Of a stretch of DNA of 64,000 bases, positions 1 to 64,000 are shown one piece after another; positions within the stretch are counted from its first letter, which is position 1, and every line of letters starts with the position of its first letter. The translations under genes were made by a program, and so were the position numbers. Origin of the DNA: Arthrobacter sp. zg-Y238 (GTDB lineage: Bacteria; Actinomycetota; Actinomycetes; Actinomycetales; Micrococcaceae). The notes beneath the pieces are model-generated. The model saw only the letters and a program-made list of their open reading frames with translations. It was not told the DNA's origin and did not search any database. The stretch lies in NCBI RefSeq assembly GCF_024385525.1, contig NZ_JANFLU010000010.1, positions 496,001 to 560,000 of the forward strand. Reading direction: 5' to 3'.

Positions 1-429
1 CTGGCCGCCGGAAAGCTGAGCGGGACGCGCGTCGGCCTTGTCTGCCAGCCCAACCCGGTCCAGCAGTGCCAGCGCGGTCTTGCGGACCTCGGCCTTCGGT
101 GCCTTCTTCAGCTGCACCGGAGCCAGCATGATGTTGTCCAGCACGCTCATGTGCGGGAACAGGTTGAAGTGCTGGAAGACCATGCCGATGTGCTGGCGCA
201 CCTCGTTCAGGTTCACCTTCGGATCGGTGAGGTCGAAACCGTCAACCATGACGGTGCCGCCGGTGATGTCTTCGAGCTTGTTCAGGCAGCGCAGGAACGT
301 GGACTTGCCGGAGCCGGAGGGGCCGATCACGCAGACCACTTCGCCCTCGGCCACGCTGACGTCCAGGCCCTTGAGGACCTCGTTGGATCCGTAGGACTTC
401 CGCAGTCCGATGGTTTGGATCTTGCTCAC
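1..429 (-). CDS. glnQ: Polar amino-acid ABC transporter ATP-binding protein (partial)
   Basis: Cytoplasmic ATPase that powers uptake of glutamine or another polar amino acid. The 143 visible codons carry the Walker A motif GPSGSGKS, the Q-loop region (GMVFQHFNLFPH) and end exactly in the ABC signature LSGGQ. The Walker B half therefore lies outside the window, beyond base 1. The start is GTG at 429, overlapping the TGA of the upstream transporter gene in a GTGA junction, which implies translational coupling. It pairs with the fused binding protein/permease gene just upstream, so together they make a complete importer. The exact substrate cannot be told from sequence. High confidence in family, lower in the glnQ name. 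Confidence 0.93.
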   Translation of the reverse strand, partial: MSKIQTIGLRKSYGSNEVLKGLDVSVAEGEVVCVIGPSGSGKSTFLRCLNKLEDITGGTVMVDGFDLTDPKVNLNEVRQHIGMVFQHFNLFPHMSVLDNIMLAPVQLKKAPKAEVRKTALALLDRVGLADKADARPAQLSGGQ

Positions 430-1886
430 TTGTTAAACCTCTTATCCAGGACGTCCGCCAACTTGGTCAGCAGCGTAATGACGATGAAGTACAGGGCAGC
501 CACGATGATCAGGACCTCCGCGGTACGGAAGTTCACCGCGTAGATCTGCTGGCCCTGGTACGTCAGCTCCGCAAAGCCGATGACGGCAAGCAGGGAGGTG
601 TCCTTCAAGGTGATGACGAACTGGTTGATGAAGGAAGGCGTCATGATCTTGATGGCCTGGGGAATGATGACCTTCTGCATGGTCTTCCCGTAGCCCAGTC
701 CGAGGCTGCGTGCTGCTTCCATCTGGCCGGGATCCACGGACTGGATGCCGCCGCGGACAATCTCGGTCATGTAGGCGCCGGCGTTCAGGCTCAGCGTCAG
801 CACACCGGCCGTCAGCACGTCCACCGGCTGGCCGATGATCTGCGGCAGGCCGAAGTAGAAGAAGAAGGCCTGGACCAGCACCGGGGTGCCGCGGAAGATG
901 CTCACGTACACGGTGGCGATGCCGCGCAGGATCTTTGACGAGCCGACCTTCAGGAAGCCGAAGAACACGCCCAGGACGAGCGCGAAGAGCAACGACAGTG
1001 CGGTTGCCAGCAGGGTCAGGCCCATGCCCTTGGCGAAGGCCGGGCCGTTGTCCGTGATGAGGGACCAGAAGCTTGAGTCCTTGGCGCCGGCTTCCAGGTA
1101 GGTATCCAGGATTTCGTCGTATTCGCCGCTTTCCTTCAGGTCGGCGAGGCCGGCGTTGAAGGCGGTGAGGAGTTCGGGGTTGGCACCCTTGTTCACGGCG
1201 AAACCGTACGAGCTGCCGGCTTCCTTCTCGGTGACAGTCTTCAGGCCGTTGCCGGAGGCCACACCGTAGGCAAGCACGGGGTAATCATCAAACACGGCCA
1301 CGGAGCCGCCGGCCTTGACGTCGTCGTACATCTGGGCGGACTGCGCGAACGCAACCACCTCAAAGCCGTACTCGTCCTTGATGGACTCGGCGAACGTCTG
1401 ACCTTCGGTCCCGGTCTTGACCGCTACGCGCTTTCCGCGCAGATCCTCGTACCCGGCGACGTCGTCGTTGTTCTCGGCGACGGCCATCTGGATGCCGGAC
1501 TCGAAGTACGGATCCGAGAAGTCGAAGACCTGCCGGCGCTCGTCGGTGATGGACATGCCGGCAATGACGCCGTCCACCTGGTTGGACTGCAGCGACTGCA
1601 GTGCCGCATCAAAGCCGAGGGACTGGATTTCGACATTGAAACCCTCCTCCTCGGCGATCGCGTTGAGAAGGTCCATGTCGATACCGACCAGTTCGCCGTC
1701 TTGACGGAATTCGAACGGTGCGAAGGTGGTATCGGTGCCGATGACGAAGGTCTCGCCCTCGACGCCGTCCGCTGCAAAGGCTCCGGCCGCAGGTATCCCC
1801 AGCAACAAAGCCAGGGTTGCGAGGAAGGTGGTCAGCGGTACGGCCAGTTTAGCCGGGCCCTTTAAGGCCCGTTTGCCACTAAGCAA
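426..1886 (-). CDS. Fused amino-acid ABC transporter substrate-binding protein and permease
   Basis: 486 residues combining two roles that are usually separate genes. Residues 1 to about 39 are a signal peptide or anchor ending near GAFA. About 48-265 form a type-3 periplasmic-binding domain (TFAPFEFRQDGELVGIDMDL; later VAVKTGTEGQTFAES). About 280-486 are a HisM/GlnP-type permease with an EAA loop (EAARSLGLGYGKTMQKVIIP). The start is TTG at 1886, chosen because AGGAG lies 8-9 bases upstream and no better start is in frame. It overlaps the ATPase gene downstream by 4 bp. Glutamine or a similar polar amino acid is the likely substrate. The glnE-glnA2 genes next door suit a nitrogen role, but that is inference. 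Confidence 0.92.
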   Translation of the reverse strand: MLSGKRALKGPAKLAVPLTTFLATLALLLGIPAAGAFAADGVEGETFVIGTDTTFAPFEFRQDGELVGIDMDLLNAIAEEEGFNVEIQSLGFDAALQSLQSNQVDGVIAGMSITDERRQVFDFSDPYFESGIQMAVAENNDDVAGYEDLRGKRVAVKTGTEGQTFAESIKDEYGFEVVAFAQSAQMYDDVKAGGSVAVFDDYPVLAYGVASGNGLKTVTEKEAGSSYGFAVNKGANPELLTAFNAGLADLKESGEYDEILDTYLEAGAKDSSFWSLITDNGPAFAKGMGLTLLATALSLLFALVLGVFFGFLKVGSSKILRGIATVYVSIFRGTPVLVQAFFFYFGLPQIIGQPVDVLTAGVLTLSLNAGAYMTEIVRGGIQSVDPGQMEAARSLGLGYGKTMQKVIIPQAIKIMTPSFINQFVITLKDTSLLAVIGFAELTYQGQQIYAVNFRTAEVLIIVAALYFIVITLLTKLADVLDKRFNK

Positions 1887-1996
1887 AGTAAACGTCTCCT
1901 AGCTCTTTCACTGCGGCCCACGCCGCAAATGCCCTCATAGAGCGTACCTAGAGCAGTGGCAATGCAACGAACTGGAAGGGCCTCCAGGAGCGTGAC

Positions 1997-4900
1997 CTAG
2001 GTCCCGTATCCGTAGAAATACCGTTCGAAAACGGCCCGGGCATGCCGGGTGAGCTTGAGGTAGTCCTCCTCCAGGACCCCGCCCTGGCCTGCGCCGTAAC
2101 CGCACCAGCGGGCCACGGCATCCAGTTCGCGCCGGGAGGACGGCAGCACGTCGGGGTTCCGTCCGCCGCGGATAACATTTGCGCTTCGGACCCGGCTGGC
2201 GAGCAGCCAGGCCTGGCGGAGGGTGTCGACGTCGACGGCGGGAAGCAGCTCCGCCGCCTCAATCGCGTCCAGGGCGGGCAGGGTCGCCGTCGTCCGCAGC
2301 TCCGGCACGCGGTGCGCGTGCTGCAGCTGGAGCAGCTGGACCTGCCACTCAACGTCGCTGAGGCTGCCGCGTCCGAGTTTGAGCTGGCGGGAGGGATCGG
2401 CCCCCCGGGGCAGCCGTTCGGCTTCCACCCTGGCCTTGATCCGGCGGATTTCCCGCACGTCCTTGACCGTGACCTCCTCCGGGTAGCGGACCGGATCGAT
2501 CAGCGCCATGAAGTCCTCGGCCAGGGCGTCGCTGCCGGCCATCGGGCGCGCCCGGAGCAGCGCCTGCGCTTCCCAGATCACGGACCAGCGCTCGTAGTAG
2601 CCACGGTAGGATTCCAGGCTGCGCACCAGCGGCCCCTGCCGGCCCTCGGGGCGCAGTCCGGCGTCGAGGACCAGGGGGCGTTCGGCCTGGACGGCCGGGC
2701 TGCAGGGCTGCTGCAGGAATGTGGAGATCTGCGAGACGACCTTCTCCGCCTGCGCCTGCGCTGCGGCCGGGTCGACGCCGGGCAGCGGGCGGTGCACGTA
2801 CATCACGTCGGCGTCGGAACCGTAGCCGATCTCCCGTCCGCCCTGCCGGCCCATCGCTACCACCAGCAGATCGGTGAGCTTCTCGCTGCTGTCGAACACC
2901 TCCGACTCCGCCACATGCAGGGCTCCCAGCACAGCGGCACGGTCGGCGTCGGCCAGGGCACGGCCGACGTCCTGCTGGCTGACCAGGCCTGCGCTGTCGG
3001 CGATGGCAATGCGCAGCATTTCCCGCCGGCGGATCAGCCGGATCAGCCGCATGGCCTCCGCAGGGCGGGGATGGCGGGACATCTTTGACTGGATTTCCTG
3101 CCACTGCGCGTCAAAGGACGCCGGCACCAGGTCCTTGTCGGAGGCCAGCCAGGAGGTGGATTCCGGCGAAACCTCCAGCAGGTCGGTAATGAACCGGCTC
3201 GAGGAGAGGATGGAGCACAGCCGCTCCCCCGCGGCCGAAGAGTCGCGCAGCATGCCCAGGTACCAATGCGTATCGCCCAGGTTTTCACTGAGCCGCCGGA
3301 AACCCAGCAGGCCCGCGTCAGGGTCCACGCCGTCGGCCAGCCACGCCAGCAGCACCGGAAGGAGCTGCCGCTGCAGCGCGGCACGGCGGCTGACTCCCAC
3401 GGTCAGTGCCTCGATGTGGCGCATGGCGCCGCGGGGATCTGCGTAACCCAGGGCGGCCAGGCGGGCCTGGGCTGCCTCGGGTGTCAGCCGGACCTCGTCC
3501 GCACTCAGGTTCGCCGCGGTGCTCAGCAGCGGGCGGTAGAAGATGCTCTCATGCAGCCGCCGCACCAGGCGCTTGCGGCGCTGCCACTGCTCCTGCAGGC
3601 GTTCGGCGCTGGGCCGCTCCGGGGAAAGGGAACCGGCGCTGGACTTGGCGAGGGCACGCAGCGCGGCCTCACTCTCGGGCATCAGGTGGGTCCGGCGCAT
3701 GTGCACCATTTGGATGCGGTGCTCAAGCACACGCAGGTAGCGGTAGGACTCGTCCAGTTCCCGGGCATCGGTACGCCCGATGTACCCGGCATCGCTGAGC
3801 GCGGCAATCGCAGCGGTTGTGGTGCGCACCCGGAGGGATTCATCGACCCGGCCGTGCACCAGCTGCAGCAGCTGGACGGTGAATTCGACGTCGCGCAGTC
3901 CGCCGCTGCCCAGCTTCAGCTGCCGCGCCTCTTCATGGGCGGGAATGTTGTCGGTGACCCGGCGGCGCATGGCCTGCACCGATTCGACGAATCCGTCCCG
4001 CTCGGAACTGCTCCAGATCAAGGGGGCGACGGCTTCTTCGTAGCGCCGGCCCAGGTCCCTGTCCCCTGCCATGGCGCGGGCCTTCAGGAGCGCCTGGAAC
4101 TCCCAGCTGTGTGCCCAGCGCTGGTAATAGTTCAGATGCGACTCCAGCGTGCGCACCAGCGGGCCGTCCTTGCCCTCGGGACGCAGGTTGGTGTCCACCT
4201 CCCAAAGCGGGGGCTCCGGTGCCGAGGCGTTGATGGCGCGGGAAATCCCGGCGGCCAGCGCCGTGCCGATGGCGGAGGCCCGCTCCTCCGGCAGCCCGGA
4301 GGCCTCAATCACGTAGATGACGTCGACGTCGGAGATGTAGTTCAGTTCCCGCGCGCCGGCCTTGCCCATCCCGATGACGGCCAGGCGTACAGCGGAGATC
4401 TCTTCGGCCGGGTAGCTCGCCGCCAGCTCCGCCCGGGAGACCGCCAACGCGGCTTCCAGGGCCGCGCCGGCCAGGTCCGCGAGCTCGCGTCCGGCCGCAG
4501 GCAGGAAGTCAGTGGGCGACGCCGCACCGAGGTCCCGCACGGCAAGGTCCAGCAGGTGCCGCCGGTACCGGGACCGCAGCGCCACATAGGCGCCCGTGCC
4601 CGTCAGGCCGGCCACGGGCGCTGCGCCGCTGCCCGCATGTACGGCGTCCAGCAGCGAGGCCCGCAGGGTGGGTTCATCCGTGCTGCCGGGTTCGGCACGC
4701 AGCTCGCGGTGCAGCACACCGACATCCCCGGGATGCCGCATCAGGAACTCCGCCAAGGCATCGGAGGCCCCCAGGAGCCGGAACAGGGCTTCGCTCCGCT
4801 CGGCGCCGCCGTTGACCAGTTCCACCAGCTCCGGGGCACGCCCGATCAGCCGAACCAGCGACTGCAGTGCCAGGTCCGGATCCGCCGAGCAGTTGAAGCC

Positions 4901-5011
4901 CGCGAACAGCGCGTCCTCATCGATGCCCTCGAGTTCCGAAGCCGCCAGGAACCGCGTGCTTTTTTCGAGGTCGCGGAAACCCGTGGCGATCAGCCGTCGA
5001 GTCAGGCTCAT
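1997..5011 (-). CDS. glnE: Bifunctional glutamine synthetase adenylyltransferase/deadenylylase
   Basis: GlnE attaches AMP to, and removes it from, a tyrosine of glutamine synthetase I. The 1004 residues show the expected internal duplication. The N-terminal half has nucleotidyltransferase motif GKAGARELNYISDVDVIYV, and the C-terminal half has GRQGGREIGYGSDADVMYV. Both carry the metal-binding DxD. Each half also contains an 'LRPEGKDGPLVR' or 'LRPEGRQGPLVR' element and an 'LKLGxGxLxDVE' element. Length is normal for the family. The ATG at 5011 lies 16 bp after the glnA2 stop, so the pair is probably one transcript, as in mycobacteria (glnA2-glnE). The adenylylated target GlnA1 is not in this window. 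Confidence 0.97.
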   Translation of the reverse strand: MSLTRRLIATGFRDLEKSTRFLAASELEGIDEDALFAGFNCSADPDLALQSLVRLIGRAPELVELVNGGAERSEALFRLLGASDALAEFLMRHPGDVGVLHRELRAEPGSTDEPTLRASLLDAVHAGSGAAPVAGLTGTGAYVALRSRYRRHLLDLAVRDLGAASPTDFLPAAGRELADLAGAALEAALAVSRAELAASYPAEEISAVRLAVIGMGKAGARELNYISDVDVIYVIEASGLPEERASAIGTALAAGISRAINASAPEPPLWEVDTNLRPEGKDGPLVRTLESHLNYYQRWAHSWEFQALLKARAMAGDRDLGRRYEEAVAPLIWSSSERDGFVESVQAMRRRVTDNIPAHEEARQLKLGSGGLRDVEFTVQLLQLVHGRVDESLRVRTTTAAIAALSDAGYIGRTDARELDESYRYLRVLEHRIQMVHMRRTHLMPESEAALRALAKSSAGSLSPERPSAERLQEQWQRRKRLVRRLHESIFYRPLLSTAANLSADEVRLTPEAAQARLAALGYADPRGAMRHIEALTVGVSRRAALQRQLLPVLLAWLADGVDPDAGLLGFRRLSENLGDTHWYLGMLRDSSAAGERLCSILSSSRFITDLLEVSPESTSWLASDKDLVPASFDAQWQEIQSKMSRHPRPAEAMRLIRLIRRREMLRIAIADSAGLVSQQDVGRALADADRAAVLGALHVAESEVFDSSEKLTDLLVVAMGRQGGREIGYGSDADVMYVHRPLPGVDPAAAQAQAEKVVSQISTFLQQPCSPAVQAERPLVLDAGLRPEGRQGPLVRSLESYRGYYERWSVIWEAQALLRARPMAGSDALAEDFMALIDPVRYPEEVTVKDVREIRRIKARVEAERLPRGADPSRQLKLGRGSLSDVEWQVQLLQLQHAHRVPELRTTATLPALDAIEAAELLPAVDVDTLRQAWLLASRVRSANVIRGGRNPDVLPSSRRELDAVARWCGYGAGQGGVLEEDYLKLTRHARAVFERYFYGYGT

Positions 5012-5027
5012 CGGTGCCGGCCCTTTC

Positions 5028-6368
5028 CTAGAGGATGCCCAGGTTCTTCTGCAGTTCGAACCTGGTCACCTGCTGGCGGTATTCGTTCCAGTCCGCACGC
5101 TTGTTCCGCAGGAAGTTCTCGAACACCTGCTCGCCCAGGATGTCGGCCACGAGCTCGGACTCCTCCATAACGCGCACGGCGTCATGCAGGGACGCCGGCA
5201 GCGGGTCGTGGCCCATGGCCCTGCGTTCGGCGGCGCTCAGGCTCTCGATGTCGTCTTCGGCGCCCGGGGGCAGGTCGTAGCCCTCTTCAATGCCCTTCAG
5301 GCCGGCCCCGAGCAGCACGGCGTAGGACAGGTACGGGTTGGCTGCTGCGTCGATGCCGCGGTACTCGATCCGGGCGGACTGGCCCTTGTTCGGCTTGTAC
5401 AACGGCACCCGCAGCAGCGCGGACCGGTTGTTGTGGCCCCAGGACAGGTAGCTGGGGGCTTCGCCGCCGCCCCAAAGCCGCTTGTAGGAGTTCACGAACT
5501 GGTTGGTGACGGCCGTGAATTCCGGGGCGTGCCGCAGGATGCCCGCCATGAACTGGCGTGCGGTGGTGGAGAGCTGGAACTCGGCACCGGCCTGGAAGAA
5601 GGCGTTGCTGTCGCCCTCAAAGAGGGAGAAGTGGGTGTGCATGCCGGAACCGGGGTGGTGCGAGAAGGGTTTGGGCATGAAGCTCGCGTAGCAGTTGGTC
5701 ATCAACGCGACTTCCTTCACCACTGTGCGGAAGGTCATGATGTTGTCCGCGGTCTGCAGGGCGTCGGCATAGCGCAGGTCGATCTCGTTCTGACCCGGCC
5801 CGGCCTCGTGGTGGCTGAACTCCACGGAGATGCCCACTGCCTCGAGCATGGACACGGCGGTGCGGCGGAAGTCCTGCGCGACGCCGCCGGGGACGTGGTC
5901 GAAGTAGCCGGCCTGGTCCACGGGAACGGGCTGGCCGTCTTCGCCGAGTTCATCGGACTTCAGCAGGTAGAACTCGATCTCGGGGTGGGTGTAGCAGGTG
6001 AAGCCCATGTCCGCGGCCTTCGCCAGCTGGCGCTTGAGCACGTTCCGGGGATCGGCAGCGGACGGCTGGCCGTCCGGGGTGAGGATGTCGCAGAACATCC
6101 GTGAGGTCTGCTCCTCGTCGCCGCGCCAGGGCAGGATCTGGAAGGTGGAGGGATCCGGCTGGGCCAGCAGGTCCGACTCGAAGATCCGGGCCAGGCCCTC
6201 GACCGAGGAACCGTCAAAGCCCAGGCCCTCTTCAAAGGCGCCTTCCACTTCCGCCGGTGCCAGCGCCACGGACTTCAGCTGGCCGACGACGTCGGTAAAC
6301 CACAACCGCACAAACCGGACATCGCGCTCCTCGATGGTGCGCAGAACGAATTCCTGCTGGCGGTTCAT
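5028..6368 (-). CDS. glnA2: Type I glutamine synthetase, GlnA2 group
   Basis: 446 residues, the length of actinobacterial GlnA2 and shorter than the roughly 470-residue GlnA1. Visible glutamine-synthetase signatures are the N-terminal GFDGSSVEGLARIFESD, the substrate motif HPEIEFYLLK, and the ATP-binding region MPKPFSHHPGSGMHTHFSL. The family joins ammonia to glutamate; some actinobacterial GlnA2/GlnA3 proteins instead glutamylate polyamines, so substrate is open. Tyr364 sits in GYDLPP, a context resembling the adenylylation loop of GlnA1-type enzymes (YDLPP), even though the protein otherwise groups with GlnA2. The ATG at 6368 follows a purine-rich GAAAGAAGG ribosome-binding site. The gene is divergent from panB. 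Confidence 0.9.
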   Translation of the reverse strand: MNRQQEFVLRTIEERDVRFVRLWFTDVVGQLKSVALAPAEVEGAFEEGLGFDGSSVEGLARIFESDLLAQPDPSTFQILPWRGDEEQTSRMFCDILTPDGQPSAADPRNVLKRQLAKAADMGFTCYTHPEIEFYLLKSDELGEDGQPVPVDQAGYFDHVPGGVAQDFRRTAVSMLEAVGISVEFSHHEAGPGQNEIDLRYADALQTADNIMTFRTVVKEVALMTNCYASFMPKPFSHHPGSGMHTHFSLFEGDSNAFFQAGAEFQLSTTARQFMAGILRHAPEFTAVTNQFVNSYKRLWGGGEAPSYLSWGHNNRSALLRVPLYKPNKGQSARIEYRGIDAAANPYLSYAVLLGAGLKGIEEGYDLPPGAEDDIESLSAAERRAMGHDPLPASLHDAVRVMEESELVADILGEQVFENFLRNKRADWNEYRQQVTRFELQKNLGIL

Positions 6369-6507
6369 CCTTACCTTCTTTCCTCTTCACGGCTCAGAGA
6401 CATGTGAAACCTTCTTCACTCTACCTACGTGTGCGGGATTTGGTCGGCAGCCCGCGGGGATCCCCTCAACCAACCGGCCCGGCGGGTCCCCGCGGTCCGT
6501 TGTTTAG

Positions 6508-6513
6508 TAGGCT
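6508..6513 (+). promoter_or_regulatory. -10 element of panB, leaderless layout
   Basis: TAGGCT fits the actinobacterial -10 pattern TANNNT and ends 6 bases before the panB ATG, so transcription would begin at the start codon. No Shine-Dalgarno sequence is visible. Confidence 0.55.
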
Positions 6514-6519
6514 CGAAGC

Positions 6520-7386
6520 ATGACCAGTGCCGAACAGCCCTCCCCGTACGCCGCCAATCCCGCGGACCCTTCCGCTCCTGGCGCACCGGCGCTGAAGAAA
6601 ATCCGCATCTCGCATCTGCAGCAGTTGAAAGACAACGGCGGCCGGTTCGCCATGCTGACCGCCTATGACCAGTACGCCGCCGGCATTTTCGACGAAGCCG
6701 GCATCGAGGTGCTGCTGGTGGGCGATTCGGCCGCGAACAATGTGATGGGCCATGCCACCACCCTGCCCATCACCATGGACGAGATGATCGTCTTCGCCCG
6801 GTCCGTTACCGCCGGAGCCAGCCATTCGCTGGTGGTCTGCGACCTTCCCTTCGGCTCCTACGAGGTTTCCCCCGCCCAGGCCATCGAGTCCTCGGTGCGG
6901 CTCATGAAGGAAGGCCTGGTCCATGCGGTGAAGATGGAAGGCGGACGGCACTACGTTGAGCATGTCCGTGCCATGACGGCGGCAGGTATTCCGGTCATGG
7001 CCCATGTGGGCTTCACTCCGCAGGCCGAACACGCGCTCGGCGGCTACAAGGTGCAGGGCCGCGGCGATGCGGGAGCCGCGGTGGTGCAGGACGCCGTCGC
7101 CCTCGCGGAGGCCGGGGCGTTCTGCGTGTTGATGGAAATGGTGCCCGCCGACGTCGCCGCGGAGGTCGACGCCGCGGTGCGGGTACCGACCATCGGGATC
7201 GGCGCGGGTAACGCCACGACCGGACAGGTGCTGGTCTGGCAGGACATGGCCGGACTGCGCGGCGGAAAGCAGCCGCGTTTCGTCAAGACGTTCGCGGACC
7301 TGCGGACCGAACTGTCCCGGGCGGCGAAGGAATACGCCGATGAGGTACGCAGCGGTTCCTTCCCCGGCCCGGAGCACAGCTTCTAG
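6520..7386 (+). CDS. panB: 3-methyl-2-oxobutanoate hydroxymethyltransferase
   Basis: First committed step of pantothenate (vitamin B5, coenzyme A) synthesis: transfers a hydroxymethyl group from methylene-tetrahydrofolate to ketoisovalerate. The 288 residues include the family motifs MLTAYDQYAAGIFDEAGIEVLLVGDS, DLPFGSYEVSP, KMEGG, GIPVMAHVGFTPQ and IGIGAGNATTGQVLVWQDM. The first roughly 25 residues are a low-complexity Ala/Pro leader common in actinobacterial PanB. The ATG at 6520 is supported by a -10-like TAGGCT six bases upstream (leaderless). It converges with the small ORF that follows, with 12 bp between the stops. panB near glnA2/glnE is also seen in M. tuberculosis. Confidence 0.96.
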   Translation: MTSAEQPSPYAANPADPSAPGAPALKKIRISHLQQLKDNGGRFAMLTAYDQYAAGIFDEAGIEVLLVGDSAANNVMGHATTLPITMDEMIVFARSVTAGASHSLVVCDLPFGSYEVSPAQAIESSVRLMKEGLVHAVKMEGGRHYVEHVRAMTAAGIPVMAHVGFTPQAEHALGGYKVQGRGDAGAAVVQDAVALAEAGAFCVLMEMVPADVAAEVDAAVRVPTIGIGAGNATTGQVLVWQDMAGLRGGKQPRFVKTFADLRTELSRAAKEYADEVRSGSFPGPEHSF

Positions 7387-7402
7387 GGAACACAGCTTCT
7401 AG
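7375..7402 (+). repeat. Short direct repeat holding two convergent stop codons
   Basis: CACAGCTTCTAG occurs at 7375-7386 and again at 7391-7402, separated by GGAA. The first copy ends with the panB stop (TAG). The second contains the stop of the convergent small gene, read on the other strand. Confidence 0.7.
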
Positions 7403-7560
7403 TCTTCGTCGGCGTCCCAGGCCTTGTTCCGCGCCTGCACCTTCTGCAGCGCGAGCTCGGCTTCCTCGCGGGTGGGGTACGGCCCCAGCAGCTTGGTCCA
7501 GTCCGACTGCGGGCCCTCCTCCACCTCGTGGGTCACTACGTTGAACCAGTAATCGGCCAT
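7399..7560 (-). CDS. Small conserved SPOR-like protein
   Basis: A 53-residue protein beginning [16 protein letters not shown] and containing [13 protein letters not shown]. It resembles the short actinobacterial 'SPOR domain-containing' or methionine aminopeptidase-linked proteins often found beside map; no enzyme activity is known to me. The start at 7560 was chosen because a perfect AGGAGG lies just upstream (7565-7570), whereas longer in-frame extensions have none and read as low-complexity. It is transcribed away from map and converges with panB. It has no signal peptide and is probably cytoplasmic. Confidence 0.8.
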
Positions 7561-7645
7561 GGGGTCCTCCTGTTGACGTGCTGTTGCCATTGGCGTGCCG
7601 TGCCTCTGCCGGACGGTCTCGTCCCACCTTCGGGCACGCTGGCGA

Positions 7646-7651
7646 TAAGAT
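7646..7651 (+). promoter_or_regulatory. -10 element of map, leaderless layout
   Basis: TAAGAT (TANNNT) ends 7 bases before the map ATG; no ribosome-binding site lies between them. Confidence 0.5.
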
Positions 7652-7658
7652 CGATGGT

Positions 7659-8537
7659 ATGCCCCAGAAACTCGCCTCTGCACCCGCTGGACACCTGACA
7701 CCGGGGAGCGTGAGCCCCCGGCTGCGGGTTCCGGCATCCATCCCCCGCCCCGAATACGTGGACAGGGAAGCGCCCGCACCGTTCACCGGCTCCGAGGTCA
7801 AGTCTGCGGAAACCATCGAGAAGATCCGGATTGCCAGCAGGATTGCCGCGCAGGCCATCGTTGAGGTGGGCCGGCACATTGCTCCCGGCGTCACCACCGA
7901 CGAACTGGACCGGATCGGGCACCAGTTCCTGCTGGACTCCAACGCCTACCCCTCCACGCTGGGCTACCGCGGCTTCCCGAAGTCCCTGTGCTCCTCCGTG
8001 AACGAAGTCATCTGCCACGGCATTCCGGACACCACGGTGCTGCAGGACGGCGACATCATCAACATCGACATCACCGCCTACATCAACGGCGTCCACGGCG
8101 ACACCAACTGGACCTTCCTCGTCGGAGACGTCGACGACGAGTCCCGGCTGCTCGTGGAACGCACCCAGGAATCCCTGCGCCGTGCCATCAAGGCCGTGGC
8201 TCCGGGCCGGGAGATCAATGTCATTGGCCGAACCATCGAGTCCTATGCCAAGCGGTTCGGGTACGGCGTTGTCCGTGACTTCACCGGCCACGGCGTCGGC
8301 GAAGCCTTCCACACCGGCCTGATCATTCCGCACTACGACGCCGCGCCCGCCTACAGCAGGCTGATTGAACCGGGAATGGTGTTTACGATTGAACCTATGC
8401 TCACTCTCGGCACTATCGAGTGGGACATGTGGGATGACAACTGGACAGTCCTCACCAAGGACCGCAAACGCACCGCGCAGTTCGAGCACACCCTGCTCGT
8501 TACTGATGACGGAGCCGAAGTTCTGACCCTTCCCTGA
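7659..8537 (+). CDS. map: Type I methionine aminopeptidase
   Basis: Removes the initiator methionine from nascent proteins. The 292-residue protein has the pita-bread fold signatures and all five metal ligands in context: Asp pair in [17 protein letters not shown], His in [11 protein letters not shown], Glu in IEPMLTLG, and Glu in QFEHTLLV. The N-terminal extension of about 40 residues contains a proline-rich segment ([10 protein letters not shown]), like the ribosome-docking extension of M. tuberculosis MetAP1c. The start at 7659 was chosen over an in-frame ATG-like start at 7578: it follows a TAAGAT -10 at leaderless spacing, and the upstream residues look non-coding. ppgK follows after 37 bp. 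Confidence 0.96.
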
Positions 8538-8574
8538 TCCGCTGACCCGAGCTCAGAACTACTACTGGAGAACC

Positions 8575-9378
8575 ATGGCCAAGAAGCACAAGTCCGACAA
8601 GCACGTCGACGCCGTCATTGGAATTGATATCGGGGGCACGGGCATCAAGGGCGGCATCGTCGACCTGTCCAAGGGCAAGCTGATTGGCGATCGTTTCCGC
8701 ATTCCCACCCCGCAGCCGGCAACGCCCGAGGCAGTGGCCGGAGTGGTGGGCCAGATCGTCGCGGAGCTGTCCTCCCGTCCCGGCGGCCCCGGCCCCGAAG
8801 TCCCGGTGGGTGTCACCTTCCCGGCCATCATCCAGCACGGCATTGCCCGCTCCGCGGCCAATGTGGATAAGAGCTGGATCGATACCGACGTCGACACACT
8901 GCTCACCAAGGCACTCGGCCGCGACGTGCAGGTCATGAACGACGCCGACGCCGCCGGCCTCGCGGAGGCCCGCTACGGTGCAGGCCGTGAAGTGGACGGC
9001 ACCGTTCTGGTGATCACCTTGGGCACCGGCATCGGTTCGGCCCTGATCTACAAGGGCATGCTGGTTCCCAACGCCGAACTCGGCCACCTGGAAATCGACG
9101 GACACGACGCCGAGACCAAGGCCTCCGCCTCGGCCCGGGAACGCGACGGGATCGGCTGGGAAGAATACGCCCAGCGGCTGCAGCGTTACTTCTCGCACGT
9201 GGAGTTCCTCTTCTCCCCCGACCTGTTCGTGATCGGAGGCGGCATCTCCAAGCGCAGCGAGGACTTCCTGCCCATGCTGAGCCTGCGGACCCCGATGGTC
9301 ACCGCCAACCTGAAGAACAACGCCGGAATTGTCGGCGCCGCACTCCAGGCAGCCATGCACTTCAAATACATCAAGTAA
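8575..9378 (+). CDS. ppgK: Polyphosphate glucokinase
   Basis: Phosphorylates glucose using inorganic polyphosphate (and usually ATP), feeding glycolysis. The 267 residues are the normal length for actinobacterial PpgK and for the Arthrobacter polyphosphate/ATP glucomannokinase. The ROK-fold phosphate loop is GIDIGGTGIKGG. Other motifs are VMNDADAAGLAEARYGAG (catalytic Asp) and LGTGIGSALIYKGMLVPNAELGHLE. The cysteine cluster typical of ROK glucokinases is absent, as expected for PpgK. The ATG follows GGAG at 8568-8571. A long stem-loop terminator lies just downstream, shared with the convergent nrdR. Confidence 0.96.
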   Translation: MAKKHKSDKHVDAVIGIDIGGTGIKGGIVDLSKGKLIGDRFRIPTPQPATPEAVAGVVGQIVAELSSRPGGPGPEVPVGVTFPAIIQHGIARSAANVDKSWIDTDVDTLLTKALGRDVQVMNDADAAGLAEARYGAGREVDGTVLVITLGTGIGSALIYKGMLVPNAELGHLEIDGHDAETKASASARERDGIGWEEYAQRLQRYFSHVEFLFSPDLFVIGGGISKRSEDFLPMLSLRTPMVTANLKNNAGIVGAALQAAMHFKYIK

Positions 9379-9396
9379 CTGGTTTCCCGGATACGG

Positions 9397-9447
9397 GGTA
9401 AGCAAAAAGCGGCGGAAAGGTATCCTTTCCGCCGCTTTTTGCTTACC
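9397..9447. terminator. Bidirectional terminator between ppgK and nrdR
   Basis: A perfect 24-bp stem (GGTAAGCAAAAAGCGGCGGA.. paired with its complement) around a 3-base loop TAT. T-rich arms face both ways, suiting two convergent genes. The right arm ends 2 bp before the nrdR stop. Confidence 0.9.
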
Positions 9448-9449
9448 AG

Positions 9450-9950
9450 CTACTGCGCGGTGAGCGGGCGCTGGGCACCGGACGGTACGCGTCCCGAATT
9501 TTCCCTGGCCTCGGTCCGCAGCTTCTCGATGGCTGTCTCGAAATCCTCGAGGGAGTCAAAGGACTGGTAAACGCTGGCAAAGCGCAGGTACGCCACCTGG
9601 TCCAGCTTCTGCAGCGGGGTGAGGATGGCCAGCCCCACTTCGTGGGCATCGATTTCCGCTACTCCGCTGGCCCGGATGGATTCCTCCACTTCCTGGGCCA
9701 GCATGGCGAGGTCGTCTTCGCTCACGGGCCGGCCCTGACAGGCTTTGCGCACACCGTTGATTACCTTGCTGCGGCTGAAGGGCTCGCCCACCCCGGAGCG
9801 CTTGATGACGCTCAGGCTGGTGGTTTCCACGGTGGAGAAGCGGCGCCCGCACTGGGGGCACTGCCGGCGGCGGCGGATCGCCGATCCGTCGTCGGCCAGG
9901 CGGCTGTCCACGACGCGGGAATCAGCGTTGCGGCAAAACGGACAGTACAT
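9450..9950 (-). CDS. nrdR: Transcriptional repressor NrdR
   Basis: ATP/dATP-sensing repressor of ribonucleotide reductase genes. The 166-residue protein begins [17 protein letters not shown]. It has a four-cysteine zinc ribbon (CPFC and CPQC) followed by an ATP-cone domain ([25 protein letters not shown]). The start at 9950 is fixed by the invariant MYCPFC N-terminus and an AAAGGA site upstream; a longer in-frame extension to 9989 is not credible. Two NrdR-box-like palindromes lie about 80 bp upstream, suggesting autoregulation. No nrd genes are in the window. The tail after the ATP cone is Pro/Gln/Ser-rich and probably disordered. Confidence 0.97.
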
Positions 9951-10025
9951 GTCCCGTCCTTTCGCGAAGGGGCCTTGTGGTGCTCTCACTATAGGGCCCG
10001 CCCTGCCGCATCACCAAGTACACAA

Positions 10026-10062
10026 CCACAACATGTAGTGCCGGCTGTACTACATGTAGGTG
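10026..10062. promoter_or_regulatory. Tandem NrdR-box-like palindromes
   Basis: Two copies of a palindrome centred on ACATGT: CCACAACATGTAGTG (core 10031-10036) and CTACATGTAG (core 10052-10057). Their centres are 21 bp apart, two helical turns, on the same face of the DNA. NrdR boxes are known to occur as helically phased tandem palindromes, and these lie upstream of nrdR itself. Confidence 0.7.
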
Positions 10063-10200
10063 AGCTCCGCGTGACGGCCGCGAAGCGCGTGGGTCCCGGG
10101 CGCGTGGGGCGCGTGGCGGGGCGCCTGGTCCCGGGCGTGTGGCGGGGCACCGGGTCCGGGGCGCATCCCTCCGATCGAGGAAACCCCACAGTTTGTCGCA

Positions 10201-10264
10201 ATCCCTGCGGTTTGTCGTGATCCCTGCTCCGCGCGAAGCAGGGATCCGTACAAACCGCAGGGAT
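10201..10264. repeat. Compound inverted repeat
   Basis: Outer arms ATCCCTGCGGTTTGT (10201-10215) and ACAAACCGCAGGGAT (10250-10264) pair perfectly. Inside them GATCCCTGCT (10219-10228) pairs with AGCAGGGATC (10237-10246) around an 8-base loop. A 3-base mismatch separates the two stems. The inner arm repeats part of the outer arm (ATCCCTGC). Confidence 0.85.
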
Positions 10265-10267
10265 CCG

Positions 10268-10306
10268 GACAAACCGACGGGACAAACCGACGGGACAAAC
10301 CGAGGG
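10268..10306 (+). repeat. 13-bp tandem repeat, three copies
   Basis: GACAAACCGACGG repeated head to tail at 10268, 10281 and 10294 (last copy GACAAACCGAGGG). The ACAAACCG core is the same as in the adjacent inverted repeat. Confidence 0.85.
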
Positions 10307-10495
10307 GAAAGGCGGAGGGGCAAAGGGCGGAGTCGCGCTCTGCGGATCGCAGTTCAGCGGCGGCAGTGCCCCCCAGTCCGCCGGCCGGCACCGGGCATCT
10401 GAGCCTCACCCCGGCCCGCAGGCACCCGGGTTAGGCGGCTTCAATATCCCGGCGAGCTCTGCGAGCAAGGGATTTCGTTGCCGCCGTTCCGGGCG

Positions 10496-10545
10496 CCGAA
10501 GGGAACCCCGGGCGCCGAAGGGAACCACTGGCCCCGAAGGGAACC
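10496..10545 (+). repeat. 19-bp spaced repeat, three copies
   Basis: CCGAAGGGAACC at 10496, 10515 and 10534, exactly 19 bp apart, with similar GC-rich spacers. Confidence 0.8.
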
Positions 10546-10617
10546 ACGGCCGCCGCACCGGGCGGGCGCCGCACCGGGCCGGGGTTGCCGAAGCGACCCC
10601 GGGCCCTGCCCCGCGCG

Positions 10618-11967
10618 CTATTCGAAGCGGATGCTGACGGCGTCGCCGTGGGCCGGCAGGTCTTCCGCCTGTGAGAGGGCCACGATGTCGGCGCTTACTT
10701 CCTCCAGCGCTTCGCGGTTGTAGTTGACCACCTGGATGGCACGCATAAAGGTGGTGACGTTCAGCCCGGAGGAAAAGGCCGCCGTGCCGCCGGTGGGCAG
10801 CACGTGGTTGGAACCGGCGCAGTAATCGCCCAGGCTGACGGGACTGTAGTCCCCCACGAAAATGGCACCGGCGCTCCGGACCCGCGCCGCTACGGCCTCG
10901 GCGTCGGCCGTCTGGATTTCCAGGTGCTCGGCGGCGTAGGCATCGCAGACGGCAATGCCCTGCTCCAACCCGTCAACGAGGATCACCCCGGACTGGGCGC
11001 CGGAGAGAGCCTCGCGCACGCGTTCGCTGTGCTTGGTCTCCCCGACCTGGCGCCCCAGCTCCTCCCGGACCTTCCCGGCAAGCTGCTCCGACGCAGTGAC
11101 CAGGACGGATCCGGCATTGGGATCATGTTCGGCCTGGCTGATCAGGTCCGCTGCGACCAGCCGGGCATCGGCCGTCTCATCTGCCAGGACCATGATCTCG
11201 GTGGGACCGGCCTCGGAATCAATGCCGACCACCCCCTTGACCAGGCGCTTGGCAGTAGCCACGAAAACGTTGCCGGGACCGGTGACCACATCCACGGGCA
11301 GGATGGCGGCATTGGCATCGTCCGCAGGGACACCGTAGGCAAACGCGGCGATGGCCTGGGCACCGCCCACGGCGTAGACCTCGTCAATGCCCAGCAGCTT
11401 GGCCGCGGCAAGGATGGTGGGGTGCGGCAGTCCGCCGAATTCCTTCTGCGGCGGGGAGGCCAGTGCCAGCGAGGCGACGCCGGCTTCCTGGGCCGGCACC
11501 ACGTTCATGACCACGGAAGACGGATATACCGCCAGTCCGCCCGGAACATAGAGCCCAACACGGGAGACGGGCATCCACTTATGCGTAAGGACGGCACCGG
11601 GACGGATTTCCACTTCGGCATCGGCCGGTCGCTGGGCGCGGGCGAAGATCCGGGTCCGCTCGATGGCTGTTTCCAGGGCGGCCCGCACGGCGGGGTCCAG
11701 CTGCTCAAGCGCCGAGTCGAGCGCTGCCGCCGGGACCCGGACCGCCTGCTGTTCCACGCCGTCGAACCGCTGGGCCAGTTCCGTCAGCGCGGCAAAGCCC
11801 CGCGTACGGACGTCGGTGATGATGGCGGAGACGGCATCCGACGCCGCGTCGAAGGTCGTCTCCGCCCGCGGCATGGCTGCCTTCAGCTCAGCGGGGCTGA
11901 GGTGCCGGCCGCGCAGGTCAATGGTGCGGAAGGATTCAAAGGCTGCTGCGGGGCTGGATGAATTCAC
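10618..11967 (-). CDS. hisD: Histidinol dehydrogenase
   Basis: Catalyses the last two oxidations of histidine synthesis (histidinol to histidine, NAD-dependent, zinc enzyme). The 449 residues include [39 protein letters not shown]-like motif ([17 protein letters not shown]), the GPGN segment [25 protein letters not shown] and [15 protein letters not shown]. The start is GTG at 11967; the nearby ATG at 11969 is out of frame. A TAGAAT -10 lies exactly 6 bases upstream, giving a leaderless messenger. No other his gene is adjacent in the window. dnaE lies 77 bp upstream on the same strand but has its own promoter. Confidence 0.97.
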
Positions 11968-11973
11968 ATCACC

Positions 11974-11979
11974 ATTCTA
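11974..11979 (-). promoter_or_regulatory. -10 element of hisD, leaderless layout
   Basis: TAGAAT on the minus strand ends 6 bases before the hisD GTG start. Confidence 0.6.
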
Positions 11980-12044
11980 CCCAGCCCCGCTCACGGCCCG
12001 CGGCGAATATGTCGCCGCATGCACCCCCTGGGCGCGTGGCCGGC

Positions 12045-15000
12045 TTAGCCATCCAGGCAGGCCGGGCCGAGGAGCACCTTCAAGTCACCGAACAGCGACG
12101 GCGTGGGGTTGACCCGCATGTCCACGCCCAGTTTCATCACTTCCACCGTGCGGGAGCCGTTGAGCCGGATCTGCACTTCGGAGGTACCCGGGTGCGTCCG
12201 CAGCACGTCGCCGAGCTGGGAGACCACGGTTTCAGTGGCCTTATAGGTGGCCATGGAAATCACCACGGGCCCGGAATGACCCTCGCTGAGGTCGGGGACG
12301 GTGAGTTCCTGCGCGTTCAGTGTGACGGCGCCGTCGTCGCGCCGCTGCAGCCGGCCGCGGACCACCACAATCAGGTCTTCAGCCAGCACGGCGGCAATGG
12401 GGCCGTAGACCTGCCCGAAGAACATCACTTCCATGGACCCGGCGAGGTCCTCGATCTCGCAGCGGGCGTAGGCGTTGCCGCTGTTCTTGGCGATGCGCCG
12501 CTGGAGCGAGGTGATCATGCCTGCGATGGTGACGATGGCGCCGTCGGGCGGGCCTTCCTCCCCCACAATGTTGGTGATCGTGGAGTCGGCGTGCTGGCTG
12601 AGGATGCCTTCCAGGCCCTGCAGCGGGTGGTCCGAGACGTAGAGGCCGAGCATGTCGCGTTCGAAGGACAGCTTGTCCTTCTTTTCCCATTCCGGAAGGT
12701 CCGGAATATCGATGCTGATCGAGTCCTCCGGTTCCTGGTCGGAGATGGCGGCGAAGAGGTCGAACTGGCCTACGGCCTCGTTGCGTTTGAGCACCACCAC
12801 GGAGTCGATCGCTTCTTCGTGGATCATTGCCAGCGGACGCCGGGCATGACCCATCGAGTCGAAGGCACCCGCCTTGATCAGGGACTCGATGGTGCGCTTG
12901 TTACAGACCACCGCCGGGACCTTCATCAGGAAGTCCTTGAAGTTGGTGTACGCGCCCTTCTCCTCACGGGCGGCGACCATGGCCTGCACCACGTTGGCAC
13001 CGACGTTGCGGATGGCGCCCATGCCGAAGCGGATGTCCTTGCCCACAGGGGTGAAGTTCACCGAGGATTCGTTCACGTCCGGCGGCAGGACCGTGATGCC
13101 CATCTTGCGGCACTCGTTCAGGTACAGCGCCAGCTTGTCCTTGTCATCACCCACGGAGGTGAGCAGGGCCGCCATGTACTCGGCCGGATACTGGGCCTTC
13201 AGGTACGCGGTCCAGTAGGAGACGACGCCGTAGGCCGCGGAGTGCGCCTTGTTGAAGGCGTAGTCGGAGAACGGGAGCAGGATGTCCCAGAGCGCTTTGA
13301 TGGCCGCTTCGGAATAGCCGCGGTCCACCATGCCCTGATGGAAACCGGCGTACTGCTTATCCAGCTCCGATTTCTTCTTCTTGCCCATGGCACGGCGGAG
13401 AATATCTGCCTGGCCCAGGGTGAAGCCGGCCACCTTCTGGGCGATGGCCATAACCTGCTCCTGATACACAATCAGGCCGTAGGTGGTGTTCAGGATTTCC
13501 GCGAGCGGTTCCTCGAGCTCCGGGTGGATCGGGGTGATTTCCTGCTGCCCGGTCTTGCGCAGGGCGTAGTTCGTGTGCGAGTTCGCACCCATTGGGCCCG
13601 GACGGTACAGGGCGATGACAGCGGAGATATCTTCAAAGTTGTCCGGACGCATGCTCTTGAGCAGCGACCGCATTGGCCCGCCGTCGAGCTGGAACACACC
13701 CAGCGTGTCACCGCTGGCAAGGAGATCGTAGGCTTCCTTCAAATCCAGCGGCAGGTCTTCCAGGACCAGGTCTTCGCCGCGGTTGTTCTTGATGTTCTCC
13801 ACCGCGTCGGAGACGATCGTCAGGTTTCGAAGGCCGAGGAAGTCCATCTTGATCAGCCCCAGGCCTTCGCAGGTCGGGTAATCGAACTGCGTGATGACCT
13901 GCCCGTCCTGCTCACGGCGCATGATCGGGATGATGTCGATCAGCGGGTCTGAAGACATGATCACGCCGGCAGCGTGCACACCCCACTGGCGCTTCAGGCC
14001 TTCAAGTCCCAGTGCGGTATCGAACACACGCTGGGAATCCGGGTCGGTGCGCAGCAGTTCGCGCAGCTCCTCGGCCTCCCCGTAGCGCTTGGCTTCCTTG
14101 TTGTGCACGTCGGCCAAAGACAGGCCTTTGCCCATCACGTCCGGCGGCATGGCCTTGGTCAGGCGTTCTCCGACCGAGAAGGGGTAGCCCATCACGCGGG
14201 AGGAGTCCTTCAGTGCCTGCTTGGCCTTGATGGTGCCGTAGGTGACGATCATGGCAACGCGCTCGTCGCCGTACTTCTCCGTGACGTAGTGGATCACTTC
14301 GGAGCGGCGCCGATCATCGAAGTCGACGTCGAAGTCAGGCATGGAGACGCGGTCCGGGTTCAGGAAGCGCTCGAAGATCAGGCCGTGCTGCAGCGGGTCC
14401 AGGTCGGTGATGCCCATCGCGTAGGCGGCCATTGAGCCTGCACCGGAGCCGCGGCCGGGGCCGACACGGATTCCGTTTTCCTTGGCCCAGTTGATGAAGT
14501 CGGCCACCACGAGGAAGTAGCCCGGGAAGCCCATCTGGGCGATGATGCCCACTTCGTAGTCGGCGCGCTTGCGCACGGCGTCGCTGATCCCGTTCGGGTA
14601 GCGGCGGTGCAGTCCGGCTTCGACCTCCTTGACGAACCAGGACTCCTCGTTCTCACCCTCCGGAGTCGGGAAGCGCGGCATGTAGTTAGCCTTGGTATTG
14701 AATTCGACGTCGCACCGCTCGGCAATGAGCAGGGTGTTGTCGCAGGCGTCCGGGTGGTCGCGGAAGATGGCCCGCATTTCGTCCGGAGACTTGAGGTAGA
14801 ACTCGTCGGCGTCGAACTTGAAGCGCTTGGGGTCGGCCAGCGAGGAGCCGGACTGCACACACAGCAGCGCCGCATGCGCGGAGGCGTCTTCGGCGTGGGT
14901 GTAGTGCAGGTCATTGGTAGCCACCAGGGGCAGCTGCAGCTCGCGGGCCAGCTTGATCAGGTCCGCCTGCACGTTGCGCTCGATGTCCAGGCCGTGGTCC

Positions 15001-15584
15001 ATCAGCTCGCAGAAGAAGTTTTCCGGCCCGAAGATGTCACGGAAGTCCGACGCCGCCTGCACGGCTTCCCGGTACAGGCCCAGGCGCAGCTTCGTCTGGA
15101 CTTCGCCGGAGGGGCAGCCGGTGGTCGCGATGAGGCCCTTGCCGTAGGTCTGCAGCAGGTCCCGGTCCATGCGGGGCTTGTAGAGGTAGCCTTCCAGCGA
15201 GGCCAGGGAGGACATCCGGAAGAGGTTGTGCATGCCCTCGGTGTTCTCGGCCCACATGGTCATGTGGGTGTAGGCACCGGCACCGGAAACGTCGTTCCTG
15301 CCGCCGTCGCCCCACTTCACGCGGGTCTTGTCCCTGCGCGCCGTACCGGGCGTCAGGTAGGCCTCCACACCGATGATCGGCTTGATGCCGGCACCGCGGG
15401 CCTTGTTCCAGAAGTCGAAGGCGCCGAACACGAAACCGTGGTCGGTGGTTGCCAGGGCGTTCATGCCCAGCTCGTCGGCGTGGCTGAACAGATCCGTCAG
15501 CCGGGCAGCCCCGTCGAGCATCGAATATTCGGTGTGGTTGTGAAGATGGACAAACGATTTCGACGTACTAGTTGCTGAAGCCAC
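12045..15584 (-). CDS. dnaE: DNA polymerase III alpha subunit
   Basis: Replicative polymerase catalytic subunit. The 1179 residues match DnaE1-type length. The N-terminal PHP domain starts FVHLHNHTEYSMLDGAARL. The C-family palm has PDFDVDFDD with the catalytic aspartates, the PGRGSGAGSM motif precedes it, and FNKAHSAAYGVVSYWTAYLK and the helix-hairpin-helix region follow. The OB-fold (IVTIAGMITSLQRR) lies near the C-terminus. The start is GTG at 15584 with a TAGAAT -10 six bases upstream (leaderless), the same spacing as hisD. The protein has the DnaE1 architecture, so it is the main replicase rather than the ImuC/DnaE2 mutator. Confidence 0.97.
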   Translation of the reverse strand: MASATSTSKSFVHLHNHTEYSMLDGAARLTDLFSHADELGMNALATTDHGFVFGAFDFWNKARGAGIKPIIGVEAYLTPGTARRDKTRVKWGDGGRNDVSGAGAYTHMTMWAENTEGMHNLFRMSSLASLEGYLYKPRMDRDLLQTYGKGLIATTGCPSGEVQTKLRLGLYREAVQAASDFRDIFGPENFFCELMDHGLDIERNVQADLIKLARELQLPLVATNDLHYTHAEDASAHAALLCVQSGSSLADPKRFKFDADEFYLKSPDEMRAIFRDHPDACDNTLLIAERCDVEFNTKANYMPRFPTPEGENEESWFVKEVEAGLHRRYPNGISDAVRKRADYEVGIIAQMGFPGYFLVVADFINWAKENGIRVGPGRGSGAGSMAAYAMGITDLDPLQHGLIFERFLNPDRVSMPDFDVDFDDRRRSEVIHYVTEKYGDERVAMIVTYGTIKAKQALKDSSRVMGYPFSVGERLTKAMPPDVMGKGLSLADVHNKEAKRYGEAEELRELLRTDPDSQRVFDTALGLEGLKRQWGVHAAGVIMSSDPLIDIIPIMRREQDGQVITQFDYPTCEGLGLIKMDFLGLRNLTIVSDAVENIKNNRGEDLVLEDLPLDLKEAYDLLASGDTLGVFQLDGGPMRSLLKSMRPDNFEDISAVIALYRPGPMGANSHTNYALRKTGQQEITPIHPELEEPLAEILNTTYGLIVYQEQVMAIAQKVAGFTLGQADILRRAMGKKKKSELDKQYAGFHQGMVDRGYSEAAIKALWDILLPFSDYAFNKAHSAAYGVVSYWTAYLKAQYPAEYMAALLTSVGDDKDKLALYLNECRKMGITVLPPDVNESSVNFTPVGKDIRFGMGAIRNVGANVVQAMVAAREEKGAYTNFKDFLMKVPAVVCNKRTIESLIKAGAFDSMGHARRPLAMIHEEAIDSVVVLKRNEAVGQFDLFAAISDQEPEDSISIDIPDLPEWEKKDKLSFERDMLGLYVSDHPLQGLEGILSQHADSTITNIVGEEGPPDGAIVTIAGMITSLQRRIAKNSGNAYARCEIEDLAGSMEVMFFGQVYGPIAAVLAEDLIVVVRGRLQRRDDGAVTLNAQELTVPDLSEGHSGPVVISMATYKATETVVSQLGDVLRTHPGTSEVQIRLNGSRTVEVMKLGVDMRVNPTPSLFGDLKVLLGPACLDG

Positions 15585-15590
15585 CTGTAC

Positions 15591-15596
15591 ATTCTA
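15591..15596 (-). promoter_or_regulatory. -10 element of dnaE, leaderless layout
   Basis: TAGAAT on the minus strand, 6 bases before the dnaE GTG start. Confidence 0.6.
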
Positions 15597-15668
15597 GGCC
15601 CCGGCGCGCGGCGCGTCGGACGCCGCCGCGCCGGGCCGCCACCGGTGTGCCGCGGCTCTCCGGCGGGG

Positions 15669-16604
15669 CTAGACCTCGCCGCTGCGCAGGGCGTCGACGG
15701 CGTATTGCAGATCCTGCGGGTACTGGCTGGTGAACTCCACGTACTCCCCCGAGCCGGGGTGGGTGAAGCCCAGTTTCCGGGCGTGCAGCCACTGCCGGGT
15801 CAGGCCCAGCTCCGCGGCCAGCTTTGCATCCGCACCGTAGGTGAGGTCGCCGGCGCAGGGATGGCGCAGGGCGGAGAAGTGCACACGGATCTGGTGGGTG
15901 CGGCCCGTCTCCAGATGCACCTCCACCAGCGAGGCCTTACCAAAGGCTTCCAGCACCTCGTAATGCGTCACCGACGGCCGGCCGCCCTCGACGACGGCGA
16001 AACGCCAGTCGTAGCCGGGGTGACGGCCGATCGGTGCGTCGATGGTGCCCTTCAGCGGGTCGGGCAGCCCCTGGACCACTGCGTGGTACATCTTGTCCAC
16101 GGTGCGCTCCTTGAACGCCTGCTTCAGGAGCGTGTAGGCGTGCTCGGTCTTGGCGACGACCATGACCCCGGAGGTGCCGACGTCGAGCCGGTGGACAATA
16201 CCCTGCCGTTCGGGGGCGCCGGACGTGGAGATGCGGTAGCCGGCAGCGGCCAGCGCCCCGACCACCGTTGGTCCCACCCAGCCCGGCGAGGGATGCGCTG
16301 CCACGCCTACCGGCTTGTCGATGACGACAAAGTGTTCGTCGTCGGCCAGGATCAGCAGGTCGTCAACCGGTTCGACGACGACGGCCAGCGGGTCCCGCTG
16401 TTCCGGGACGTCTGCGGTGATTTCCTGTCCGGCGTGCAGCTTGTCCGATTTCGCCAGCACCCGGCCGGCAGAGCTGAAATAGCCGTCGGTGCACCAGGTG
16501 GCCGCAACGGAGCGGGATACATCAAGCAGGCCGGCCAGCACGGCGTCGGCACGCTTGCCGTCGGCTTCCTCGGGGACTGCGAATACTGTGTGGAGCTCGT
16601 TCAT
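15669..16604 (-). CDS. RluA/RluD-family pseudouridine synthase
   Basis: Converts specific uridines of large-subunit rRNA (or other RNA) to pseudouridine. The 311 residues begin with an S4 RNA-binding domain ([22 protein letters not shown]). The catalytic domain has the aspartate motif [16 protein letters not shown] and the family motif [26 protein letters not shown]. The ATG at 16604 overlaps the lspA stop by 4 bp (ATGA), so translation is probably coupled. The lspA-rluD pairing is common in bacteria. Which uridine is modified cannot be told from this sequence. Confidence 0.95.
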
Positions 16605-17194
16605 CGTGTTGCCTCGTCGTCATTGCGCTGGTCGGTCGTAACTGTCTTGCCGGACGGCGTGCGCACCCCGTCCAAGCCGATTCCCCGCAGCGTGAGCAGG
16701 CAGACCAGGATCACGCCGGAGACCACGCAGGAATCGGCGATATTGAAGATCGCGAAGTTCGGGAAGGCGATGAAGTCCACAACATGACCCTGGCCGAAGG
16801 ACGGTTCCCGGAAGAGCCGGTCGGTGAGGTTGCCCAGCGCACCGCCGAGCACCAGACCCAGGGCCGTGGCCCAGGCCAGGGAACGGACCCGGAACATCAG
16901 GTAGACCAGGAAACCGGATACGAGAACCATGATGATCGTGAAGACCCATGTGTACTCGGTGCCGATCGAAAACGCTGCACCGGGATTGCGGATGAAGTGC
17001 CAGCGCAGGACCGGGGGGAGGACATCGGTTATCTGGCCCTCGGTCATGGTGCGGACCACCCACAGTTTCGTGAGTTGGTCGGAAATAACGGCGATGACCG
17101 CCATGCCAAGCATGATCAAAGCAGGCGTGCCCCTGCGGGCACGGCTGCGTCCGGCACCCGTGCTGTCCGGGGTCTGCGCTGAGGAAGGAGTCAT
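16601..17194 (-). CDS. lspA: Lipoprotein signal peptidase
   Basis: Inner-membrane aspartyl protease that cleaves signal peptides of lipid-modified prolipoproteins. The predicted protein is 197 residues with four membrane helices. The two catalytic aspartates lie in GNLTDRL and [15 protein letters not shown] is also conserved. The ATG at 17194 was preferred over an in-frame start at 17269, because that codon sits in the arm of the stem-loop at 17268-17323, which looks like the divIVA terminator. The first 25 residues are hydrophilic and Ser/Arg-rich, as in other actinobacterial LspA proteins. The C-terminal tail is charged. Confidence 0.94.
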
Positions 17195-17267
17195 GGTGCT
17201 TTCGTGATCGGAATGCCGGCGGGAATCAGGTGCCGGCTGAACTGCGCGGTGAAACGGATGTTCGGGC

Positions 17268-17323
17268 ATAAAACCTAAGGGCCGTCAGCCGGGGTGACCC
17301 GGCCTCCGGCCCTTAGGTTTTAT
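17268..17323. terminator. Stem-loop terminator after divIVA
   Basis: Arms ATAAAACCTAAGGGCC (17268-17283) and GGCCCTTAGGTTTTAT (17308-17323) pair perfectly over 16 bp. A smaller GCCGGG/CCCGGC stem lies in the loop. Each arm ends in a T-rich stretch when read outward, so it could work in both directions. Confidence 0.85.
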
Positions 17324-17446
17324 TCAGCTAATACACTGCTTATCTTCTGCATTGTTCAGCTTCTTCTATTACTGGACTTCCAGAATGCCGGTTGCTGCCT
17401 GTACATCAGTTTAACCGATGTTCCAGGAGCGCCGTGCCCGAGGCAA

Positions 17447-18109
17447 TTACGCGTCGGCGGTTTCCGAAGCTACGGAACCGCGTGCATCCAGATCGCGCAG
17501 CTGGCCTTCGATGTAAGCCTTCAGGCGTGAACGGTAGTCCCGCTCGAAGCCGCGCAGCTGCTCGACCTTGCGCTCCAGGACAGCCTTCTGCTGTTCCAGG
17601 GTGCTGAGGATCTTCCGGCTCTTCTCCTGGGCGTCGGTGACGAGGCCGCTGGCCTCGATCTGCGCTTCGGCGATGATCTTGTCGCGCTGCTCGATACCGG
17701 CACCGACGTAGTCGTCGTGCATCTTCTGGGCCATGGCCAGGATGCCTGCAGCGGTCTCCGTGTTGTTGGCCGCGGGAACCGGGGCGGGCTCCGGCTTGGC
17801 CTCGACGGGTTCCGGACGCTCTTCTACGACCGGAGCTTCAACCTTCGGCTCGGGCTTGGGCTCTTCCGGAACCTTTTCGACCTTCGGCGCAGCGGCTACC
17901 GGAGCAGGGACCGAGTTCGCCGAAGCGGCGGATCCTCCGGCCACGGCCGCGGCCAGCTGGCTGCGGAGATCTTCGTTTTCGGAGTTCAGCCGGCGCAGTT
18001 CCACCACGATCTCGTCGAGGAAGTCATCGACTTCATCCTGGTCATAGCCTTCCCGGAACTTGGTCGGCTGGAACCGCTTGTTGACAACATCTTCTGGCGT
18101 CAGAGCCAT
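17447..18109 (-). CDS. divIVA: DivIVA/Wag31 polar growth protein
   Basis: Cytoskeletal coiled-coil protein that binds curved membrane and directs polar wall growth and septation in actinobacteria. The 220 residues start with the DivIVA lipid-binding domain (LTPEDVVNKRF, then FREGYDQDEVDDFLDEIVVEL) and a first coiled coil. An Ala/Pro/Glu-rich linker of about 70 residues follows (repeated PEPKVEAP-like units), then a second long coiled coil (from about EQRDKIIAEAQIEASGLV). The ATG at 18109 follows GAGGTGA. In M. tuberculosis Wag31 is a PknA/PknB substrate; whether this protein is phosphorylated is unknown. It lies downstream of yggT in the usual order. Confidence 0.95.
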   Translation of the reverse strand: MALTPEDVVNKRFQPTKFREGYDQDEVDDFLDEIVVELRRLNSENEDLRSQLAAAVAGGSAASANSVPAPVAAAPKVEKVPEEPKPEPKVEAPVVEERPEPVEAKPEPAPVPAANNTETAAGILAMAQKMHDDYVGAGIEQRDKIIAEAQIEASGLVTDAQEKSRKILSTLEQQKAVLERKVEQLRGFERDYRSRLKAYIEGQLRDLDARGSVASETADA

Positions 18110-18127
18110 CTGGTCACCTCATACTGG

Positions 18128-18159
18128 ATTATAAGATTCGCCTGCGAGTCAAGCAGGCG
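18128..18159 (-). promoter_or_regulatory. Candidate divIVA promoter with inverted repeat
   Basis: A perfect TATAAT (18128-18133, minus strand) lies 18 bp upstream of the divIVA start. Just upstream is a 7-bp inverted repeat CGCCTGC...GCAGGCG (18139-18145 and 18153-18159) whose loop contains TTGACT. The TTGACT is only 13 bp from the -10, so it is not a normal -35; the repeat may instead be an operator. Confidence 0.5.
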
Positions 18160-18268
18160 GTTCTACGTAGAGAATTACGGACATACAAAAAAATGCAGAT
18201 TTGTATTCGGTTTCACACTATATCGTTTGGTTTCCGAAAACTAACCGGACCCCTGCTGCATCGAAACG

Positions 18269-18559
18269 CTAGTGCGCGACGCTGACGACAATCTGCGTGA
18301 GGATCGATACAAGGATGAACAGGACCAGGAAAGCCAGGTCCAGGGCCACTCCCCCAAGCCGCACCGGCGGGATGATGCGCCTGAACAGCCGGACGGGCGG
18401 GTCGGTAACACCGTAGACGCCGGTAGCGAGCACGAGTGCCGGCCCCTTTGGCCGCCACTGCCGGGCAAACATCTGCACGGCGTCGTACACGATCCGCAGG
18501 ATGAGGGCGAGCTGGAAGAGCACCAGCACCAGGTACACCAGGGGAAGAATGATATTCAC
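18269..18559 (-). CDS. yggT: YggT-family membrane protein
   Basis: Small integral membrane protein of 96 residues with two hydrophobic segments (IILPLVYLVLVLFQLALILRI and ALDLAFLVLFILVSILTQIV). They are separated by the YggT motif DPPVRLFRRIIPPVRLGGVALD. Function is not firmly known; the gene sits between sepF and divIVA in most actinobacteria and is associated with division or osmotic tolerance. GTG at 18559 gives the usual family N-terminus (VNIILPLVYL). An in-frame GTG at 18595 would add 12 residues, and neither has a clear ribosome-binding site. Confidence 0.88.
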   Translation of the reverse strand: MNIILPLVYLVLVLFQLALILRIVYDAVQMFARQWRPKGPALVLATGVYGVTDPPVRLFRRIIPPVRLGGVALDLAFLVLFILVSILTQIVVSVAH

Positions 18560-18622
18560 GCGCAGGGTTTCATTTCCGGAAGTCGGTGGCAGCACCCGCG
18601 GCCCGTCGGTGCGGGCCTTGGG

Positions 18623-19153
18623 TCAGCTCTGGTTGAAGAAAGTGGACTGTGATTCGCTGATCTTCTTGTCATCGCCCAAAACCTCAACGTAGGACGGCGA
18701 AAGCAGGAAGACCTTGTTGGTGACACGCTCAATGCTACCGCGCAGGCCGAAAACGAGGCCCGCTGAGAAGTCGACGAGGCGCTTGGCGTCCGCTTCTCCC
18801 ATATCGGTGACGTTCATGATGACGGGGATGCCGTCACGGAAGCTCTCACCGATGATCTTGGCGTCGTTGTAGGAGCGGGGGTGGACGGTGGTGATCTGAC
18901 GAAGGCCAGATACGTCCTCGCGGGACGACGGGGCACGCTTGATGGGTGTCACGGGTGCGCGGTACTCCTCCACTGCATTGCGGACGACGGGGGCAGGAAC
19001 CGCCTCCGGCGCTTCCTCATCGGGCTCATGGACGGGAGCAAAGTCTTCCTCCCGGGCAGGGGCTTCCCGCAGGTGCCGCTGTTCGGACTCGTAGTGCTCG
19101 TCACCGTCGGCGAGCCCAAGGTAGATCATTGTCCTGCGCATTGCGCCAGCCAT
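18623..19153 (-). CDS. sepF: Cell division protein SepF
   Basis: Membrane tether for FtsZ that replaces FtsA in actinobacteria. The 176 residues begin with a short amphipathic N-terminus ([13 protein letters not shown]). A variable acidic linker (about 20-80) follows, then the conserved dimerising SepF core ([47 protein letters not shown]-like region) to the C-terminus. The ATG at 19153 follows GAGGAG. It lies in the normal order ftsZ-pgeF-yggS-sepF-yggT-divIVA. Length is a little below that of mycobacterial SepF, with a shorter linker. Confidence 0.96.
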
Positions 19154-19259
19154 GGTTGCTCCTCTTAATCCTTCAACGCCTAGCTGCCCATTACTGTACT
19201 GTTACTGCACGGTACTGCAGGGTGCTGCGCGGCGGCTGTATGGTGTTCGTACTTTGACG

Positions 19260-20018
19260 CTACCGTACCGGCGGGCGCGGGCCCAGAACATCGGATCCGA
19301 TTCTCAGGTGTGTCGCCCCGTGGGCGACGGCGGCCTCGAGGTCGGAACTCATGCCGGCGGAGATGCTCCGCGCCCCCGGGTGCTGCGCCTGCAACTGCGC
19401 GGAAAGTTCCCGGAGGCGCGCGAAGGCGTCCCCGGCATCCGCGCCGAGCGGCGCAACGGCCATCACCCCGGACAGGAGCAGTCCGGGAGTACCGGCCACT
19501 GCTTCGGCCAGAAGCGGCAGATCCTCCGGCTGCGCTCCCCCTCGGCCTGGATCTGCAGCCCGTGCGGCATCGCCGCGCAGGTCCACCTGCAGGAAGCAGG
19601 ACAGGTCCCTCCGGGCCGCCAGTCCTTCGGATTCACGGCGCCGCTGCTCTGCTGCCATCGCCTTGCCCAAGGCTGTCACCAGGGAGCTGCGGTCCACCGA
19701 GTGGACGGAGGCTGCGTAGCGCACCACGGACTTTGCCTTATTGGACTGCAATTGGCCGATGAAGTGCCAGTCCAGATCCAGGTGCGCCAGGTCTGCGGCC
19801 TTCGCGGCGGCTTCCTGGTCCTTGTTTTCGCCCACGTCCCGGACTCCCAGCCCGGCGAGGATGTCGACATCGGAGGCCGGGAAATACTTGGTGACCACAA
19901 TCAGGTGCGGTTCGTCGGCACCGGCGGGGCGCCCGGCTGCCTCGATGCGGTTCCGGACGCGCTGCAGCCGGTCCCGAAGCTCATCAGTGCGGGAGGGGTA
20001 TTCGGATATTGAAGTCAT
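19260..20018 (-). CDS. yggS: YggS/PROSC-type pyridoxal-phosphate homeostasis protein
   Basis: Cytoplasmic PLP-binding protein with an alanine-racemase-like barrel, involved in vitamin B6 and amino-acid homeostasis rather than catalysis. The 252 residues include the PLP lysine in VVTKYFPASDV, GENKDQEAAAKA, the DWHFIGQLQSNKAKSVV signature and a C-terminal GMSSDLEAAVAHGATHLRIG motif for the phosphate group. The start is ATG at 20018. It lies between pgeF and sepF, with 49 bp to pgeF. All key residues are present. Confidence 0.95.
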   Translation of the reverse strand: MTSISEYPSRTDELRDRLQRVRNRIEAAGRPAGADEPHLIVVTKYFPASDVDILAGLGVRDVGENKDQEAAAKAADLAHLDLDWHFIGQLQSNKAKSVVRYAASVHSVDRSSLVTALGKAMAAEQRRRESEGLAARRDLSCFLQVDLRGDAARAADPGRGGAQPEDLPLLAEAVAGTPGLLLSGVMAVAPLGADAGDAFARLRELSAQLQAQHPGARSISAGMSSDLEAAVAHGATHLRIGSDVLGPRPPVR

Positions 20019-20067
20019 GGTCTTTCCATTATCCCGGCCTGGCCGGCGTCGATGCGCTGCGGCGGAA

Positions 20068-20790
20068 TCAGGAACGCTGCCAGATCACGCCGGCGAACCG
20101 CCCGGTGGCGGGGTCCCGGCGGTGCGAAAACAGCTGGTCGTTCTCCAGGGTGCAGCCTCCGACCCGTTCCACGGAGACGCCCAGGCCTGCGAGCTGCGCC
20201 TGGGCGCCCGCGGGAAGATCCAGGGCGGGGGTGCCGCTGCGGGTCACAGCGGCCGTCGCCGGGAGCAGGGCAACCGATTCGGCCTGCATGGCAGCCGGAA
20301 CCTCGTAGCACTGCCCGCAGACGCAGGGACCTATCCAGGCCCGGAGCCCGGTTCCCCCGGCGGAGCGCATCCGGTCGACGGCAACGGGCAGGATGTTGTC
20401 CAGCAGGCCGCGGCGGCCGGCATGCACGGCGGCAGTAACGGGTCTGCCGTCGGGGCCGGCCCCGGCCAGCAGGACCGGCACGCAGTCGGCGACCATGACC
20501 GCCAGCGGGGCTGCGCCGTCGCCACTGATCAGGCCGTCCGCCGTGGGAGCACCGGCGCCGGGGTCTGCTGCTTCCGCCACCTCCGCTGAATGGACCTGGT
20601 TCATAAAGCGCAGGGTGCCGGGGCGGACACCCATGACGGCCTCGAGTTCCGCACGCCGCTTCAGGACCGCATCCGGGTCATCCCCCACATGCAAAGCGAG
20701 GTTGCCCGCGGACGTGTTGGTGAATCCCGCCCACAGGTTGTCGCCAACCTGGCGGTGCCACCAAAACATCCGGGACAACCCCGCTGTCAT
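20068..20790 (-). CDS. pgeF: PgeF/YfiH-family polyphenol oxidase-like protein
   Basis: Multi-copper-like cytoplasmic enzyme; the E. coli member corrects peptidoglycan precursors made with L-serine instead of L-alanine. The 240-residue protein starts near MTAGLSRMFWWHRQVG. It contains NLALHVGDDPDAV, MVADCVPVLLAG (family Cys), VTAAVHAGRRGLLDNIL (His) and GPCVCGQCYEVP, which together make the metal-binding set. The start at 20790 is the first in-frame ATG after the ftsZ stop; a longer extension would run into ftsZ. There is no strong ribosome-binding site, so the ATG seven codons later is possible. Its position right after ftsZ is conserved in actinobacteria. Confidence 0.92.
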   Translation of the reverse strand: MTAGLSRMFWWHRQVGDNLWAGFTNTSAGNLALHVGDDPDAVLKRRAELEAVMGVRPGTLRFMNQVHSAEVAEAADPGAGAPTADGLISGDGAAPLAVMVADCVPVLLAGAGPDGRPVTAAVHAGRRGLLDNILPVAVDRMRSAGGTGLRAWIGPCVCGQCYEVPAAMQAESVALLPATAAVTRSGTPALDLPAGAQAQLAGLGVSVERVGGCTLENDQLFSHRRDPATGRFAGVIWQRS

Positions 20791-20831
20791 GCTCAGCTGT
20801 TCTTGCTCTGCTGTTCTGCCTGCCGGTCTTC

Positions 20832-22031
20832 CTACTTCAGGAAGTCCGGCACGTCCAGGTCGTCCGGACGGCCGGTGGACAGATCCGATTCCACTACTGC
20901 CGGAAGATCGATGTCGAATCCGGCGTCGGCCGGGACATCGCTGTGCTGGTGCTGTGACCGCTGGGACCACGCCGACAGGCCTGCGGATGCCGGAGCAGCA
21001 GCCCCGAAGCCGCCGGCGGCCGCTGCCGAGGCAGGAGGCGTGGCGGGCTCGGCAGGCTTGTGCTGCGCCGGCTGCGAGGTGACATCCACCTGGTCGAAGC
21101 CTGCAGCAATAACGGTAACCCGCGCTTCGTCGCCCAGGGCGTCGTCAATGACGGCGCCGAAGATGATGTTGGCTTCGGGGTGGGCAACTTCCTGGACCAG
21201 GCGTGCAGCCTCGTTGATCTCGAACAGGCCGAGGTCGGAACCGCCCTGGATGGAGAGCAGCACGCCGTGTGCGCCGTCGATCGAGGCTTCGAGCAGAGGA
21301 GAAGCTATTGCCAGCTCGGCAGCCTTGACTGCACGGTCCTCGCCGCGGGCCGAACCGATACCCATGAGTGCCGAACCTGCACCCTGCATAACCGATTTCA
21401 CGTCCGCGAAGTCGAGGTTGATCAGGCCCGGGGTGGTGATCAGGTCGGTAATGCCCTGAACGCCGGAGAGCAGGACCTGGTCCGCGGAACGGAAGGCATC
21501 CAGCATGGAGACGTTGCGGTCGCTGATCGACAGCAGCCGGTCATTCGGGATGACGATCAGCGTGTCGACTTCGTCGCGCAGCGTATCGATACCGGATTCG
21601 GCCTGGTTGGAGCGGCGCCGGCCTTCGAAGGTGAAGGGACGGGTAACCACGCCGATGGTCAGGGCGCCGAGCGAACGGGCGATCCGGGCGACGACGGGGG
21701 CGCCGCCGGTACCGGTTCCGCCGCCTTCGCCTGCGGTCACGAAGACCATGTCCGCTCCGCGAAGGACTTCCTCGATCTCCTCTGCGTGGTCCTCGGCAGC
21801 CTTGCGGCCGACCTCGGGATCAGCGCCGGCGCCCAGGCCACGCGTGAGTTCGCGGCCGACGTCGAGCTTGACGTCGGCGTCACTCATCAGCAGTGCCTGT
21901 GCATCGGTGTTGATGGCGATGAACTCCACGCCGCGGAGGCCTACATCGATCATCCGGTTTACGGCGTTCACGCCACCGCCGCCGATGCCGACGACCTTGA
22001 TGACGGCCAAGTAATTCTGCGGTGCTGCCAC
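20832..22031 (-). CDS. ftsZ: Cell division GTPase FtsZ
   Basis: Tubulin-like protein that forms the division ring. The 399 residues show the nucleotide-binding N-terminus [15 protein letters not shown], the tubulin signature [13 protein letters not shown] and the T7 loop [11 protein letters not shown] with its catalytic aspartates. A Gln/Ala-rich linker follows, then the conserved C-terminal tail peptide [10 protein letters not shown], which SepF and others bind. The GTG at 22031 gives the usual Arthrobacter N-terminus ([14 protein letters not shown]) and has AAGGGA and CAGGA purine tracts upstream; a TTG 30 bases further up is unlikely. A separate promoter region with a striking palindrome lies about 200 bp upstream. 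Confidence 0.98.
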
Positions 22032-22224
22032 GTCCTGTGTCCCTTGTTCGAATCTCTGCAACTTTTATGTTTTCGCAACTGCCTGCGTTCTGCAGCTGCA
22101 TGTGTCTTGCTGAACCGGTCTGCGTACAAACCGGTTCCCGGCCGCCGACGCCCCCGTGGTTTCCAGCGGAATCCCGGAGATTCCCACTGGACGCCCGGCC
22201 GAAAACCTTGAACCGACACAACCC

Positions 22225-22245
22225 TAACCCTCAACTTGAGGGTTA
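22225..22245. promoter_or_regulatory. 21-bp palindrome upstream of ftsZ, candidate FtsR site
   Basis: TAACCCTCAA-C-TTGAGGGTTA is a perfect 10-bp inverted repeat around one base. It lies 7-8 bases downstream of a consensus TTGACA (22252-22257, minus strand), the placement expected of a MerR-type activator acting between -35 and -10. No clear -10 at 17-20 bp is seen, also usual for MerR-activated promoters. Identity as an FtsR site is inferred. Confidence 0.65.
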
Positions 22246-22253
22246 TAGTTATG

Positions 22254-22273
22254 TCAAGTAATCCATTACTTGA
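22254..22273. promoter_or_regulatory. Second inverted repeat overlapping the ftsZ -35
   Basis: TCAAGTAA-TCCA-TTACTTGA, a perfect 8-bp inverted repeat covering part of the TTGACA element. It could bind a second regulator. Confidence 0.5.
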
Positions 22274-22429
22274 GACGCTATGGGGCCAGCGCCGCTTCCG
22301 CAAATACCGGCCCCGCGTGTCGGAGGAATCTTTCCTCACTCCCGCGCAGCATCACCTGCTTCGGACCCCCGAAAATCCCCTCGGCCGGGTCCGGTGCGGC
22401 ACACGGTTTCCGGCCGTCCTCCGCGCCGG

Positions 22430-23431
22430 TCAACGCGTCACCGGGCGGTCGGGCGTACTCACGTCGTAAACCTGCACCGGCGGATCAGACGGCTCCATCT
22501 TCAGGAGCGCCTCAAGCACCCGTGCCTTTGCCTCGTTGGCATCGGCACTCCCCCAGAATACTGTCTGCCCGCTCTTAAGCTTCAGTTCGACCGAATCCAG
22601 CGTCTGGGCGGAGGCGTTCTCCAGCCGGCCGAGCACCTCCGGCGGCAGTGCCGCCAGTACGGCCGTGATACTGGGGAAAACGCTCGCGTTAATGGCTTCG
22701 CTTCCGCCGGCGATAAGCGGAAGGGCGACCGCTGCCCGGTCGGCTGCTACTGCCAGCCGGCGGCCCTCTTCATCGATGAGGACATGCGTGTCACCGTCCT
22801 GCAGCACGGCCACGGGAATGCGTTCGGTAACCGTAACCACCAGGGTGGACGGTGGCTGCGCTGCGACCTCGATCTTTTCGATTTCCGGGCGGTCTTTCAG
22901 CAGCCCTTCCACGTCGGCGTCGGAAATGGTGGGCAGGGTCTGCCCCTTCAACGGTTCCAGCGCTGCTTCAGCCTGCTCACGGGGCAGCAGCGTGGTGCCC
23001 TCGACCACTACGGTCTTCAGCTCGAGCATCGGTGAGAAGAACAACAGGGCAAAGAACAGTGCGGTGACGGACAGCGCGGAGCCGGCCGTGATCCAGGCTG
23101 CCCTGCGCCGCCGCCTGCCGGGCGGTTCCGGAAATGCCAGGACCGTTCCGTCCGTGCTCGCGCTGTTGGCGCCCGGCGCCGGGGACTTGCCTGCGGAGCG
23201 CCGGGTTCCGGCCAGGCGGCCCGGGACTTTGTCGGCTGAAGGGCCCGCAGCCTTCACCGCGGATTTCCGCTTCCCGGCAGACTGCCCCGCGGACTTCGCC
23301 TTGGGGGCGCCGGAAGCGGGCCGGACGGCGGTGGAACCGGCGGCAGGCCGGACCGTCTGGTCTTCCGGCTCCAGGGCCCGCGTGGCGGTGATGGTCTCGT
23401 CGTCGCTCCCGGAGCGCTTCCTACCGGCCAT
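22430..23431 (-). CDS. ftsQ: Cell division protein FtsQ
   Basis: Bitopic divisome scaffold that links FtsL/DivIC-type proteins and the FtsWI synthase. The 333 residues start with a roughly 110-residue basic, Ala/Ser/Lys-rich cytoplasmic tail. One membrane helix follows (AWITAGSALSVTALFFALLFF), then the POTRA domain (LELKTVVVEGTTLLPREQAE) and the FtsQ/DivIB domain. The ATG at 23431 overlaps the end of murC by 11 bp and follows GGGAAAG inside murC; a longer in-frame extension is not needed. The cytoplasmic tail is long but typical of actinobacteria. Confidence 0.93.
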   Translation of the reverse strand: MAGRKRSGSDDETITATRALEPEDQTVRPAAGSTAVRPASGAPKAKSAGQSAGKRKSAVKAAGPSADKVPGRLAGTRRSAGKSPAPGANSASTDGTVLAFPEPPGRRRRRAAWITAGSALSVTALFFALLFFSPMLELKTVVVEGTTLLPREQAEAALEPLKGQTLPTISDADVEGLLKDRPEIEKIEVAAQPPSTLVVTVTERIPVAVLQDGDTHVLIDEEGRRLAVAADRAAVALPLIAGGSEAINASVFPSITAVLAALPPEVLGRLENASAQTLDSVELKLKSGQTVFWGSADANEAKARVLEALLKMEPSDPPVQVYDVSTPDRPVTR

Positions 23432-24854
23432 TGGCGGCTTTCCCAGCGGTGGCGGCAGGACGGGCCGGAACGGCGGACAGGCGGGCAACCAGTTCGGATC
23501 CGAGGACGGTGACGTCACCGGCGCCAACGGTCAGGATGATGTCTCCCTCGCCGGCACCGTCAGCAACCCGGGCCACCGCGAGGTCCGGGCTATCGGCATA
23601 GCCGCCGGGGACGTGCAGGCGGGACGTGATCAGCTCACTGGTCACGCCTTCAATCGGATCTTCCCGGGCCGGATAGATGTCCAGCACGGTGGCGGTATCC
23701 GCCAGGTCCAGGGCGGCCGCAAACTCCGCCGCAAAATTGCGGGTCCGGCTGAACAGGTGCGGCTGGAACAACACATGCACCCGGTGCCCTCCGGCCACTG
23801 TGCGGGCAGCCTTCAGTGCGGCGTGGACTTCGGTGGGATGGTGGGCGTAATCGTCGAACACCTGCACGCCGCGTGCGCTGCCGCGGGATTCGAACCGCCG
23901 GGCGGCTCCGGAGAACGTACCCAGCCCCGCTGCGGCCACCCGGGGATCAACGCCCAGTTCCAGGGCCACGGCAAAGGCGGCAGCCGCGTTCAGGATGTTG
24001 TGCGCGCCCGGAACCTGCAGGGCAAGCTGCACCTCGGCGTCACGGCCGTCCACGGTGTACTGCAGGGTGCTGACCGAGCCGGCGCCGGCCGGGCGGGTAG
24101 CCGTAACCCGCACGTCTGCGCCGTCCGCGTAGCCGTAGGTGGCTACCCGGACTCCCGGACAACGTTCGACCAGGGCTACGGCACCGGCGTCGTCCGCGCA
24201 GGCAACAAGGAGTCCCTCCGCCGGCAGCAGCGCGGTGAAGGCGTCGAAGGAGGCGAAGACCGCTTCCTCGGTGCCGTAGTGGTCGAGGTGGTCGGCCTCG
24301 ACATTGGTGACCACGCTGATCCGCGGGTTGTAGTTCAGGAAGGACCCGTCCGATTCGTCGGCTTCGGCCACGAAGACCGGTCCGGCGCCGTGGGCCGCAT
24401 TAACGCCAAGGGCGGCAACATCGCCGCCGATGGCGAAGGAAGGATCCAGGCCGGCCTCGCGCAGCATCACGGTCACCATGGCCGTGGTGGTGGTCTTGCC
24501 GTGGGTGCCGGCCACCGCAATGAGGTCCTGCTCCCCCATTGCCGCGGAGAGCGCAACCGAGCGGTGGATGATCCGCAGCCCGCGGGACCGCGCCGCTGCA
24601 AGTTCCGGGTTCTGCTCGCGGATTGCCGTAGACACGACTACCGTGTCGGCGCCGGCAACGTGTCCGGCGTCGTGCCCCACGAACACCGTCGCCCCCAGTG
24701 CTTCAAGGGCACGCAGTCCCGCCGAGTCCTTGGAATCGGAGCCGGAAACCGGAATGCCCTGGGCCAGGAGTACCCGGGCAACGGCCGACATGCCGGCGCC
24801 GCCCAGGCCGATGAAGTGTACGTTCCCAAGGTCTGTCGGGTTGAGCCGGTTCAT
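23421..24854 (-). CDS. murC: UDP-N-acetylmuramate--L-alanine ligase
   Basis: Adds L-alanine to UDP-MurNAc, the first amino acid of the peptidoglycan stem. The 477 residues contain the UDP-binding [18 protein letters not shown], the ATP P-loop [23 protein letters not shown]-like [25 protein letters not shown] and [10 protein letters not shown]. All are standard Mur-ligase motifs. The ATG at 24854 overlaps the murG stop by 4 bp (ATGA). In the usual actinobacterial order it lies between murG and ftsQ. Confidence 0.98.
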
Positions 24855-25960
24855 GCCTTTGACCTATCGCTTGCTTCGAGGATGAATGCAGCCATCCGGG
24901 AGTCCGCGTCACGGATACCCAACGCCGCCGATGCCTTTGCCATGGCTTCCAATGCCTCGGGATCGGCCAGCAAAGGTATCAGCCTGTCGGAAATCCACTC
25001 GGCTGTGAAGAGGGAATCGGCAACCGTCAGCGCCCCGCCGGCAGCCACCAGGGCTTCGGCGTTGAGTGCCTGTTCGCCGTTGCCGTGCGGCAGCGGAACC
25101 AGGACGGCAGGCAGCCCCACCGCACTGATTTCGCAGACGGTTCCCGCCCCGGAGCGGGCCAGCAGCAGGTCCGCGGCCGCGTAGGCCTGCTCCATGCCGT
25201 CGACGTACTCCACCTGGGTGTAGCCGCGGGCGGCGATCGGTTTTCCGTCGGCGTCCACGAGGGACTTTCCGCGGCCGGTGATGTGCAGCGTCTGGATACC
25301 GGCCGCCGCCAATGCCGGAAGGGCGTGCTCCACTGCCCGGTTAATGCTCGCGGCACCGGAAGAGCCTCCGGTCACCACCAGCGTGGGCCGGTCCTGCTCC
25401 AGCCCGAGGGCGGACCGTGCCGCGTTCCGGGCGGCACGGCGGTCCAGCCCGGAGATTTCCCGGCGCATCGGCATGCCGACCCACGTCGCCCGGGGCAGGC
25501 GGGTGGATTCGAAGGCCACGCCTGTCACGGCCGCGAAGCGGGCACCCACTCGGTTGGCCAGCCCGGGACGCGCGTTGGCTTCGTGCACGATCACGGGAAG
25601 CGACCGGCGGCGGGCCGCCAGGTACACCGGCGTGGAAACATAGCCGCCCACGCCCACAACGACGTCGGCCTGCGCAGCGTCCAGGATCTCGCCGGCCTGG
25701 CGCACCGCACGGATCAGGCGGCCCGGCAGTTTGGCCAGGTCCGCGGAAGGCCGCCGGGGCATGGGGACCCGGTCGATGGTCGCCAGCTCATAGCCCGCCG
25801 CGGGCACCAGGCGTGTTTCCATTCCGGATGCGGTCCCCACCACTGTGATGCGGGCGTCGGAACGGCGTGCCATGACGGCATCTGCAATGGCCAGGAGAGG
25901 GCTGATGTGCCCGGCGGTGCCGCCTCCGGCCAGGACTACGGAGAGGGAAGGCTGCGTCAT
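24851..25960 (-). CDS. murG: UDP-N-acetylglucosamine--lipid I transferase
   Basis: Membrane-associated GT28 glycosyltransferase that makes lipid II. The 369 residues begin with the G-loop [22 protein letters not shown]. Later motifs are [15 protein letters not shown] and [15 protein letters not shown] in the acceptor half, and [15 protein letters not shown] and [42 protein letters not shown] in the UDP-GlcNAc half. The start is ATG at 25960, overlapping the ftsW stop by 4 bp. All expected residues are present. Confidence 0.98.
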
Positions 25961-27285
25961 GGAGCTGTTGGTTCACTTTCGGGGATTTTGCGGGCAAAGG
26001 AAAGCAGGACGCCGACGGCGGCGAGCGTGAAGGTCAGGGAGGAGCCGCCGTAGGAAATGAACGGCAGCGGAACGCCGATGACGGGAAGCAACCCGGTCAC
26101 CATGGCAATGTTCACGAAAGCCTGTCCGATGATCCAGACCAGGATGGCACCGCAGACAATGCGGATGAACGGGTCGGTGTGGCGCATGGTGACCCGGACC
26201 GTGGCGATGGCGAGGACGGCAAAGAGGCTGACTACGACGAGCGTTCCCAGCAGGCCGAACTCCTCGCCGATAATGGCGAAGATGAAGTCGTTATGGGCTT
26301 CCGGGATCCAGTTCCATTTCTGCCGGCTCTGGCCGATGCCCACTCCCAGCCAGCCGCCGGAGGCCAGTGCGTACATGCCCGCGTTGGCCTGGTCGCAGAG
26401 GCCGGTGCTGCAGTCCAGCTGGAGCCAGGCGCTGATCCGGCTGGAGCGGTTGCTGCTCACCAGGGACATCAGTACCGCTCCCACGGCTGCTCCGGCCGCG
26501 AGGACGCCCAGGAAACGCAGGGGGGCTCCGGCGAAGAACAGGGCAGCAACCATGATCATGCCCATCACGATCACGGTGCCGAGGTCGCTTCCGAGCATGA
26601 CTAGGACAATCAGGATCCCGCCGCCGGGGACCACCGGAATAAGGGCGTGTTTCCATTCGTTGATCAGCCGCCCCTTCCGGGACAGGACCGCCGCGAACCA
26701 GATGGCCATGGCCAGCTTCGCGGCTTCGGAGGGCTGTCCCGTGATGGGCCCGATTTCAATCCAGTTCTTGTTGCCGTTGACTTCCTTGCCGATCACCAGC
26801 ACCAGGATGAGCAGGATGACGGCAACGCCGTACAGGAACCACGAGAGGAACCGGTAGTGCGGCGGGCCGAGCCGCGAGAGCCCCAGCATGGCCACAACAC
26901 CGGCCGCAGCGAACATGGACTGCTTCAGGAACAGATCGAAGGTCGTAGCCGCTCCCGCATCGCTGCCGGCCGCGGCGGCAATGGACTCCACCGAGGACGC
27001 CGAAAGCACCATCATCAGGCCGATGGCGGTCAAAGCCAGGGTGGCGCCGAGGATCGTGTAGTAGCTGGAGCCGGTGGCGCTGCGTCCGCTGCCCTCCAGG
27101 AAGACCAGGAAGCGTTCAATGAGCGACGGCGGCTTGGCCGGCTTCGCGGCTGCCGTCTTCCGAGCGGGCTTTTCCGTTGCAGGGCCGGTTTTCGCTGTCA
27201 CCGCGCCCGTACCGTTAGTGGCTGTGGCCGCAGGGTTCCGGCGCAGGACCGGTTTGCGTTTGCTGCCGGTGGGCGTGGTGACCAA
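25957..27285 (-). CDS. ftsW: Septal peptidoglycan polymerase FtsW
   Basis: SEDS-family polytopic glycosyltransferase that polymerises lipid II at the septum with its partner FtsI. The 442 residues have about ten membrane helices, a basic Ala/Pro/Lys-rich N-terminal tail of about 55 residues, and the family motifs [28 protein letters not shown] and [10 protein letters not shown]. The start is TTG at 27285, supported by AAGGAG seven bases upstream; the following GTC/ACC codons give no better choice. It lies just after murD (1 bp between stop and start) and overlaps murG by 4 bp. Confidence 0.96.
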
Positions 27286-27286
27286 T

Positions 27287-28840
27287 CTAGGGCTCCTTCG
27301 GAGTCTGTGCCTGTCCCGGTGCCTGCTGTTCGCTCATATATCCTGCGACGGCTTCGATGAAAGCCTCGCCGCGGTGGGCATAGGAAGTGAACTGGTCCAT
27401 GGAAGCTGCTGCCGGCGCCATCAGCACTGTGTCTCCTGCTTCGGCCACGGCGGCCGCTGCGGCGACTGCCCTGCCCATGATCTCTTCGGCACTGGTGACC
27501 GGTGCCGCCGTCAGCTGCCGTTCCCCAGTCTGCTCCACAAGGGCGTGGATGACCGGTACATCGGGTGCGTGTTGTGCCAGGGCTGCCTGCAGATCGGCGG
27601 TGTCCGCTCCGATCAGCACCACGGCCTTGAGCCGGCCCCGGTGCTCAGCAACCAGCTCGTTGTAGCTGACCCCCTTGGACAGGCCGCCGGCAATCCAGAC
27701 AACGCTGGAGAAGGCAGCCAGCGATGCCGACGCCGCATGCGGGTTGGTCGCCTTGGAGTCATTGATCCAAAGGATGTCGTTGAGGCGGGCCACGGGCTGG
27801 ATCCGGTGGTCTCCCGGCGCATAGGCCCGCAGTCCGTCCCGGACCGCCGCCGGTTCGACGCCGAGGGCACGCACCAGCGCAGCAGCGGCCAGGGCGTTGG
27901 CCACCATATGCCGGGGCGCGTACTCGCCCAGGTCGGTCATGGCTGCAAGCTCCGCGGCCGAGTCCTTGCGCTGTTCAATGAAGGCCCGGTCCACCAGCAG
28001 TCCTTCGACCACTCCGACCATGCTCACGGCCGGCACGCCGGTGGTGAAGCCTACTGCGCGGCAGCCTTCCACCACGTCGGCTTCCTCGACCATGCGCTCG
28101 GTCTCGTACTGCTCGGCGTTGTAGATGCAGGCGACCTGCGTGTTTTCGTAGATCTTCGCCTTGTCGGCCAGGTAGGCCTCATAGGAGCCGTGCCAGTCCA
28201 CGTGGTCTTCGGCGATGTTCAGGCACACGCTGGCCAGCGGGGAAATGGAGTGTGTCCAGTGCAGCTGGAAGCTGGAGAGTTCCACGGCAATGGCGTCATA
28301 GCCTTCCGGATCCCGGATCGCATCCAGGATGGGAGTCCCGACGTTGCCGGCTGCGATGGCGCGCAGTCCGGCGGCCCGGAGCATGCTTTCGGTCATCGAA
28401 ACGGTGGTCGTCTTGCCGTTGGTCCCGGTGATGGCCAGCCACTGTGCGGTCTTGCGGCCTTCGCGGATACGCACCCGCCAGGCCAGCTCGACGTCGCCCC
28501 AGACGGGAATGTCCGCGGCCTCGGCTGCCGCCAGCACGGGATGCGTGGGCCGGAAGCCCGGTGAGGTCACCACGAGGTCAGGGGCTTCGCCGTCGACCGC
28601 GGGAAGCCCGGCCACTGCGTCGGCGCCGAGCAGGATGTCCGCGGCGCCGACAATCCGAAGGGTGTCCGCCTTGGCGCGGTTCTCCTCGGTGTCCCTGGCG
28701 TCCACCACTACTACCCGGGCCCCGAGTTCAATCAGGGTGTCCGCTGCGGAGAAGCCGGAGAGGCCGATGCCGGTGACGACTACGCGCAGTCCGCTCCAGT
28801 CGGCGTCCCACGTGGTCAGTTCGGCAAGGGGTGCACTCAC
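27287..28840 (-). CDS. murD: UDP-N-acetylmuramoylalanine--D-glutamate ligase
   Basis: Adds D-glutamate to UDP-MurNAc-L-Ala. The 517 residues include the NAD-like N-terminal [20 protein letters not shown], the P-loop [13 protein letters not shown], the lysine-containing [16 protein letters not shown], and [18 protein letters not shown] with the conserved DSKATN. The GTG at 28840 overlaps the mraY stop (GTGA). The reading frame stays open 111 codons further upstream, but that part is antisense-like Arg/His-rich sequence inside mraY and was discarded. Slightly longer than E. coli MurD. Confidence 0.97.
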
Positions 28841-29940
28841 AGTCCCACCACCCATTCGGCGTAGAAGATGCCCAGCGCCACGGCCACGCAGAGGCCGGCG
28901 ATGATCCAGAACCGGACCACCACGGTGACCTCGGCCCAGCCCTTGAGCTCGAAGTGGTGCTGCAGCGGAGCCATCTTGAACACGCGCTTGCCGCCGCTGA
29001 GCTTGAAGTAGCCCACCTGGATGATGACGGAGAGGGTGATGATCACGAACAGGCCGGCAAGGATCACCAGCAGCAGTTCGGTCCGCGAGAGGATGGCGAA
29101 CGCGGCAATGGCGCCGCCGATGGCCAGTGAGCCGGTGTCGCCCATGAAGATCTTCGCTGGCGAGGTGTTCCACCAGAGGAAGCCGATGAGGGCACCCGCC
29201 ATGGCACCGGCCAGCAGGGCCAGGTCCATCGGGTCGCGGACCTCGTAGCAGACGCCCTCGGCGCCCGGCCGGCCGCAGCTCTGGTTGTACTGCCAGATCC
29301 CGATCAGGAAGTACGCCCCGAACACCAGTACCGAGGCACCGGCGGCCAGGCCGTCGAGGCCGTCGGCAAGGTTCACGCCGTTGGTGGTGCCGGTGATGAT
29401 GACCAGTGACCAGATCACGAACAGGATCGCGCCGATCACCGTTCCGGCGAAGGCGAGGTCGAAGTTCGTGTCCCGGATGAAGGAGACCGCGGTCGACGCC
29501 GGCGTCCTGCCCTGCTCATTGGGGAACTGCAGGGCCAGCACGGCAAAGGTGATGCCGACGACTGCCTGCAGGATGATCTTTGCCTTGGCGTTCAGGCCCA
29601 GGCTGCGCTGCTTGGAAATCTTGGTGTAGTCGTCAATGAAGCCGACCATGCCCATACCCACGGTGAGCAGCAGGACCAGCAGGCCGGACGCCGTCGGGCT
29701 GAAGGACCCGAAGCCGAGCATGCCGCTGATGAGGTGGGTGAGGAAGTACGCGGCCACCACGGAGGCCACGATGACGGCGCCGCCCATGGTGGGGGTGCCG
29801 CGCTTGGTGTGGTGGGACGTGGGGCCGTCGTCGCGGACGAACTGGCCGTACCCTTTCCGCACCAGGAAACGGATGAACAGGGGTGTTCCGGCAAAGGCGA
29901 AGACCAGAGCCAGCGAAGACCCTACAAGCAGGGAGATCAC
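28837..29940 (-). CDS. mraY: Phospho-N-acetylmuramoyl-pentapeptide transferase
   Basis: Integral membrane enzyme that makes lipid I from UDP-MurNAc-pentapeptide and undecaprenyl phosphate. The 367 residues have about ten membrane helices. Key motifs are [17 protein letters not shown], the catalytic DDYTK in [29 protein letters not shown] and [25 protein letters not shown] follows near the C-terminus. The start is GTG at 29940, overlapping the murF stop by 4 bp (GTGA). Normal length. Confidence 0.98.
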
Positions 29941-31442
29941 AGGTTCTCTCCTCCGGTCCCTTCGGTGCGCGCCGGCGCACTCGCCGGATCAGTTGCTGCG
30001 GACGGTGGTACAGGGGTCAAGGCTATCCGATCGCCGAGGAAGCGCAGGGCCGCCCCGTTGGAGGATTTGAACAGGACAAGGTCGCCGGGCGCGAGGGATT
30101 CGGCAAGGATGCGTTCGGCATCCTCCACCGTCTCCACGAAGGTGGATTCCTCCCCCCAGGAGCCCTCCATGACCGCACCGGTGTGCATGGCGCGGGCACC
30201 TGTGCCCACGACGATGAGTTTGGAAATATTGAGCCGGACAGCGTAGCGGCCGATGGCGTCGTGTTCGGTGACGGCATCCTCGCCAAGCTCCAGCATTTCG
30301 CCCAGGACTGCCCAGGTGCGCCGTTCCCGGCCGAGTTCGGCCAGGGTGCGCAGGGCTGCCCGCATGGATTCCGGGTTCGCGTTGTAGGCATCGTTGATCA
30401 CCGTGACACCGTCGGCGCGGTCGGTGCGCTCCATGCGCCAGCGGCTGGCTGCAGCGCGGCCGGAAAGCCCCGCGGCGATCTGCTCGCCCGGAATGCCCGC
30501 GGCGTAGGCCGCGGCAGCGGCCGCCAGCAGGTTCGCGGTGTGGTGGGCGCCGATGAGCCCGGAGCGGATTTCGTGGCGGCTGCCGTCGGGCAGCAGCAGC
30601 GTAAAGACGGGCCTGCCCTCGGCATCGGTGCGTGCATCCAGGGCACGGACGGCGTTCTTGGCACCGTGCGCTTCCTCGGGCGAGGAGGTGAAGTAGAGGA
30701 CGGGCGCCTGGGTGCGCTTCGCCATCGCCGCGACGCGGATGTCGTCCGCGTTAAGGATGGCGGTGCCGCCGGCGGGCAGCGCTTCGACGAGCTCTCCCTT
30801 GGCGACGGCGATGTTGTCCACGCCGCCGAACTCACCGGCGTGCGCGGAACCTACGAAGAGGACGACGCCGATATCCGGCTTCACCATCTCCGCGAGGTAG
30901 CGGATGTTGCCGATGCGGGTGGCACCCATTTCCATCACGAGGTAGCGGGTGCCGTAGCCGGCGGTGAACACGGTCAGCGGGAGGCCGACTTCGCCGTTGT
31001 AGGAACCTACCGGAGCGACGGTGGGACCGGCCTCGGCCAGGACGCCGGCCAGCAGGTCCTTAGTAGTGGTCTTGCCGGCTGATCCCGTGATGCCGATGAC
31101 GGTCAGTTCGCCGTGCTCCCGGAGCCGGCGGACAATCTCCGCGGCAAGGGTACCCATGGCCAGGACGACGTCGGGGACCATCACGCCCGGGTAAAGCGCA
31201 CCCGCGTCGTCGGCCACCGGCCGCTCGACGAGCGCCAGCATGGCGCCGCGGGCAAAAGCGGCTCCCACGAAGAGGTGGCCGTCCGAGTTCTCGCCGGGCT
31301 TGGCAATGAAAAGCGCGCCCTGTACGGCGTCGCGCGAATCCGTGGTGGCGGAAGTCACGACTAGACCCGGAGTCTGTGCGGCCGGGCCGATCAGCTGGCC
31401 GCCTGTAATTGCCGCTATTTCGGCTGCATTAAGTTCAATCAT
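29937..31442 (-). CDS. murF: UDP-MurNAc-tripeptide--D-alanyl-D-alanine ligase
   Basis: Adds D-Ala-D-Ala to complete the cytoplasmic pentapeptide. The 501 residues include the ATP P-loop [18 protein letters not shown], the [12 protein letters not shown] motif, [10 protein letters not shown] and [16 protein letters not shown], which contains the MurF hallmark NDAYNANP. The start is ATG at 31442, just 6 bp past the murE stop. The downstream junction overlaps mraY by 4 bp. The C-terminal 30 residues are Pro/Ala/Thr-rich and probably disordered. Confidence 0.97.
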
Positions 31443-31448
31443 GACGAT

Positions 31449-33080
31449 TTAGGACTCTACCCCGTCGCTCGAAAGGGCACTGAATCCGTATCTTGTCAAA
31501 GCCCGGCGCAGTTCCACCCGGTCATCCAGGGCAAGGTTCTCCCCCATGACTTCCTGCCACACTTCGTGGCCGCGGCCGGCCACCAGCACGGTGTCCTGCG
31601 GACGGGCCAGTTCAACGGCACGGTCGATGGCAACGGCACGGGGCGCGACTTCTTCAATGACGCACGGCAGGTTTTCCTCGGTCCGTGCACCCTCGGCACC
31701 GCGCAGGACGTCCGCGCGGATAGCGGCGGCGTCTTCGCCGTGCGGGTCATCGTCGGTGACGACGACGACGTCGGCAAGCCGGGCCGCGATGGCTCCCATC
31801 AGCGGACGCTTGGTCTGGTCCCGCTCGCCGGTGGCCCCGAAGACGATGATCACCCGCGAGTCGCCGCCGGGACGCCGCACGGAGGCAAGGGTGCGGGTCA
31901 GGGCATCGGGGTTGTGGGCAAAGTCAACGATGGCTGCCGGCTCTTCGGCGATCAGCTGCATCCGTCCGGGCACCTCGACGGTGAACGGATCATGGGCGTC
32001 CAGGGCCGCCTGCACGGTTTCTGCGGGAACGCCGGAGGCCAGCACCATCACTGTGGCCAGCGCGGCGTTGGAGATGTTGAAAGTTCCGGGCAGGGCGGTG
32101 GAGACCCGCAGCTGCTCCCCAACCGGTCCGCGGATACTGAAGGAGTGTCCGAGCCCGCGGGGCGCAATGTCCGTAACGGACCAATCGGCGTCGCGGTCTG
32201 TGCCGTCCGTCGCAAGCGTCAGGACGGGTACCCCCGCCCGGGCTGCCATTTTCACTCCCCATTCGTCATCTACCGTGACGACGGCCCGGCGGGCCCGGTC
32301 CGGCTGGAACAGTGCTGCCTTGGCAGCGAAGTATTCCTCCATGGACCCGTGCAGGTCCAGGTGGTCCTGGGTCAGGTTGGTGAACCCGGCGACGTCGAAG
32401 CGGACACCGTCAACGCGGCGGTAGGTGATCGCGTGGGAGGAGACCTCCATGGTGGCGGCGTCCAGGCCCCGCTCGCGCATCAAGGCCAGCAGCCCGTGCA
32501 CCTGCGGTGATTCGGGCGTGGTCAGGACGCTCGGAATGGCTTCCCCGCCGGCGAGGATCTCGATGGTGCCGATCAGCCCGGTGGTGCGTCCGAGCGACTG
32601 CAGGAGCGAGTTCACGAAGTAGGAGGTGGTGGTTTTACCGTTGGTGCCCGTGATGCCGAACAGGGTGGGGCGGGGGCCGTCCGCAGGAACGCTGTTGAAG
32701 ACGGCGGCGGCCAGCGGCCCCACCAGCCGGCGGACATCACCGGCAACGAAGACCGGAATGTGCAGGTCGGCCAGATGGGCCAGCCCCGCCTCGTCGGTCA
32801 GGACCGCCGACGCTCCGGCCGCTTCCGCTGCGCCTGCGAAACGGGCGCCGTGGTGGCGGGCACCGGCAATGCCCACATAGAGGTCGCCGGGGAGCACCTC
32901 ACGGGAATTGATCGTGAGTCCCGAGAGCTCCGTATCCCAGGCTGCATCCGCCGTTCCGGCGGCAGGGGAAACGTCCCGCAGCTGTGCAGGCAGTGCCTGC
33001 ACGGCGGCGCGGACGGTTACCGGCTCGACGGCACCGGGACGGAGACCGGATCCGGCGGAAGGATTTTCACTTATCGGCAC
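31449..33080 (-). CDS. murE: UDP-MurNAc-dipeptide ligase MurE, probable L-lysine-adding type
   Basis: Adds the third stem-peptide residue. The 543 residues contain [20 protein letters not shown] (P-loop), the UDP-binding VSSHAITYRRVDGVRFDVAGFTNLTQDHLDLHG, and ATGERDQTKRPLMG. The acceptor-recognition motif reads DDDPHGED (His447), where diaminopimelate-adding enzymes have DNPR. Loss of that arginine argues against diaminopimelate and fits L-lysine, as found in Arthrobacter walls. The GTG at 33080 follows GGAG 8 bases upstream and was preferred to a longer frame to 33158 that overlaps the ftsI end. The first 60 residues are a low-complexity extension. Confidence 0.95.
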   Translation of the reverse strand: MPISENPSAGSGLRPGAVEPVTVRAAVQALPAQLRDVSPAAGTADAAWDTELSGLTINSREVLPGDLYVGIAGARHHGARFAGAAEAAGASAVLTDEAGLAHLADLHIPVFVAGDVRRLVGPLAAAVFNSVPADGPRPTLFGITGTNGKTTTSYFVNSLLQSLGRTTGLIGTIEILAGGEAIPSVLTTPESPQVHGLLALMRERGLDAATMEVSSHAITYRRVDGVRFDVAGFTNLTQDHLDLHGSMEEYFAAKAALFQPDRARRAVVTVDDEWGVKMAARAGVPVLTLATDGTDRDADWSVTDIAPRGLGHSFSIRGPVGEQLRVSTALPGTFNISNAALATVMVLASGVPAETVQAALDAHDPFTVEVPGRMQLIAEEPAAIVDFAHNPDALTRTLASVRRPGGDSRVIIVFGATGERDQTKRPLMGAIAARLADVVVVTDDDPHGEDAAAIRADVLRGAEGARTEENLPCVIEEVAPRAVAIDRAVELARPQDTVLVAGRGHEVWQEVMGENLALDDRVELRRALTRYGFSALSSDGVES

Positions 33081-33096
33081 TTCAATGCTCCAGGAA

Positions 33097-34878
33097 TTAG
33101 TACTCAATGGGGTAAGTCTCGGGTTCACCGGTGGAAGGCGGGACGTTGTTGCTGACAAGCGTCTGTTCCATGACCTTCTGGAAGGACTGGCCCGGAATGA
33201 TGTAGTAGAGGTCGCCCTGGGGCCGCTGGAGGGTCACCACAACCACGTACTTCGGATCATCCATGGGTGCAATACCAGCATAAGAGAGGGTTGAGCCTGA
33301 ATAGCCGCCGTTCGGCCCGGGGGCTTCAGCCGTTCCCGTCTTGGAACCGACCCGGTACTGCTTCAACTCACCGGTCTTGCCGGAGCCGTCTTTGGTGACC
33401 GTTTCCATCATGTGCTGGACCTGCACCGCGGTCTCCTCGGAGACAACCCGCGTACCCGGTTCCTTTTCGATGGGCTGCTCCGTGCCGTCTTCCTTGATGA
33501 CGGAGTCGATGATGCTCGGCTGGACGCGCACGCCGTCGTTGGCAATGGTCTGGAAGACACTTGCCGTGTGCAGCGCTGTCTGCGTCAGGCCTTGCCCGAA
33601 CAGCACGGTGTACTGCTGCCGTCCGTCCCAGGCATCGGGTTCCGGCAGCAGACCTGCGGTTTCGCCGTTGAGTCCAACGTTCAGCGGTTGGCCGATCCCG
33701 AACTTCCGCAGCCAGTCGTACCGCTGCTGCGGCGTGAGCTGCTGACCGACCATTACCGTTCCGGTGTTCATGGACTTGGCCAGCACACCCGCTACGGTCA
33801 TCTTGACGGTCCCGTGCGGGACGGCGTCCTTGAAGGTCTGGCCGTCGACGGTGTAGGTGGGTTCGATCTCCAGCCGCGTTTCGGGGGTGGTGATGCCTTC
33901 TTCGATGGCGGCCGCCATGGTGATGACCTTGGTGGTGGAGCCGGGCTCGAAGAAGTCCGTGACGGACCGTGCCTTCCGCGACTCCGCCGGGGTTGCGCCG
34001 GGATTGTTGGGGTCCACCGTGGTGGATTCCGCCAGCGCGATCACTCGGGCGGTATCGGCCTCCATGACCACGATGTTGCCCCACTCGGCGTCGTACTCAT
34101 CCACCTGTGCGGCAATGGTCTGCTGGGCAAACCACTGCAGGTCCTGGTCGATGCTCAGCTTTATCGATTCCCCGTCGTGGACGGGTTCATCCTCATTGGT
34201 GGCGTAGGGGATGCGGATACCGTCGCCGCCGATTTCGTAGGTCTTGCTGCCGGCCTCGCCGGCCAGGATTTCGTCCTGGGTCAGCTCAAGGCCTTCCTGC
34301 GCGCCTTCGGTGCCGAGGAAGCCCACAATGGACCCGGCTACCGACCCGGAGGGGTAGGTCCGCAGCGTCGTCCGGTCCGCGTAGATCCCCGGGAACTTTA
34401 CGGCGAGGACCTTTTCCTTGATTTCCGGGGTGACGGTTTTGGCAACGAAGTTGAAGCCCTTCTCCCCCAGCAGTGCTGAGCGCAGGGTTTCCGGGTCCTG
34501 CCCGAGGATGGCGCCAAGTTCCTCAAACGCCTGGTCGAAGGTAACGTCCTGGAGTTTCCCCTCGGCGTCGCGGCGCTTGAATTTCTCGCCGATGTCCTGC
34601 GAAAGGCGCTGGTCCACGACAATGTCGAACCGCTCAACGCTTCGGGCCAGGTAATTGCCGTTGGAGTCAAGGATGCTGCCGCGCAGCGCCGGTACGGTTA
34701 CCGTCACGAGCCGGTTATCCACGGCGCTCTGCGCCATGCCGTCGGGGTCCAGTGCCTGGACATGGAACAGCCGAAGTCCGAGCGCGAGCAGTAGTGCCAG
34801 GGCCAGGATCAGTCCGGTGCGCAGGCGTCCGGTTACGATGGCCACCCTGTGGTTGTCCGGGCCGGATTTTTGTGCCAC
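33097..34878 (-). CDS. ftsI: Septal penicillin-binding protein (transpeptidase)
   Basis: Class B PBP that cross-links septal peptidoglycan with FtsW; called pbpB in mycobacteria. The 593 residues have a short cytoplasmic N-terminus, one membrane anchor (GLILALALLLALGLRLF), a pedestal domain (ALRGSILDSNGNYLARS), and the transpeptidase domain. The domain has active-site SxxK in FEPGSTTKVITMA, SxN in LAKSMNTGT and KTG in GSKTGTAEAPG. The start is GTG at 34878, with GAGGAC upstream. It lies between the ftsL-like gene and murE, as expected. There is no PASTA domain. Confidence 0.97.
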   Translation of the reverse strand: MAQKSGPDNHRVAIVTGRLRTGLILALALLLALGLRLFHVQALDPDGMAQSAVDNRLVTVTVPALRGSILDSNGNYLARSVERFDIVVDQRLSQDIGEKFKRRDAEGKLQDVTFDQAFEELGAILGQDPETLRSALLGEKGFNFVAKTVTPEIKEKVLAVKFPGIYADRTTLRTYPSGSVAGSIVGFLGTEGAQEGLELTQDEILAGEAGSKTYEIGGDGIRIPYATNEDEPVHDGESIKLSIDQDLQWFAQQTIAAQVDEYDAEWGNIVVMEADTARVIALAESTTVDPNNPGATPAESRKARSVTDFFEPGSTTKVITMAAAIEEGITTPETRLEIEPTYTVDGQTFKDAVPHGTVKMTVAGVLAKSMNTGTVMVGQQLTPQQRYDWLRKFGIGQPLNVGLNGETAGLLPEPDAWDGRQQYTVLFGQGLTQTALHTASVFQTIANDGVRVQPSIIDSVIKEDGTEQPIEKEPGTRVVSEETAVQVQHMMETVTKDGSGKTGELKQYRVGSKTGTAEAPGPNGGYSGSTLSYAGIAPMDDPKYVVVVTLQRPQGDLYYIIPGQSFQKVMEQTLVSNNVPPSTGEPETYPIEY

Positions 34879-34925
34879 AACGTGTCCTCGTTCATGCCTA
34901 AATTTTGCTGACTGCTTAGCTTCGA

Positions 34926-35654
34926 TTAGTTTCCGCTTCGCTGTACGGGTGCGGGGATGGTTCCGCCGTTCAGTTCGCCTTCAGGGACTATGTCCGGAGA
35001 CTGGGCCGGATCCGCTTCCGGAGTCCGTGCGGCTTCTTCGGCTGCTGCGGCTGCGGCTGCTGCTTCGCGTGCGGCGGCTTCCTCCTGCTCCACGAGCGCC
35101 CGTACCGATTCCTGCGGTTCTTCCGGAACCACGGAGGGTGCGGGGGTGATCGGCTGGGTCAGGACACTCGGTGCCCCGATCAGCAGCTCGGCAGGCTCGC
35201 CTTCCTTGGCCGCCTCCGGGCTGCCGGTGACAGCGAGGGTCTGGAGGTCGATGGTGCCGAAGCTGGGCGAAGAGACCATGCCGAGATCGGCCGCGGAAGC
35301 AGCCAGGACCTGGGGTGCCTGGTGGTTTTCGATCTTCTGGGTCAGCGCTTCGTTGCGCTGGGCCAGTTCCGCCTTCTGGCTCTGCAGCTGCACCAGCTCG
35401 TACTGGCCGCTGGAAACCGAGATGTTCAGCAACAGCACCGAGGCCAGTCCGAGGACGAGGGCAGCGAAGCAGAAGACCGCGAACGGGGCACGTTTGCGGC
35501 GTGAGGCTGCAGGCACCAGGGACAGCGGGGTGCGCCGCTTTACGGTGGTGGCAGGGGCCGCCGCAGCATCCCAATCAAGCGCGCGCGCCGTGTTACCGAC
35601 AACGGCGCCTGACGCCATGGTGCTGAATCGGGCCGATGGCCGACGTTCACTCAT
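34926..35654 (-). CDS. ftsL: FtsL-like bitopic division protein
   Basis: Probable FtsL/DivIC-type divisome protein of 242 residues. A basic cytoplasmic N-terminus (about 1-58) is followed by one membrane helix (FAVFCFAALVLGLASVLLLNI) and a short coiled coil (ELVQLQSQKAELAQRNEALTQKIE). Then comes the FtsL-type LGMVSSPSFGTIDL segment. The last roughly 90 residues are a long Glu/Ala/Pro-rich tail including an unbroken alanine run, far longer than in E. coli FtsL (about 120 residues). The start codon shares one base with the rsmH stop (TAATG), indicating coupling. Called from position and topology because FtsL sequences diverge strongly. Confidence 0.85.
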   Translation of the reverse strand: MSERRPSARFSTMASGAVVGNTARALDWDAAAAPATTVKRRTPLSLVPAASRRKRAPFAVFCFAALVLGLASVLLLNISVSSGQYELVQLQSQKAELAQRNEALTQKIENHQAPQVLAASAADLGMVSSPSFGTIDLQTLAVTGSPEAAKEGEPAELLIGAPSVLTQPITPAPSVVPEEPQESVRALVEQEEAAAREAAAAAAAAEEAARTPEADPAQSPDIVPEGELNGGTIPAPVQRSGN

Positions 35655-36652
35655 TATTTCCTGGCCCCATCCATGGGTTTGCGGATTCGTTCTACTGCAC
35701 GGAGTTTTGCGGAGGCCGCACGGGGATTCTCAGCAATTTCCTCGTCCGTAGGCACCTCGGTGCCCTTGGTCAGCCTCTTGAGCTGGGCCTTGTGCTGTTC
35801 AAGTTCAACGGGGAAGCCTTTGGGGGCGGAGGACCGCGCTCCTGCGGCGAAGACGCCCTTGACGATCTTGTCTTCGAGCGAGTGGTAGGACATCACCACC
35901 ACGCGTCCGCCCACATTCAGCACCGACAACGATGCGGGAATGGCCCGCTCGAGGACATCGAGTTCCTCGTTCACCTCGATGCGCAGGGCCTGGAACGTTC
36001 GCTTGGCAGGATGCCCGCCGGTTCGCGCAGCCGCCGCCGGGACAACCCCGCGGATCGCCTCGACAAGCTCACCGGTGGTGGTGAAGGGCTTCGAAGCACG
36101 TGCAGCAACAATGGCGGAGGCGATTCGCCCTGCGAACTTCTCCTCCCCCCATTTCCGGATAATGCCTACCAGCTCCGCCTCACCGTAGGTGTTGACGATG
36201 TCTGCAGCGGTACGTCCGCGGGTGGTGTCCATCCGCATATCGAGGGGCGCATCGTACGAGTAGGCGAAGCCGCGGTCCCGTTCATCGAGCTGCAGCGAGG
36301 AAACGCCCAGATCGAACAGCGCACCGTCGATTCCCTCGAATCCAAGGTCCGTGACGACATCCGCTATCTCGTCGTAGACCGCATGGACCAGGTCAATCCG
36401 GTCCGCAAACGGCTCCAGCCTCTCGCCGGCCAGTGCCAGTGCCTGCCGGTCCCGGTCAATCCCGATCACGTGAAGCTGCGGGAACCGCTGCAGCATGGCT
36501 TCGGTGTGCCCGCCCATTCCCAGGGTGGCATCTACGACAACCGCACGGCCGTGGTCGGCCACGGCGCTTTCGATGGAAGGAGCCAGGAGGTTGATGCAGC
36601 GGTCGCGCAGCACCGGAACATGCCGTTCCTCGGTGGGGCGCTCTTCGCTCAT
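35654..36652 (-). CDS. rsmH: 16S rRNA m4C1402 methyltransferase
   Basis: SAM-dependent enzyme that N4-methylates cytidine 1402 of 16S rRNA. The 332 residues include [13 protein letters not shown], the SAM-binding [62 protein letters not shown] and [14 protein letters not shown]. The start at 36652 was chosen because GAAGGAAG lies upstream and the first residues ([15 protein letters not shown]) match the family. The same frame remains open for 106 more codons into mraZ, but that stretch is Arg/Pro-rich and not credible. It follows mraZ by about 180 bp, a wider gap than others in the cluster. Confidence 0.97.
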
Positions 36653-36833
36653 CTGAGGCTTCCTTCCATTCGTAGTGTTATTTGCCCTGCGGCCGGTTCT
36701 TAAACCAGACCCCCATCCGCGCCTCACCGCTGCGTGCCTTCTGGCTCCGGGGAAGGGAAGCCAGATGGCCTTGCGGTGGGGCGGCGGGAGATCTCGTCCA
36801 AGACCCGGCCCGGGTTGTAGTGGGTGGGTACTG

Positions 36834-37265
36834 CTAGAAAATCCCTGGAATCGCGTCTTCGTCTGTTTCCGAGAACGCGGTTTCCTGTTCTGCCAGATAG
36901 TTCTGCCAAGCGGTTGCATCCCAGATCTCGGCCCGCGTACCGGCGCCGATGACGACCAGTTCGCGCCCAAGCCCTGCGTAGGACCTCAGTGCCGGCGGGA
37001 TGGTTACCCGGCCCTGCTTGTCCGGAACTTCGTCCGAGGCTCCTGAGAGAAAGACACGAATGTAGTCACGCGCCTGGCGGGAGGAAAGTGGAGCTTCCCG
37101 CATCTGGTCGTGGACCCGCTCGAATTCCTTCTGGCTGAAGACGTAGATGCAGCGCTCCTGACCCCTCGTCAGGACAAGGCCGTCGGCCAGTTCCTCACGA
37201 AACTTGGCCGGCAGGATCAGCCTCCCCTTCTCGTCCAGACGCGGCGAATGTGTTCCTAGGAACAT
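36834..37265 (-). CDS. mraZ: Transcriptional regulator MraZ
   Basis: AbrB-like DNA-binding protein that represses the dcw operon it heads. The 143 residues contain two SpoVT-AbrB half-domains: [21 protein letters not shown] and [21 protein letters not shown], each with the conserved DxKGR or DKQGR DNA-binding loop. The ATG at 37265 begins [11 protein letters not shown], the usual actinobacterial N-terminus. It is the first gene of the minus-strand cluster, and three GTGGRG repeats lie in its own promoter, consistent with autorepression. Confidence 0.96.
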
Positions 37266-37327
37266 CCCGCACCGCCCTGTCCGATTGGGGGTAAACCCCT
37301 TGAGTACCGCCCCTACCCTCTTATGTC

Positions 37328-37359
37328 CCCCACTTTACTCCACTTCCCTCCACAGTCAA
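37328..37359 (-). promoter_or_regulatory. dcw promoter with three MraZ-box repeats
   Basis: On the minus strand TTGACT (37354-37359) and TAAAGT (37332-37337) form a -35/-10 pair with a 16-bp spacer. GTGGAG (37348-37353), GTGGAG (37338-37343) and GTGGGG (37328-37333) are three direct repeats exactly 10 bp apart filling that spacer and the -10. MraZ is known to bind three short GGG-containing direct repeats in front of mraZ. Confidence 0.8.
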
Positions 37360-37500
37360 CGCCTTCGCCCGTTGTATTCCGGGCGCGTCGTGTCCAAAAT
37401 CCGCATGTTGAAGCGGATTCTGGCCGGTGGAGTGTCGTGGAGGGGTTTAGCCAACCGACATTGGTTCCGGAAACGCATCCCGGAGTGGGAAAAGGGCACA

Positions 37501-37531
37501 AAAAAGGACCCGCCGAAACGGATCCTTTTTG
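37501..37531 (-). terminator. Terminator after the DUF3040 gene
   Basis: AAAAAGGACCCG and CGGATCCTTTTT pair (one mismatch) around a 6-base loop. On the minus strand the stem is followed by a T run (TTTTTTGTG). Confidence 0.85.
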
Positions 37532-37607
37532 CGCTTCCTAGCTGCCTGCCGCCCTTTGGTCCTGAGCTGTCACGGGGTCCAGGGCCTGCGCCGCCGGGCG
37601 GGTGCAC

Positions 37608-37982
37608 CTACGGCTGGTCGCGTTTGCGTTCGTCCCACTTGCTTTCCAGGTTATTCATGAATCCACGCTGTGTACTGGACTCACGCTCCTTGCGCCCGTC
37701 CGCCGGTGCCGGCGGACTCTTCCTCCCCCGGGTGGTTGCGTAGTACACGCCGGCACCCATGATCAGGAACCCCAGTACGCCGACCAGAATGCCTGCTTCC
37801 GTAATTCCCAGAAGCAGCACGCCCAAGCCCACCACAGCCAGCAAGGCGCCGAGGACTATTCGCCTGGTCGAGATCCCACGGCCCGCGGACGTCGCCATTG
37901 AGTTCGCGAATTTTGGATCTTCGGCATGTAATTGCTGCTCCAGTTGATCCAGCAAGCGCTGCTCGTGTTCCGACAGTGCCAT
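37608..37982 (-). CDS. DUF3040 membrane protein
   Basis: A 124-residue actinobacterial membrane protein. The N-terminal ALSEHEQRLLDQLEQQLHAEDPKFA is the DUF3040 signature. Two adjacent hydrophobic segments follow (IVLGALLAVVGLGVLLLGI and GILVGVLGFLIMGAGVYYA), then a charged Arg/Lys-rich tail. The ATG at 37982 follows a strong AAGGAGG; a longer in-frame extension lacks one. The function is unknown; the gene commonly lies next to the dcw cluster in actinobacteria, so a wall or division role is possible. It has its own terminator downstream. Confidence 0.9.
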   Translation of the reverse strand: MALSEHEQRLLDQLEQQLHAEDPKFANSMATSAGRGISTRRIVLGALLAVVGLGVLLLGITEAGILVGVLGFLIMGAGVYYATTRGRKSPPAPADGRKERESSTQRGFMNNLESKWDERKRDQP

Positions 37983-38197
37983 TGCTGCCTCCTTGCCGTC
38001 CGGTCCTGCCCCTGTAAACCAACCAACGAACGTGTGGCGCCGGATGTTCCCGCGCAGGCTCGCTGCTGCTTTGCACTTAGTCCAAGGATAGGTGGCAACC
38101 GGTCCGCACGAAAGCGGCACGTCCACGTATTCCACCGGGTAGGGAACCAGCCTCGACGCACCGCCTATCCGGGGCCGGGCAGAGCGCCGGAAGGAGT

Positions 38198-39433
38198 TCA
38201 GCCCGGGAACTGGTCCGGCTCCGCCGGAGGCTTCCGGGGAGACGGCGCGATGAGCCGGGCCGGAACAACGCCCAGTTCGCCGAACCGCCGGTTGATCCGG
38301 TCCAGCGCATCCTCTGCCGAACGCCAGCTGTCCTCCCGTCCGTCCAGGGTCAGCTGCATGGCAGCACCTTCGGCGGATTCAAGTTGTTCGGCCCGCAGTC
38401 CTATCAGCCGGACGCTTTGCGGCCGCGGGCCCAGGGCAGTCAGCAGCCCTTTGGCCGTCTCGTAAATCATCTGGGCGCTGCCCACCGGCTCGGGAAGGGT
38501 CCGGGTGCGGGTCAGCGTGGTGAAGTCCGCATAACGCAGCTTCAGGGAAACGGACCTGCACTGCAGTCCGGCGGCCCGGAGGCGGACAGCGCTGCGGTGT
38601 GCCAGCCGAAGCAGCTCCGTGTGCAGCACGTCGTCGTCGCTGACGTCGGACGCGAATGTTTCCTCCGCGCCGATGCTCTTTTCGCGCCTCACGGGCGTTA
38701 CGGTCCGGTTATCCCGCCCCCAGGACAATTCATACACGTGGTCCCCCGCGGCCCCGAGCAGCCGGCGGAGCACAGTGGGCGGGGTATTGGCCACATCCGC
38801 CACCGTGGCAATGCCGACACGGGCCAGTACCTCGCGGGTCTTGGCCCCTACTCCCCACAACGCAGAAACGTCCAACGTGTGGAGGAAGTCCACTGTCTGC
38901 TCCTTGGGCACCAGCAGCAGTCCGTTGGGCTTGCATCGGGTGGAAGCGATCTTGGCCACGAACTTGGTGGCGGCAATGCCGACACTGGCGGTCATGCCCA
39001 GTTCGGCGGCAACACGCTCGCGGATATGCTCGCCGATCGCCCGGGGCGGCCCGAGCCTGCGCATGGCTCCCGCAATATCAAGGAAGGCCTCGTCGACGCT
39101 GAGCTGTTCCACCAGTGGAGTAATGGATTCGAAGATCTGCATCAGCTGCCCGGAGAAGGTCCGGTAAACCTCCTGGTGCGGTTCCAGGACCACAGCCTGC
39201 GGGCACTGCCTGCGGGCAACAGCCATCGGCATGGCAGAACGGACACCGTATCGCCTCGCCTCGTAGGATGCGGACAGGACCACGGACCGTCCCCCGAGCC
39301 CGCCTACGATGACGGGCCTGCCCACCAGGTCGGGCCGTTTAAGCAGCTCTACGGAAACATAAAAAGCGTCCATATCCACGTGCATGATGGTGCAGTCGCG
39401 GTTGCCGCCGCCGGCGTCGGGACCATTGCTCAC
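38198..39433 (-). CDS. dinB: Translesion DNA polymerase IV
   Basis: Y-family error-prone polymerase that bypasses DNA lesions. The protein of about 411 residues has the catalytic motifs IMHVDMDAFYVSVE and QLSVDEAFLDI, the YEARRYGVRSAMP finger motif, and helix-hairpin-helix (WGVGAKTREVLARVGIATVADV). The little-finger domain reaches about residue 370. A C-terminal beta-clamp-like QLTLDG lies further down. Start choice is uncertain: GTG at 39433 has TACGAT six bases upstream (leaderless), GTG at 39565 or ATG at 39508 would add 44 or 25 basic residues. No LexA-box palindrome is visible upstream, so SOS control is not supported. Confidence 0.92.
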   Translation of the reverse strand: MSNGPDAGGGNRDCTIMHVDMDAFYVSVELLKRPDLVGRPVIVGGLGGRSVVLSASYEARRYGVRSAMPMAVARRQCPQAVVLEPHQEVYRTFSGQLMQIFESITPLVEQLSVDEAFLDIAGAMRRLGPPRAIGEHIRERVAAELGMTASVGIAATKFVAKIASTRCKPNGLLLVPKEQTVDFLHTLDVSALWGVGAKTREVLARVGIATVADVANTPPTVLRRLLGAAGDHVYELSWGRDNRTVTPVRREKSIGAEETFASDVSDDDVLHTELLRLAHRSAVRLRAAGLQCRSVSLKLRYADFTTLTRTRTLPEPVGSAQMIYETAKGLLTALGPRPQSVRLIGLRAEQLESAEGAAMQLTLDGREDSWRSAEDALDRINRRFGELGVVPARLIAPSPRKPPAEPDQFPG

Positions 39434-39439
39434 TCCATC

Positions 39440-39445
39440 ATCGTA
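39440..39445 (-). promoter_or_regulatory. Possible -10 element of dinB, leaderless layout
   Basis: TACGAT on the minus strand lies 6 bases before the GTG at 39433. It would also be coding if a longer dinB start were used, so it is tentative. Confidence 0.35.
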
Positions 39446-39579
39446 GCCAGCCCTGCCCCCATTCCCGTCTTTCCCGCTTCTCCGCTTCTTTTTCGGCACC
39501 CTAACCATCTTCCCTGGAGCGGTTTTCGGTTCGCCTAGACTGGGTGGCAGGACCCTGACCCCCACCGAAGCGGAACCCG

Positions 39580-40068
39580 ATGAAAAAGACGCTCACGATG
39601 CTCTCTGCCGCGGCCCTGATCCTGGCGGCAGCCGGATGCTCCACCGACACGGCAGGGAACGCCGATTCCCAGTCCGCATCCCCTACTTCCGGCGCTCCTT
39701 CCGGCTCCCCGACACCCACGGCGTCTCCCGTTGCCCTCGCGGAGGGGTTCCCGTCCGACCTCATCCCGATGATGGATGGCGCGGAACTGCTATCAAGCAG
39801 CGTGGACCGCTCAAACGGCACGCTCACCGCGGTGCTGGTGGAGTCCTCGGACGCTCCCGCAGCCGAGATCCTCTCCTTTTACGATGCCAAGCTGGTTGCG
39901 CAGGGATTCACTGCAGCTGAGGCGGCCGCAGGTTCCCCTTCCTCACGCGACTACGTGCGCACCGGCGCCGGTGAACCCGAAACGGTCAACATCACGGCGA
40001 TCACCAAAGAGGGCGGCCCGGCAACGGTGACTGTCGGTGCCACGGTCCTCGCAGAAGCGGTGAAATAA
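39580..40068 (+). CDS. Small lipoprotein of unknown function
   Basis: A 162-residue secreted lipoprotein. The signal peptide MKKTLTMLSAAALILAAAGC ends in a lipobox (AAGC) with Cys20 as the lipidated residue. A Ser/Thr/Pro-rich spacer (about 21-55) precedes a compact alpha/beta domain of about 105 residues (GFPSDLIPMMDGAELLSS, ILSFYDAKLVAQGFTA). The domain resembles small actinobacterial lipoproteins with repeated 'FYxxxLxxxGF' motifs, but I cannot name it. A TAGACT -10 lies at 39536-39541. The polyprenyl synthase follows after 2 bp, so they are probably co-transcribed. Confidence 0.85.
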   Translation: MKKTLTMLSAAALILAAAGCSTDTAGNADSQSASPTSGAPSGSPTPTASPVALAEGFPSDLIPMMDGAELLSSSVDRSNGTLTAVLVESSDAPAAEILSFYDAKLVAQGFTAAEAAAGSPSSRDYVRTGAGEPETVNITAITKEGGPATVTVGATVLAEAVK

Positions 40069-40070
40069 CA

Positions 40071-41171
40071 GTGCCCGCCACCCCAGTCGAATCCGCGCAG
40101 GAGGAGCAGGCTGCATACCGGGGCCTGCTGGGCACGGAACTCGAGGATTTCCTGGCGCTCCAGCACTCGGTGCTCTCCGAGGTCTCCCGCGAGGCGCTTC
40201 CCCTGCTGGATGCAGTGCACAACCTTGCCCGCGGAGGGAAGCGGCTGCGGGCTCTCCTTGCGTACTGGGGATGGCGCGGCGCGGGCGGAACTCCCCTGCA
40301 GCCGGAAGCCGTCCGGGCCGGCGTCGCACTGGAACTGTTCCAGAGTGCCGCACTGATCCACGACGACATCATTGACCGGTCCGACACCCGCCGCGGCGGG
40401 CCGAGCGTCCACCGCACGTTCTCGATGGCGCATGCGGACTCCAACTGGCATCTGGACGGATTACATTTCGGTTCATCGGCAGGCATCCTTGCCGGTGATC
40501 TTTGCCTGTCCCTCAGCGAGGAAATGTTTTCCGCGGTGGGTCCGCGGGCGGCGCACGGCACCGAGGCCCGGCGCATCTTCAACCGCATGCGCACAGAGGT
40601 CATGGCCGGGCAGTACCTGGACATCCTGGAAGAGGTTGCAGGTCCGGGCCACGACCCCGAACACGCCGTCGTCCGGGCGCTCAATATCCTGCGCTACAAG
40701 GCGGCAAAGTACACCACGGAGCATCCCCTGACCCTTGGCGGTGCCCTGGCCGGTGCCGACGCAGAGCTCCTGGCGGGCTATTCCCGCTTCTCCCTGCCCC
40801 TGGGCGAGGCGTTCCAGCTGCGGGACGACGTGCTGGGAGTTTTCGGGGATCCCCGGACCACGGGCAAGCCGGCAGGAGACGATCTGCGTGAGGGTAAACG
40901 CACGGTCCTGATCGCCTACGCCCTGTCCAGCGGAAGCGAGAGCGCCCGGAAAGAGATCACGGCCCGGCTTGGGGATCCGGAGCTGGACGACGACGGCGTG
41001 GCCCGGCTGCGCGGAATCATCCTGGACACCGGGGCGCTGGCCGCGACGGAGGAACTCATCTCGAGGCATACGGAAACAGCGTTTTCCGCATTAGCCGCAC
41101 TCCCCCTTGACGGCACCCCCCGGGCCGCACTTGACGCGCTGGCCCACTCAGCCGTTCGGCGCAGTTCCTAG
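40071..41171 (+). CDS. Polyprenyl (geranylgeranyl-type) diphosphate synthase
   Basis: Trans-prenyltransferase that extends allylic diphosphates with isopentenyl diphosphate for carotenoids, menaquinone side chains or similar. The 366 residues contain both aspartate-rich motifs: IHDDIIDRSDTRRGGPSVH (first, DDxxD) and FQLRDDVLGVFGD (second, DDxxD variant DDVLG.D). GGKRLRALLAYWGW and GDDLREGKRTVLIAYAL are also typical. The start is GTG at 40071, 2 bp after the lipoprotein stop. The position matches idsA2 (Rv2173) next to the Rv2175c/pknL region of M. tuberculosis. Chain length of the product cannot be fixed from sequence alone. Confidence 0.93.
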   Translation: MPATPVESAQEEQAAYRGLLGTELEDFLALQHSVLSEVSREALPLLDAVHNLARGGKRLRALLAYWGWRGAGGTPLQPEAVRAGVALELFQSAALIHDDIIDRSDTRRGGPSVHRTFSMAHADSNWHLDGLHFGSSAGILAGDLCLSLSEEMFSAVGPRAAHGTEARRIFNRMRTEVMAGQYLDILEEVAGPGHDPEHAVVRALNILRYKAAKYTTEHPLTLGGALAGADAELLAGYSRFSLPLGEAFQLRDDVLGVFGDPRTTGKPAGDDLREGKRTVLIAYALSSGSESARKEITARLGDPELDDDGVARLRGIILDTGALAATEELISRHTETAFSALAALPLDGTPRAALDALAHSAVRRSS

Positions 41172-41191
41172 CGATACTAAGATCCCCAAAT

Positions 41192-41231
41192 AATAAGGAG
41201 CTGCCAGTCCGGAGACCGGCAGCTCCTTATT
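41192..41231. terminator. Bidirectional terminator, prenyl synthase / Rv2175c-like gene
   Basis: AATAAGGAGCTGCC pairs with GGCAGCTCCTTATT, with an additional GTC/GAC inner stem. It lies between two convergent genes. Confidence 0.88.
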
Positions 41232-41252
41232 CAGGTGCTGCGTTAGGCGTTG

Positions 41253-41606
41253 TTACCAGCCCAGCGCCTGTGCTCGGCGGCGGATCTCCGTCTTGCGCCC
41301 TTCACGGAGCGCATCCACGGGACGGCCGGGCAGAGTGTCGTCGGCCGTGAAGAGCCAGCGGATCATCTCGTCGTCGTGGAAGCCTGCGTCATCGAGCACC
41401 GAAATGGTGCCCTTCAGGCTGTCCAGCACGGAGCCGTCAGCGATAAAGGCAGCCGGGATGCTGCGGATCTTCCGCTCGCCGAGGCGCACAGCCACCAGGG
41501 CGCGCTCCTCCAACAGGCTATGCACCTTGTTAATAGGGAGATCGAGTTGTTCAGCCACATCGGGCAGGGTCAGCCAGTCGGAAACAAGTTCCTCGAGTTC
41601 ATTCAC
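41253..41606 (-). CDS. Rv2175c-like DNA-binding protein
   Basis: A 117-residue protein with an N-terminal winged/helix-turn-helix region (WLTLPDVAEQLDLPINKVHSLLEERALVAVRLGERKIRSIP). A C-terminal part (DDAGFHDDEMIRWLFTADDTLPGRPVDALREGRKTEIRRRAQALGW) resembles the antitoxin-like domain. M. tuberculosis Rv2175c binds DNA and is a substrate of the kinase PknL. The Ser/Thr kinase gene about 1.7 kb away completes the same neighbourhood. The start is ATG at 41606. Target genes are unknown. Confidence 0.88.
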   Translation of the reverse strand: MNELEELVSDWLTLPDVAEQLDLPINKVHSLLEERALVAVRLGERKIRSIPAAFIADGSVLDSLKGTISVLDDAGFHDDEMIRWLFTADDTLPGRPVDALREGRKTEIRRRAQALGW

Positions 41607-41864
41607 CCTTCAAGGGTGCCACGTCCGGGGTTGCCCGGGCCACTTTGCCGTTTGGCAACAGAACTGAAACACAAAAACGACTACCCGGGTATTGTGCCGG
41701 TCGCTGGTTAGTGTAAATTCACATTAGTACCTGTAATCACATCAGTAACTAGCACATCATGAGTCACATAAACAACAGCAGTAACACCCGTTCCAATACT
41801 TGTTTTTAATCCAAGGGATTTGCGGTAAAGGCCGCGGCCAACACAGATGAGGAAACATCACCAT
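41607..41864. other. AT-rich divergent intergenic region
   Basis: 258 bases between the Rv2175c-like gene and the LysM protein. It contains a TTGCC-GTTT-GGCAA inverted repeat (about 41648-41661) and an AT-rich stretch with four CACAT motifs (41720, 41738, 41753, 41765). No c-di-AMP riboswitch consensus was recognised. Confidence 0.6.
41720..41769 (+). repeat. Cluster of four CACAT motifs
   Basis: CACAT at 41720-41724, 41738-41742, 41753-41757 and 41765-41769. Three are preceded by T or followed by YAGTA-like sequence (TCACATTAGTA, TCACATCAGTAA, TCACATAAAC). The spacing shrinks 18, 15, 12 bp. The region is much richer in A+T than its surroundings. Confidence 0.5.
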
Positions 41865-43211
41865 ATGAACGCTCAGTCCACCACGGGAACGCCCGAGGCG
41901 CGTCCCGTTGCCACAGGAATACCGCGCAAACTGAGTGTTGCCGTGACGACCGCCGCCATTCCTGCAGTGATGATGTCCGCGTTGGCTCTTGCCGAGCCGG
42001 CGGCAGCTGCCCCCGCCGCTCCCCAGAACTCGCTGTTTCCCCAGCTCCCCCTGCAGGCCATCAAGAACCTGAACACCGGAGCTGCCACCGGAGTCACCGC
42101 TTCGCAGCTGGCCACCCAGGTTCCCGCGACGCTGCCGGCTGAGTCGGCCGTTCCTGCCACGCACCGGATCGTTTCCGGCGACACGGTCAGTTCAATTGCC
42201 GCACAGTACGGACTGTCCGTGACGGAACTGCTGCGCGTGAACAACCTGCAGCCGACCTCTTTGATCTTCGCAGGGGACGATCTCCGCCTTGGCGGGGCAT
42301 CCGCATCCGCTGCTCCCGCCTCCGCTGCCGCCGAAGGCACCTACACGGTGGTCTCCGGGGATACTTTGAGCGCCATTGCCGGAAAGCACGGCGTCAGCCT
42401 CTCCAGCATCCTTGCCGCGAACGGCCTGACCCTCACGTCCGTCATCTACCCGGGCCAGTCGATCCGCATTGACGGCCAGGCACCCGCCGCTCCCACGGCA
42501 CCTACCGGTGTCGAGGCGGCCCCCGGCACCGGCGGCACCTACACTGTCGCTGCCGGGGATACCCTCAGCGCAATCGCCGCGAAGCACGGCGTCAGCCTCT
42601 CCGGCATCATGGCCTCCAACGGCCTGTCGCAGACCTCGGTGATCCGCCCCGGCCAGAAAATCACCGTTGACGGCAGCACCGTCAGTGTCACCGCTTCCGC
42701 CCCCGTGGCAGCCGCACCCACGGATCTGGTTCCCAACACCTTCCTGCACTACACCTACCCCGAGCACACCGTCGCCGACGCCAACCTCAACAAGCAGACG
42801 CTCAACTCAATGCCCGTTCCCAGCCGTGCGCAAATGCAGCAGATCGTGGCTGACACGGCAGCGCAGATGGGCGTCGACCCGGCCCTGGCACAGGCATTTG
42901 CCCTCCAGGAATCCGGCTTCGACCAGCGGGCCGTCTCCCCGGCCAACGCCATCGGCACCATGCAGGTCATTCCCTCCTCCGGGGAATGGGCCTCGCAGCT
43001 GGTCGGACGGCAGCTGAACCTGCTGGATCCGTACGACAATGCCACGGCCGGCGTAGCGATCATCAGCGCTTTGATCCGCAGCAGCGACAGCCTGGAAAAC
43101 GCGATTGCTTCCTACTACCAGGGCCAGTACTCGGTGACCACCCACGGCATGTTCGCGGATACGCGCAACTACGTCAGTTCCGTGCTTGCCCACCGGGCGT
43201 CCTTCCAGTAA
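41865..43211 (+). CDS. Secreted LysM lytic transglycosylase
   Basis: Predicted wall-remodelling enzyme of 448 residues. The signal peptide is about residues 22-52 (VAVTTAAIPAVMMSALALA..). Three LysM peptidoglycan-binding modules lie at about 98-144, 158-204 and 223-269 (each like YTVVSGDTLSAIAGKHGVS). A lytic-transglycosylase/SLT domain follows at about 318-445, with the catalytic glutamate in FALQESGFDQRAVSPANAIGT (about Glu348). The start is uncertain between ATG 41847 and ATG 41865; the latter has AGGA 11 bases upstream. LysM modules 2 and 3 are more alike than module 1. The gene is followed by a strong terminator and the PASTA kinase. Confidence 0.92.
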   Translation: MNAQSTTGTPEARPVATGIPRKLSVAVTTAAIPAVMMSALALAEPAAAAPAAPQNSLFPQLPLQAIKNLNTGAATGVTASQLATQVPATLPAESAVPATHRIVSGDTVSSIAAQYGLSVTELLRVNNLQPTSLIFAGDDLRLGGASASAAPASAAAEGTYTVVSGDTLSAIAGKHGVSLSSILAANGLTLTSVIYPGQSIRIDGQAPAAPTAPTGVEAAPGTGGTYTVAAGDTLSAIAAKHGVSLSGIMASNGLSQTSVIRPGQKITVDGSTVSVTASAPVAAAPTDLVPNTFLHYTYPEHTVADANLNKQTLNSMPVPSRAQMQQIVADTAAQMGVDPALAQAFALQESGFDQRAVSPANAIGTMQVIPSSGEWASQLVGRQLNLLDPYDNATAGVAIISALIRSSDSLENAIASYYQGQYSVTTHGMFADTRNYVSSVLAHRASFQ

Positions 43212-43228
43212 GGCAATCACGGAGTGCA

Positions 43229-43269
43229 GCGGAAGGGTCCGGATCGGGTGTCGATCCGGACCCTTCCGC
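43229..43269 (+). terminator. Terminator after the LysM transglycosylase
   Basis: A perfect 18-bp stem GCGGAAGGGTCCGGATCG / CGATCCGGACCCTTCCGC with a 5-base loop, 17 bases after the stop. A T run is absent. It lies just before the kinase -10 element. Confidence 0.8.
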
Positions 43270-43279
43270 GTACCGCCAT

Positions 43280-43285
43280 TAGGAT
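43280..43285 (+). promoter_or_regulatory. -10 element of the kinase gene, leaderless layout
   Basis: TAGGAT ends 6 bases before the GTG start at 43292. Confidence 0.6.
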
Positions 43286-43291
43286 CGAAGA

Positions 43292-45454
43292 GTGCATGAG
43301 CCCGTGAAAGACTCCCTCGTTGAGACGCTGGTCGACGACCGTTACTTCGTCAGGTCCCTGATTGCGCGCGGCGGAATGTCCAGTGTTTACCTGGCCACCG
43401 ACCGCCGCCTGGACCGTGATGTGGCGCTCAAGGTGCTGTTCCCGCACCTTGCCTCGGACCGCGGTTTCCTTCGGCGTTTCGAAAGCGAAGCCAAATCGGC
43501 TGCGCGGCTTTCCCACCCCCACGTGGTGGGCGTCCTGGACCAGGGGATCACCGACAGCCTGGCTTACCTCGTGATGGAGTATGTGCCCGGACGGACCCTG
43601 CGCGGGCTGCTGGACGAGCGCGGCCCCCTGTCGCCGCGCCTTGCGCTCGCCCTGATGGATGCGGTGGTCGAAGGGCTGGCCGCTGCGCACGACGCCGGCC
43701 TGGTCCACCGTGACGTCAAGCCGGAGAATGTGCTCCTTGCGGACAACGGCAGGATCAAGATCGCCGACTTCGGACTGGCGCGCGCCGTGTCCACCAGCAC
43801 CAACACCGGAACACTGGTGGGTACCGTCGCCTACCTCGCACCCGAACTGGTTACTGCGGGCGGTGCCGACGAACGCAGCGATGTCTATTCAGCCGGCATC
43901 ATGCTTTATGAAATGCTCACGGGCCGGCAGCCTTTCACCGGGGATTCACCCATCCAGGTGGCCTTTGCGCACGTCCATTCCTCCGTTCCCGCGCCCTCGG
44001 ACCTGTGCCCGGGACTGGCGGAAGACCTGGACGAACTTGTCCGCTGGTGCACGGCAAAGGACCCCGAGGAACGCCCGGTAAACGGCCGGGCCCTGCTCGG
44101 CGAGCTGCGGCACATCCGCACATCGCTTAGCGATGCAGAGCTTGACTTCCGGTGCACTCCGGACCCGGCCAGCGGACCGTCAGGCGCCGGCACACCCACC
44201 GAGGCGTTGGCCGGAGCCACGGAAGTCCTCACGGCCGGCGGTGCTGCCGGTGCCGGTGCCGCCACAAGCGTCATCGACACCTCCTCACTGGGCGCCGGCG
44301 GTACCCGCGCGAACCACACCGAGGTCATCCACCGGAACGACAACGCCACCACGGTATTTCCTGCCGGCAGCCGCGGTGCAGGGGATGACGGTGCGGACCA
44401 GGACGGGTACGACGCCGAGGGCCCGGACGACGACTATGACACAGACGGCGAAGCCGACCTCAGCCCCAACGCGCGCCGGCGCAGAGCTCAGCGGGATGAA
44501 CGCGACCGGCAGCGGCTGAACGACCGTGAGGCCCATCGCCCGCAGTTATCCCTTCGCAGCGGAAAGCCGCGCCGCCGGGGCATCCTGCTGGCCGTGCTGC
44601 TGACGGTACTGCTTGCGGCGGTTGCCTTTGCCGGTTGGTTCTTCGGTGCCGGACCCGGAGCCCTTGTCTCCGTACCGGATGTGAGCAACGCTTCCGTCGA
44701 GGAAGCCGGCACACAGCTGGGCGAGGCCGGCCTGAACTACACCACCGACGAAGTGTTCGATGAGGTGGTGGCAGCGGGGCTGGCCGTGGGCACCGATCCC
44801 GGCGCGGCCCGGGAAATCCGCCGTTTCCAGCCCGTGAAACTGCTCGTGTCCAAGGGCCCGCAGCTGTTTTCCGTCCCCAACGTCGTCCAGCGCACGCTCG
44901 AAGCCGCCCGGGCTGACCTTCAGGAGGGCGAGCTCGCGCTCGGCGCAGTCACGGAGGAGTACAGCGAAAGCATTGAAGCCGGCAGTATCATCAGCCAGCA
45001 GCCGCTGCCCGATACGCTGCTGCGGCTCGGAGCGCCGGTCGACGTCACTGTTTCAAAGGGACCGGCACCCGTCGAGGTCCCCGTGGTCACCGGCCTGGGT
45101 GAGGACGCTGCGCTGAAAGCCGTTGAAGACGCCGGACTCACGGCTGCCGTGGCTCCGGACAAGGTGAACAGCGCTACCGTGCCGGCGGGCGCGGTAGTCG
45201 CCCAGACGCCGGCATCCGGGCTGCTGGAGCGCGGATCCACCGTTACGCTGACCATCTCCCTCGGCCCGCGGATGGTTGAGGTCCCGAATTACGTGGGACA
45301 GCGCGTCGAGACCGCGCGGGCTGACCTGGAAAGCCGCGGGTTCACCGTCGAGGTGGAGAATCTGCTGGGCGGATTGCTTGGCCTGGTCCGGGACCAGGAA
45401 CCGGGTGCGGGAACCGCCCCCGAGGGCTCCACCGTCGTCCTCAAGGTGGTGTAG
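43292..45454 (+). CDS. pknL: PASTA-domain serine/threonine protein kinase
   Basis: Membrane receptor kinase of 720 residues. The cytoplasmic kinase domain (about 15-275) has the glycine loop IARGGMSSVYLA, the ATP lysine in VALKVLF, catalytic LVHRDVKPENVLL (Asp about 141) and DFG in IADFGLARAV. An acidic, disordered linker (about 290-425) follows, then a membrane helix at 430-452 (GILLAVLLTVLLAAVAFAGWFF). Four extracellular PASTA repeats come next (from about 458; PDVSNASVEEAGTQLGEAG, PNVVQRTLEAARADLQE...). These sense wall fragments. The pknL name rests on the neighbours (prenyl synthase, Rv2175c-like, DAHP synthase); M. tuberculosis PknL lacks PASTA but the C. glutamicum one has them. The GTG start follows TAGGAT at leaderless spacing. 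Confidence 0.92.
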   Translation: MHEPVKDSLVETLVDDRYFVRSLIARGGMSSVYLATDRRLDRDVALKVLFPHLASDRGFLRRFESEAKSAARLSHPHVVGVLDQGITDSLAYLVMEYVPGRTLRGLLDERGPLSPRLALALMDAVVEGLAAAHDAGLVHRDVKPENVLLADNGRIKIADFGLARAVSTSTNTGTLVGTVAYLAPELVTAGGADERSDVYSAGIMLYEMLTGRQPFTGDSPIQVAFAHVHSSVPAPSDLCPGLAEDLDELVRWCTAKDPEERPVNGRALLGELRHIRTSLSDAELDFRCTPDPASGPSGAGTPTEALAGATEVLTAGGAAGAGAATSVIDTSSLGAGGTRANHTEVIHRNDNATTVFPAGSRGAGDDGADQDGYDAEGPDDDYDTDGEADLSPNARRRRAQRDERDRQRLNDREAHRPQLSLRSGKPRRRGILLAVLLTVLLAAVAFAGWFFGAGPGALVSVPDVSNASVEEAGTQLGEAGLNYTTDEVFDEVVAAGLAVGTDPGAAREIRRFQPVKLLVSKGPQLFSVPNVVQRTLEAARADLQEGELALGAVTEEYSESIEAGSIISQQPLPDTLLRLGAPVDVTVSKGPAPVEVPVVTGLGEDAALKAVEDAGLTAAVAPDKVNSATVPAGAVVAQTPASGLLERGSTVTLTISLGPRMVEVPNYVGQRVETARADLESRGFTVEVENLLGGLLGLVRDQEPGAGTAPEGSTVVLKVV

Positions 45455-45478
45455 CCCCCGGGCGGTCCTGCGCCCCGG

Positions 45479-46879
45479 TCAGCTCCTGCGGGAAAGGGCT
45501 CCGGCAACCAGGAAGGCCATCTCCAGCGACTGCATATGGTTCAGCCGGGGATCGCAGACGGATTCGTAGCCTTCCACGAACGCTTCCTGGTCAATGGGGT
45601 CCGCACCGCCCAGGCACTCCGCGACGTCGTCGCCCGTCATCTCCACGTGCAGGCCGCCGGGGAAGGTTCCCAGGGAATCGTGCACTTCGAAGAAGCCGCG
45701 CACCTCGTCCATCACATCGTCGAAGTTGCGGGTCTTGTAGCCGTTCGGCGAGGTGACGGTGTTGCCGTGCATGGGGTCCGTCACCCAGAGCACCTGGGCA
45801 CCCGAGGCCGTCACCTTCTCCACCAGGGCGGGAAGCTTCTCGCGGATGTTCCGGGCACCCATCCGGGTTATGAACGTGAGTCGCCCCGGTTCCCGGTTCG
45901 GATCCAGCTTGTCGATCAGGGCTAAGGCGTCTTCGGCGCTCGTTTTCGGGCCGAGCTTCACGCCAATGGGGTTGCGCACCCGGGACAGGAAGTCCACATG
46001 CGCGGAATCGAGCTCACGGGTCCGCTCTCCGATCCACAGGAAGTGCCCGGAGGTGTCGTACGGCTGGCCGGTCCGGGAGTCCACCCGGGTCAGGGCCCGT
46101 TCGTAGTCCAGGAGGAGCGCCTCGTGGCTGGCGAAGAACTCGACTCGCTTCAGCGCTTCGAAATCTGCACCGCAGGCGTCCATGAAGCGTACGGCGCGGT
46201 CGATTTCCCGGGCCAGGGATTCATAGCGGGAGTGCGCCGGGTTTGACGTGAAGCCCTTGTTCCAGTGGTGCACCAGCCGGAGGTCGGCGAAACCGCCCTG
46301 CGTGAAGGCGCGGATCAGGTTCAGCGTGGACGCGGACGCATGGTAGGCGCGCACCATCCGCGCCGGGTTGTGCCGGCGTGATTCGGGTGTGAAGTCGTAG
46401 CCGTTGACCATGTCTCCGCGGTAGGCGGGCAGCGTCACGCCGTCACGCGTTTCCTCATTGGACGAGCGCGGTTTGGCAAACTGCCCTGCCATCCGGCCCA
46501 TCTTGATCACCGGAACGGACGCACCGTAGGTGAGGACCACTGCCATCTGCAGCAGCGTCCGGACGCGGGCGCTGATCTTGTCCGCGGTGGCTGCCTCGAA
46601 GGTCTCGGCGCAGTCGCCGCCCTGCAGGAGGAAAGCACGGCCCTGGGCGGCCTCGGCCAGACGGCTCCGGAGGACATCCACTTCGCCGGCGAAAACCAGC
46701 GGCGGCACCATCGAGAGTTCGGCAATGGCCGCGTCATACCCCGGGTCGTCGCGCCACGTCGGCTGCTGGGAAATCGGCAGGGAACGCCAGTTGTCCAGCT
46801 CGGGGTGGCTCGCAGAAGTGGCCGCCGCGCCCGAGAGCATGGTCGGAATGGACTCGCGGTGTACGGGGGTGTCAGTCAC
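45479..46879 (-). CDS. aroG: Class II DAHP synthase (shikimate pathway entry)
   Basis: Condenses phosphoenolpyruvate with erythrose-4-phosphate, the first step to aromatic amino acids. The 466 residues are of the class II (plant-like) type known in actinobacteria. Motifs include FLLQGGDCAETFEA, KMGRMAGQFAKPRSS, LWIGERTRELDSAHVDFL, ITRMGARNIREKLP and WVTDPMHGNTVTSPNGYKTRNFDDV. The metal Cys is in GGDCAE and the His in DPMHGN. The start is GTG at 46879, seven bases after a TAGGAT -10 (leaderless). It converges with the kinase gene, with 24 bp between stops. M. tuberculosis keeps aroG close to pknL in the same way. Confidence 0.97.
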   Translation of the reverse strand: MTDTPVHRESIPTMLSGAAATSASHPELDNWRSLPISQQPTWRDDPGYDAAIAELSMVPPLVFAGEVDVLRSRLAEAAQGRAFLLQGGDCAETFEAATADKISARVRTLLQMAVVLTYGASVPVIKMGRMAGQFAKPRSSNEETRDGVTLPAYRGDMVNGYDFTPESRRHNPARMVRAYHASASTLNLIRAFTQGGFADLRLVHHWNKGFTSNPAHSRYESLAREIDRAVRFMDACGADFEALKRVEFFASHEALLLDYERALTRVDSRTGQPYDTSGHFLWIGERTRELDSAHVDFLSRVRNPIGVKLGPKTSAEDALALIDKLDPNREPGRLTFITRMGARNIREKLPALVEKVTASGAQVLWVTDPMHGNTVTSPNGYKTRNFDDVMDEVRGFFEVHDSLGTFPGGLHVEMTGDDVAECLGGADPIDQEAFVEGYESVCDPRLNHMQSLEMAFLVAGALSRRS

Positions 46880-46886
46880 GGCTTAA

Positions 46887-46892
46887 ATCCTA
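46887..46892 (-). promoter_or_regulatory. -10 element of aroG, leaderless layout
   Basis: TAGGAT on the minus strand ends 7 bases before the aroG GTG start. Confidence 0.55.
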
Positions 46893-46982
46893 CTAGTTGC
46901 CCGCCTGGAGCGAACAAAACCGTCATAAACACTGCCGGGGCACGCAATACACGCAGGCTTCCGCCGTTCCCCCTCGGGAAAT

Positions 46983-48056
46983 CTAGGCAGTGTGGGAGCG
47001 CGGATCTACGTCGCGGTCATCGCTGGCGGAAGGGCGAACACTGCTGGATTCGGCACCGTTGCTTCCGACACCGCTGGTTTCGGCGGCATCGGTCCGGACA
47101 GCGCGGGCACCGTTGGCGCCGGGCCTGCGGCCCCGGAACTTCAGGCGCCGCTTGTTTCCGGCGTCCTGCGCGGTATCGCCCGCTTCGGCTGCAGCCCGGG
47201 GCTTTCCGGTGCCCTTCGCCGCGCTCGAACCGATGACGGTAACGGCGCCGGGCAGTTTGTCGCCCGCTTCGGCAGGCAGTTCCGAACCGCCGGCCGGAGG
47301 CACTGTCCCGGATTCGGAGCCGGTGGTGGAAAGGCGGACAGCCGCGCTGCGTGCTTGTGCGGCCTTAGCGCCCTTGCGGGCGGCCATTTTCTCCTTGACG
47401 GTGCTGGCGTATACATCCACGTATTCCTGGCCGGAAAGACGCATGAGCTCATACATGATCTCGTCGGTCACGGACCGCTGGATGAAGCGGTCATTCTCCA
47501 GCCCGGCGTACCGCGAGAAATCCAGCGGTTCGCCTACGATGATGCCGATCCGACGGATATTCGGAATCCGCCGGCCGATGGGCTGGACCTTGTCCGTTCC
47601 GATCATCGCAACGGGGATGACGGGAACACCGGTGGAGAGCACCAGCTTGGCCACACCGGTCTTGCCGCGGTACAGGCGTCCGTCCGGGCTGCGGGTCCCC
47701 TCCGGGTAAATGCCCAGCAGGCCGCCGTTTTCCAGGACATCGACGCCTGCCTTGAGCGAGGACGCAGAGGCTGCTCCGCCGGAGCGGTCCATCGGCAGCT
47801 GGTTCGCGAGCCGGAAGAACGTTGCAGTGAGCTTGCCCTTGATGCCCTTGCCGTTGAAGTAATCGCTCTTCGCGAGGAAGCTCACCGGCCGGGGCACGGC
47901 GAGGGGAAGAAAGATCGAATCGGAGAACGAAAGGTGATTGCTCACCAGGACGGCAGGCCCGGATTCGGGGATGTTATCCATTCCCTTGACCCAAGGCCTG
48001 AAGAGAAGATTTACCACCGGCCCGATGAATATAGTCTTCATCACCCAATAGAACAC
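46983..48056 (-). CDS. 1-acyl-sn-glycerol-3-phosphate acyltransferase-like protein
   Basis: PlsC-family acyltransferase for membrane phospholipid synthesis. The 357 residues have the HX4D active site NHLSFSD, the GIYPEGTRSPDGRLYRGKTGVAKL substrate motif and VIPVAMIGTDKVQP. The core ends near residue 230 (EYVDVYA). The remaining roughly 125 residues are a basic Ala/Gly/Ser-rich tail with no recognisable fold, longer than in E. coli PlsC. The GTG at 48056 gives the common actinobacterial N-terminus VFYWVMK and has AGGAG 10 bases upstream; the TTG at 48086 is less likely. Position matches Rv2182c of M. tuberculosis. Confidence 0.9.
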   Translation of the reverse strand: MFYWVMKTIFIGPVVNLLFRPWVKGMDNIPESGPAVLVSNHLSFSDSIFLPLAVPRPVSFLAKSDYFNGKGIKGKLTATFFRLANQLPMDRSGGAASASSLKAGVDVLENGGLLGIYPEGTRSPDGRLYRGKTGVAKLVLSTGVPVIPVAMIGTDKVQPIGRRIPNIRRIGIIVGEPLDFSRYAGLENDRFIQRSVTDEIMYELMRLSGQEYVDVYASTVKEKMAARKGAKAAQARSAAVRLSTTGSESGTVPPAGGSELPAEAGDKLPGAVTVIGSSAAKGTGKPRAAAEAGDTAQDAGNKRRLKFRGRRPGANGARAVRTDAAETSGVGSNGAESSSVRPSASDDRDVDPRSHTA

Positions 48057-48226
48057 GCGGCTTGATCTCCTGTCCGGACAAGACAATAACGGGGGACCCG
48101 TTTGGTTCCCCAGACTCTACTGTATGCGCGCTTATCCCCCGCTGGTGAATTCGGCGCGTACAGGGGTTCCCGGGAGTTTCCCCCGTGCGGGGTCCAAAAA
48201 CGCCCCTCTAATGCAACCATAGACAT

Positions 48227-48991
48227 ATGACTTTCCTCCCCGGCGCTGATGCCTTCCATTCAGAGGGGCACGGACCCAACGCGGGTGTGGGCGTGCTTCT
48301 CAGCCACGGATTCACCGGATCCCCGGTGAGCCTTGCGGCTTGGGCGCGCCACCTGGCGGACCGTGGCTACGCCGTGAGCCTGCCGCTGCTGCCTGGCCAC
48401 GGCACCAGCTGGCAGGAATTGGCACAGACGCCCTGGCTGCGCTGGTACGAGGAATACGAGAGCGCCTACCTAAACCTGCGGAAGCGGACGGACTGTGTTG
48501 TGTCGGCAGGGCTTTCCATGGGCGGCACCTTGGCGCTGCGGCTGGCGGCGACGCAGCCGGTGGCCGGCGTCGTCGTGGTTAATCCCGGGCTGACGTTCGC
48601 CGACCCCCGGGCACGCTATTCGGGCGTGCTGAAGTATTTCCTGAAATCGGTGCCTGCCATCGGCAACGACATCCGGCTCGAGGGGCAGGATGAGGGTGCG
48701 TACCCCCGCACGCCGGTGGGCGCGGTGCAGCAGCTGGGCAGGCTCTTCCGGAATACTGCCGCGGCTCTGCCGAACGTTACGGCTCCCGTGCTGGCGTTCC
48801 GGTCACGGGTGGACGCCGTGGTGCCGGAATCCAGCATGGTAATGCTCCGCCGGCGGCTCGTTAATGCAGAGCTTGAGGTGGTGCCGCTCGAAGACAGCTA
48901 CCACGTTGCCACCATGGACCACGACGCGCCGCTGATCTTTGACCGCTCCTCTGAATTCATCCGACGTGTGAGCTCCGGGGTGCGCGCATGA
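48227..48991 (+). CDS. Alpha/beta-hydrolase carboxylesterase
   Basis: Serine esterase or lipase of 254 residues. It resembles Est30-type carboxylesterases and bacterial monoacylglycerol lipases. The oxyanion region is LLSHGFTGSP, the nucleophile elbow GLSMGG, the acid Asp in SRVDAVVPE and the His in DSYHVATMDHD. No signal peptide is present, so it is likely cytoplasmic. The start is ATG at 48227. Its last codons overlap the next gene by 4 bp (ATGA), implying co-translation. Natural substrate unknown; the flanking acyltransferase and acyl-CoA synthetase suggest lipid metabolism. Confidence 0.9.
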   Translation: MTFLPGADAFHSEGHGPNAGVGVLLSHGFTGSPVSLAAWARHLADRGYAVSLPLLPGHGTSWQELAQTPWLRWYEEYESAYLNLRKRTDCVVSAGLSMGGTLALRLAATQPVAGVVVVNPGLTFADPRARYSGVLKYFLKSVPAIGNDIRLEGQDEGAYPRTPVGAVQQLGRLFRNTAAALPNVTAPVLAFRSRVDAVVPESSMVMLRRRLVNAELEVVPLEDSYHVATMDHDAPLIFDRSSEFIRRVSSGVRA

Positions 48992-49521
48992 GCGAACGCG
49001 AGCCGGAACATAACGAGTCCACCGACGAGGAAGTCTGGCTGGACCTGGTCGCCCGCCTGGAGCACATGGACGCCAGCGATCCGGTGCATCCGGAACCCGG
49101 CCAATCCGCCGGCGCCACGGATGCCGCTGCCCCGCACGGCAGCGGGGAAACGGGACAAACAACACCGTCCCGCGATCCGGCGGCACCGACACCGGCCGAA
49201 CGGACCCGCGCCATTTTCGAGAACCAGCCGTTGGCATCAGCTGGGCCCCGGGACTATATCTCCAAGGACGAAGATGAGGACGACGGCGGGTTTGTGCCGC
49301 CCGAGCCGCCGCCGCTTGGCACCGGGGAACCACTGGTAGTGCTCAGCTGGCTCGGCACACTGGCCGGACCGCTCCTGCTCCTGGTGTTCGCCATGTTCTG
49401 GCGCAGCGCCCCGCTGCCGGTCATCCTCGGAACCATCGCCGTCTTCGCGGGATCCGCAGCCTATCTGCTTTTCCGCCTGCCCCAGCACCGCGACGAGGAT
49501 GACGACGGCGCGGCCGTCTAG
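48988..49521 (+). CDS. Hypothetical membrane protein
   Basis: A 177-residue protein of unknown function. The N-terminal roughly 110 residues are hydrophilic and acidic (EEVWLDLVARLEHMDASD; later KDEDEDDGGFVPPEPPPLGTGEP). Two membrane helices follow (LVVLSWLGTLAGPLLLLVFAMFW and LPVILGTIAVFAGSAAYLLFRLP), then an acidic tail. The start codon overlaps the esterase stop by 4 bp, so the pair is probably one operon. Such two-helix proteins with the 'FVPPEPPPLG' segment recur in actinobacteria next to this esterase. It converges with the ROK gene. Confidence 0.8.
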   Translation: MSEREPEHNESTDEEVWLDLVARLEHMDASDPVHPEPGQSAGATDAAAPHGSGETGQTTPSRDPAAPTPAERTRAIFENQPLASAGPRDYISKDEDEDDGGFVPPEPPPLGTGEPLVVLSWLGTLAGPLLLLVFAMFWRSAPLPVILGTIAVFAGSAAYLLFRLPQHRDEDDDGAAV

Positions 49522-49552
49522 GCCCGGTTTCCTCTCCCGGGGACTCCCCGGC

Positions 49553-50629
49553 TCAGCGCCGTGCGGCGATCCGCGACAGGTCCGCAGCTCCGATCATCCC
49601 CGCGGACGGGCCCAGTGCCGCCCGCTCCATTTTGGCCGCGGGGCGGAAGCCCCGCCCGGTAAGGTTTCGGGCAAAGGACCGCCGCGCCGGCTCAAGCAGC
49701 AGATCACCGGCATCGCTCAGCCCGCCGCCGATGACGAACATCCCCGGATCCAGGGCAGCGGCGAGGTTCGCCAACCCCAACCCGAGCCACTGTCCCACTT
49801 CATCAAGGAGTTCGATGGACGCCGGGTCGCCCTCGAGGGCGAGTCTGGTGACGACGGCGCCGGTCACCTGCTCCGCATTGCCGTTCACGGCCCGGAGCAG
49901 TTCCTGGGCTACCGGGGAGTTGGCTGCGGCCAGTTCCCGGGCCTCCCGGCCCAGGGCATTACCCGAGGCGTACTGTTCCCAGCAGCCCCGGTTGCCGCAT
50001 TCGCAGCGGTGCCCGCCGGGCATGATGATCTGGTGCCCGAACTCCCCCGCCACGCCGTACCGGCCGCGCTCAAGGCGCCCGTCGAGCACCATCGCCCCGC
50101 CGATTCCGGTTCCAAGGGTTACGCAGACCATCCTGCTCTCCCCCGCGCCGGCTCCGAACCGGTACTCCGCCCAGGCGGCGCCGTCGGCGTCGTTCACCAG
50201 GAAGACACGCCTGCGCAGCAGCCGCTCCAGGTTCTCGCGGAGGGGCTCGTTCCGCCAGGCCAGGTGCGGGCTGAACAACACGGTGCTGCCGGCGAGGTCC
50301 ATCCACCCGGCCGCGCCGATGCCGACGGACCACACGTGGTGCTCGGCCGAAAGTTCCCGGACCAGGTCCACGATTACCGCTTCGACTTCCCGGGGATCCT
50401 GCCCCGGCGTCGACCGGCGTGCCTGCTTCAGCACGCGACCGTCTCCGTCCACAAGCCCCGCCGCCACTTTCGTCCCGCCGATATCAATTCCGATAGCCAG
50501 CCCGCGGCGCCGCATTCGGTTCGGCAGCCGCATGGGCCTGCGGGGCCGGAACGGCTCCGAAGCAGCAAGCCTGCGCTGGAGCGGGGTGGAAAGCGGACGG
50601 GGAACGGGTGCTGGGGTAACTGGACGCAT
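49553..50629 (-). CDS. ROK-family sugar kinase (glucokinase-like)
   Basis: Probable glucokinase or related sugar kinase of 358 residues. The phosphate-binding motif is AIGIDIGGTKVAAGLVD, the catalytic region VNDADGAAWAEYRFGAG, and the ROK signature with zinc-binding cysteines GGHRCECGNRGCWEQYASG. There is no N-terminal winged helix, so it is an enzyme rather than a repressor. The first roughly 45 residues are a basic, Pro-rich extension (the core begins near RRGLAIG). The ATG at 50629 has TAGAAT 9 bases upstream. It is the second glucose-kinase-like gene in the window after ppgK. Confidence 0.88.
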   Translation of the reverse strand: MRPVTPAPVPRPLSTPLQRRLAASEPFRPRRPMRLPNRMRRRGLAIGIDIGGTKVAAGLVDGDGRVLKQARRSTPGQDPREVEAVIVDLVRELSAEHHVWSVGIGAAGWMDLAGSTVLFSPHLAWRNEPLRENLERLLRRRVFLVNDADGAAWAEYRFGAGAGESRMVCVTLGTGIGGAMVLDGRLERGRYGVAGEFGHQIIMPGGHRCECGNRGCWEQYASGNALGREARELAAANSPVAQELLRAVNGNAEQVTGAVVTRLALEGDPASIELLDEVGQWLGLGLANLAAALDPGMFVIGGGLSDAGDLLLEPARRSFARNLTGRGFRPAAKMERAALGPSAGMIGAADLSRIAARR

Positions 50630-50769
50630 CAGAAACCCATTCTAGGGAAACGGCAAGAGCGGCGACGCGTTTGTTATGAATCTGCAAGGTTACCGACGGG
50701 TAAGAAAATGTGATCTACGTTATAGGCTGAACAGTGCCTACGGGCGTACCGGATATCAAAGGAGCTATC

Positions 50770-52578
50770 GTGCGAGAATTCAGCGTTCCCGTCCTAGCGG
50801 AGTCCCCGCCGCAGACGAACATCACCAACATGCTGCTCGACCAGGCAGCCAAGCCAAGCAACCCCGCTCTCTTTGCCGTCCGGAACGGCCAGGGAGAATG
50901 GCAGCGAATCAGTGCCACCGAGTTCACCAGGGACGTCCGGGCGCTGGCAAAGGGCTTCATGGCCAGTGGTATCAAGGCAGGCGACCGCGTGGCCATCATG
51001 TCCCGGACCCGCTACGAATGGACCCTGGTGGACTTTGCGCTCTGGTTCGCAGGGGCGGTATCGGTTCCCGTCTATGAGACCTCCTCCCCTTCGCAGGTCG
51101 CCTGGATCCTGAGCGATTCCGGCGCCGTCGGCATTGTGGTTGAGGCTGCCAGGCACGAGAACATTGTCCGCACGGCCGCCGCCGACGAGGACCTTTCCAT
51201 GGTCGCCAACGTGTGGCAGATCGACGGCGGAGGACTCGACACACTGCGCGCCGACGGCGCTTCGGTGAGTGATGAGGATCTCGAGAAACGTCGCTCCACC
51301 GCCCAGATGGCTGACCTTGCGACCATCATTTATACGTCCGGCACCACGGGCAAGCCGAAGGGCTGCGAACTCACGCACGCCAACTTCGTCGATGTGTCCC
51401 GGAACTCCGAGCTGGCAGAGCCCGAAGTTGCCACCGAAGGCTCGCAGACGATCATGTTCCTGCCCCTGGCACACGTCCTCGCCCGCTTCATTTCCGTGCT
51501 GTGCGTGGCCACCGGCGCAACCGTGGCACACACGCCCGACGTCAAGAACCTGCTGCCTGACCTGCAGAGCTTCAAGCCCAGCTTCATCCTGGTGGTTCCC
51601 CGCGTCCTCGAGAAGGTCTTCAATGCCTCCATGCTGAAGGCCGAAGACGGCGGCAAGGGCAAGATCTTCCACGCCGGCGTCGCGACCGCCGTCGCCTGGT
51701 CGAAGGCGAAGCAGGAAGGCAAGGTGCCACTGAGCCTCACCCTGAAGCACGCTCTCTTCGACCGCCTGCTGTACGGCAAGATCCGCGAGGCCATGGGCGG
51801 CAACGTGAAGTACGCCGTCTCCGGCGGTGCACCCCTGGGCGAACGGCTGGGGCATTTCTTCCACGGCATCGGACTGCTGGTACTGGAGGGCTACGGTTTG
51901 ACCGAAACCACGGCTCCGCTCACCACCAACACCCCGCAGCTCGTCAAGCTGGGAACGGTAGGCGCACCCCTTCCCGGGAACAGCGTGAAGATCGCCGACG
52001 ACGGCGAGATCCTGGCCAAGGGCATCAGCGTGATGAAGGGCTACTACAACCGCCCGGAACTGATGGGTGAAACGTTTACTGACGGCTGGTTCCATACCGG
52101 TGACATCGGCGAACTGGACTCGGACGGCTTCCTGAAGATCACCGGCCGAAAGAAGGAAATCATCATCACCGCCGGCGGCAAGAACGTGGTTCCCTCCCAG
52201 CTGGAGGATTCCATCCGCGCCGATTCCATCGTTTCCCAGTGCGTGGTGGTCGGGGATGCGAAGCCGTTCATTTCGGCCCTCATCACCATCGACGAAGAAG
52301 CCCTTCCCGGCTGGCTCGGGCGGCACAAACTGCCGGACACCATGACGGTGACCGAAGTGGCCAAGACCGACGAGCTGCAGAAGGAACTCCAGGCCCTGGT
52401 GGACCGTGCCAACAAGAAGGTTTCCTCTGCCGAGGCGATCAAGGAGTTCCGTGTGGTCCCGACCGACTTCACCGAGACCAGCGGACACCTGACCCCGTCG
52501 TTGAAGATCAAGCGCGCCCAGGTGATGCGGGACTTCTCCGACGTCATTGACGATATCTACAGCGGGCAGCGGGTCTGA
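50770..52578 (+). CDS. fadD: Long-chain acyl-CoA synthetase
   Basis: AMP-forming enzyme that activates fatty acids to acyl-CoA. The 602 residues contain the P-loop-like TIIYTSGTTGKPKGCELTH, GGAPLGERLGHFFHGIG, YGLTETTAPLTTNTP, GWFHTGDIGELDSDGFLKITGRKKEIIITAGGKNVVP and the C-terminal lysine region. The start is GTG at 50770, supported by AAAGGAG six bases upstream (MREFSVPVLAE). An in-frame GTG at 50734, preceded by TAGGCT, would add 12 residues without a ribosome-binding site. Matches FadD15 (Rv2187) by position. It ends in a stem-loop that overlaps the convergent gene. Confidence 0.95.
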   Translation: MREFSVPVLAESPPQTNITNMLLDQAAKPSNPALFAVRNGQGEWQRISATEFTRDVRALAKGFMASGIKAGDRVAIMSRTRYEWTLVDFALWFAGAVSVPVYETSSPSQVAWILSDSGAVGIVVEAARHENIVRTAAADEDLSMVANVWQIDGGGLDTLRADGASVSDEDLEKRRSTAQMADLATIIYTSGTTGKPKGCELTHANFVDVSRNSELAEPEVATEGSQTIMFLPLAHVLARFISVLCVATGATVAHTPDVKNLLPDLQSFKPSFILVVPRVLEKVFNASMLKAEDGGKGKIFHAGVATAVAWSKAKQEGKVPLSLTLKHALFDRLLYGKIREAMGGNVKYAVSGGAPLGERLGHFFHGIGLLVLEGYGLTETTAPLTTNTPQLVKLGTVGAPLPGNSVKIADDGEILAKGISVMKGYYNRPELMGETFTDGWFHTGDIGELDSDGFLKITGRKKEIIITAGGKNVVPSQLEDSIRADSIVSQCVVVGDAKPFISALITIDEEALPGWLGRHKLPDTMTVTEVAKTDELQKELQALVDRANKKVSSAEAIKEFRVVPTDFTETSGHLTPSLKIKRAQVMRDFSDVIDDIYSGQRV

Positions 52579-52586
52579 TTTATCCC

Positions 52587-52631
52587 AGCCGGGCAGGAAC
52601 CGACTCCCCTAGAGGCGGTTCCTGCCCGGCT
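52587..52631 (+). terminator. fadD terminator overlapping the end of mycothione reductase
   Basis: AGCCGGGCAGGAACCG / CGGTTCCTGCCCGGCT, a 16-bp stem with a 13-base loop and a following TTTTCCTTTG. The right arm and loop contain the last codons and the stop (52609-52611) of the convergent reductase gene. Confidence 0.9.
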
Positions 52632-54036
52632 TTTCCTTTGTATTCAGCGAAAGCAGTGCGTTTTCGACCACCTCTGTCAGTGCCGGGTGGATCCAGTACT
52701 GCCCACGGGCCATGGTGGCGGCATCCAAGCCGAACTCCATCGCCTGCACCAGGGGCTGGATCAGCATGGACGCCTCATGTCCCATGATGTGGGCGCCGAG
52801 CAGCCGGCCGCTTTCCCGCTCCGCCAGCAGTTTCACGAACCCGGTGGAATCCTCCATCGCCCAGCCGTACGCCGTCGACCCGTATTCCTGCACGGCCAGG
52901 GCCAGTTCGACGCCGCGGGCCTCCGTATCGGCGATGGCCTGGTCCTCGGTCATCCCGACGCTGGCAATCTGCGGACTGCTGAAAACCGCTGCCGGCACGA
53001 AGCGGTGGTCCATGGCACGCAGGTCCCCGGGGTGCACCAGGTTGTGCGCCACCACGCGCGCTTCGTGGTTGGCCACGTGCTTGAGCTGGTAGGGGCTGCT
53101 GATGTCACCCAGCGCCCAGATCCCCTTCGCCGGAGCGCCGGAGGCCAGCACCCGGCCGTAGCTGTCCACGGCCAGCCGGCCATCCGAGGTGAGGTCAAAA
53201 CCGGCAGCACCGATGTCCAGCCGGTCTGTGTTGGGGGTCCGGCCGGTTGCTGCGAGCACCAGGTCCACATCCAGGGCCGACTCTCCGGCGGGACCGGAGA
53301 GCACCGCATGCACGGAACCGTCGGCGTTTTCGACGAGTGAGTCCACCGTCGTTTCGAACTGCACGTTCCACTGCTTGGAGGCTTCTGCGGTGAAGCGCTC
53401 GGACACGGTTTCATCCAGGGACCGAAGCAGCGCCCCCGACCGCACAGCCATGGTGACGTCGGACCCGAAGGCGGAGAAAACGAAGCCGAACTCCGCGGCG
53501 ATATACCCGCCGCCGATGATCAGGACCCGGGCCGGCAGCTCATCGATACGCATCACGGTGTCGGAGGTATGCACCTGGGGAAGGTCCATCCCCGGTACAT
53601 CGGGCAGGACCGGACGGGATCCTGCCGCCACTACGATTTCATCAGCGGTGATCTCCTGCCCCGACGCCGTGACGAGTGCGTGCGGCGAAACGAAGCGGAC
53701 GTATTCGCTGAAAAGCGTGACGTTGTCCAGCTCCTCGTCCCGGTAACGGCGGCCGCCGTCGGAAATCGCATCGATGCGGGTGAAGATCCGGTCCCGGATA
53801 TCCCGCCACCGGACGCCTGCGGACACCGTGTCCACGCCCAGCCGCGCACCGTCCACTGCGGCGGCCGCCAGCTGGGCGGGATACACGAACATCTTGGTTG
53901 GGATGCACCCGACGTTGAGGCACGTTCCTCCGAACGTGCCTCCGTCGATGATCGCTACCTTCTTACCGTCCCAGTCCGGGGTGATGATCGAGTTGCCGGA
54001 GCCGGAACCAATGATGGCCAGATCGAAGTGAGTCAC
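52609..54036 (-). CDS. mtr: Mycothione reductase
   Basis: FAD/NADPH enzyme that reduces mycothiol disulfide, the actinobacterial counterpart of glutathione reductase. The 475 residues start HFDLAIIGSGSGNSII, carry the redox-active disulfide in GGTCLNVGCIPTKMF (Cys39, Cys44), the NADPH motif VLIIGGGYIAAEFGFVFSAFGSDV and the dimer-interface HPALTE (His450, Glu455). Lipoamide dehydrogenases look similar, but the SGSGNS start and GTCLNVGCIPTKMF context are typical of mycothione reductase. The GTG at 54036 follows TAGACT at 7-base leaderless spacing. Pyruvate carboxylase lies 58 bp upstream on the same strand. Confidence 0.93.
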   Translation of the reverse strand: MTHFDLAIIGSGSGNSIITPDWDGKKVAIIDGGTFGGTCLNVGCIPTKMFVYPAQLAAAAVDGARLGVDTVSAGVRWRDIRDRIFTRIDAISDGGRRYRDEELDNVTLFSEYVRFVSPHALVTASGQEITADEIVVAAGSRPVLPDVPGMDLPQVHTSDTVMRIDELPARVLIIGGGYIAAEFGFVFSAFGSDVTMAVRSGALLRSLDETVSERFTAEASKQWNVQFETTVDSLVENADGSVHAVLSGPAGESALDVDLVLAATGRTPNTDRLDIGAAGFDLTSDGRLAVDSYGRVLASGAPAKGIWALGDISSPYQLKHVANHEARVVAHNLVHPGDLRAMDHRFVPAAVFSSPQIASVGMTEDQAIADTEARGVELALAVQEYGSTAYGWAMEDSTGFVKLLAERESGRLLGAHIMGHEASMLIQPLVQAMEFGLDAATMARGQYWIHPALTEVVENALLSLNTKEKPGRNRL

Positions 54037-54043
54037 GCTCTTC

Positions 54044-54049
54044 AGTCTA
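54044..54049 (-). promoter_or_regulatory. -10 element of mtr, leaderless layout
   Basis: TAGACT on the minus strand ends 7 bases before the mtr GTG start. Confidence 0.6.
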
Positions 54050-54094
54050 TGCAGTCACAGTCCACCGATCATTTCGCACCGGTGAAGCCGGTAC

Positions 54095-57000
54095 TCATTT
54101 CGGAGCGATGACCAGCAGCAGGTCCCCGCCCTGGACCTGCTCCACCCGGGAGATGGCGACCCGTTCAACCGTTCCGGCAACCGGGGCCGTAATGGAGGCC
54201 TCCATCTTCATTGCCTCGATGGTGGCGACGGTTTCCCCTGCGGCGACCTCTGCACCTTCCTTGGCGGTGACGGTGACTGCACCTGCAAACGGAGCCGCAA
54301 CGTGCCCGGCCTCGGTCGGATCAGCCCGTTCCGCCGATTTCGTGGTGCTTTCGATGCTGCGGTCCCGGACCGAGACCGGACGCATCTGCCCGTTCAGGGT
54401 GGTCATGACCGTACGCATGCCCTTTTCGTCCGGCTCGGACACCGCGTCCAGCGCTGCGATCAGCCGCACGCCCTTTTCCAGTTCGATGACGTGTTCTTCC
54501 CCGCGCCGCAGCCCGTACAGGTAGTCCCGGGTTTCCAGTACGGAAACGTCTCCGTAGGTTTCACGGACAGTTGCGAACTCCTTTGCCGGGCCGGCAAAGA
54601 GCAGCCGGTTCAGGGTTTCCTGCCGGGTAGCGGAATCGGCGTGCAGTCCCGCCTTGTCCACTTCGCTCAGTTCGACGTCGCGCGCCTTGACCTTGCGGCC
54701 CTGCAGCGCCTTGGTCCGGAAGGGCTCCGGCCATCCTCCGGGCGGATCGCCGAGTTCACCGCTGAGGAAGCCGATCACGGAATCCGGAATGTCGTAGTTC
54801 TGCGGGTTCTCCTCGAAGTCCTCCGGGGAAACGTTGGAGCCGACCAGCTGGAGGGCCAGATCGCCCACCACCTTCGACGACGGCGTGACCTTCACCAGAC
54901 GGCCCAGGATCCGGTCCGCGGCGGTGTACATGTCCTCAATGGCTTCGAACCGCTCCCCCAGTCCCAGGGCGATCGCCTGCTGACGCAGGTTGGAAAGCTG
55001 GCCGCCCGGAATCTCGTGGCGGTACACGCGTCCGGTGGGACCCGCCAACCCGGATTCGAACGGCGCGTAGACCCGCCGCACGGCCTCCCAATACGGTTCC
55101 AGCGCACCCACAGCGTCCAGGCTGATCCCGGTGTCCCGTTCGGTGTTGGTCAGCGCGGCGACCAGCGAGGACATGGACGGCTGGCTGGTGGTGCCCGCCA
55201 GCGGCGCGCTGGCAACGTCCACGGCGTCCACTCCCACTTCGGCAGCGGCCAGCAGGGTCGCCAGCTGGCCGCCTGCAGTGTCATGCGTGTGCAGGTGGAC
55301 GGGCAGGTCGAAACGCTCCCGCAGTGCGGCGACCAGCTTGGCGGCCGCAGCCGGCCGCAGCAGGCCTGCCATGTCCTTGATGGCCAGGATATGGGCGCCT
55401 GCGTCCACCATCTTCTGCGCCAGGTCCAGGTAGTAGTCCAGCGTGTAGAGGTCCTCGTTGGGGCTCAGCATGTCGCCGGTGTAGCAGAGGGCCACTTCCG
55501 CGACCGCGGTGCCGGTCTTGCGGACGGCCCGGATGGCAGGCTCCATCTGCGAGACATCGTTCAACGCGTCGAAGATGCGGAAAATGTCGACGCCGGTAGC
55601 CGCAGCCTCCTCCACGAAGGCTTCGGTGACTTCAGTGGGATACGGGGTGTAGCCCACCGTGTTCCGTCCGCGCAGCAGCATCTGGATGCAGATGTTGGGC
55701 AGCTGGTGCCGGAGGGCCGCCAGCCGCTCCCACGGATCCTCGCCCAGGAACCGCAGGGCGACGTCGTACGTGGCACCGCCCCAGGCCTCCACGGACAGCA
55801 GCTCGGGAGTCAGGGCCGCTACCGCGGGTGCAGCCGCGGTCAGGTCTCTGGTCCGCACCCGGGTGGCCAGCAGCGACTGGTGGGCGTCGCGGAAAGTGGT
55901 GTCGGTGACGGCCAGTTCGGTCCGCTGCCGCAGGTCCGCCGCGAAACCCTCGGGGCCGAGTTCGAGCAACCGCTGCCGGGACCCCGGCACGGCATCCGGC
56001 AGATCGGCGGGCAGCTTCTCCGCCGGGTCGATGTGCGCAACGGGATCGCCGTAGGGCTTATTAACGGTGACATCGGCGAGCCAGTTGAGCAGCTTCGTAC
56101 CTCGATCAGCCGAGCCGCGGGCGTTGAGCAGTTCGGGGCGTTCCTCGATAAACGAAGTGGCTACGTCGCCGGCAACGAAGTCCGGATCATCCAGGACCGC
56201 CTGCAGGAAGGAGATGTTGGTGGCGACGCCGCGGATCCGGAACTCGGCCAGCGCCCGGCGGGCCCGGTTGACCGCTATGGGGTAGGTCCGTCCCCGGCAG
56301 GTCAGCTTGACCAGCAGCGAATCGAAGTGCGGGCTGATTTCAGCGCCCGCGTAGACGGTGCCGCCGTCGAGCCGGACCCCGGCGCCGCCGGCGGAACGGT
56401 AGGCGGTGATCCGGCCGACGTCGGGCCGGAACCCGTTGGCCGGGTCCTCGGTGGTGATGCGGCACTGGAGGGCGGCGCCGCGGATCTGCAGTTCGTCCTG
56501 CTGCAGGCCCAGATCGGCCAGCGTCTCACCGGCCGCGATCCGCAGCTGGGACTGGACAATGTCGACGTCGGTGATTTCCTCGGTGACCGTGTGTTCCACC
56601 TGGACGCGGGGGTTCATTTCGATGAACACGTGCTGGCCGGCGCGTTCGCCGACGGTGTCCACGAGGAACTCCACGGTTCCCGCGTTGACGTAGTTCAGGG
56701 CCTTGGCGAACTTCACCGCGTCCCGGTACAGGGCCTGGCGGATGTTCTCATCCAGATTGGGCGCCGGCGCTATCTCCACCACCTTTTGGTGGCGGCGCTG
56801 CAGGGAGCAGTCACGTTCGAACAGGTGCACGATGTTGCCGTCCGCATCGGCAAGGATCTGTACTTCAATGTGCCGGGGACGCAGGACTGCCTGCTCCAGG
56901 AACACGGTGGCATCGCCGAAGGCTGTTTCAGCCTCCCGCATGGCCGCCTGCAGCGCCTCGGGCAGCTTGTCCGCGGTGTCCACCCGGCGCATGCCGCGGC

Positions 57001-57493
57001 CGCCGCCGCCCGCAACGGCCTTGACGAAGATGGGGAACCCGATGTCCTCCGCCTCGCTGAGCAGCTTCTCGACGTCGTCGCTCGGCTCGGTGGAGCGCAG
57101 TACCGGGATGCCTGCCTTCCGCGCCGCGTTCAGGGCATGGACCTTGTGGCCGGCCAGTTCGAGGATGTCCGCCGCGGGACCCACAAAGGTGATGCCGGCG
57201 TCGGCCGCAGCCCGCGCGAGGTTCGCGTTTTCGGAAAGGAATCCGTAACCGGGGTAGATGGCGTCACAGCCGGATTCCTTGGCTACCCGGATAATTTCGT
57301 CCACGTCCAGATACGCCCGGACCGGATGTCCCTCTTCCCCGATCAGGTAGGCCTCGTCGGCCTTTTGACGGTGGATGGAATTCCGGTCCTCATGGGGAAA
57401 CACTGCCACGGTCTTGGCACCTAGTTCATACGCGGCGCGGAAGGCGCGAATGGCGATCTCGCCCCGGTTCGCTACCAAAATCTTCGAGAACAT
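54095..57493 (-). CDS. pyc: Pyruvate carboxylase
   Basis: Biotin enzyme converting pyruvate to oxaloacetate to refill the citric acid cycle. The 1132 residues hold the whole enzyme. The biotin carboxylase domain is about 1-455 (ILVANRGEIAIRAFRAAYELG, GGGGRGMRRV, FIEMNPRVQVEHTVTEEITDVD). The carboxyltransferase domain is about 530-800 (VTDTTFRDAHQSLLATRVRT, LHTHDTAGG). The biotinyl domain follows with the biotin lysine in IEAMKMEASI (about Lys1096). The ATG at 57493 follows CCAGGAG. It is divergent from the ParA gene; both strands have coding-like reading frames here but only the minus strand has the domains. Confidence 0.98.
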   Translation of the reverse strand: MFSKILVANRGEIAIRAFRAAYELGAKTVAVFPHEDRNSIHRQKADEAYLIGEEGHPVRAYLDVDEIIRVAKESGCDAIYPGYGFLSENANLARAAADAGITFVGPAADILELAGHKVHALNAARKAGIPVLRSTEPSDDVEKLLSEAEDIGFPIFVKAVAGGGGRGMRRVDTADKLPEALQAAMREAETAFGDATVFLEQAVLRPRHIEVQILADADGNIVHLFERDCSLQRRHQKVVEIAPAPNLDENIRQALYRDAVKFAKALNYVNAGTVEFLVDTVGERAGQHVFIEMNPRVQVEHTVTEEITDVDIVQSQLRIAAGETLADLGLQQDELQIRGAALQCRITTEDPANGFRPDVGRITAYRSAGGAGVRLDGGTVYAGAEISPHFDSLLVKLTCRGRTYPIAVNRARRALAEFRIRGVATNISFLQAVLDDPDFVAGDVATSFIEERPELLNARGSADRGTKLLNWLADVTVNKPYGDPVAHIDPAEKLPADLPDAVPGSRQRLLELGPEGFAADLRQRTELAVTDTTFRDAHQSLLATRVRTRDLTAAAPAVAALTPELLSVEAWGGATYDVALRFLGEDPWERLAALRHQLPNICIQMLLRGRNTVGYTPYPTEVTEAFVEEAAATGVDIFRIFDALNDVSQMEPAIRAVRKTGTAVAEVALCYTGDMLSPNEDLYTLDYYLDLAQKMVDAGAHILAIKDMAGLLRPAAAAKLVAALRERFDLPVHLHTHDTAGGQLATLLAAAEVGVDAVDVASAPLAGTTSQPSMSSLVAALTNTERDTGISLDAVGALEPYWEAVRRVYAPFESGLAGPTGRVYRHEIPGGQLSNLRQQAIALGLGERFEAIEDMYTAADRILGRLVKVTPSSKVVGDLALQLVGSNVSPEDFEENPQNYDIPDSVIGFLSGELGDPPGGWPEPFRTKALQGRKVKARDVELSEVDKAGLHADSATRQETLNRLLFAGPAKEFATVRETYGDVSVLETRDYLYGLRRGEEHVIELEKGVRLIAALDAVSEPDEKGMRTVMTTLNGQMRPVSVRDRSIESTTKSAERADPTEAGHVAAPFAGAVTVTAKEGAEVAAGETVATIEAMKMEASITAPVAGTVERVAISRVEQVQGGDLLLVIAPK

Positions 57494-57733
57494 GGGTCTC
57501 CTGGATCAATTGCGGATGGGGCACCCGGACAGATACCGCCATTACTTACCCACGGCACAAGAGGCAAACCCCAAGGCGTACCGGAACCCCGCCGGGGGCG
57601 GACTCCGGAGCTGCCGTGTTGGACATCACACTTGCACCAGTCTAATCGCCACCCCTGCAAAAGCCCGCTGCCAAGGTAACGGGTGTGCGTCACATAGAAT
57701 GAGTCAGCAGCGTCCAGTGATCCCTAGACACGT

Positions 57734-57739
57734 TAGGTT
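57734..57739 (+). promoter_or_regulatory. Possible -10 element of the ParA-like gene
   Basis: TAGGTT lies 12 bases before the preferred GTG start at 57752, giving a very short leader. An upstream TTG (57740) touches this element. Confidence 0.4.
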
Positions 57740-57751
57740 TTGGTTCATCAA

Positions 57752-58594
57752 GTGCAAGTAGTGAGCATCAGCAGCCTGAAGGGCGGCGTCGGCAAGACCT
57801 CCGTCACCCTCGGTCTGGCATCCGCAGCGCTGGCCGCCGGCATTCCGACGCTCGTCGTGGACCTGGACCCGCACGCCGATGCCACTACCGGCCTGGGTGT
57901 CAGCGCCGGCAACCAGCTCGGAATCGGCGAGATGCTCCGGACGGCCCGTCGGGCACAGCTTTCGGACCACGTAGTCCCCAGCGGTTGGGTGGCGAACGCC
58001 CGCCGCCTTGCGAAGGATTCCGACGGCAAGAAGGCCGTCCTGGATGTTGCCATGGGCTCGGCCTACTCCGGTATTTACGACCGTCCGGACCTTGGCAAGC
58101 GCGATCTTCGACGCCTGACCAACCTGCTGTCCCGGGTGTCCGGATACGGCTTGGTCCTCATCGACTGCCCGCCGTCGCTGAACGGCCTCACCCGGATGGC
58201 CTGGACCGCCAGCAACCGGGTGCTGCTGGTAGCGGAGCCGGGACTGTTCTCGGTGGCCGGCACCGAGCGGACCATGCGCGCGCTCGAACTTTTCCGGGAG
58301 GAATTCGCTCCGAACCTGGCCCCCGCCGGAATCATCGCCAACCGGGTGCGGCCCAGCTCCAACGAGCACGTTTTCCGGCTTGCTGAAATGAAGCAGATGT
58401 TCGGTGACCTGCTCCTCACACCCACCATTGCAGAACAGGCGAACTGGCAGCAGATCCAGGGTGCCGCCCATTCGGTGCACCACTGGCCCGGCGAATCGGC
58501 CAAGCAGGCAGCCGGAACCTTCGACGCCTTGATGAAGAACCTGATGGATTCCGGCAGCGTGCGCAACCGCGTGATGCGCCGCCCGGTGGCCTAG
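57752..58594 (+). CDS. ParA-family ATPase (orphan)
   Basis: Deviant Walker ATPase of 280 residues. It has the P-loop SLKGGVGKTSVTLGLASAAL, the Walker A' switch LDPHADATTGLGV, and LIDCPPSLNGLTRMAWTASNRVLLV (Walker B). No parB or parS is next to it, so it is not the chromosomal segregation pair. Similar orphan ParAs with this VVSISSLKGGVGKTS N-terminus occur across actinobacteria; their cargo is mostly unknown. The start is GTG at 57752 (MQVVSISS); a TTG at 57740 would add four residues but sits against the putative -10. A strong stem-loop follows. Confidence 0.88.
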   Translation: MQVVSISSLKGGVGKTSVTLGLASAALAAGIPTLVVDLDPHADATTGLGVSAGNQLGIGEMLRTARRAQLSDHVVPSGWVANARRLAKDSDGKKAVLDVAMGSAYSGIYDRPDLGKRDLRRLTNLLSRVSGYGLVLIDCPPSLNGLTRMAWTASNRVLLVAEPGLFSVAGTERTMRALELFREEFAPNLAPAGIIANRVRPSSNEHVFRLAEMKQMFGDLLLTPTIAEQANWQQIQGAAHSVHHWPGESAKQAAGTFDALMKNLMDSGSVRNRVMRRPVA

Positions 58595-58623
58595 CGCCGG
58601 TCAGGCCACAGAGCAGCTGAACA

Positions 58624-58663
58624 AACGCTGAAGGGCATCCCCGCGGGGATGCCCTTCAGCGTT
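58624..58663 (+). terminator. Terminator after the ParA-like gene
   Basis: AACGCTGAAGGGCATCCCC pairs with GGGGATGCCCTTCAGCGTT (19 bp) with a 2-base loop; in practice the loop would be slightly larger. No T run follows. Confidence 0.75.
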
Positions 58664-58701
58664 AATGGTCTGTGTTGTGCGTGCCCTACTCGAGCGGTGC
58701 G

Positions 58702-58750
58702 CCTAACTGATCTGCGTGGCCTAACTGATCCGCGTGGCCTAACTGATCTT
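58702..58750 (+). repeat. 18-bp tandem repeat at the 3' end of the MerR gene
   Basis: CCTAACTGATCTGCGTGG (58702-58719) is repeated at 58720-58737 (one change) and begins again at 58738. Each copy contains an in-frame minus-strand stop (TAG) preceded by the codons for Ile-Ser. Confidence 0.9.
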
Positions 58751-59326
58751 CCGGGCGATGCGGCGCTGGCTCAGTTCGTCTCCGGGAAAGTCCTGCTCGT
58801 TGACGTGCTCACTGGGCAACTGCGCGAGGCTGCCCTCAACCTCTCGCCAGACGCGGCCCACGGCTATGCCGAAGACTCCCTGGCCGCCCTGGACCAAGTC
58901 GATGACCTCGTCGGCGGAAGTGCACTCGTAAACGCTGGCGCCGTCGCTCATCAAGGTGATCTGCGCCAGGTCCTCGACCCCGCGCTCACGCAGGTGCTCA
59001 ACGGCTGTTCGGATCTGCTGGAGTGATACGCCGGTGTCCAGCAGTCGCTTAACGACCTTCAGGACCAGGATGTCGCGGAAACCGTAGAGGCGCTGCGTGC
59101 CGGAACCGGCGGCACCTCGTACCGCAGGTTCCACAAGCCCGGTGCGTGCCCAGTAATCCAACTGGCGGTAAGTTATCCCTGCAGCCTTGCAGGCGGTAGG
59201 GCCGCGGTAGCCAGCGTCTTCGTCGAGAAGAGGCAGGTCCTCGGTGAACAGCAAGCCCTGGGCGCTCTGGGAAGGGATGCTCCCCGGTGCTGCGGCGTGT
59301 TCGCCGGCATCGCCTTTCGGACTCAC
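58739..59326 (-). CDS. MerR-family regulator, Rv1830-like
   Basis: Helix-turn-helix regulator of 195 residues. A roughly 37-residue disordered N-terminus precedes the MerR DNA-binding region (GPTACKAAGITYRQLDYWARTGLVEPAVRGAAGSGTQRLYGFRDILVLKVVKRLLDTGVSLQQIRTAVEHL). An alpha/beta effector-like domain follows (VYECTSADEVIDLVQGGQGVFGIAVGRVW). M. tuberculosis Rv1830 (resR/mcdR), linked to division and drug tolerance, is the equivalent in the same gene block. The GTG at 59326 follows a clear AGGAGG. The stop codon lies in the last copy of an 18-bp tandem repeat, so two further in-frame stops follow. Confidence 0.9.
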   Translation of the reverse strand: MSPKGDAGEHAAAPGSIPSQSAQGLLFTEDLPLLDEDAGYRGPTACKAAGITYRQLDYWARTGLVEPAVRGAAGSGTQRLYGFRDILVLKVVKRLLDTGVSLQQIRTAVEHLRERGVEDLAQITLMSDGASVYECTSADEVIDLVQGGQGVFGIAVGRVWREVEGSLAQLPSEHVNEQDFPGDELSQRRIARKIS

Positions 59327-59516
59327 GTGTGCCTCCTAGTAACGGTTCCCCTGGGGGTCGGCACAGGCCGGAGCTGTCGGGGTTTCTTCAGTGTGCCCCG
59401 AGAACTCCCCCGGTGCAATGGGAACTCTATTCTTCGACGTTAGAACCGACGGGCACCAAGGTCAAAGATGCCGGGAACTTTTCCGAAGCGTGTCGGAGGC
59501 ATACGTGGACAACTGC

Positions 59517-60011
59517 TCAGCGTTCGAAGTCTTCGGGCTCGACGTCGGCCAGGAACTCGCGGAACTGGCGCATCTCCTGCTCCGCGTTGTCCTGCTCTTC
59601 TTCGTCTTCGGGATCGGCATCGGCAATGCGGACGCCGGCCTCATTGAGGACTTCGTCGGCGCAGTAAATAGGGCACGGAATCCGCAGGGCAACCGCAATC
59701 GCGTCCGATGCCCGCGAATTCACGGCGGTTCCGTCCTCGAAGACAATCTCCGCGTGGAAGACGGTGTCCTCCACGGAGATCAGCCGGACGAGTGTCACTT
59801 CGCGCTTGAGGGCGTGGATCAGGTTCACCAGCAGGTCATGCGTCATGGGGCGCGGGGGAACGATTCCCTGCTGCACAAAGGCAATGGCACTGGCTTCCGG
59901 GGCACCGATCCAGATGGGCAGGTGCCGTTCGCCGTTGATTTCCTTGAGCAGGACCAGCGGCTGGTTGGACGGGAGTTCAATCCGCACGCCGACAACTTCT
60001 ACTTCCTGCAT
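59517..60011 (-). CDS. Bifunctional nuclease-family protein (DUF151)
   Basis: A 164-residue protein of the DUF151 family, plant members of which show RNase and DNase activity. It contains VEVVGVRIELPSNQPLVLLKE, LPIWIGAPEASAIAFVQQG, RPMTHDLLVNLI and SRASDAIAVALRIPCPIYC. The last 35 residues are very acidic. The ATG at 60011 begins MQEVEVVGVRI and follows GGAGG; a longer in-frame start inside ftsR is not credible. The ftsR stop is 1 base away. Corresponds to Rv1829. Its job in actinobacteria is not established. Confidence 0.92.
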   Translation of the reverse strand: MQEVEVVGVRIELPSNQPLVLLKEINGERHLPIWIGAPEASAIAFVQQGIVPPRPMTHDLLVNLIHALKREVTLVRLISVEDTVFHAEIVFEDGTAVNSRASDAIAVALRIPCPIYCADEVLNEAGVRIADADPEDEEEQDNAEQEMRQFREFLADVEPEDFER

Positions 60012-60012
60012 C

Positions 60013-60762
60013 TCAGCCCTCCATCCGCGCAATTTGGCCATGCACCAGAGCACTGTGCAGGCTCAGGCACAGGTCGCTGATCTCACGGGCGGTCTCAGCG
60101 GCGCGGGCCTTCGAGGCGACGTCCCGGCGGGAGGCGACGGGCGCAACCACGCGTTCAACCAGTCCGAGCTCACGGTCCGCGGCCGCTCGGAAAGGACGCA
60201 GGTGGCGCGGTTCGATGCCGTGGGCCTCCAGCTGGACACAGGCCTTCGCCACCTTTAGCGCATGCTCGTCATAGTTCTCTTCGGCACTGGTGATCAGCCC
60301 GTAGCTGACCAGGCTGTGCACCAATTCCGTGGTGGCGCCGGATTCCTTGACCAGTTCGTTGAAGGTCAGGGTCCGCGCATGGGAACGGGCCGCGAGCTCT
60401 CCGGCCAGCTGGTCCGAAACAACGCGCGGGGCAAGGGACATACCGCCGGGAAGCGACTCGGGCCGCTCTCCCCGGTCAATCGCATCCAGATAATCCTTGA
60501 TGACCTTCAGCGGCAGGTACTGGTCCCGCTGCAGTGCCAGCACAAACCGAAGGCGCTCGACGTCGGCCGGACTGTACTTGCGGTAACCGGCGGCCGTTCG
60601 CTGCGGCGTCACCAGACCCTTTTCCTCGAGGAAACGGATCTTGGACGCGCTGATGGCAGGGAAGTCCGTGCTTAGCTCGCTCAGGACCTCGCCGATATTC
60701 AGCACCCTGCCGCGCAGCCGTTCCGGTCCGGTGGTGCGCCTGACGGACTGTGATGCTGACAT
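60013..60762 (-). CDS. ftsR: MerR-family division regulator FtsR
   Basis: Predicted activator of ftsZ transcription. The 249 residues have an N-terminal MerR helix-turn-helix (LNIGEVLSELSTDFPAISASKIRFLEEKGLVTPQRTAAGYRKYSPADVERLRFVLALQRDQYLPLKVIKDYLDAI region, with the typical RFLEEKGLVTPQRT turn). A helical effector/dimer domain follows (LTFNELVKESGATTELV). Its neighbours (GarA before it, DUF151 and an Rv1830-like MerR after it) match Rv1827-Rv1830 of M. tuberculosis and the odhI-ftsR region of C. glutamicum, where FtsR activates ftsZ. The start at 60762 (MSASQSVRRTTG) has TAAGGT 7 bases upstream, which could be a leaderless -10 or a weak ribosome-binding site. Confidence 0.9.
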   Translation of the reverse strand: MSASQSVRRTTGPERLRGRVLNIGEVLSELSTDFPAISASKIRFLEEKGLVTPQRTAAGYRKYSPADVERLRFVLALQRDQYLPLKVIKDYLDAIDRGERPESLPGGMSLAPRVVSDQLAGELAARSHARTLTFNELVKESGATTELVHSLVSYGLITSAEENYDEHALKVAKACVQLEAHGIEPRHLRPFRAAADRELGLVERVVAPVASRRDVASKARAAETAREISDLCLSLHSALVHGQIARMEG

Positions 60763-60799
60763 GTCTACTACCTTATCTGCCCTACGCCGGGGCCTGAGC

Positions 60800-61270
60800 C
60801 TAGTTTCCGGCAGTTGCGGGGCGGGCAGCGTAAAAAGTGAGTCGGAACTTACCGATCTGCACTTCGCTCCCGGTACGCAGCAGCACGCTGTCCACCCGGT
60901 CATGGTTGACGTACGTGCCGTTCAGGCTCATGGAGTCCACCACGCGGAACCCCTCGGGGGTGCGGCGGAACTCAACATGCTTGCGTGAAACAGTGACGTC
61001 ATCGAGGAAAACGTCTGCGTTGGGGTGCCGTCCGGCAGTGGTGACGTCCTGGTCCAGCAGGAAGCGCGCACCGGCGTTCGGACCGCTGTGGGCAATCAGC
61101 AGGGCTGAGCGCGCAGGGAGGGCCGCGACGGCGGCTCGCTCGTCCGGAGTCAACTTGGGCTCGACGGATGCGGCATCGGACATCGGGGGAAGACTGATGG
61201 ATGTAGTGTCTTCCGCGCTGGGCGCCCGTCGGTTGCCCGCTCGTTCGGCGCTGTACTGCTCGCCCGCCAT
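60800..61270 (-). CDS. garA: FHA-domain metabolic regulator GarA/OdhI
   Basis: Phospho-controlled inhibitor of 2-oxoglutarate dehydrogenase and glutamate dehydrogenase in related bacteria. The 156 residues start with a disordered tail holding the kinase-target motif DTTS (Thr22-Thr23, compare ETTS in mycobacterial GarA). The C-terminal FHA domain follows (ARFLLDQDVTTAGRHPNADVFLDDVTVSRKHVEFRR with the GR..SRKH phosphate pocket, then SLNGTYVNHDRV). The start at 61270 (MAGEQYSAE) follows GGAGG 8 bases upstream. A TTG 6 codons further up is less likely. It is transcribed toward ftsR 37 bp downstream. Kinase that phosphorylates it is probably PknB/PknG-like; not identified here. Confidence 0.93.
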   Translation of the reverse strand: MAGEQYSAERAGNRRAPSAEDTTSISLPPMSDAASVEPKLTPDERAAVAALPARSALLIAHSGPNAGARFLLDQDVTTAGRHPNADVFLDDVTVSRKHVEFRRTPEGFRVVDSMSLNGTYVNHDRVDSVLLRTGSEVQIGKFRLTFYAARPATAGN

Positions 61271-61300
61271 GTGCAATTTCCTCCCCAAAAAGAAAACTGA

Positions 61301-61322
61301 TCAGCCAAAAATATCTGGCTGA
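61301..61322 (-). other. Stem-loop with T tract just before garA
   Basis: TCAGCCA and TGGCTGA (7 bp) around an A/T-rich loop; on the minus strand it is followed by TCAGTTTTCTTTTTGG and then the garA ribosome-binding site. It has terminator features but lies in what should be the garA leader. Confidence 0.5.
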
Positions 61323-61511
61323 CCCGGTTCCGATGACTGTTTCTGCCTTACCTGCTGTATCAGCCTACCCGTAACCGGCCCGGTGTGGCACTGATTTACA
61401 AGTACTGCTTCCGGCTTGTGCGGGCAGGAGGTAATAATCGGGGCGTGCGCGGGCGTCGGAGGTGGCCCTGCCGATCCTGCGGATCCTGTCCGTCCCGATT
61501 CCGAAGCCTCG

Positions 61512-62336
61512 CTACCTGCTCGGCCGCGACACATTCGCCCTGGCCAGCCCTGCCTCAGCTGCCGGCCCGTTGGCGGAGGCGGTTGCCTGCCACAACCGCG
61601 GCCACTGCGCGGCGGCTACATCCCTGGGCAGCGCCTGCACCGGAACTCCCGCAGCGGACAACGCGGTCCGTGCGGCCCGTGCCGACCCAAGATACCTGCC
61701 GAGGATCTCCCCCAGCCCTGCTCCGGGACCGCTGAAGATGCCGCGCACGAACCGCTCGTAGGCTGCCCGGTCCTGCGGTTCCAGCAGCGGAACCTTGCGA
61801 CGCCGGAGGCAGAGGACTCCGCCGTCCACTGTGGGGCGAGGGCGGAACCCGGCTGCTGGCACCCGGCCCCGAAGGTCGAATTCGAACCAGGGAGAGGTTT
61901 GGGCCGTCAGCAGGGTTCCGCCGCCGACCCCGGCCCGCTTGCGGGCGACCTCCCACTGGGTCAGCAGCACCGCTTGGGTCCAGGTACCCGTTGTCAGCAG
62001 ACGACGCAGGATCGGGGTAGTCAGGTGAAAGGGAATATTGCCCACAATCACAGGTCGGTCAAATGGAACGGCCAGGGCATCGGCCTGCCGCACCCGTGCT
62101 GCGGGCACACGCCGTTGCAGTCGTTGTACGCAGCCTGGATCCAAGTCAATGGCCAGCAGGTCACGGCCGAGGGCTGCGAGCGGACGGGTCAGGGCGCCGT
62201 CGCCGGCACCGAGTTCGAGGATGCTCCCGCCGCCCGAGGAACGGACCAGGCCAGTGACCAAACGGATAGTGGGTTGGTGGATCAGGAAATTCTGGCCGAG
62301 CTCCTCCCGGCCGCCATACTGGGTTCTCGCTCCCAC
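61512..62336 (-). CDS. erm: Erm-family 23S rRNA adenine methyltransferase
   Basis: Predicted to methylate A2058 of 23S rRNA, which confers resistance to macrolides, lincosamides and streptogramin B. The 274-residue protein starts near VGARTQYGGREELGQNFL, has SAM motif ILELGAGDGALT, the catalytic VGNIPFHLTTPILRR, and the Erm-typical QWEVARKRAGVGGGTLLTAQTSPWFEF and FRPRPTVDGGVL. The housekeeping KsgA/RsmA would read NLPYN instead. The GTG at 62336 follows TTGGAG 5-6 bases upstream; an in-frame start at 62366 is less favoured. A short upstream ORF and stem-loops (62341-62517) suggest inducible expression. Its terminal region is Ala/Arg-rich. Confidence 0.9.
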   Translation of the reverse strand: MGARTQYGGREELGQNFLIHQPTIRLVTGLVRSSGGGSILELGAGDGALTRPLAALGRDLLAIDLDPGCVQRLQRRVPAARVRQADALAVPFDRPVIVGNIPFHLTTPILRRLLTTGTWTQAVLLTQWEVARKRAGVGGGTLLTAQTSPWFEFDLRGRVPAAGFRPRPTVDGGVLCLRRRKVPLLEPQDRAAYERFVRGIFSGPGAGLGEILGRYLGSARAARTALSAAGVPVQALPRDVAAAQWPRLWQATASANGPAAEAGLARANVSRPSR

Positions 62337-62340
62337 GAGC

Positions 62341-62364
62341 GCTCCAATCGCCGCGAAATGGAGC
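62341..62364 (-). promoter_or_regulatory. Stem-loop burying the erm ribosome-binding site
   Basis: GCTCCA and TGGAGC pair over 6 bp around a 12-base loop. The TGGAG arm is the erm Shine-Dalgarno sequence, so the site is hidden when the hairpin forms. Confidence 0.6.
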
Positions 62365-62395
62365 ACCCTTCAGGCATACGACGCCTTCCGGGTGC
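62363..62395 (-). promoter_or_regulatory. Middle stem-loop of the erm leader
   Basis: GCACCC/GGGTGC outer stem with an inner AGGC/GCCT stem, separated by 3-base bulges. It shares two bases with the ribosome-binding-site hairpin, so the two structures are probably competing or tandem. Confidence 0.5.
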
Positions 62396-62442
62396 CTGGC
62401 ATCCGGAACGACGGCGCGCGGTACCGCGAGTGGAGGTGCCGC

Positions 62443-62458
62443 CCGCCGTCAGCGGCGG
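62443..62458 (-). promoter_or_regulatory. Stem-loop around the leader-ORF stop
   Basis: CCGCCG-CTGA-CGGCGG, a perfect 6-bp stem. The stop codon of the leader ORF is in the loop and its last Arg codons are in the arm. Confidence 0.55.
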
Positions 62459-62517
62459 CGGTCGCGCACGAAGAACCCGCAGCCGAAAGCGCGGGCAAAA
62501 GCTCTACAGGAAGTCAT
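62449..62517 (-). CDS. Possible erm leader peptide (22 codons)
   Basis: A short ORF starting ATG at 62517 and ending TGA at 62449-62451. The peptide begins MTSCRAFARAFGCGF and ends FVRDRRR, with consecutive arginines just before the stop. It has no Shine-Dalgarno, but TATCCT (62525-62530) lies 7 bases upstream, so a leaderless transcript would start at its ATG. Peptides that stall ribosomes with macrolides typically contain Arg/Lys-X-Arg/Lys, and this one has Arg-Asp-Arg and Arg-Arg-Arg. The ORF is very short and GC-rich; it could be chance. No similar leader is known to me. Confidence 0.5.
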   Translation of the reverse strand: MTSCRAFARAFGCGFFVRDRRR

Positions 62518-62524
62518 GGGAAGG

Positions 62525-62530
62525 AGGATA
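62525..62530 (-). promoter_or_regulatory. Possible -10 of the erm leader transcript
   Basis: TATCCT (TANNNT) seven bases before the leader ATG. No consensus -35 was seen, and no AT-rich WhiB7-type element either. Confidence 0.4.
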
Positions 62531-62584
62531 CGGCGACCGGCTCGCCGATTCCAGAGGGAGCAAGATGTACGGCGGATGGGTGAA

Positions 62585-62617
62585 CGGCAGCCGGCCCTGG
62601 GATAGGGCCGGCTGCCG
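62585..62617 (-). terminator. Stem-loop after the surface-protein gene
   Basis: CGGCAGCCGGCCCT / AGGGCCGGCTGCCG, a perfect 14-bp stem with a 5-base loop, 32 bp past the stop. No T run follows. Confidence 0.7.
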
Positions 62618-62649
62618 CACGTCTTCGGGGTCCTTGAGGGCGGCTACGC

Positions 62650-63348
62650 CTACGATTCCTCGGCTCCGCGGCGACGCGTGAAGTACACCCCGGCAGCACC
62701 AGCGACAAGAAGGCCTCCGGCTCCCAACAGTGCGAGCGAGGTGCCGCTTGCACCGGTGCCTGCCAGGTCAGGGCTCACACCATTGGACGGTCCTCCGGTC
62801 CTCATGCACGGCGGAGTGATGGACACTACCTGGACCATGGTCACCCCTGTATCAGTCTGCGTCGGCGTCGAGGTACCGGTCGGCGTCGGAGTGACTGTGG
62901 GGGTACCCGTCGGCGTCGAGGTGGGCGTACTAGTCGGAGTGACCGTCGGCGTCGACGTGGGCGTTGTTGACGGGGTGCCCGTCGGCGTCGACGTGGGTGT
63001 AGTTGTCGGGGTGCTCGTCGGCGTCGAGGTCGGCGTACTAGTCGGGGTACCCGTCGGGGTACCCGTCGGCGTCGACGTGGGTGTAGTTGTCGGGGTGCCC
63101 GTCGGCGTCGAGGTCGGCGTACTAGTCGGGGTACCCGTCGGCGTCGACGTGGGCGTAGGCGTGGGGGTCATGAGACAGGTGGGCGTAGGGTCCGAAACGG
63201 CTACGAGAACACCGGATTCCATTGGCGCGGCGGGAGCCTGTGCGGCAGCCGTCGGAGCGGTGGCCAGCGAGCCCACGAGGGCAAAAGCTGCCGCCAGGCT
63301 GCAGATTGAAGTAGTGGCAAGGGCATGTGGAAGGCGTTTGGTTTGCAT
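62650..63348 (-). CDS. Sortase-anchored Thr/Pro-repeat surface protein
   Basis: A 232-residue secreted protein. The signal peptide (ICSLAAAFALVGSLATAPTAAAQA) is followed by a region of about 105 residues built of TPT, STPTG and TPTST units. Then comes a short unique segment with a cysteine (SITPPCMRTGG), and a second cysteine precedes the repeats (PTPTCLM). The C-terminus is a sorting signal: LAGTG, a hydrophobic stretch (ALLGAGGLLVAGAAGVYF) and basic tail RRRGAEES. LAxTG is the class E sortase signal of actinobacteria. The repeats suit a glycosylated stalk. The start is uncertain: ATG at 63348 lacks a clear ribosome-binding site; a TTG at 63384 is the alternative. Function unknown. Confidence 0.85.
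   Translation of the reverse strand: MQTKRLPHALATTSICSLAAAFALVGSLATAPTAAAQAPAAPMESGVLVAVSDPTPTCLMTPTPTPTSTPTGTPTSTPTSTPTGTPTTTPTSTPTGTPTGTPTSTPTSTPTSTPTTTPTSTPTGTPSTTPTSTPTVTPTSTPTSTPTGTPTVTPTPTGTSTPTQTDTGVTMVQVVSITPPCMRTGGPSNGVSPDLAGTGASGTSLALLGAGGLLVAGAAGVYFTRRRGAEES
62866..63167 (-). repeat. Tandem repeats encoding Thr/Pro units
   Basis: Degenerate repeats of 6- to 18-bp subunits such as GTCGGCGTCGACGTGG and GTCGGGGTACCCGTCGG, coding for TPTST/TPTGT. Larger blocks of about 90 bp (for example near 62970-63060 and 63060-63140) are nearly identical, so the array has expanded by duplication. Confidence 0.85.
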
Positions 63349-63470
63349 GCGGACGAGGTTGACACCCTGCCTTGTTCTCCGCAAGCGTAAAAGCCACTTT
63401 CTTCACCCCAGCCTCAGTGTTCCCAGTAGTAACGCGAGCCGCAGTCATACCGGTTCGTGGATCCCGCCGG

Positions 63471-63863
63471 TCATTCGCCGGTGATCCACTGGACTATTTG
63501 TACGATCAAGCCGTTCGGATCCCGGTACTGCGCGAACCGTTCACCCCAGGGCTCCGTTTCCGGAGGGGTCACGACGTCCACACCGTCAGCAAGGAACTGT
63601 TGGTGGACTTCGTCGAGATTCTCGACAACGTGCACCAGCAACAATCCCTCCCGTGCCCGTCCAGCGACCTCCGGCGGCTGAAACGTCGAGAGGCCGGTAC
63701 GCAGGAAAATGAGGTTCGATCCCCCGCCCGGATGTCTGAGCGAAACAAAGCCGTCGTTTTCCATCTCCACGATGTAGCCAAGATGGCGGACGAGGAAGGC
63801 TGCGGAGGCTTCCGGCGCGGGAACGTTCAGGGAGACGGCGAAGGAGGTGACTTTCACGGGCAT
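63471..63863 (-). CDS. VOC-superfamily (glyoxalase/bleomycin-resistance-like) protein
   Basis: A 130-residue protein with the paired beta-alpha-beta-beta-beta fold of the VOC family. It has FAVSLNVPAPEASAAFLVRHLGYIVEMENDGFVSLRHP in the first half, and VENLDEVHQQFLADGVDVVTPPETEPWGERFAQYRDPNGLIVQIVQW in the second, with GERFAQYRDPNG the family's signature. Substrate unknown; members act on aldehydes, antibiotics or aromatic compounds. It lies 22 bp after the flavin monooxygenase on the same strand, so the two are probably one operon. The start is ATG at 63863. Confidence 0.88.
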   Translation of the reverse strand: MPVKVTSFAVSLNVPAPEASAAFLVRHLGYIVEMENDGFVSLRHPGGGSNLIFLRTGLSTFQPPEVAGRAREGLLLVHVVENLDEVHQQFLADGVDVVTPPETEPWGERFAQYRDPNGLIVQIVQWITGE

Positions 63864-63885
63864 GGCTGGTCCTTTCTCGGGCCGG

Positions 63886-64000
<115 letters not shown>

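Follow-up and report, generated by a model that had tools for sequence, protein, structure and literature searches.

A putative drug-sensing, probably leaderless leader peptide in front of an erm gene of Arthrobacter and its counterparts in other actinobacteria

How an actinobacterial erm gene might sense the drug, and whether a short reading frame in front of it could act as the sensor, is the question raised by one locus of Arthrobacter sp. zg-Y238, a soil-type member of its genus. Drug-sensing leader peptides are known mostly from low-GC Gram-positive bacteria and have Shine-Dalgarno (SD) starts. The locus lies in a stretch of 64,000 nucleotides that was analysed as a whole (the window) and belongs to a genome of 3.55 Mb; it consists of an erm gene on the minus strand and a 22-codon open reading frame (ORF) that ends 112 nt before it. 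From the comparison of this arrangement with its relatives we consider it quite probable that the leader and the following RNA form a translational attenuator, which would switch erm on when a macrolide (or ketolide) occupies the ribosome. The features first needed are the following.

62525..62530, minus strand: -10 box TATCCT, without a -35 consensus; the TANNNT layout recurs across erm upstreams.
62449..62517, minus strand: leader ORF MTSCRAFARAFGCGFFVRDRRR, 22 codons, probably leaderless, its start placed by inference about at the transcription start.
62452..62466, minus strand: codons of R-D-R-R-R with the presumed stall motif R-x-R; a stall would be expected when Asp19 occupies the P site and Arg20 the A site, the register being taken by analogy with ErmDL.
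61512..62336, minus strand: erm, 23S rRNA adenine N6-methyltransferase gene with GTG start at 62336; profile NF000499.2 above its cut-off, NIPF motif in the product.

The NCBIfam profile Erm23S_rRNA_broad (NF000499) gave the window's Erm 218.8 bits against a cut-off of 212, which places it in that family, and none of the named Erm classes on the list (Erm46, Erm55, Erm38 and others) reached its own cut-off with it. By profile the gene is an Erm 23S rRNA methyltransferase, with A2058 methylation and MLS resistance as its predicted function. Relatives were searched in 29 genomes of the genus (nine with an erm match), in 395 genomes of the family (40 with a match) and in named genomes; 13 erm places of the family search gave no locus, and 80 of the 90 relatives from the named-genome search were kept. 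Extra members came from plasmids of Dietzia, Rhodococcus and Kocuria and from the search with an RNA model described below. Removal of 20 loci with identical 330-nt upstreams reduced the pooled 111 loci to 91 distinct upstreams.

The leader ATG follows TATCCT (62530-62525) after 7 nt and has no ribosome-binding site before it, and no sigma-70 promoter pair was found at the tool's threshold in 62200-62700. The same layout, i.e., TANNNT, 6-8 nt, a start codon and an ORF of 8-30 codons, was present in 87 of the 91 upstreams, which are distinct by exact sequence only and, with many near-copies of erm(X) among them, stand for fewer independent events; in 20 rounds of dinucleotide shuffling, the same upstreams showed it 4.8 times on average and never more than 9 times. 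When an R-x-R within the last six residues was added to the layout, 62 of the 91 upstreams had it, as compared to 0.1 in the shuffles. The distance between the -10 box and the upstream ORF (uORF) was 7 nt in 56 upstreams, 6 nt in 26 and 8 nt in five, in a count that permitted 5-9 nt and chose the candidate nearest 7 if there were several (at most 7 loci affected), and an SD-like sequence stood before the leader start in one of the 36 leaders looked at. Leaderless translation is supported by the 6-8 nt spacing in 87 of 91 upstreams together with the near absence of SD-like sequences, and the spacing also leads us to infer a transcription start at or next to the leader ATG; the leader is thus probably translated from a leaderless mRNA. 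A uORF candidate was lacking in four upstreams, two with a transposase end instead of a leader (L035, L042), one relic (L011) and one for which no explanation was found (L022).

The end of the peptide was compared in loci grouped by the identity of their Erm to that of the window, without selection by motif. Where Erm was at least 53% identical, the leader ended in R-x-R-[R/Q], one residue and the stop codon in 31 of 34 distinct upstreams, the remaining three (L035, L042, L011) being those without a uORF in this layout; at an identity of at least 50% such a leader was found in 33 of 41, with MGTLIFAR and four leaders with an internal AVARPRTG joining the exceptions, and below 50% the R-x-R-[RQ] type appeared in 4 of 50. 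Sorted by leader type, the 91 upstreams comprised 37 with R-x-R-[RQ] and one further residue, 40 with a short leader starting ML (a type that takes in the erm(X)-like loci), eight with ARP or MRPW, two others and four with none. Within the genus, seven of the nine erm matches had an R-x-R-R leader, one the different short leader MGTLIFAR, and one was a relic lacking a leader; L010, which has no R-x-R, and the exact duplicates L004 and L037 were set aside.

Exactly one residue followed the motif in 42 of 42 distinct peptides of the R-x-R type, a group selected by R-x-R near the end, in which neither the single trailing residue nor the nature of x had been imposed on the first 33 loci. The residue x was D in 30, I in four, L in three, N in two, and H, P and V in one each, and the first Arg codon, read in 36 leaders, was CGC in 28, CGT in four, CGG in two and AGG in two. 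Leaders of the R-x-R-R group were 12-23 residues long and had their first motif Arg at codons 8-19. Because the codons of the first Arg vary and x is of seven kinds, the peptide appears to be held, and not the RNA alone; the motif seems to be conserved as peptide, with a constant spacing to the stop codon, and a conserved R-x-R is in keeping with leaders of the +X+ (Arg-X-Arg) macrolide-arrest kind.

Leaders of other kinds share the layout. In the same genus, L010 (genome G011) carries the 8-residue leader MGTLIFAR and nevertheless has the GGTGCTCCAA/TTGGAGCGC hairpin over the erm SD in common with the others. Loci of one other genus (g13: L019, L020, L025-L027, L029, L031 and L033) show a third leader class, in which AVARPRTG, VARPW or MRPW lies in a frame starting 6-7 nt after TANNNT, and these stretches are possibly a separate stall motif.

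The RNA between leader and erm can be divided into six segments, as follows.

62453..62458, minus strand: segment 0 (CCGCCG), which pairs with segment 1 and has UGA in the loop; 99.3% of cells paired in 27 sequences, nearly invariant.
62439..62450, minus strand: segment 1 (GACGGCGGGCGG), which pairs with segment 0 or 2, according to the swap test and pair counts.
62403..62420, minus strand: segment 2 (CGCGCGCCGUC, then a = GUUCCGG); helix 1:1' 96.7% paired with 2 compensatory pairs, helix a:b with 4 compensatory pairs.
62379..62395, minus strand: segment 3 (b = GCACCCGGAA, then GGCGUCG), with segment 2 or 4 as partner, according to the swap test and pair counts.
62360..62371, minus strand: segment 4 (c = GAAGGGUGCUCC), with b or the SD segment as partner; for b:c 0 of 40000 permutations as good and 4 compensatory pairs.
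62339..62345, minus strand: segment 5 (GGAGCGC), the erm SD sequence; helix c:d 96.3% paired in 27 sequences, with little variation.

Between leader and erm, segment 1 consists of the stop codon followed by GACGGCG, segment 2 of CGCGCCGUC and a, and segment 3 of b and its 3' flank. In the alignment b alternates between a CUCGG and a CCCGG type, and a and c tend to change along with it. An Rfam search returned nothing relevant, Scr3920 and Vax2os1_2 being under their gathering scores.

The original prediction, made from the letters of the window, had described an erm preceded by a 22-codon ORF starting 7 bases after a TANNNT -10, a peptide end with Arg-X-Arg, a leader stop in the loop of a stem-loop and a third hairpin hiding the erm ribosome-binding site, and had named the lack of an Arg-rich leader in relatives with the same erm as an outcome that would speak against it. 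All these features lie where they had been placed: the leader UGA is in the loop of CCGCCG-CUGA-CGGCGG, and the hairpin 62364-62341 holds GGAG, 5 nt before GTG 62336. The layout and the peptide end recur in the relatives at the frequencies given above, the Arg-rich leader in seven of the nine genus matches among them, and the attenuator reading of this locus is supported. The three predicted hairpins make up one half, the off form, of a more extended series of alternative pairings.

Evidence for this chain comes from covariation. A swap test was run with one member per clade in 18 groups, with 10 draws of 4000 permutations each (40000 in total); L060, L108, L062 and L017, whose RNA is too different, were excluded from the alignment used for it and for the energy table, and L007, L009, L052, L059 and L112 from alignment A1. 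Permutations as good as the own pairing numbered 2 of 40000 for a:b, 0 for b:c, 146 for 1:1' and 55 for 2:3. Helices 0:1 (11280/40000) and c:d (5421/40000) were no better than permuted, and since both hardly vary, covariation neither supports nor refutes them. An extension of 2:3 by 1':b' was rejected as a covarying helix (3314/5000 and 28006/40000 permutations as good), and the same test gave no excess for six unpredicted pairings (a:c, 1':d, 1:b, 0:1', 1:d and 2:c).

In 27 sequences the on-structure (1:1' and b:c) had 94.8% of its cells paired and a covariation of 0.197 as compared to 0.127 in shuffles (0/500 as high), with 0.104 as the best value when slid; pairs changed on both sides numbered 6 as compared to 2.4 (1/500), and pair types were not above the shuffles (80/500). 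The off-structure (0:1, a:b and c:d) had 95.7% of cells paired and a covariation of 0.188 as compared to 0.098 (0/500; best slid 0.068), and its stricter counts were not above the shuffles, either for changes on both sides (4 vs. 3.8, 378/500) or for pair types (415/500); the tool warns that, taken by itself, the covariation score may surpass shuffles owing to relatedness. The compensatory pairs listed above for a:b, b:c and 1:1' were counted in these 27 sequences. Since b pairs with both a and c better than permuted, and c pairs with the SD segment, the alignment points to mutually exclusive helices, one of them sequestering the erm SD, though the two stricter off-structure counts fail. That two alternative helices share one segment, which appears to covary with both partners, would be difficult to account for if there were no switch. 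The lack of support for the off-structure in the stricter pair counts lowered our confidence in translational attenuation very slightly.

In the mechanism proposed here, the six consecutive segments would pair as a chain (0:1, 1:2, 2:3, 3:4, 4:5) with the erm SD in segment 5, the off state being 0:1, 2:3 and 4:5 and the on state 1:2 and 3:4 with segment 5 free. A drug-bound ribosome would halt at R-x-R when x, the fourth codon ahead of the stop, has reached the P site. The edge of a ribosome's footprint lies about 16 nt from the P-site codon, and the stalled ribosome would cover segment 0 and the stop codon and little of segment 1; the open segment 1 would take up segment 2, segment 3 would be freed to take 4, and the erm SD would be exposed. 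A drug-free ribosome reaching the stop, about 9 nt further, would hide segment 1 too, and 2:3 and 4:5 would be restored. Stalling, its register, the direction of the switch and induction by the drug are put forward by analogy with known leaders. On ErmDL, macrolides and ketolides are reported to arrest the ribosome at Arg-Leu-Arg while Leu occupies the P site and Arg the A site, and with erythromycin its R-x-R motif is reported not to be essential (PMC8298421). A more far-reaching version, to which we give somewhat less than an even chance, is that the six segments work as a ruler that reads the position at which a leaderless ribosome stops, the fixed spacing from R-x-R-R over one residue to the stop being that ruler, that the +X+ motif extends the response from macrolides to natural ketolides, and that leader, RNA and erm have spread as a cassette across several actinobacterial orders, plasmids included.

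Folding calculations agreed with this scheme in part. The folding energy of the window's RNA was not above chance (z -1.51, 15/200 shuffles as stable), and the single-sequence minimum free energy structure showed neither a switch nor excess stability. Unconstrained partition-function folding of 32 sequences with stepwise 5' removal (L008, in which no GGAG was found, was left out) left the SD in a helix whatever the edge (on average 0.05-0.10 unpaired) and so revealed no switch. By summed local hairpin energies, 0:1+2:3+4:5 had a mean of -43.6 kcal/mol and 1:2+3:4 of -48.5 kcal/mol; the off form was lower in 9 of 29 sequences, and with segment 0 removed 1:2+3:4 won in 29 of 29. A model combining helices gave the window's sequence a free SD at 0.017 without ribosome, at 0.997 and 0.618 when the stall edge was set 2 or 4 nt beyond the first nucleotide of the stop codon, and at 0.000 with segments 0 and 1 hidden. 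Among the 29 sequences, this model had 24 already on and five off without ribosome, 29 and 26 on at the two stall edges (three being off at the stricter one), and 25 off with segments 0 and 1 hidden, four remaining on.

The original prediction had proposed that the RNA could refold to expose the erm SD, and had named folding with and without the first hairpin as a check. In its favour, the alternative helices covary, the helix model switches for the window's sequence and with segment 0 hidden it is on in 29 of 29; against it, unconstrained folding shows no switch and is unchanged by hiding segment 0, and 24 of 29 sequences are on in the helix model before any ribosome is placed, so that hiding segment 0 brings a true off-to-on change in 5 of 29 only, the window's among them. 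We read the failure of partition-function folding to reproduce the switch as a limit of equilibrium folding for GC-rich RNA, but it does count as evidence against a simple thermodynamic switch.

The RNA element is linked to erm. At E up to 0.01, an RNA model (R1) matched in 19 of 395 genomes of the family and in 10 of 394 of the class, the window's genome being in both sets. Each of the 20 loci with E < 1e-8 immediately precedes erm, as placed by tblastn for L159 and L166-L172 and by the positions of the erm matches in the genus and family searches for the others, and all 20 have an R-x-R-[RQ] leader, a count to be read with the fact that R1 included the leader's last codons, by which RDRR-like DNA added to the score. 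At each of them a short ORF thus appears upstream of erm, presumably on one shared transcript. Seven of the 20 lie outside the first-searched family, the leaders of L166 and L168 being identical to ones already aligned, and matches beyond the loci used to build the model brought the new leader endings RHRRA, RPRRS and RLRRA. The weaker matches L161 and L162 also precede erm (endings MRLRRH and IRIRRH), and L163 is the MGTLIFAR locus. That the element controls other genes was considered and rejected, the matches with no erm in the fetched locus (L160, E 5.7e-7; L164, L165, L173 and L174, E 0.006-0.009) being taken as chance.

Other controls could be imagined for the same arrangement. The ribosome on the leader could decide whether RNA polymerase terminates between leader and erm; the GC-rich hairpins in that interval would suit such transcription attenuation, and leader-controlled attenuation of both kinds is known, ermK of Bacillus being of the transcriptional one. 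However, no hairpin followed by a T run was found in 62200-62700 by the tool's consensus (a terminator, if present, would probably be Rho-dependent or tail-less), and in the alignment the last hairpin contains the erm SD itself, which fits control of initiation; we regard termination as improbable. Regulation of the erm promoter, for instance by a WhiB7-type activator, with a leader that merely tunes mRNA stability or basal translation, appears quite improbable: the mycobacterial erm genes belong to the WhiB7 regulon and the lack of a -35 consensus is what an activated promoter might show, but an AT-rich block upstream of the -10 was not seen by eye in the promoter listing, and the fixed distance of R-x-R-R from the stop and the covariation of a, b and c would be left unexplained. 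Promoter-level and leader-level control could also coexist.

Scarcity of charged Arg-tRNA at the R-x-R-R codons, and not the drug, would stall the ribosome if the leader served an arginine or general translation-stress attenuator. Arg is indeed the most strictly held kind of residue in these leaders (the 42-peptide group having been selected by R-x-R), yet erm lies downstream at all 20 strong R1 matches, and other erm leaders in the same layout (MLISGTAFLRLRTNR, MGTLIFAR) share R-x-R or resemble drug-stalling leaders, with no Arg run. R-x-R is moreover documented as a macrolide/ketolide stall motif (PMC8298421), and an arginine sensor seems very improbable to us.

Taken as a drug-responsive translational attenuator, the locus most likely works like the ErmCL and ErmDL attenuators and differs from them by a probable leaderless start, a stop-anchored motif and a longer chain of segments. 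ErmCL has an IFVI motif and four RNA segments. The ermC/ErmCL system is described as a translational attenuator (PMC10219788), and has in common with the present locus a leader ORF, a drug-stalled ribosome (proposed for the present locus) and an RNA rearrangement that frees the erm SD; unlike it, the present locus probably has a leaderless start, and it has R-x-R-R near the end of a 12-23-residue peptide and a chain of six segments. With ErmDL (Arg-Leu-Arg, +X+; PMC8298421) it shares the R-x-R motif and the expected stall register (x in the P site, Arg in the A site), whereas ErmDL stalls at codon 7 and the first Arg here lies at codons 8-19, at a fixed stop distance and with x mostly Asp. In Corynebacterium, erm(X) has been proposed to have a leader peptide gene and to be subject to attenuation (PMC3350403). 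Its leader resembles the present one in the -10-to-start spacing of 6-8 nt and, in many erm(X) copies (MLISGTAFLRLRTNR), in R-x-R, others having MRPL; it differs as a 15-residue peptide starting MLI with another RNA sequence, and the Erm of the ML-leader loci, whose identity as erm(X) rests on similarity and plasmid labels, is 41-48% identical to the window's. Among the matches listed, no title in the open-licence PMC literature concerned an R-x-R-R actinobacterial erm leader or a leaderless erm leader, and the main text of PMC11264731, on erm leader variation, has no mention of Actinobacteria, Corynebacterium, Microbacterium, Arthrobacter, leaderless or RLR.

The neighborhood of erm varies among relatives. 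With an identity of 81%, Arthrobacter sp. zg-Y844 is the closest named relative among the matches listed, where very near records may be absent. All 29 genomes of the genus have the FHA-domain gene that lies downstream of erm; in the 1.5 kb upstream of that gene, L114, L115 and L122 have erm and the end of the Thr-Pro-repeat gene, and L117 and L118 only erm, without that end. In genome G021 erm lies at a greater distance from the FHA gene, and in G015 (L124) the repeat-protein gene adjoins it, no erm being detected between them. In the window, the gene upstream of erm (62650-63384, minus strand) encodes what looks by eye like a secreted-type protein, which contains long repeats of the kind PTSTPTGTPT and, towards its C-terminus, a hydrophobic stretch with RRR after it. 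The repeats leave a long frame open on the antisense strand (62678-63484, plus strand).

One identical 330-nt upstream precedes erm in six differently named records (L038-L041, L043 and L044, of which one has a further copy, L012), which suggests that the leader moves together with erm. The records bear the names Homoserinimonas, Microbacteriaceae, Kocuria, Intrasporangiaceae, Actinomycetota and Propioniciclava, and their identity may stem from recent transfer, or for some of them from contaminated metagenome bins. Three loci lack the leader region. In L011 (G017, a related species) erm is a shortened relic, in which a promoter-like stretch is followed by the gene body without the leader, the attenuator and the start of erm. 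In L035 (a Propionibacterium metagenome-assembled genome) and L042 (Brevibacterium), the position of the leader, immediately upstream of erm, is taken by sequence that by eye resembles transposase ends.

If the proposed reading is true, leaderless translation would be the route by which most of the actinobacterial erm genes sampled (87 of 91 distinct upstreams) sense the drug, with one group of them relying on a peptide motif at a set distance from the stop codon. Two points become testable in this way, namely whether drug-dependent stalling can be fed by leaderless initiation, and how an RNA switch is set by the position of the stall and not by the stall alone. The layout would also offer an annotation rule for likely inducible erm genes in soil and plasmid genomes: TANNNT, 6-8 nt, and a short ORF ending in R-x-R-R-x.
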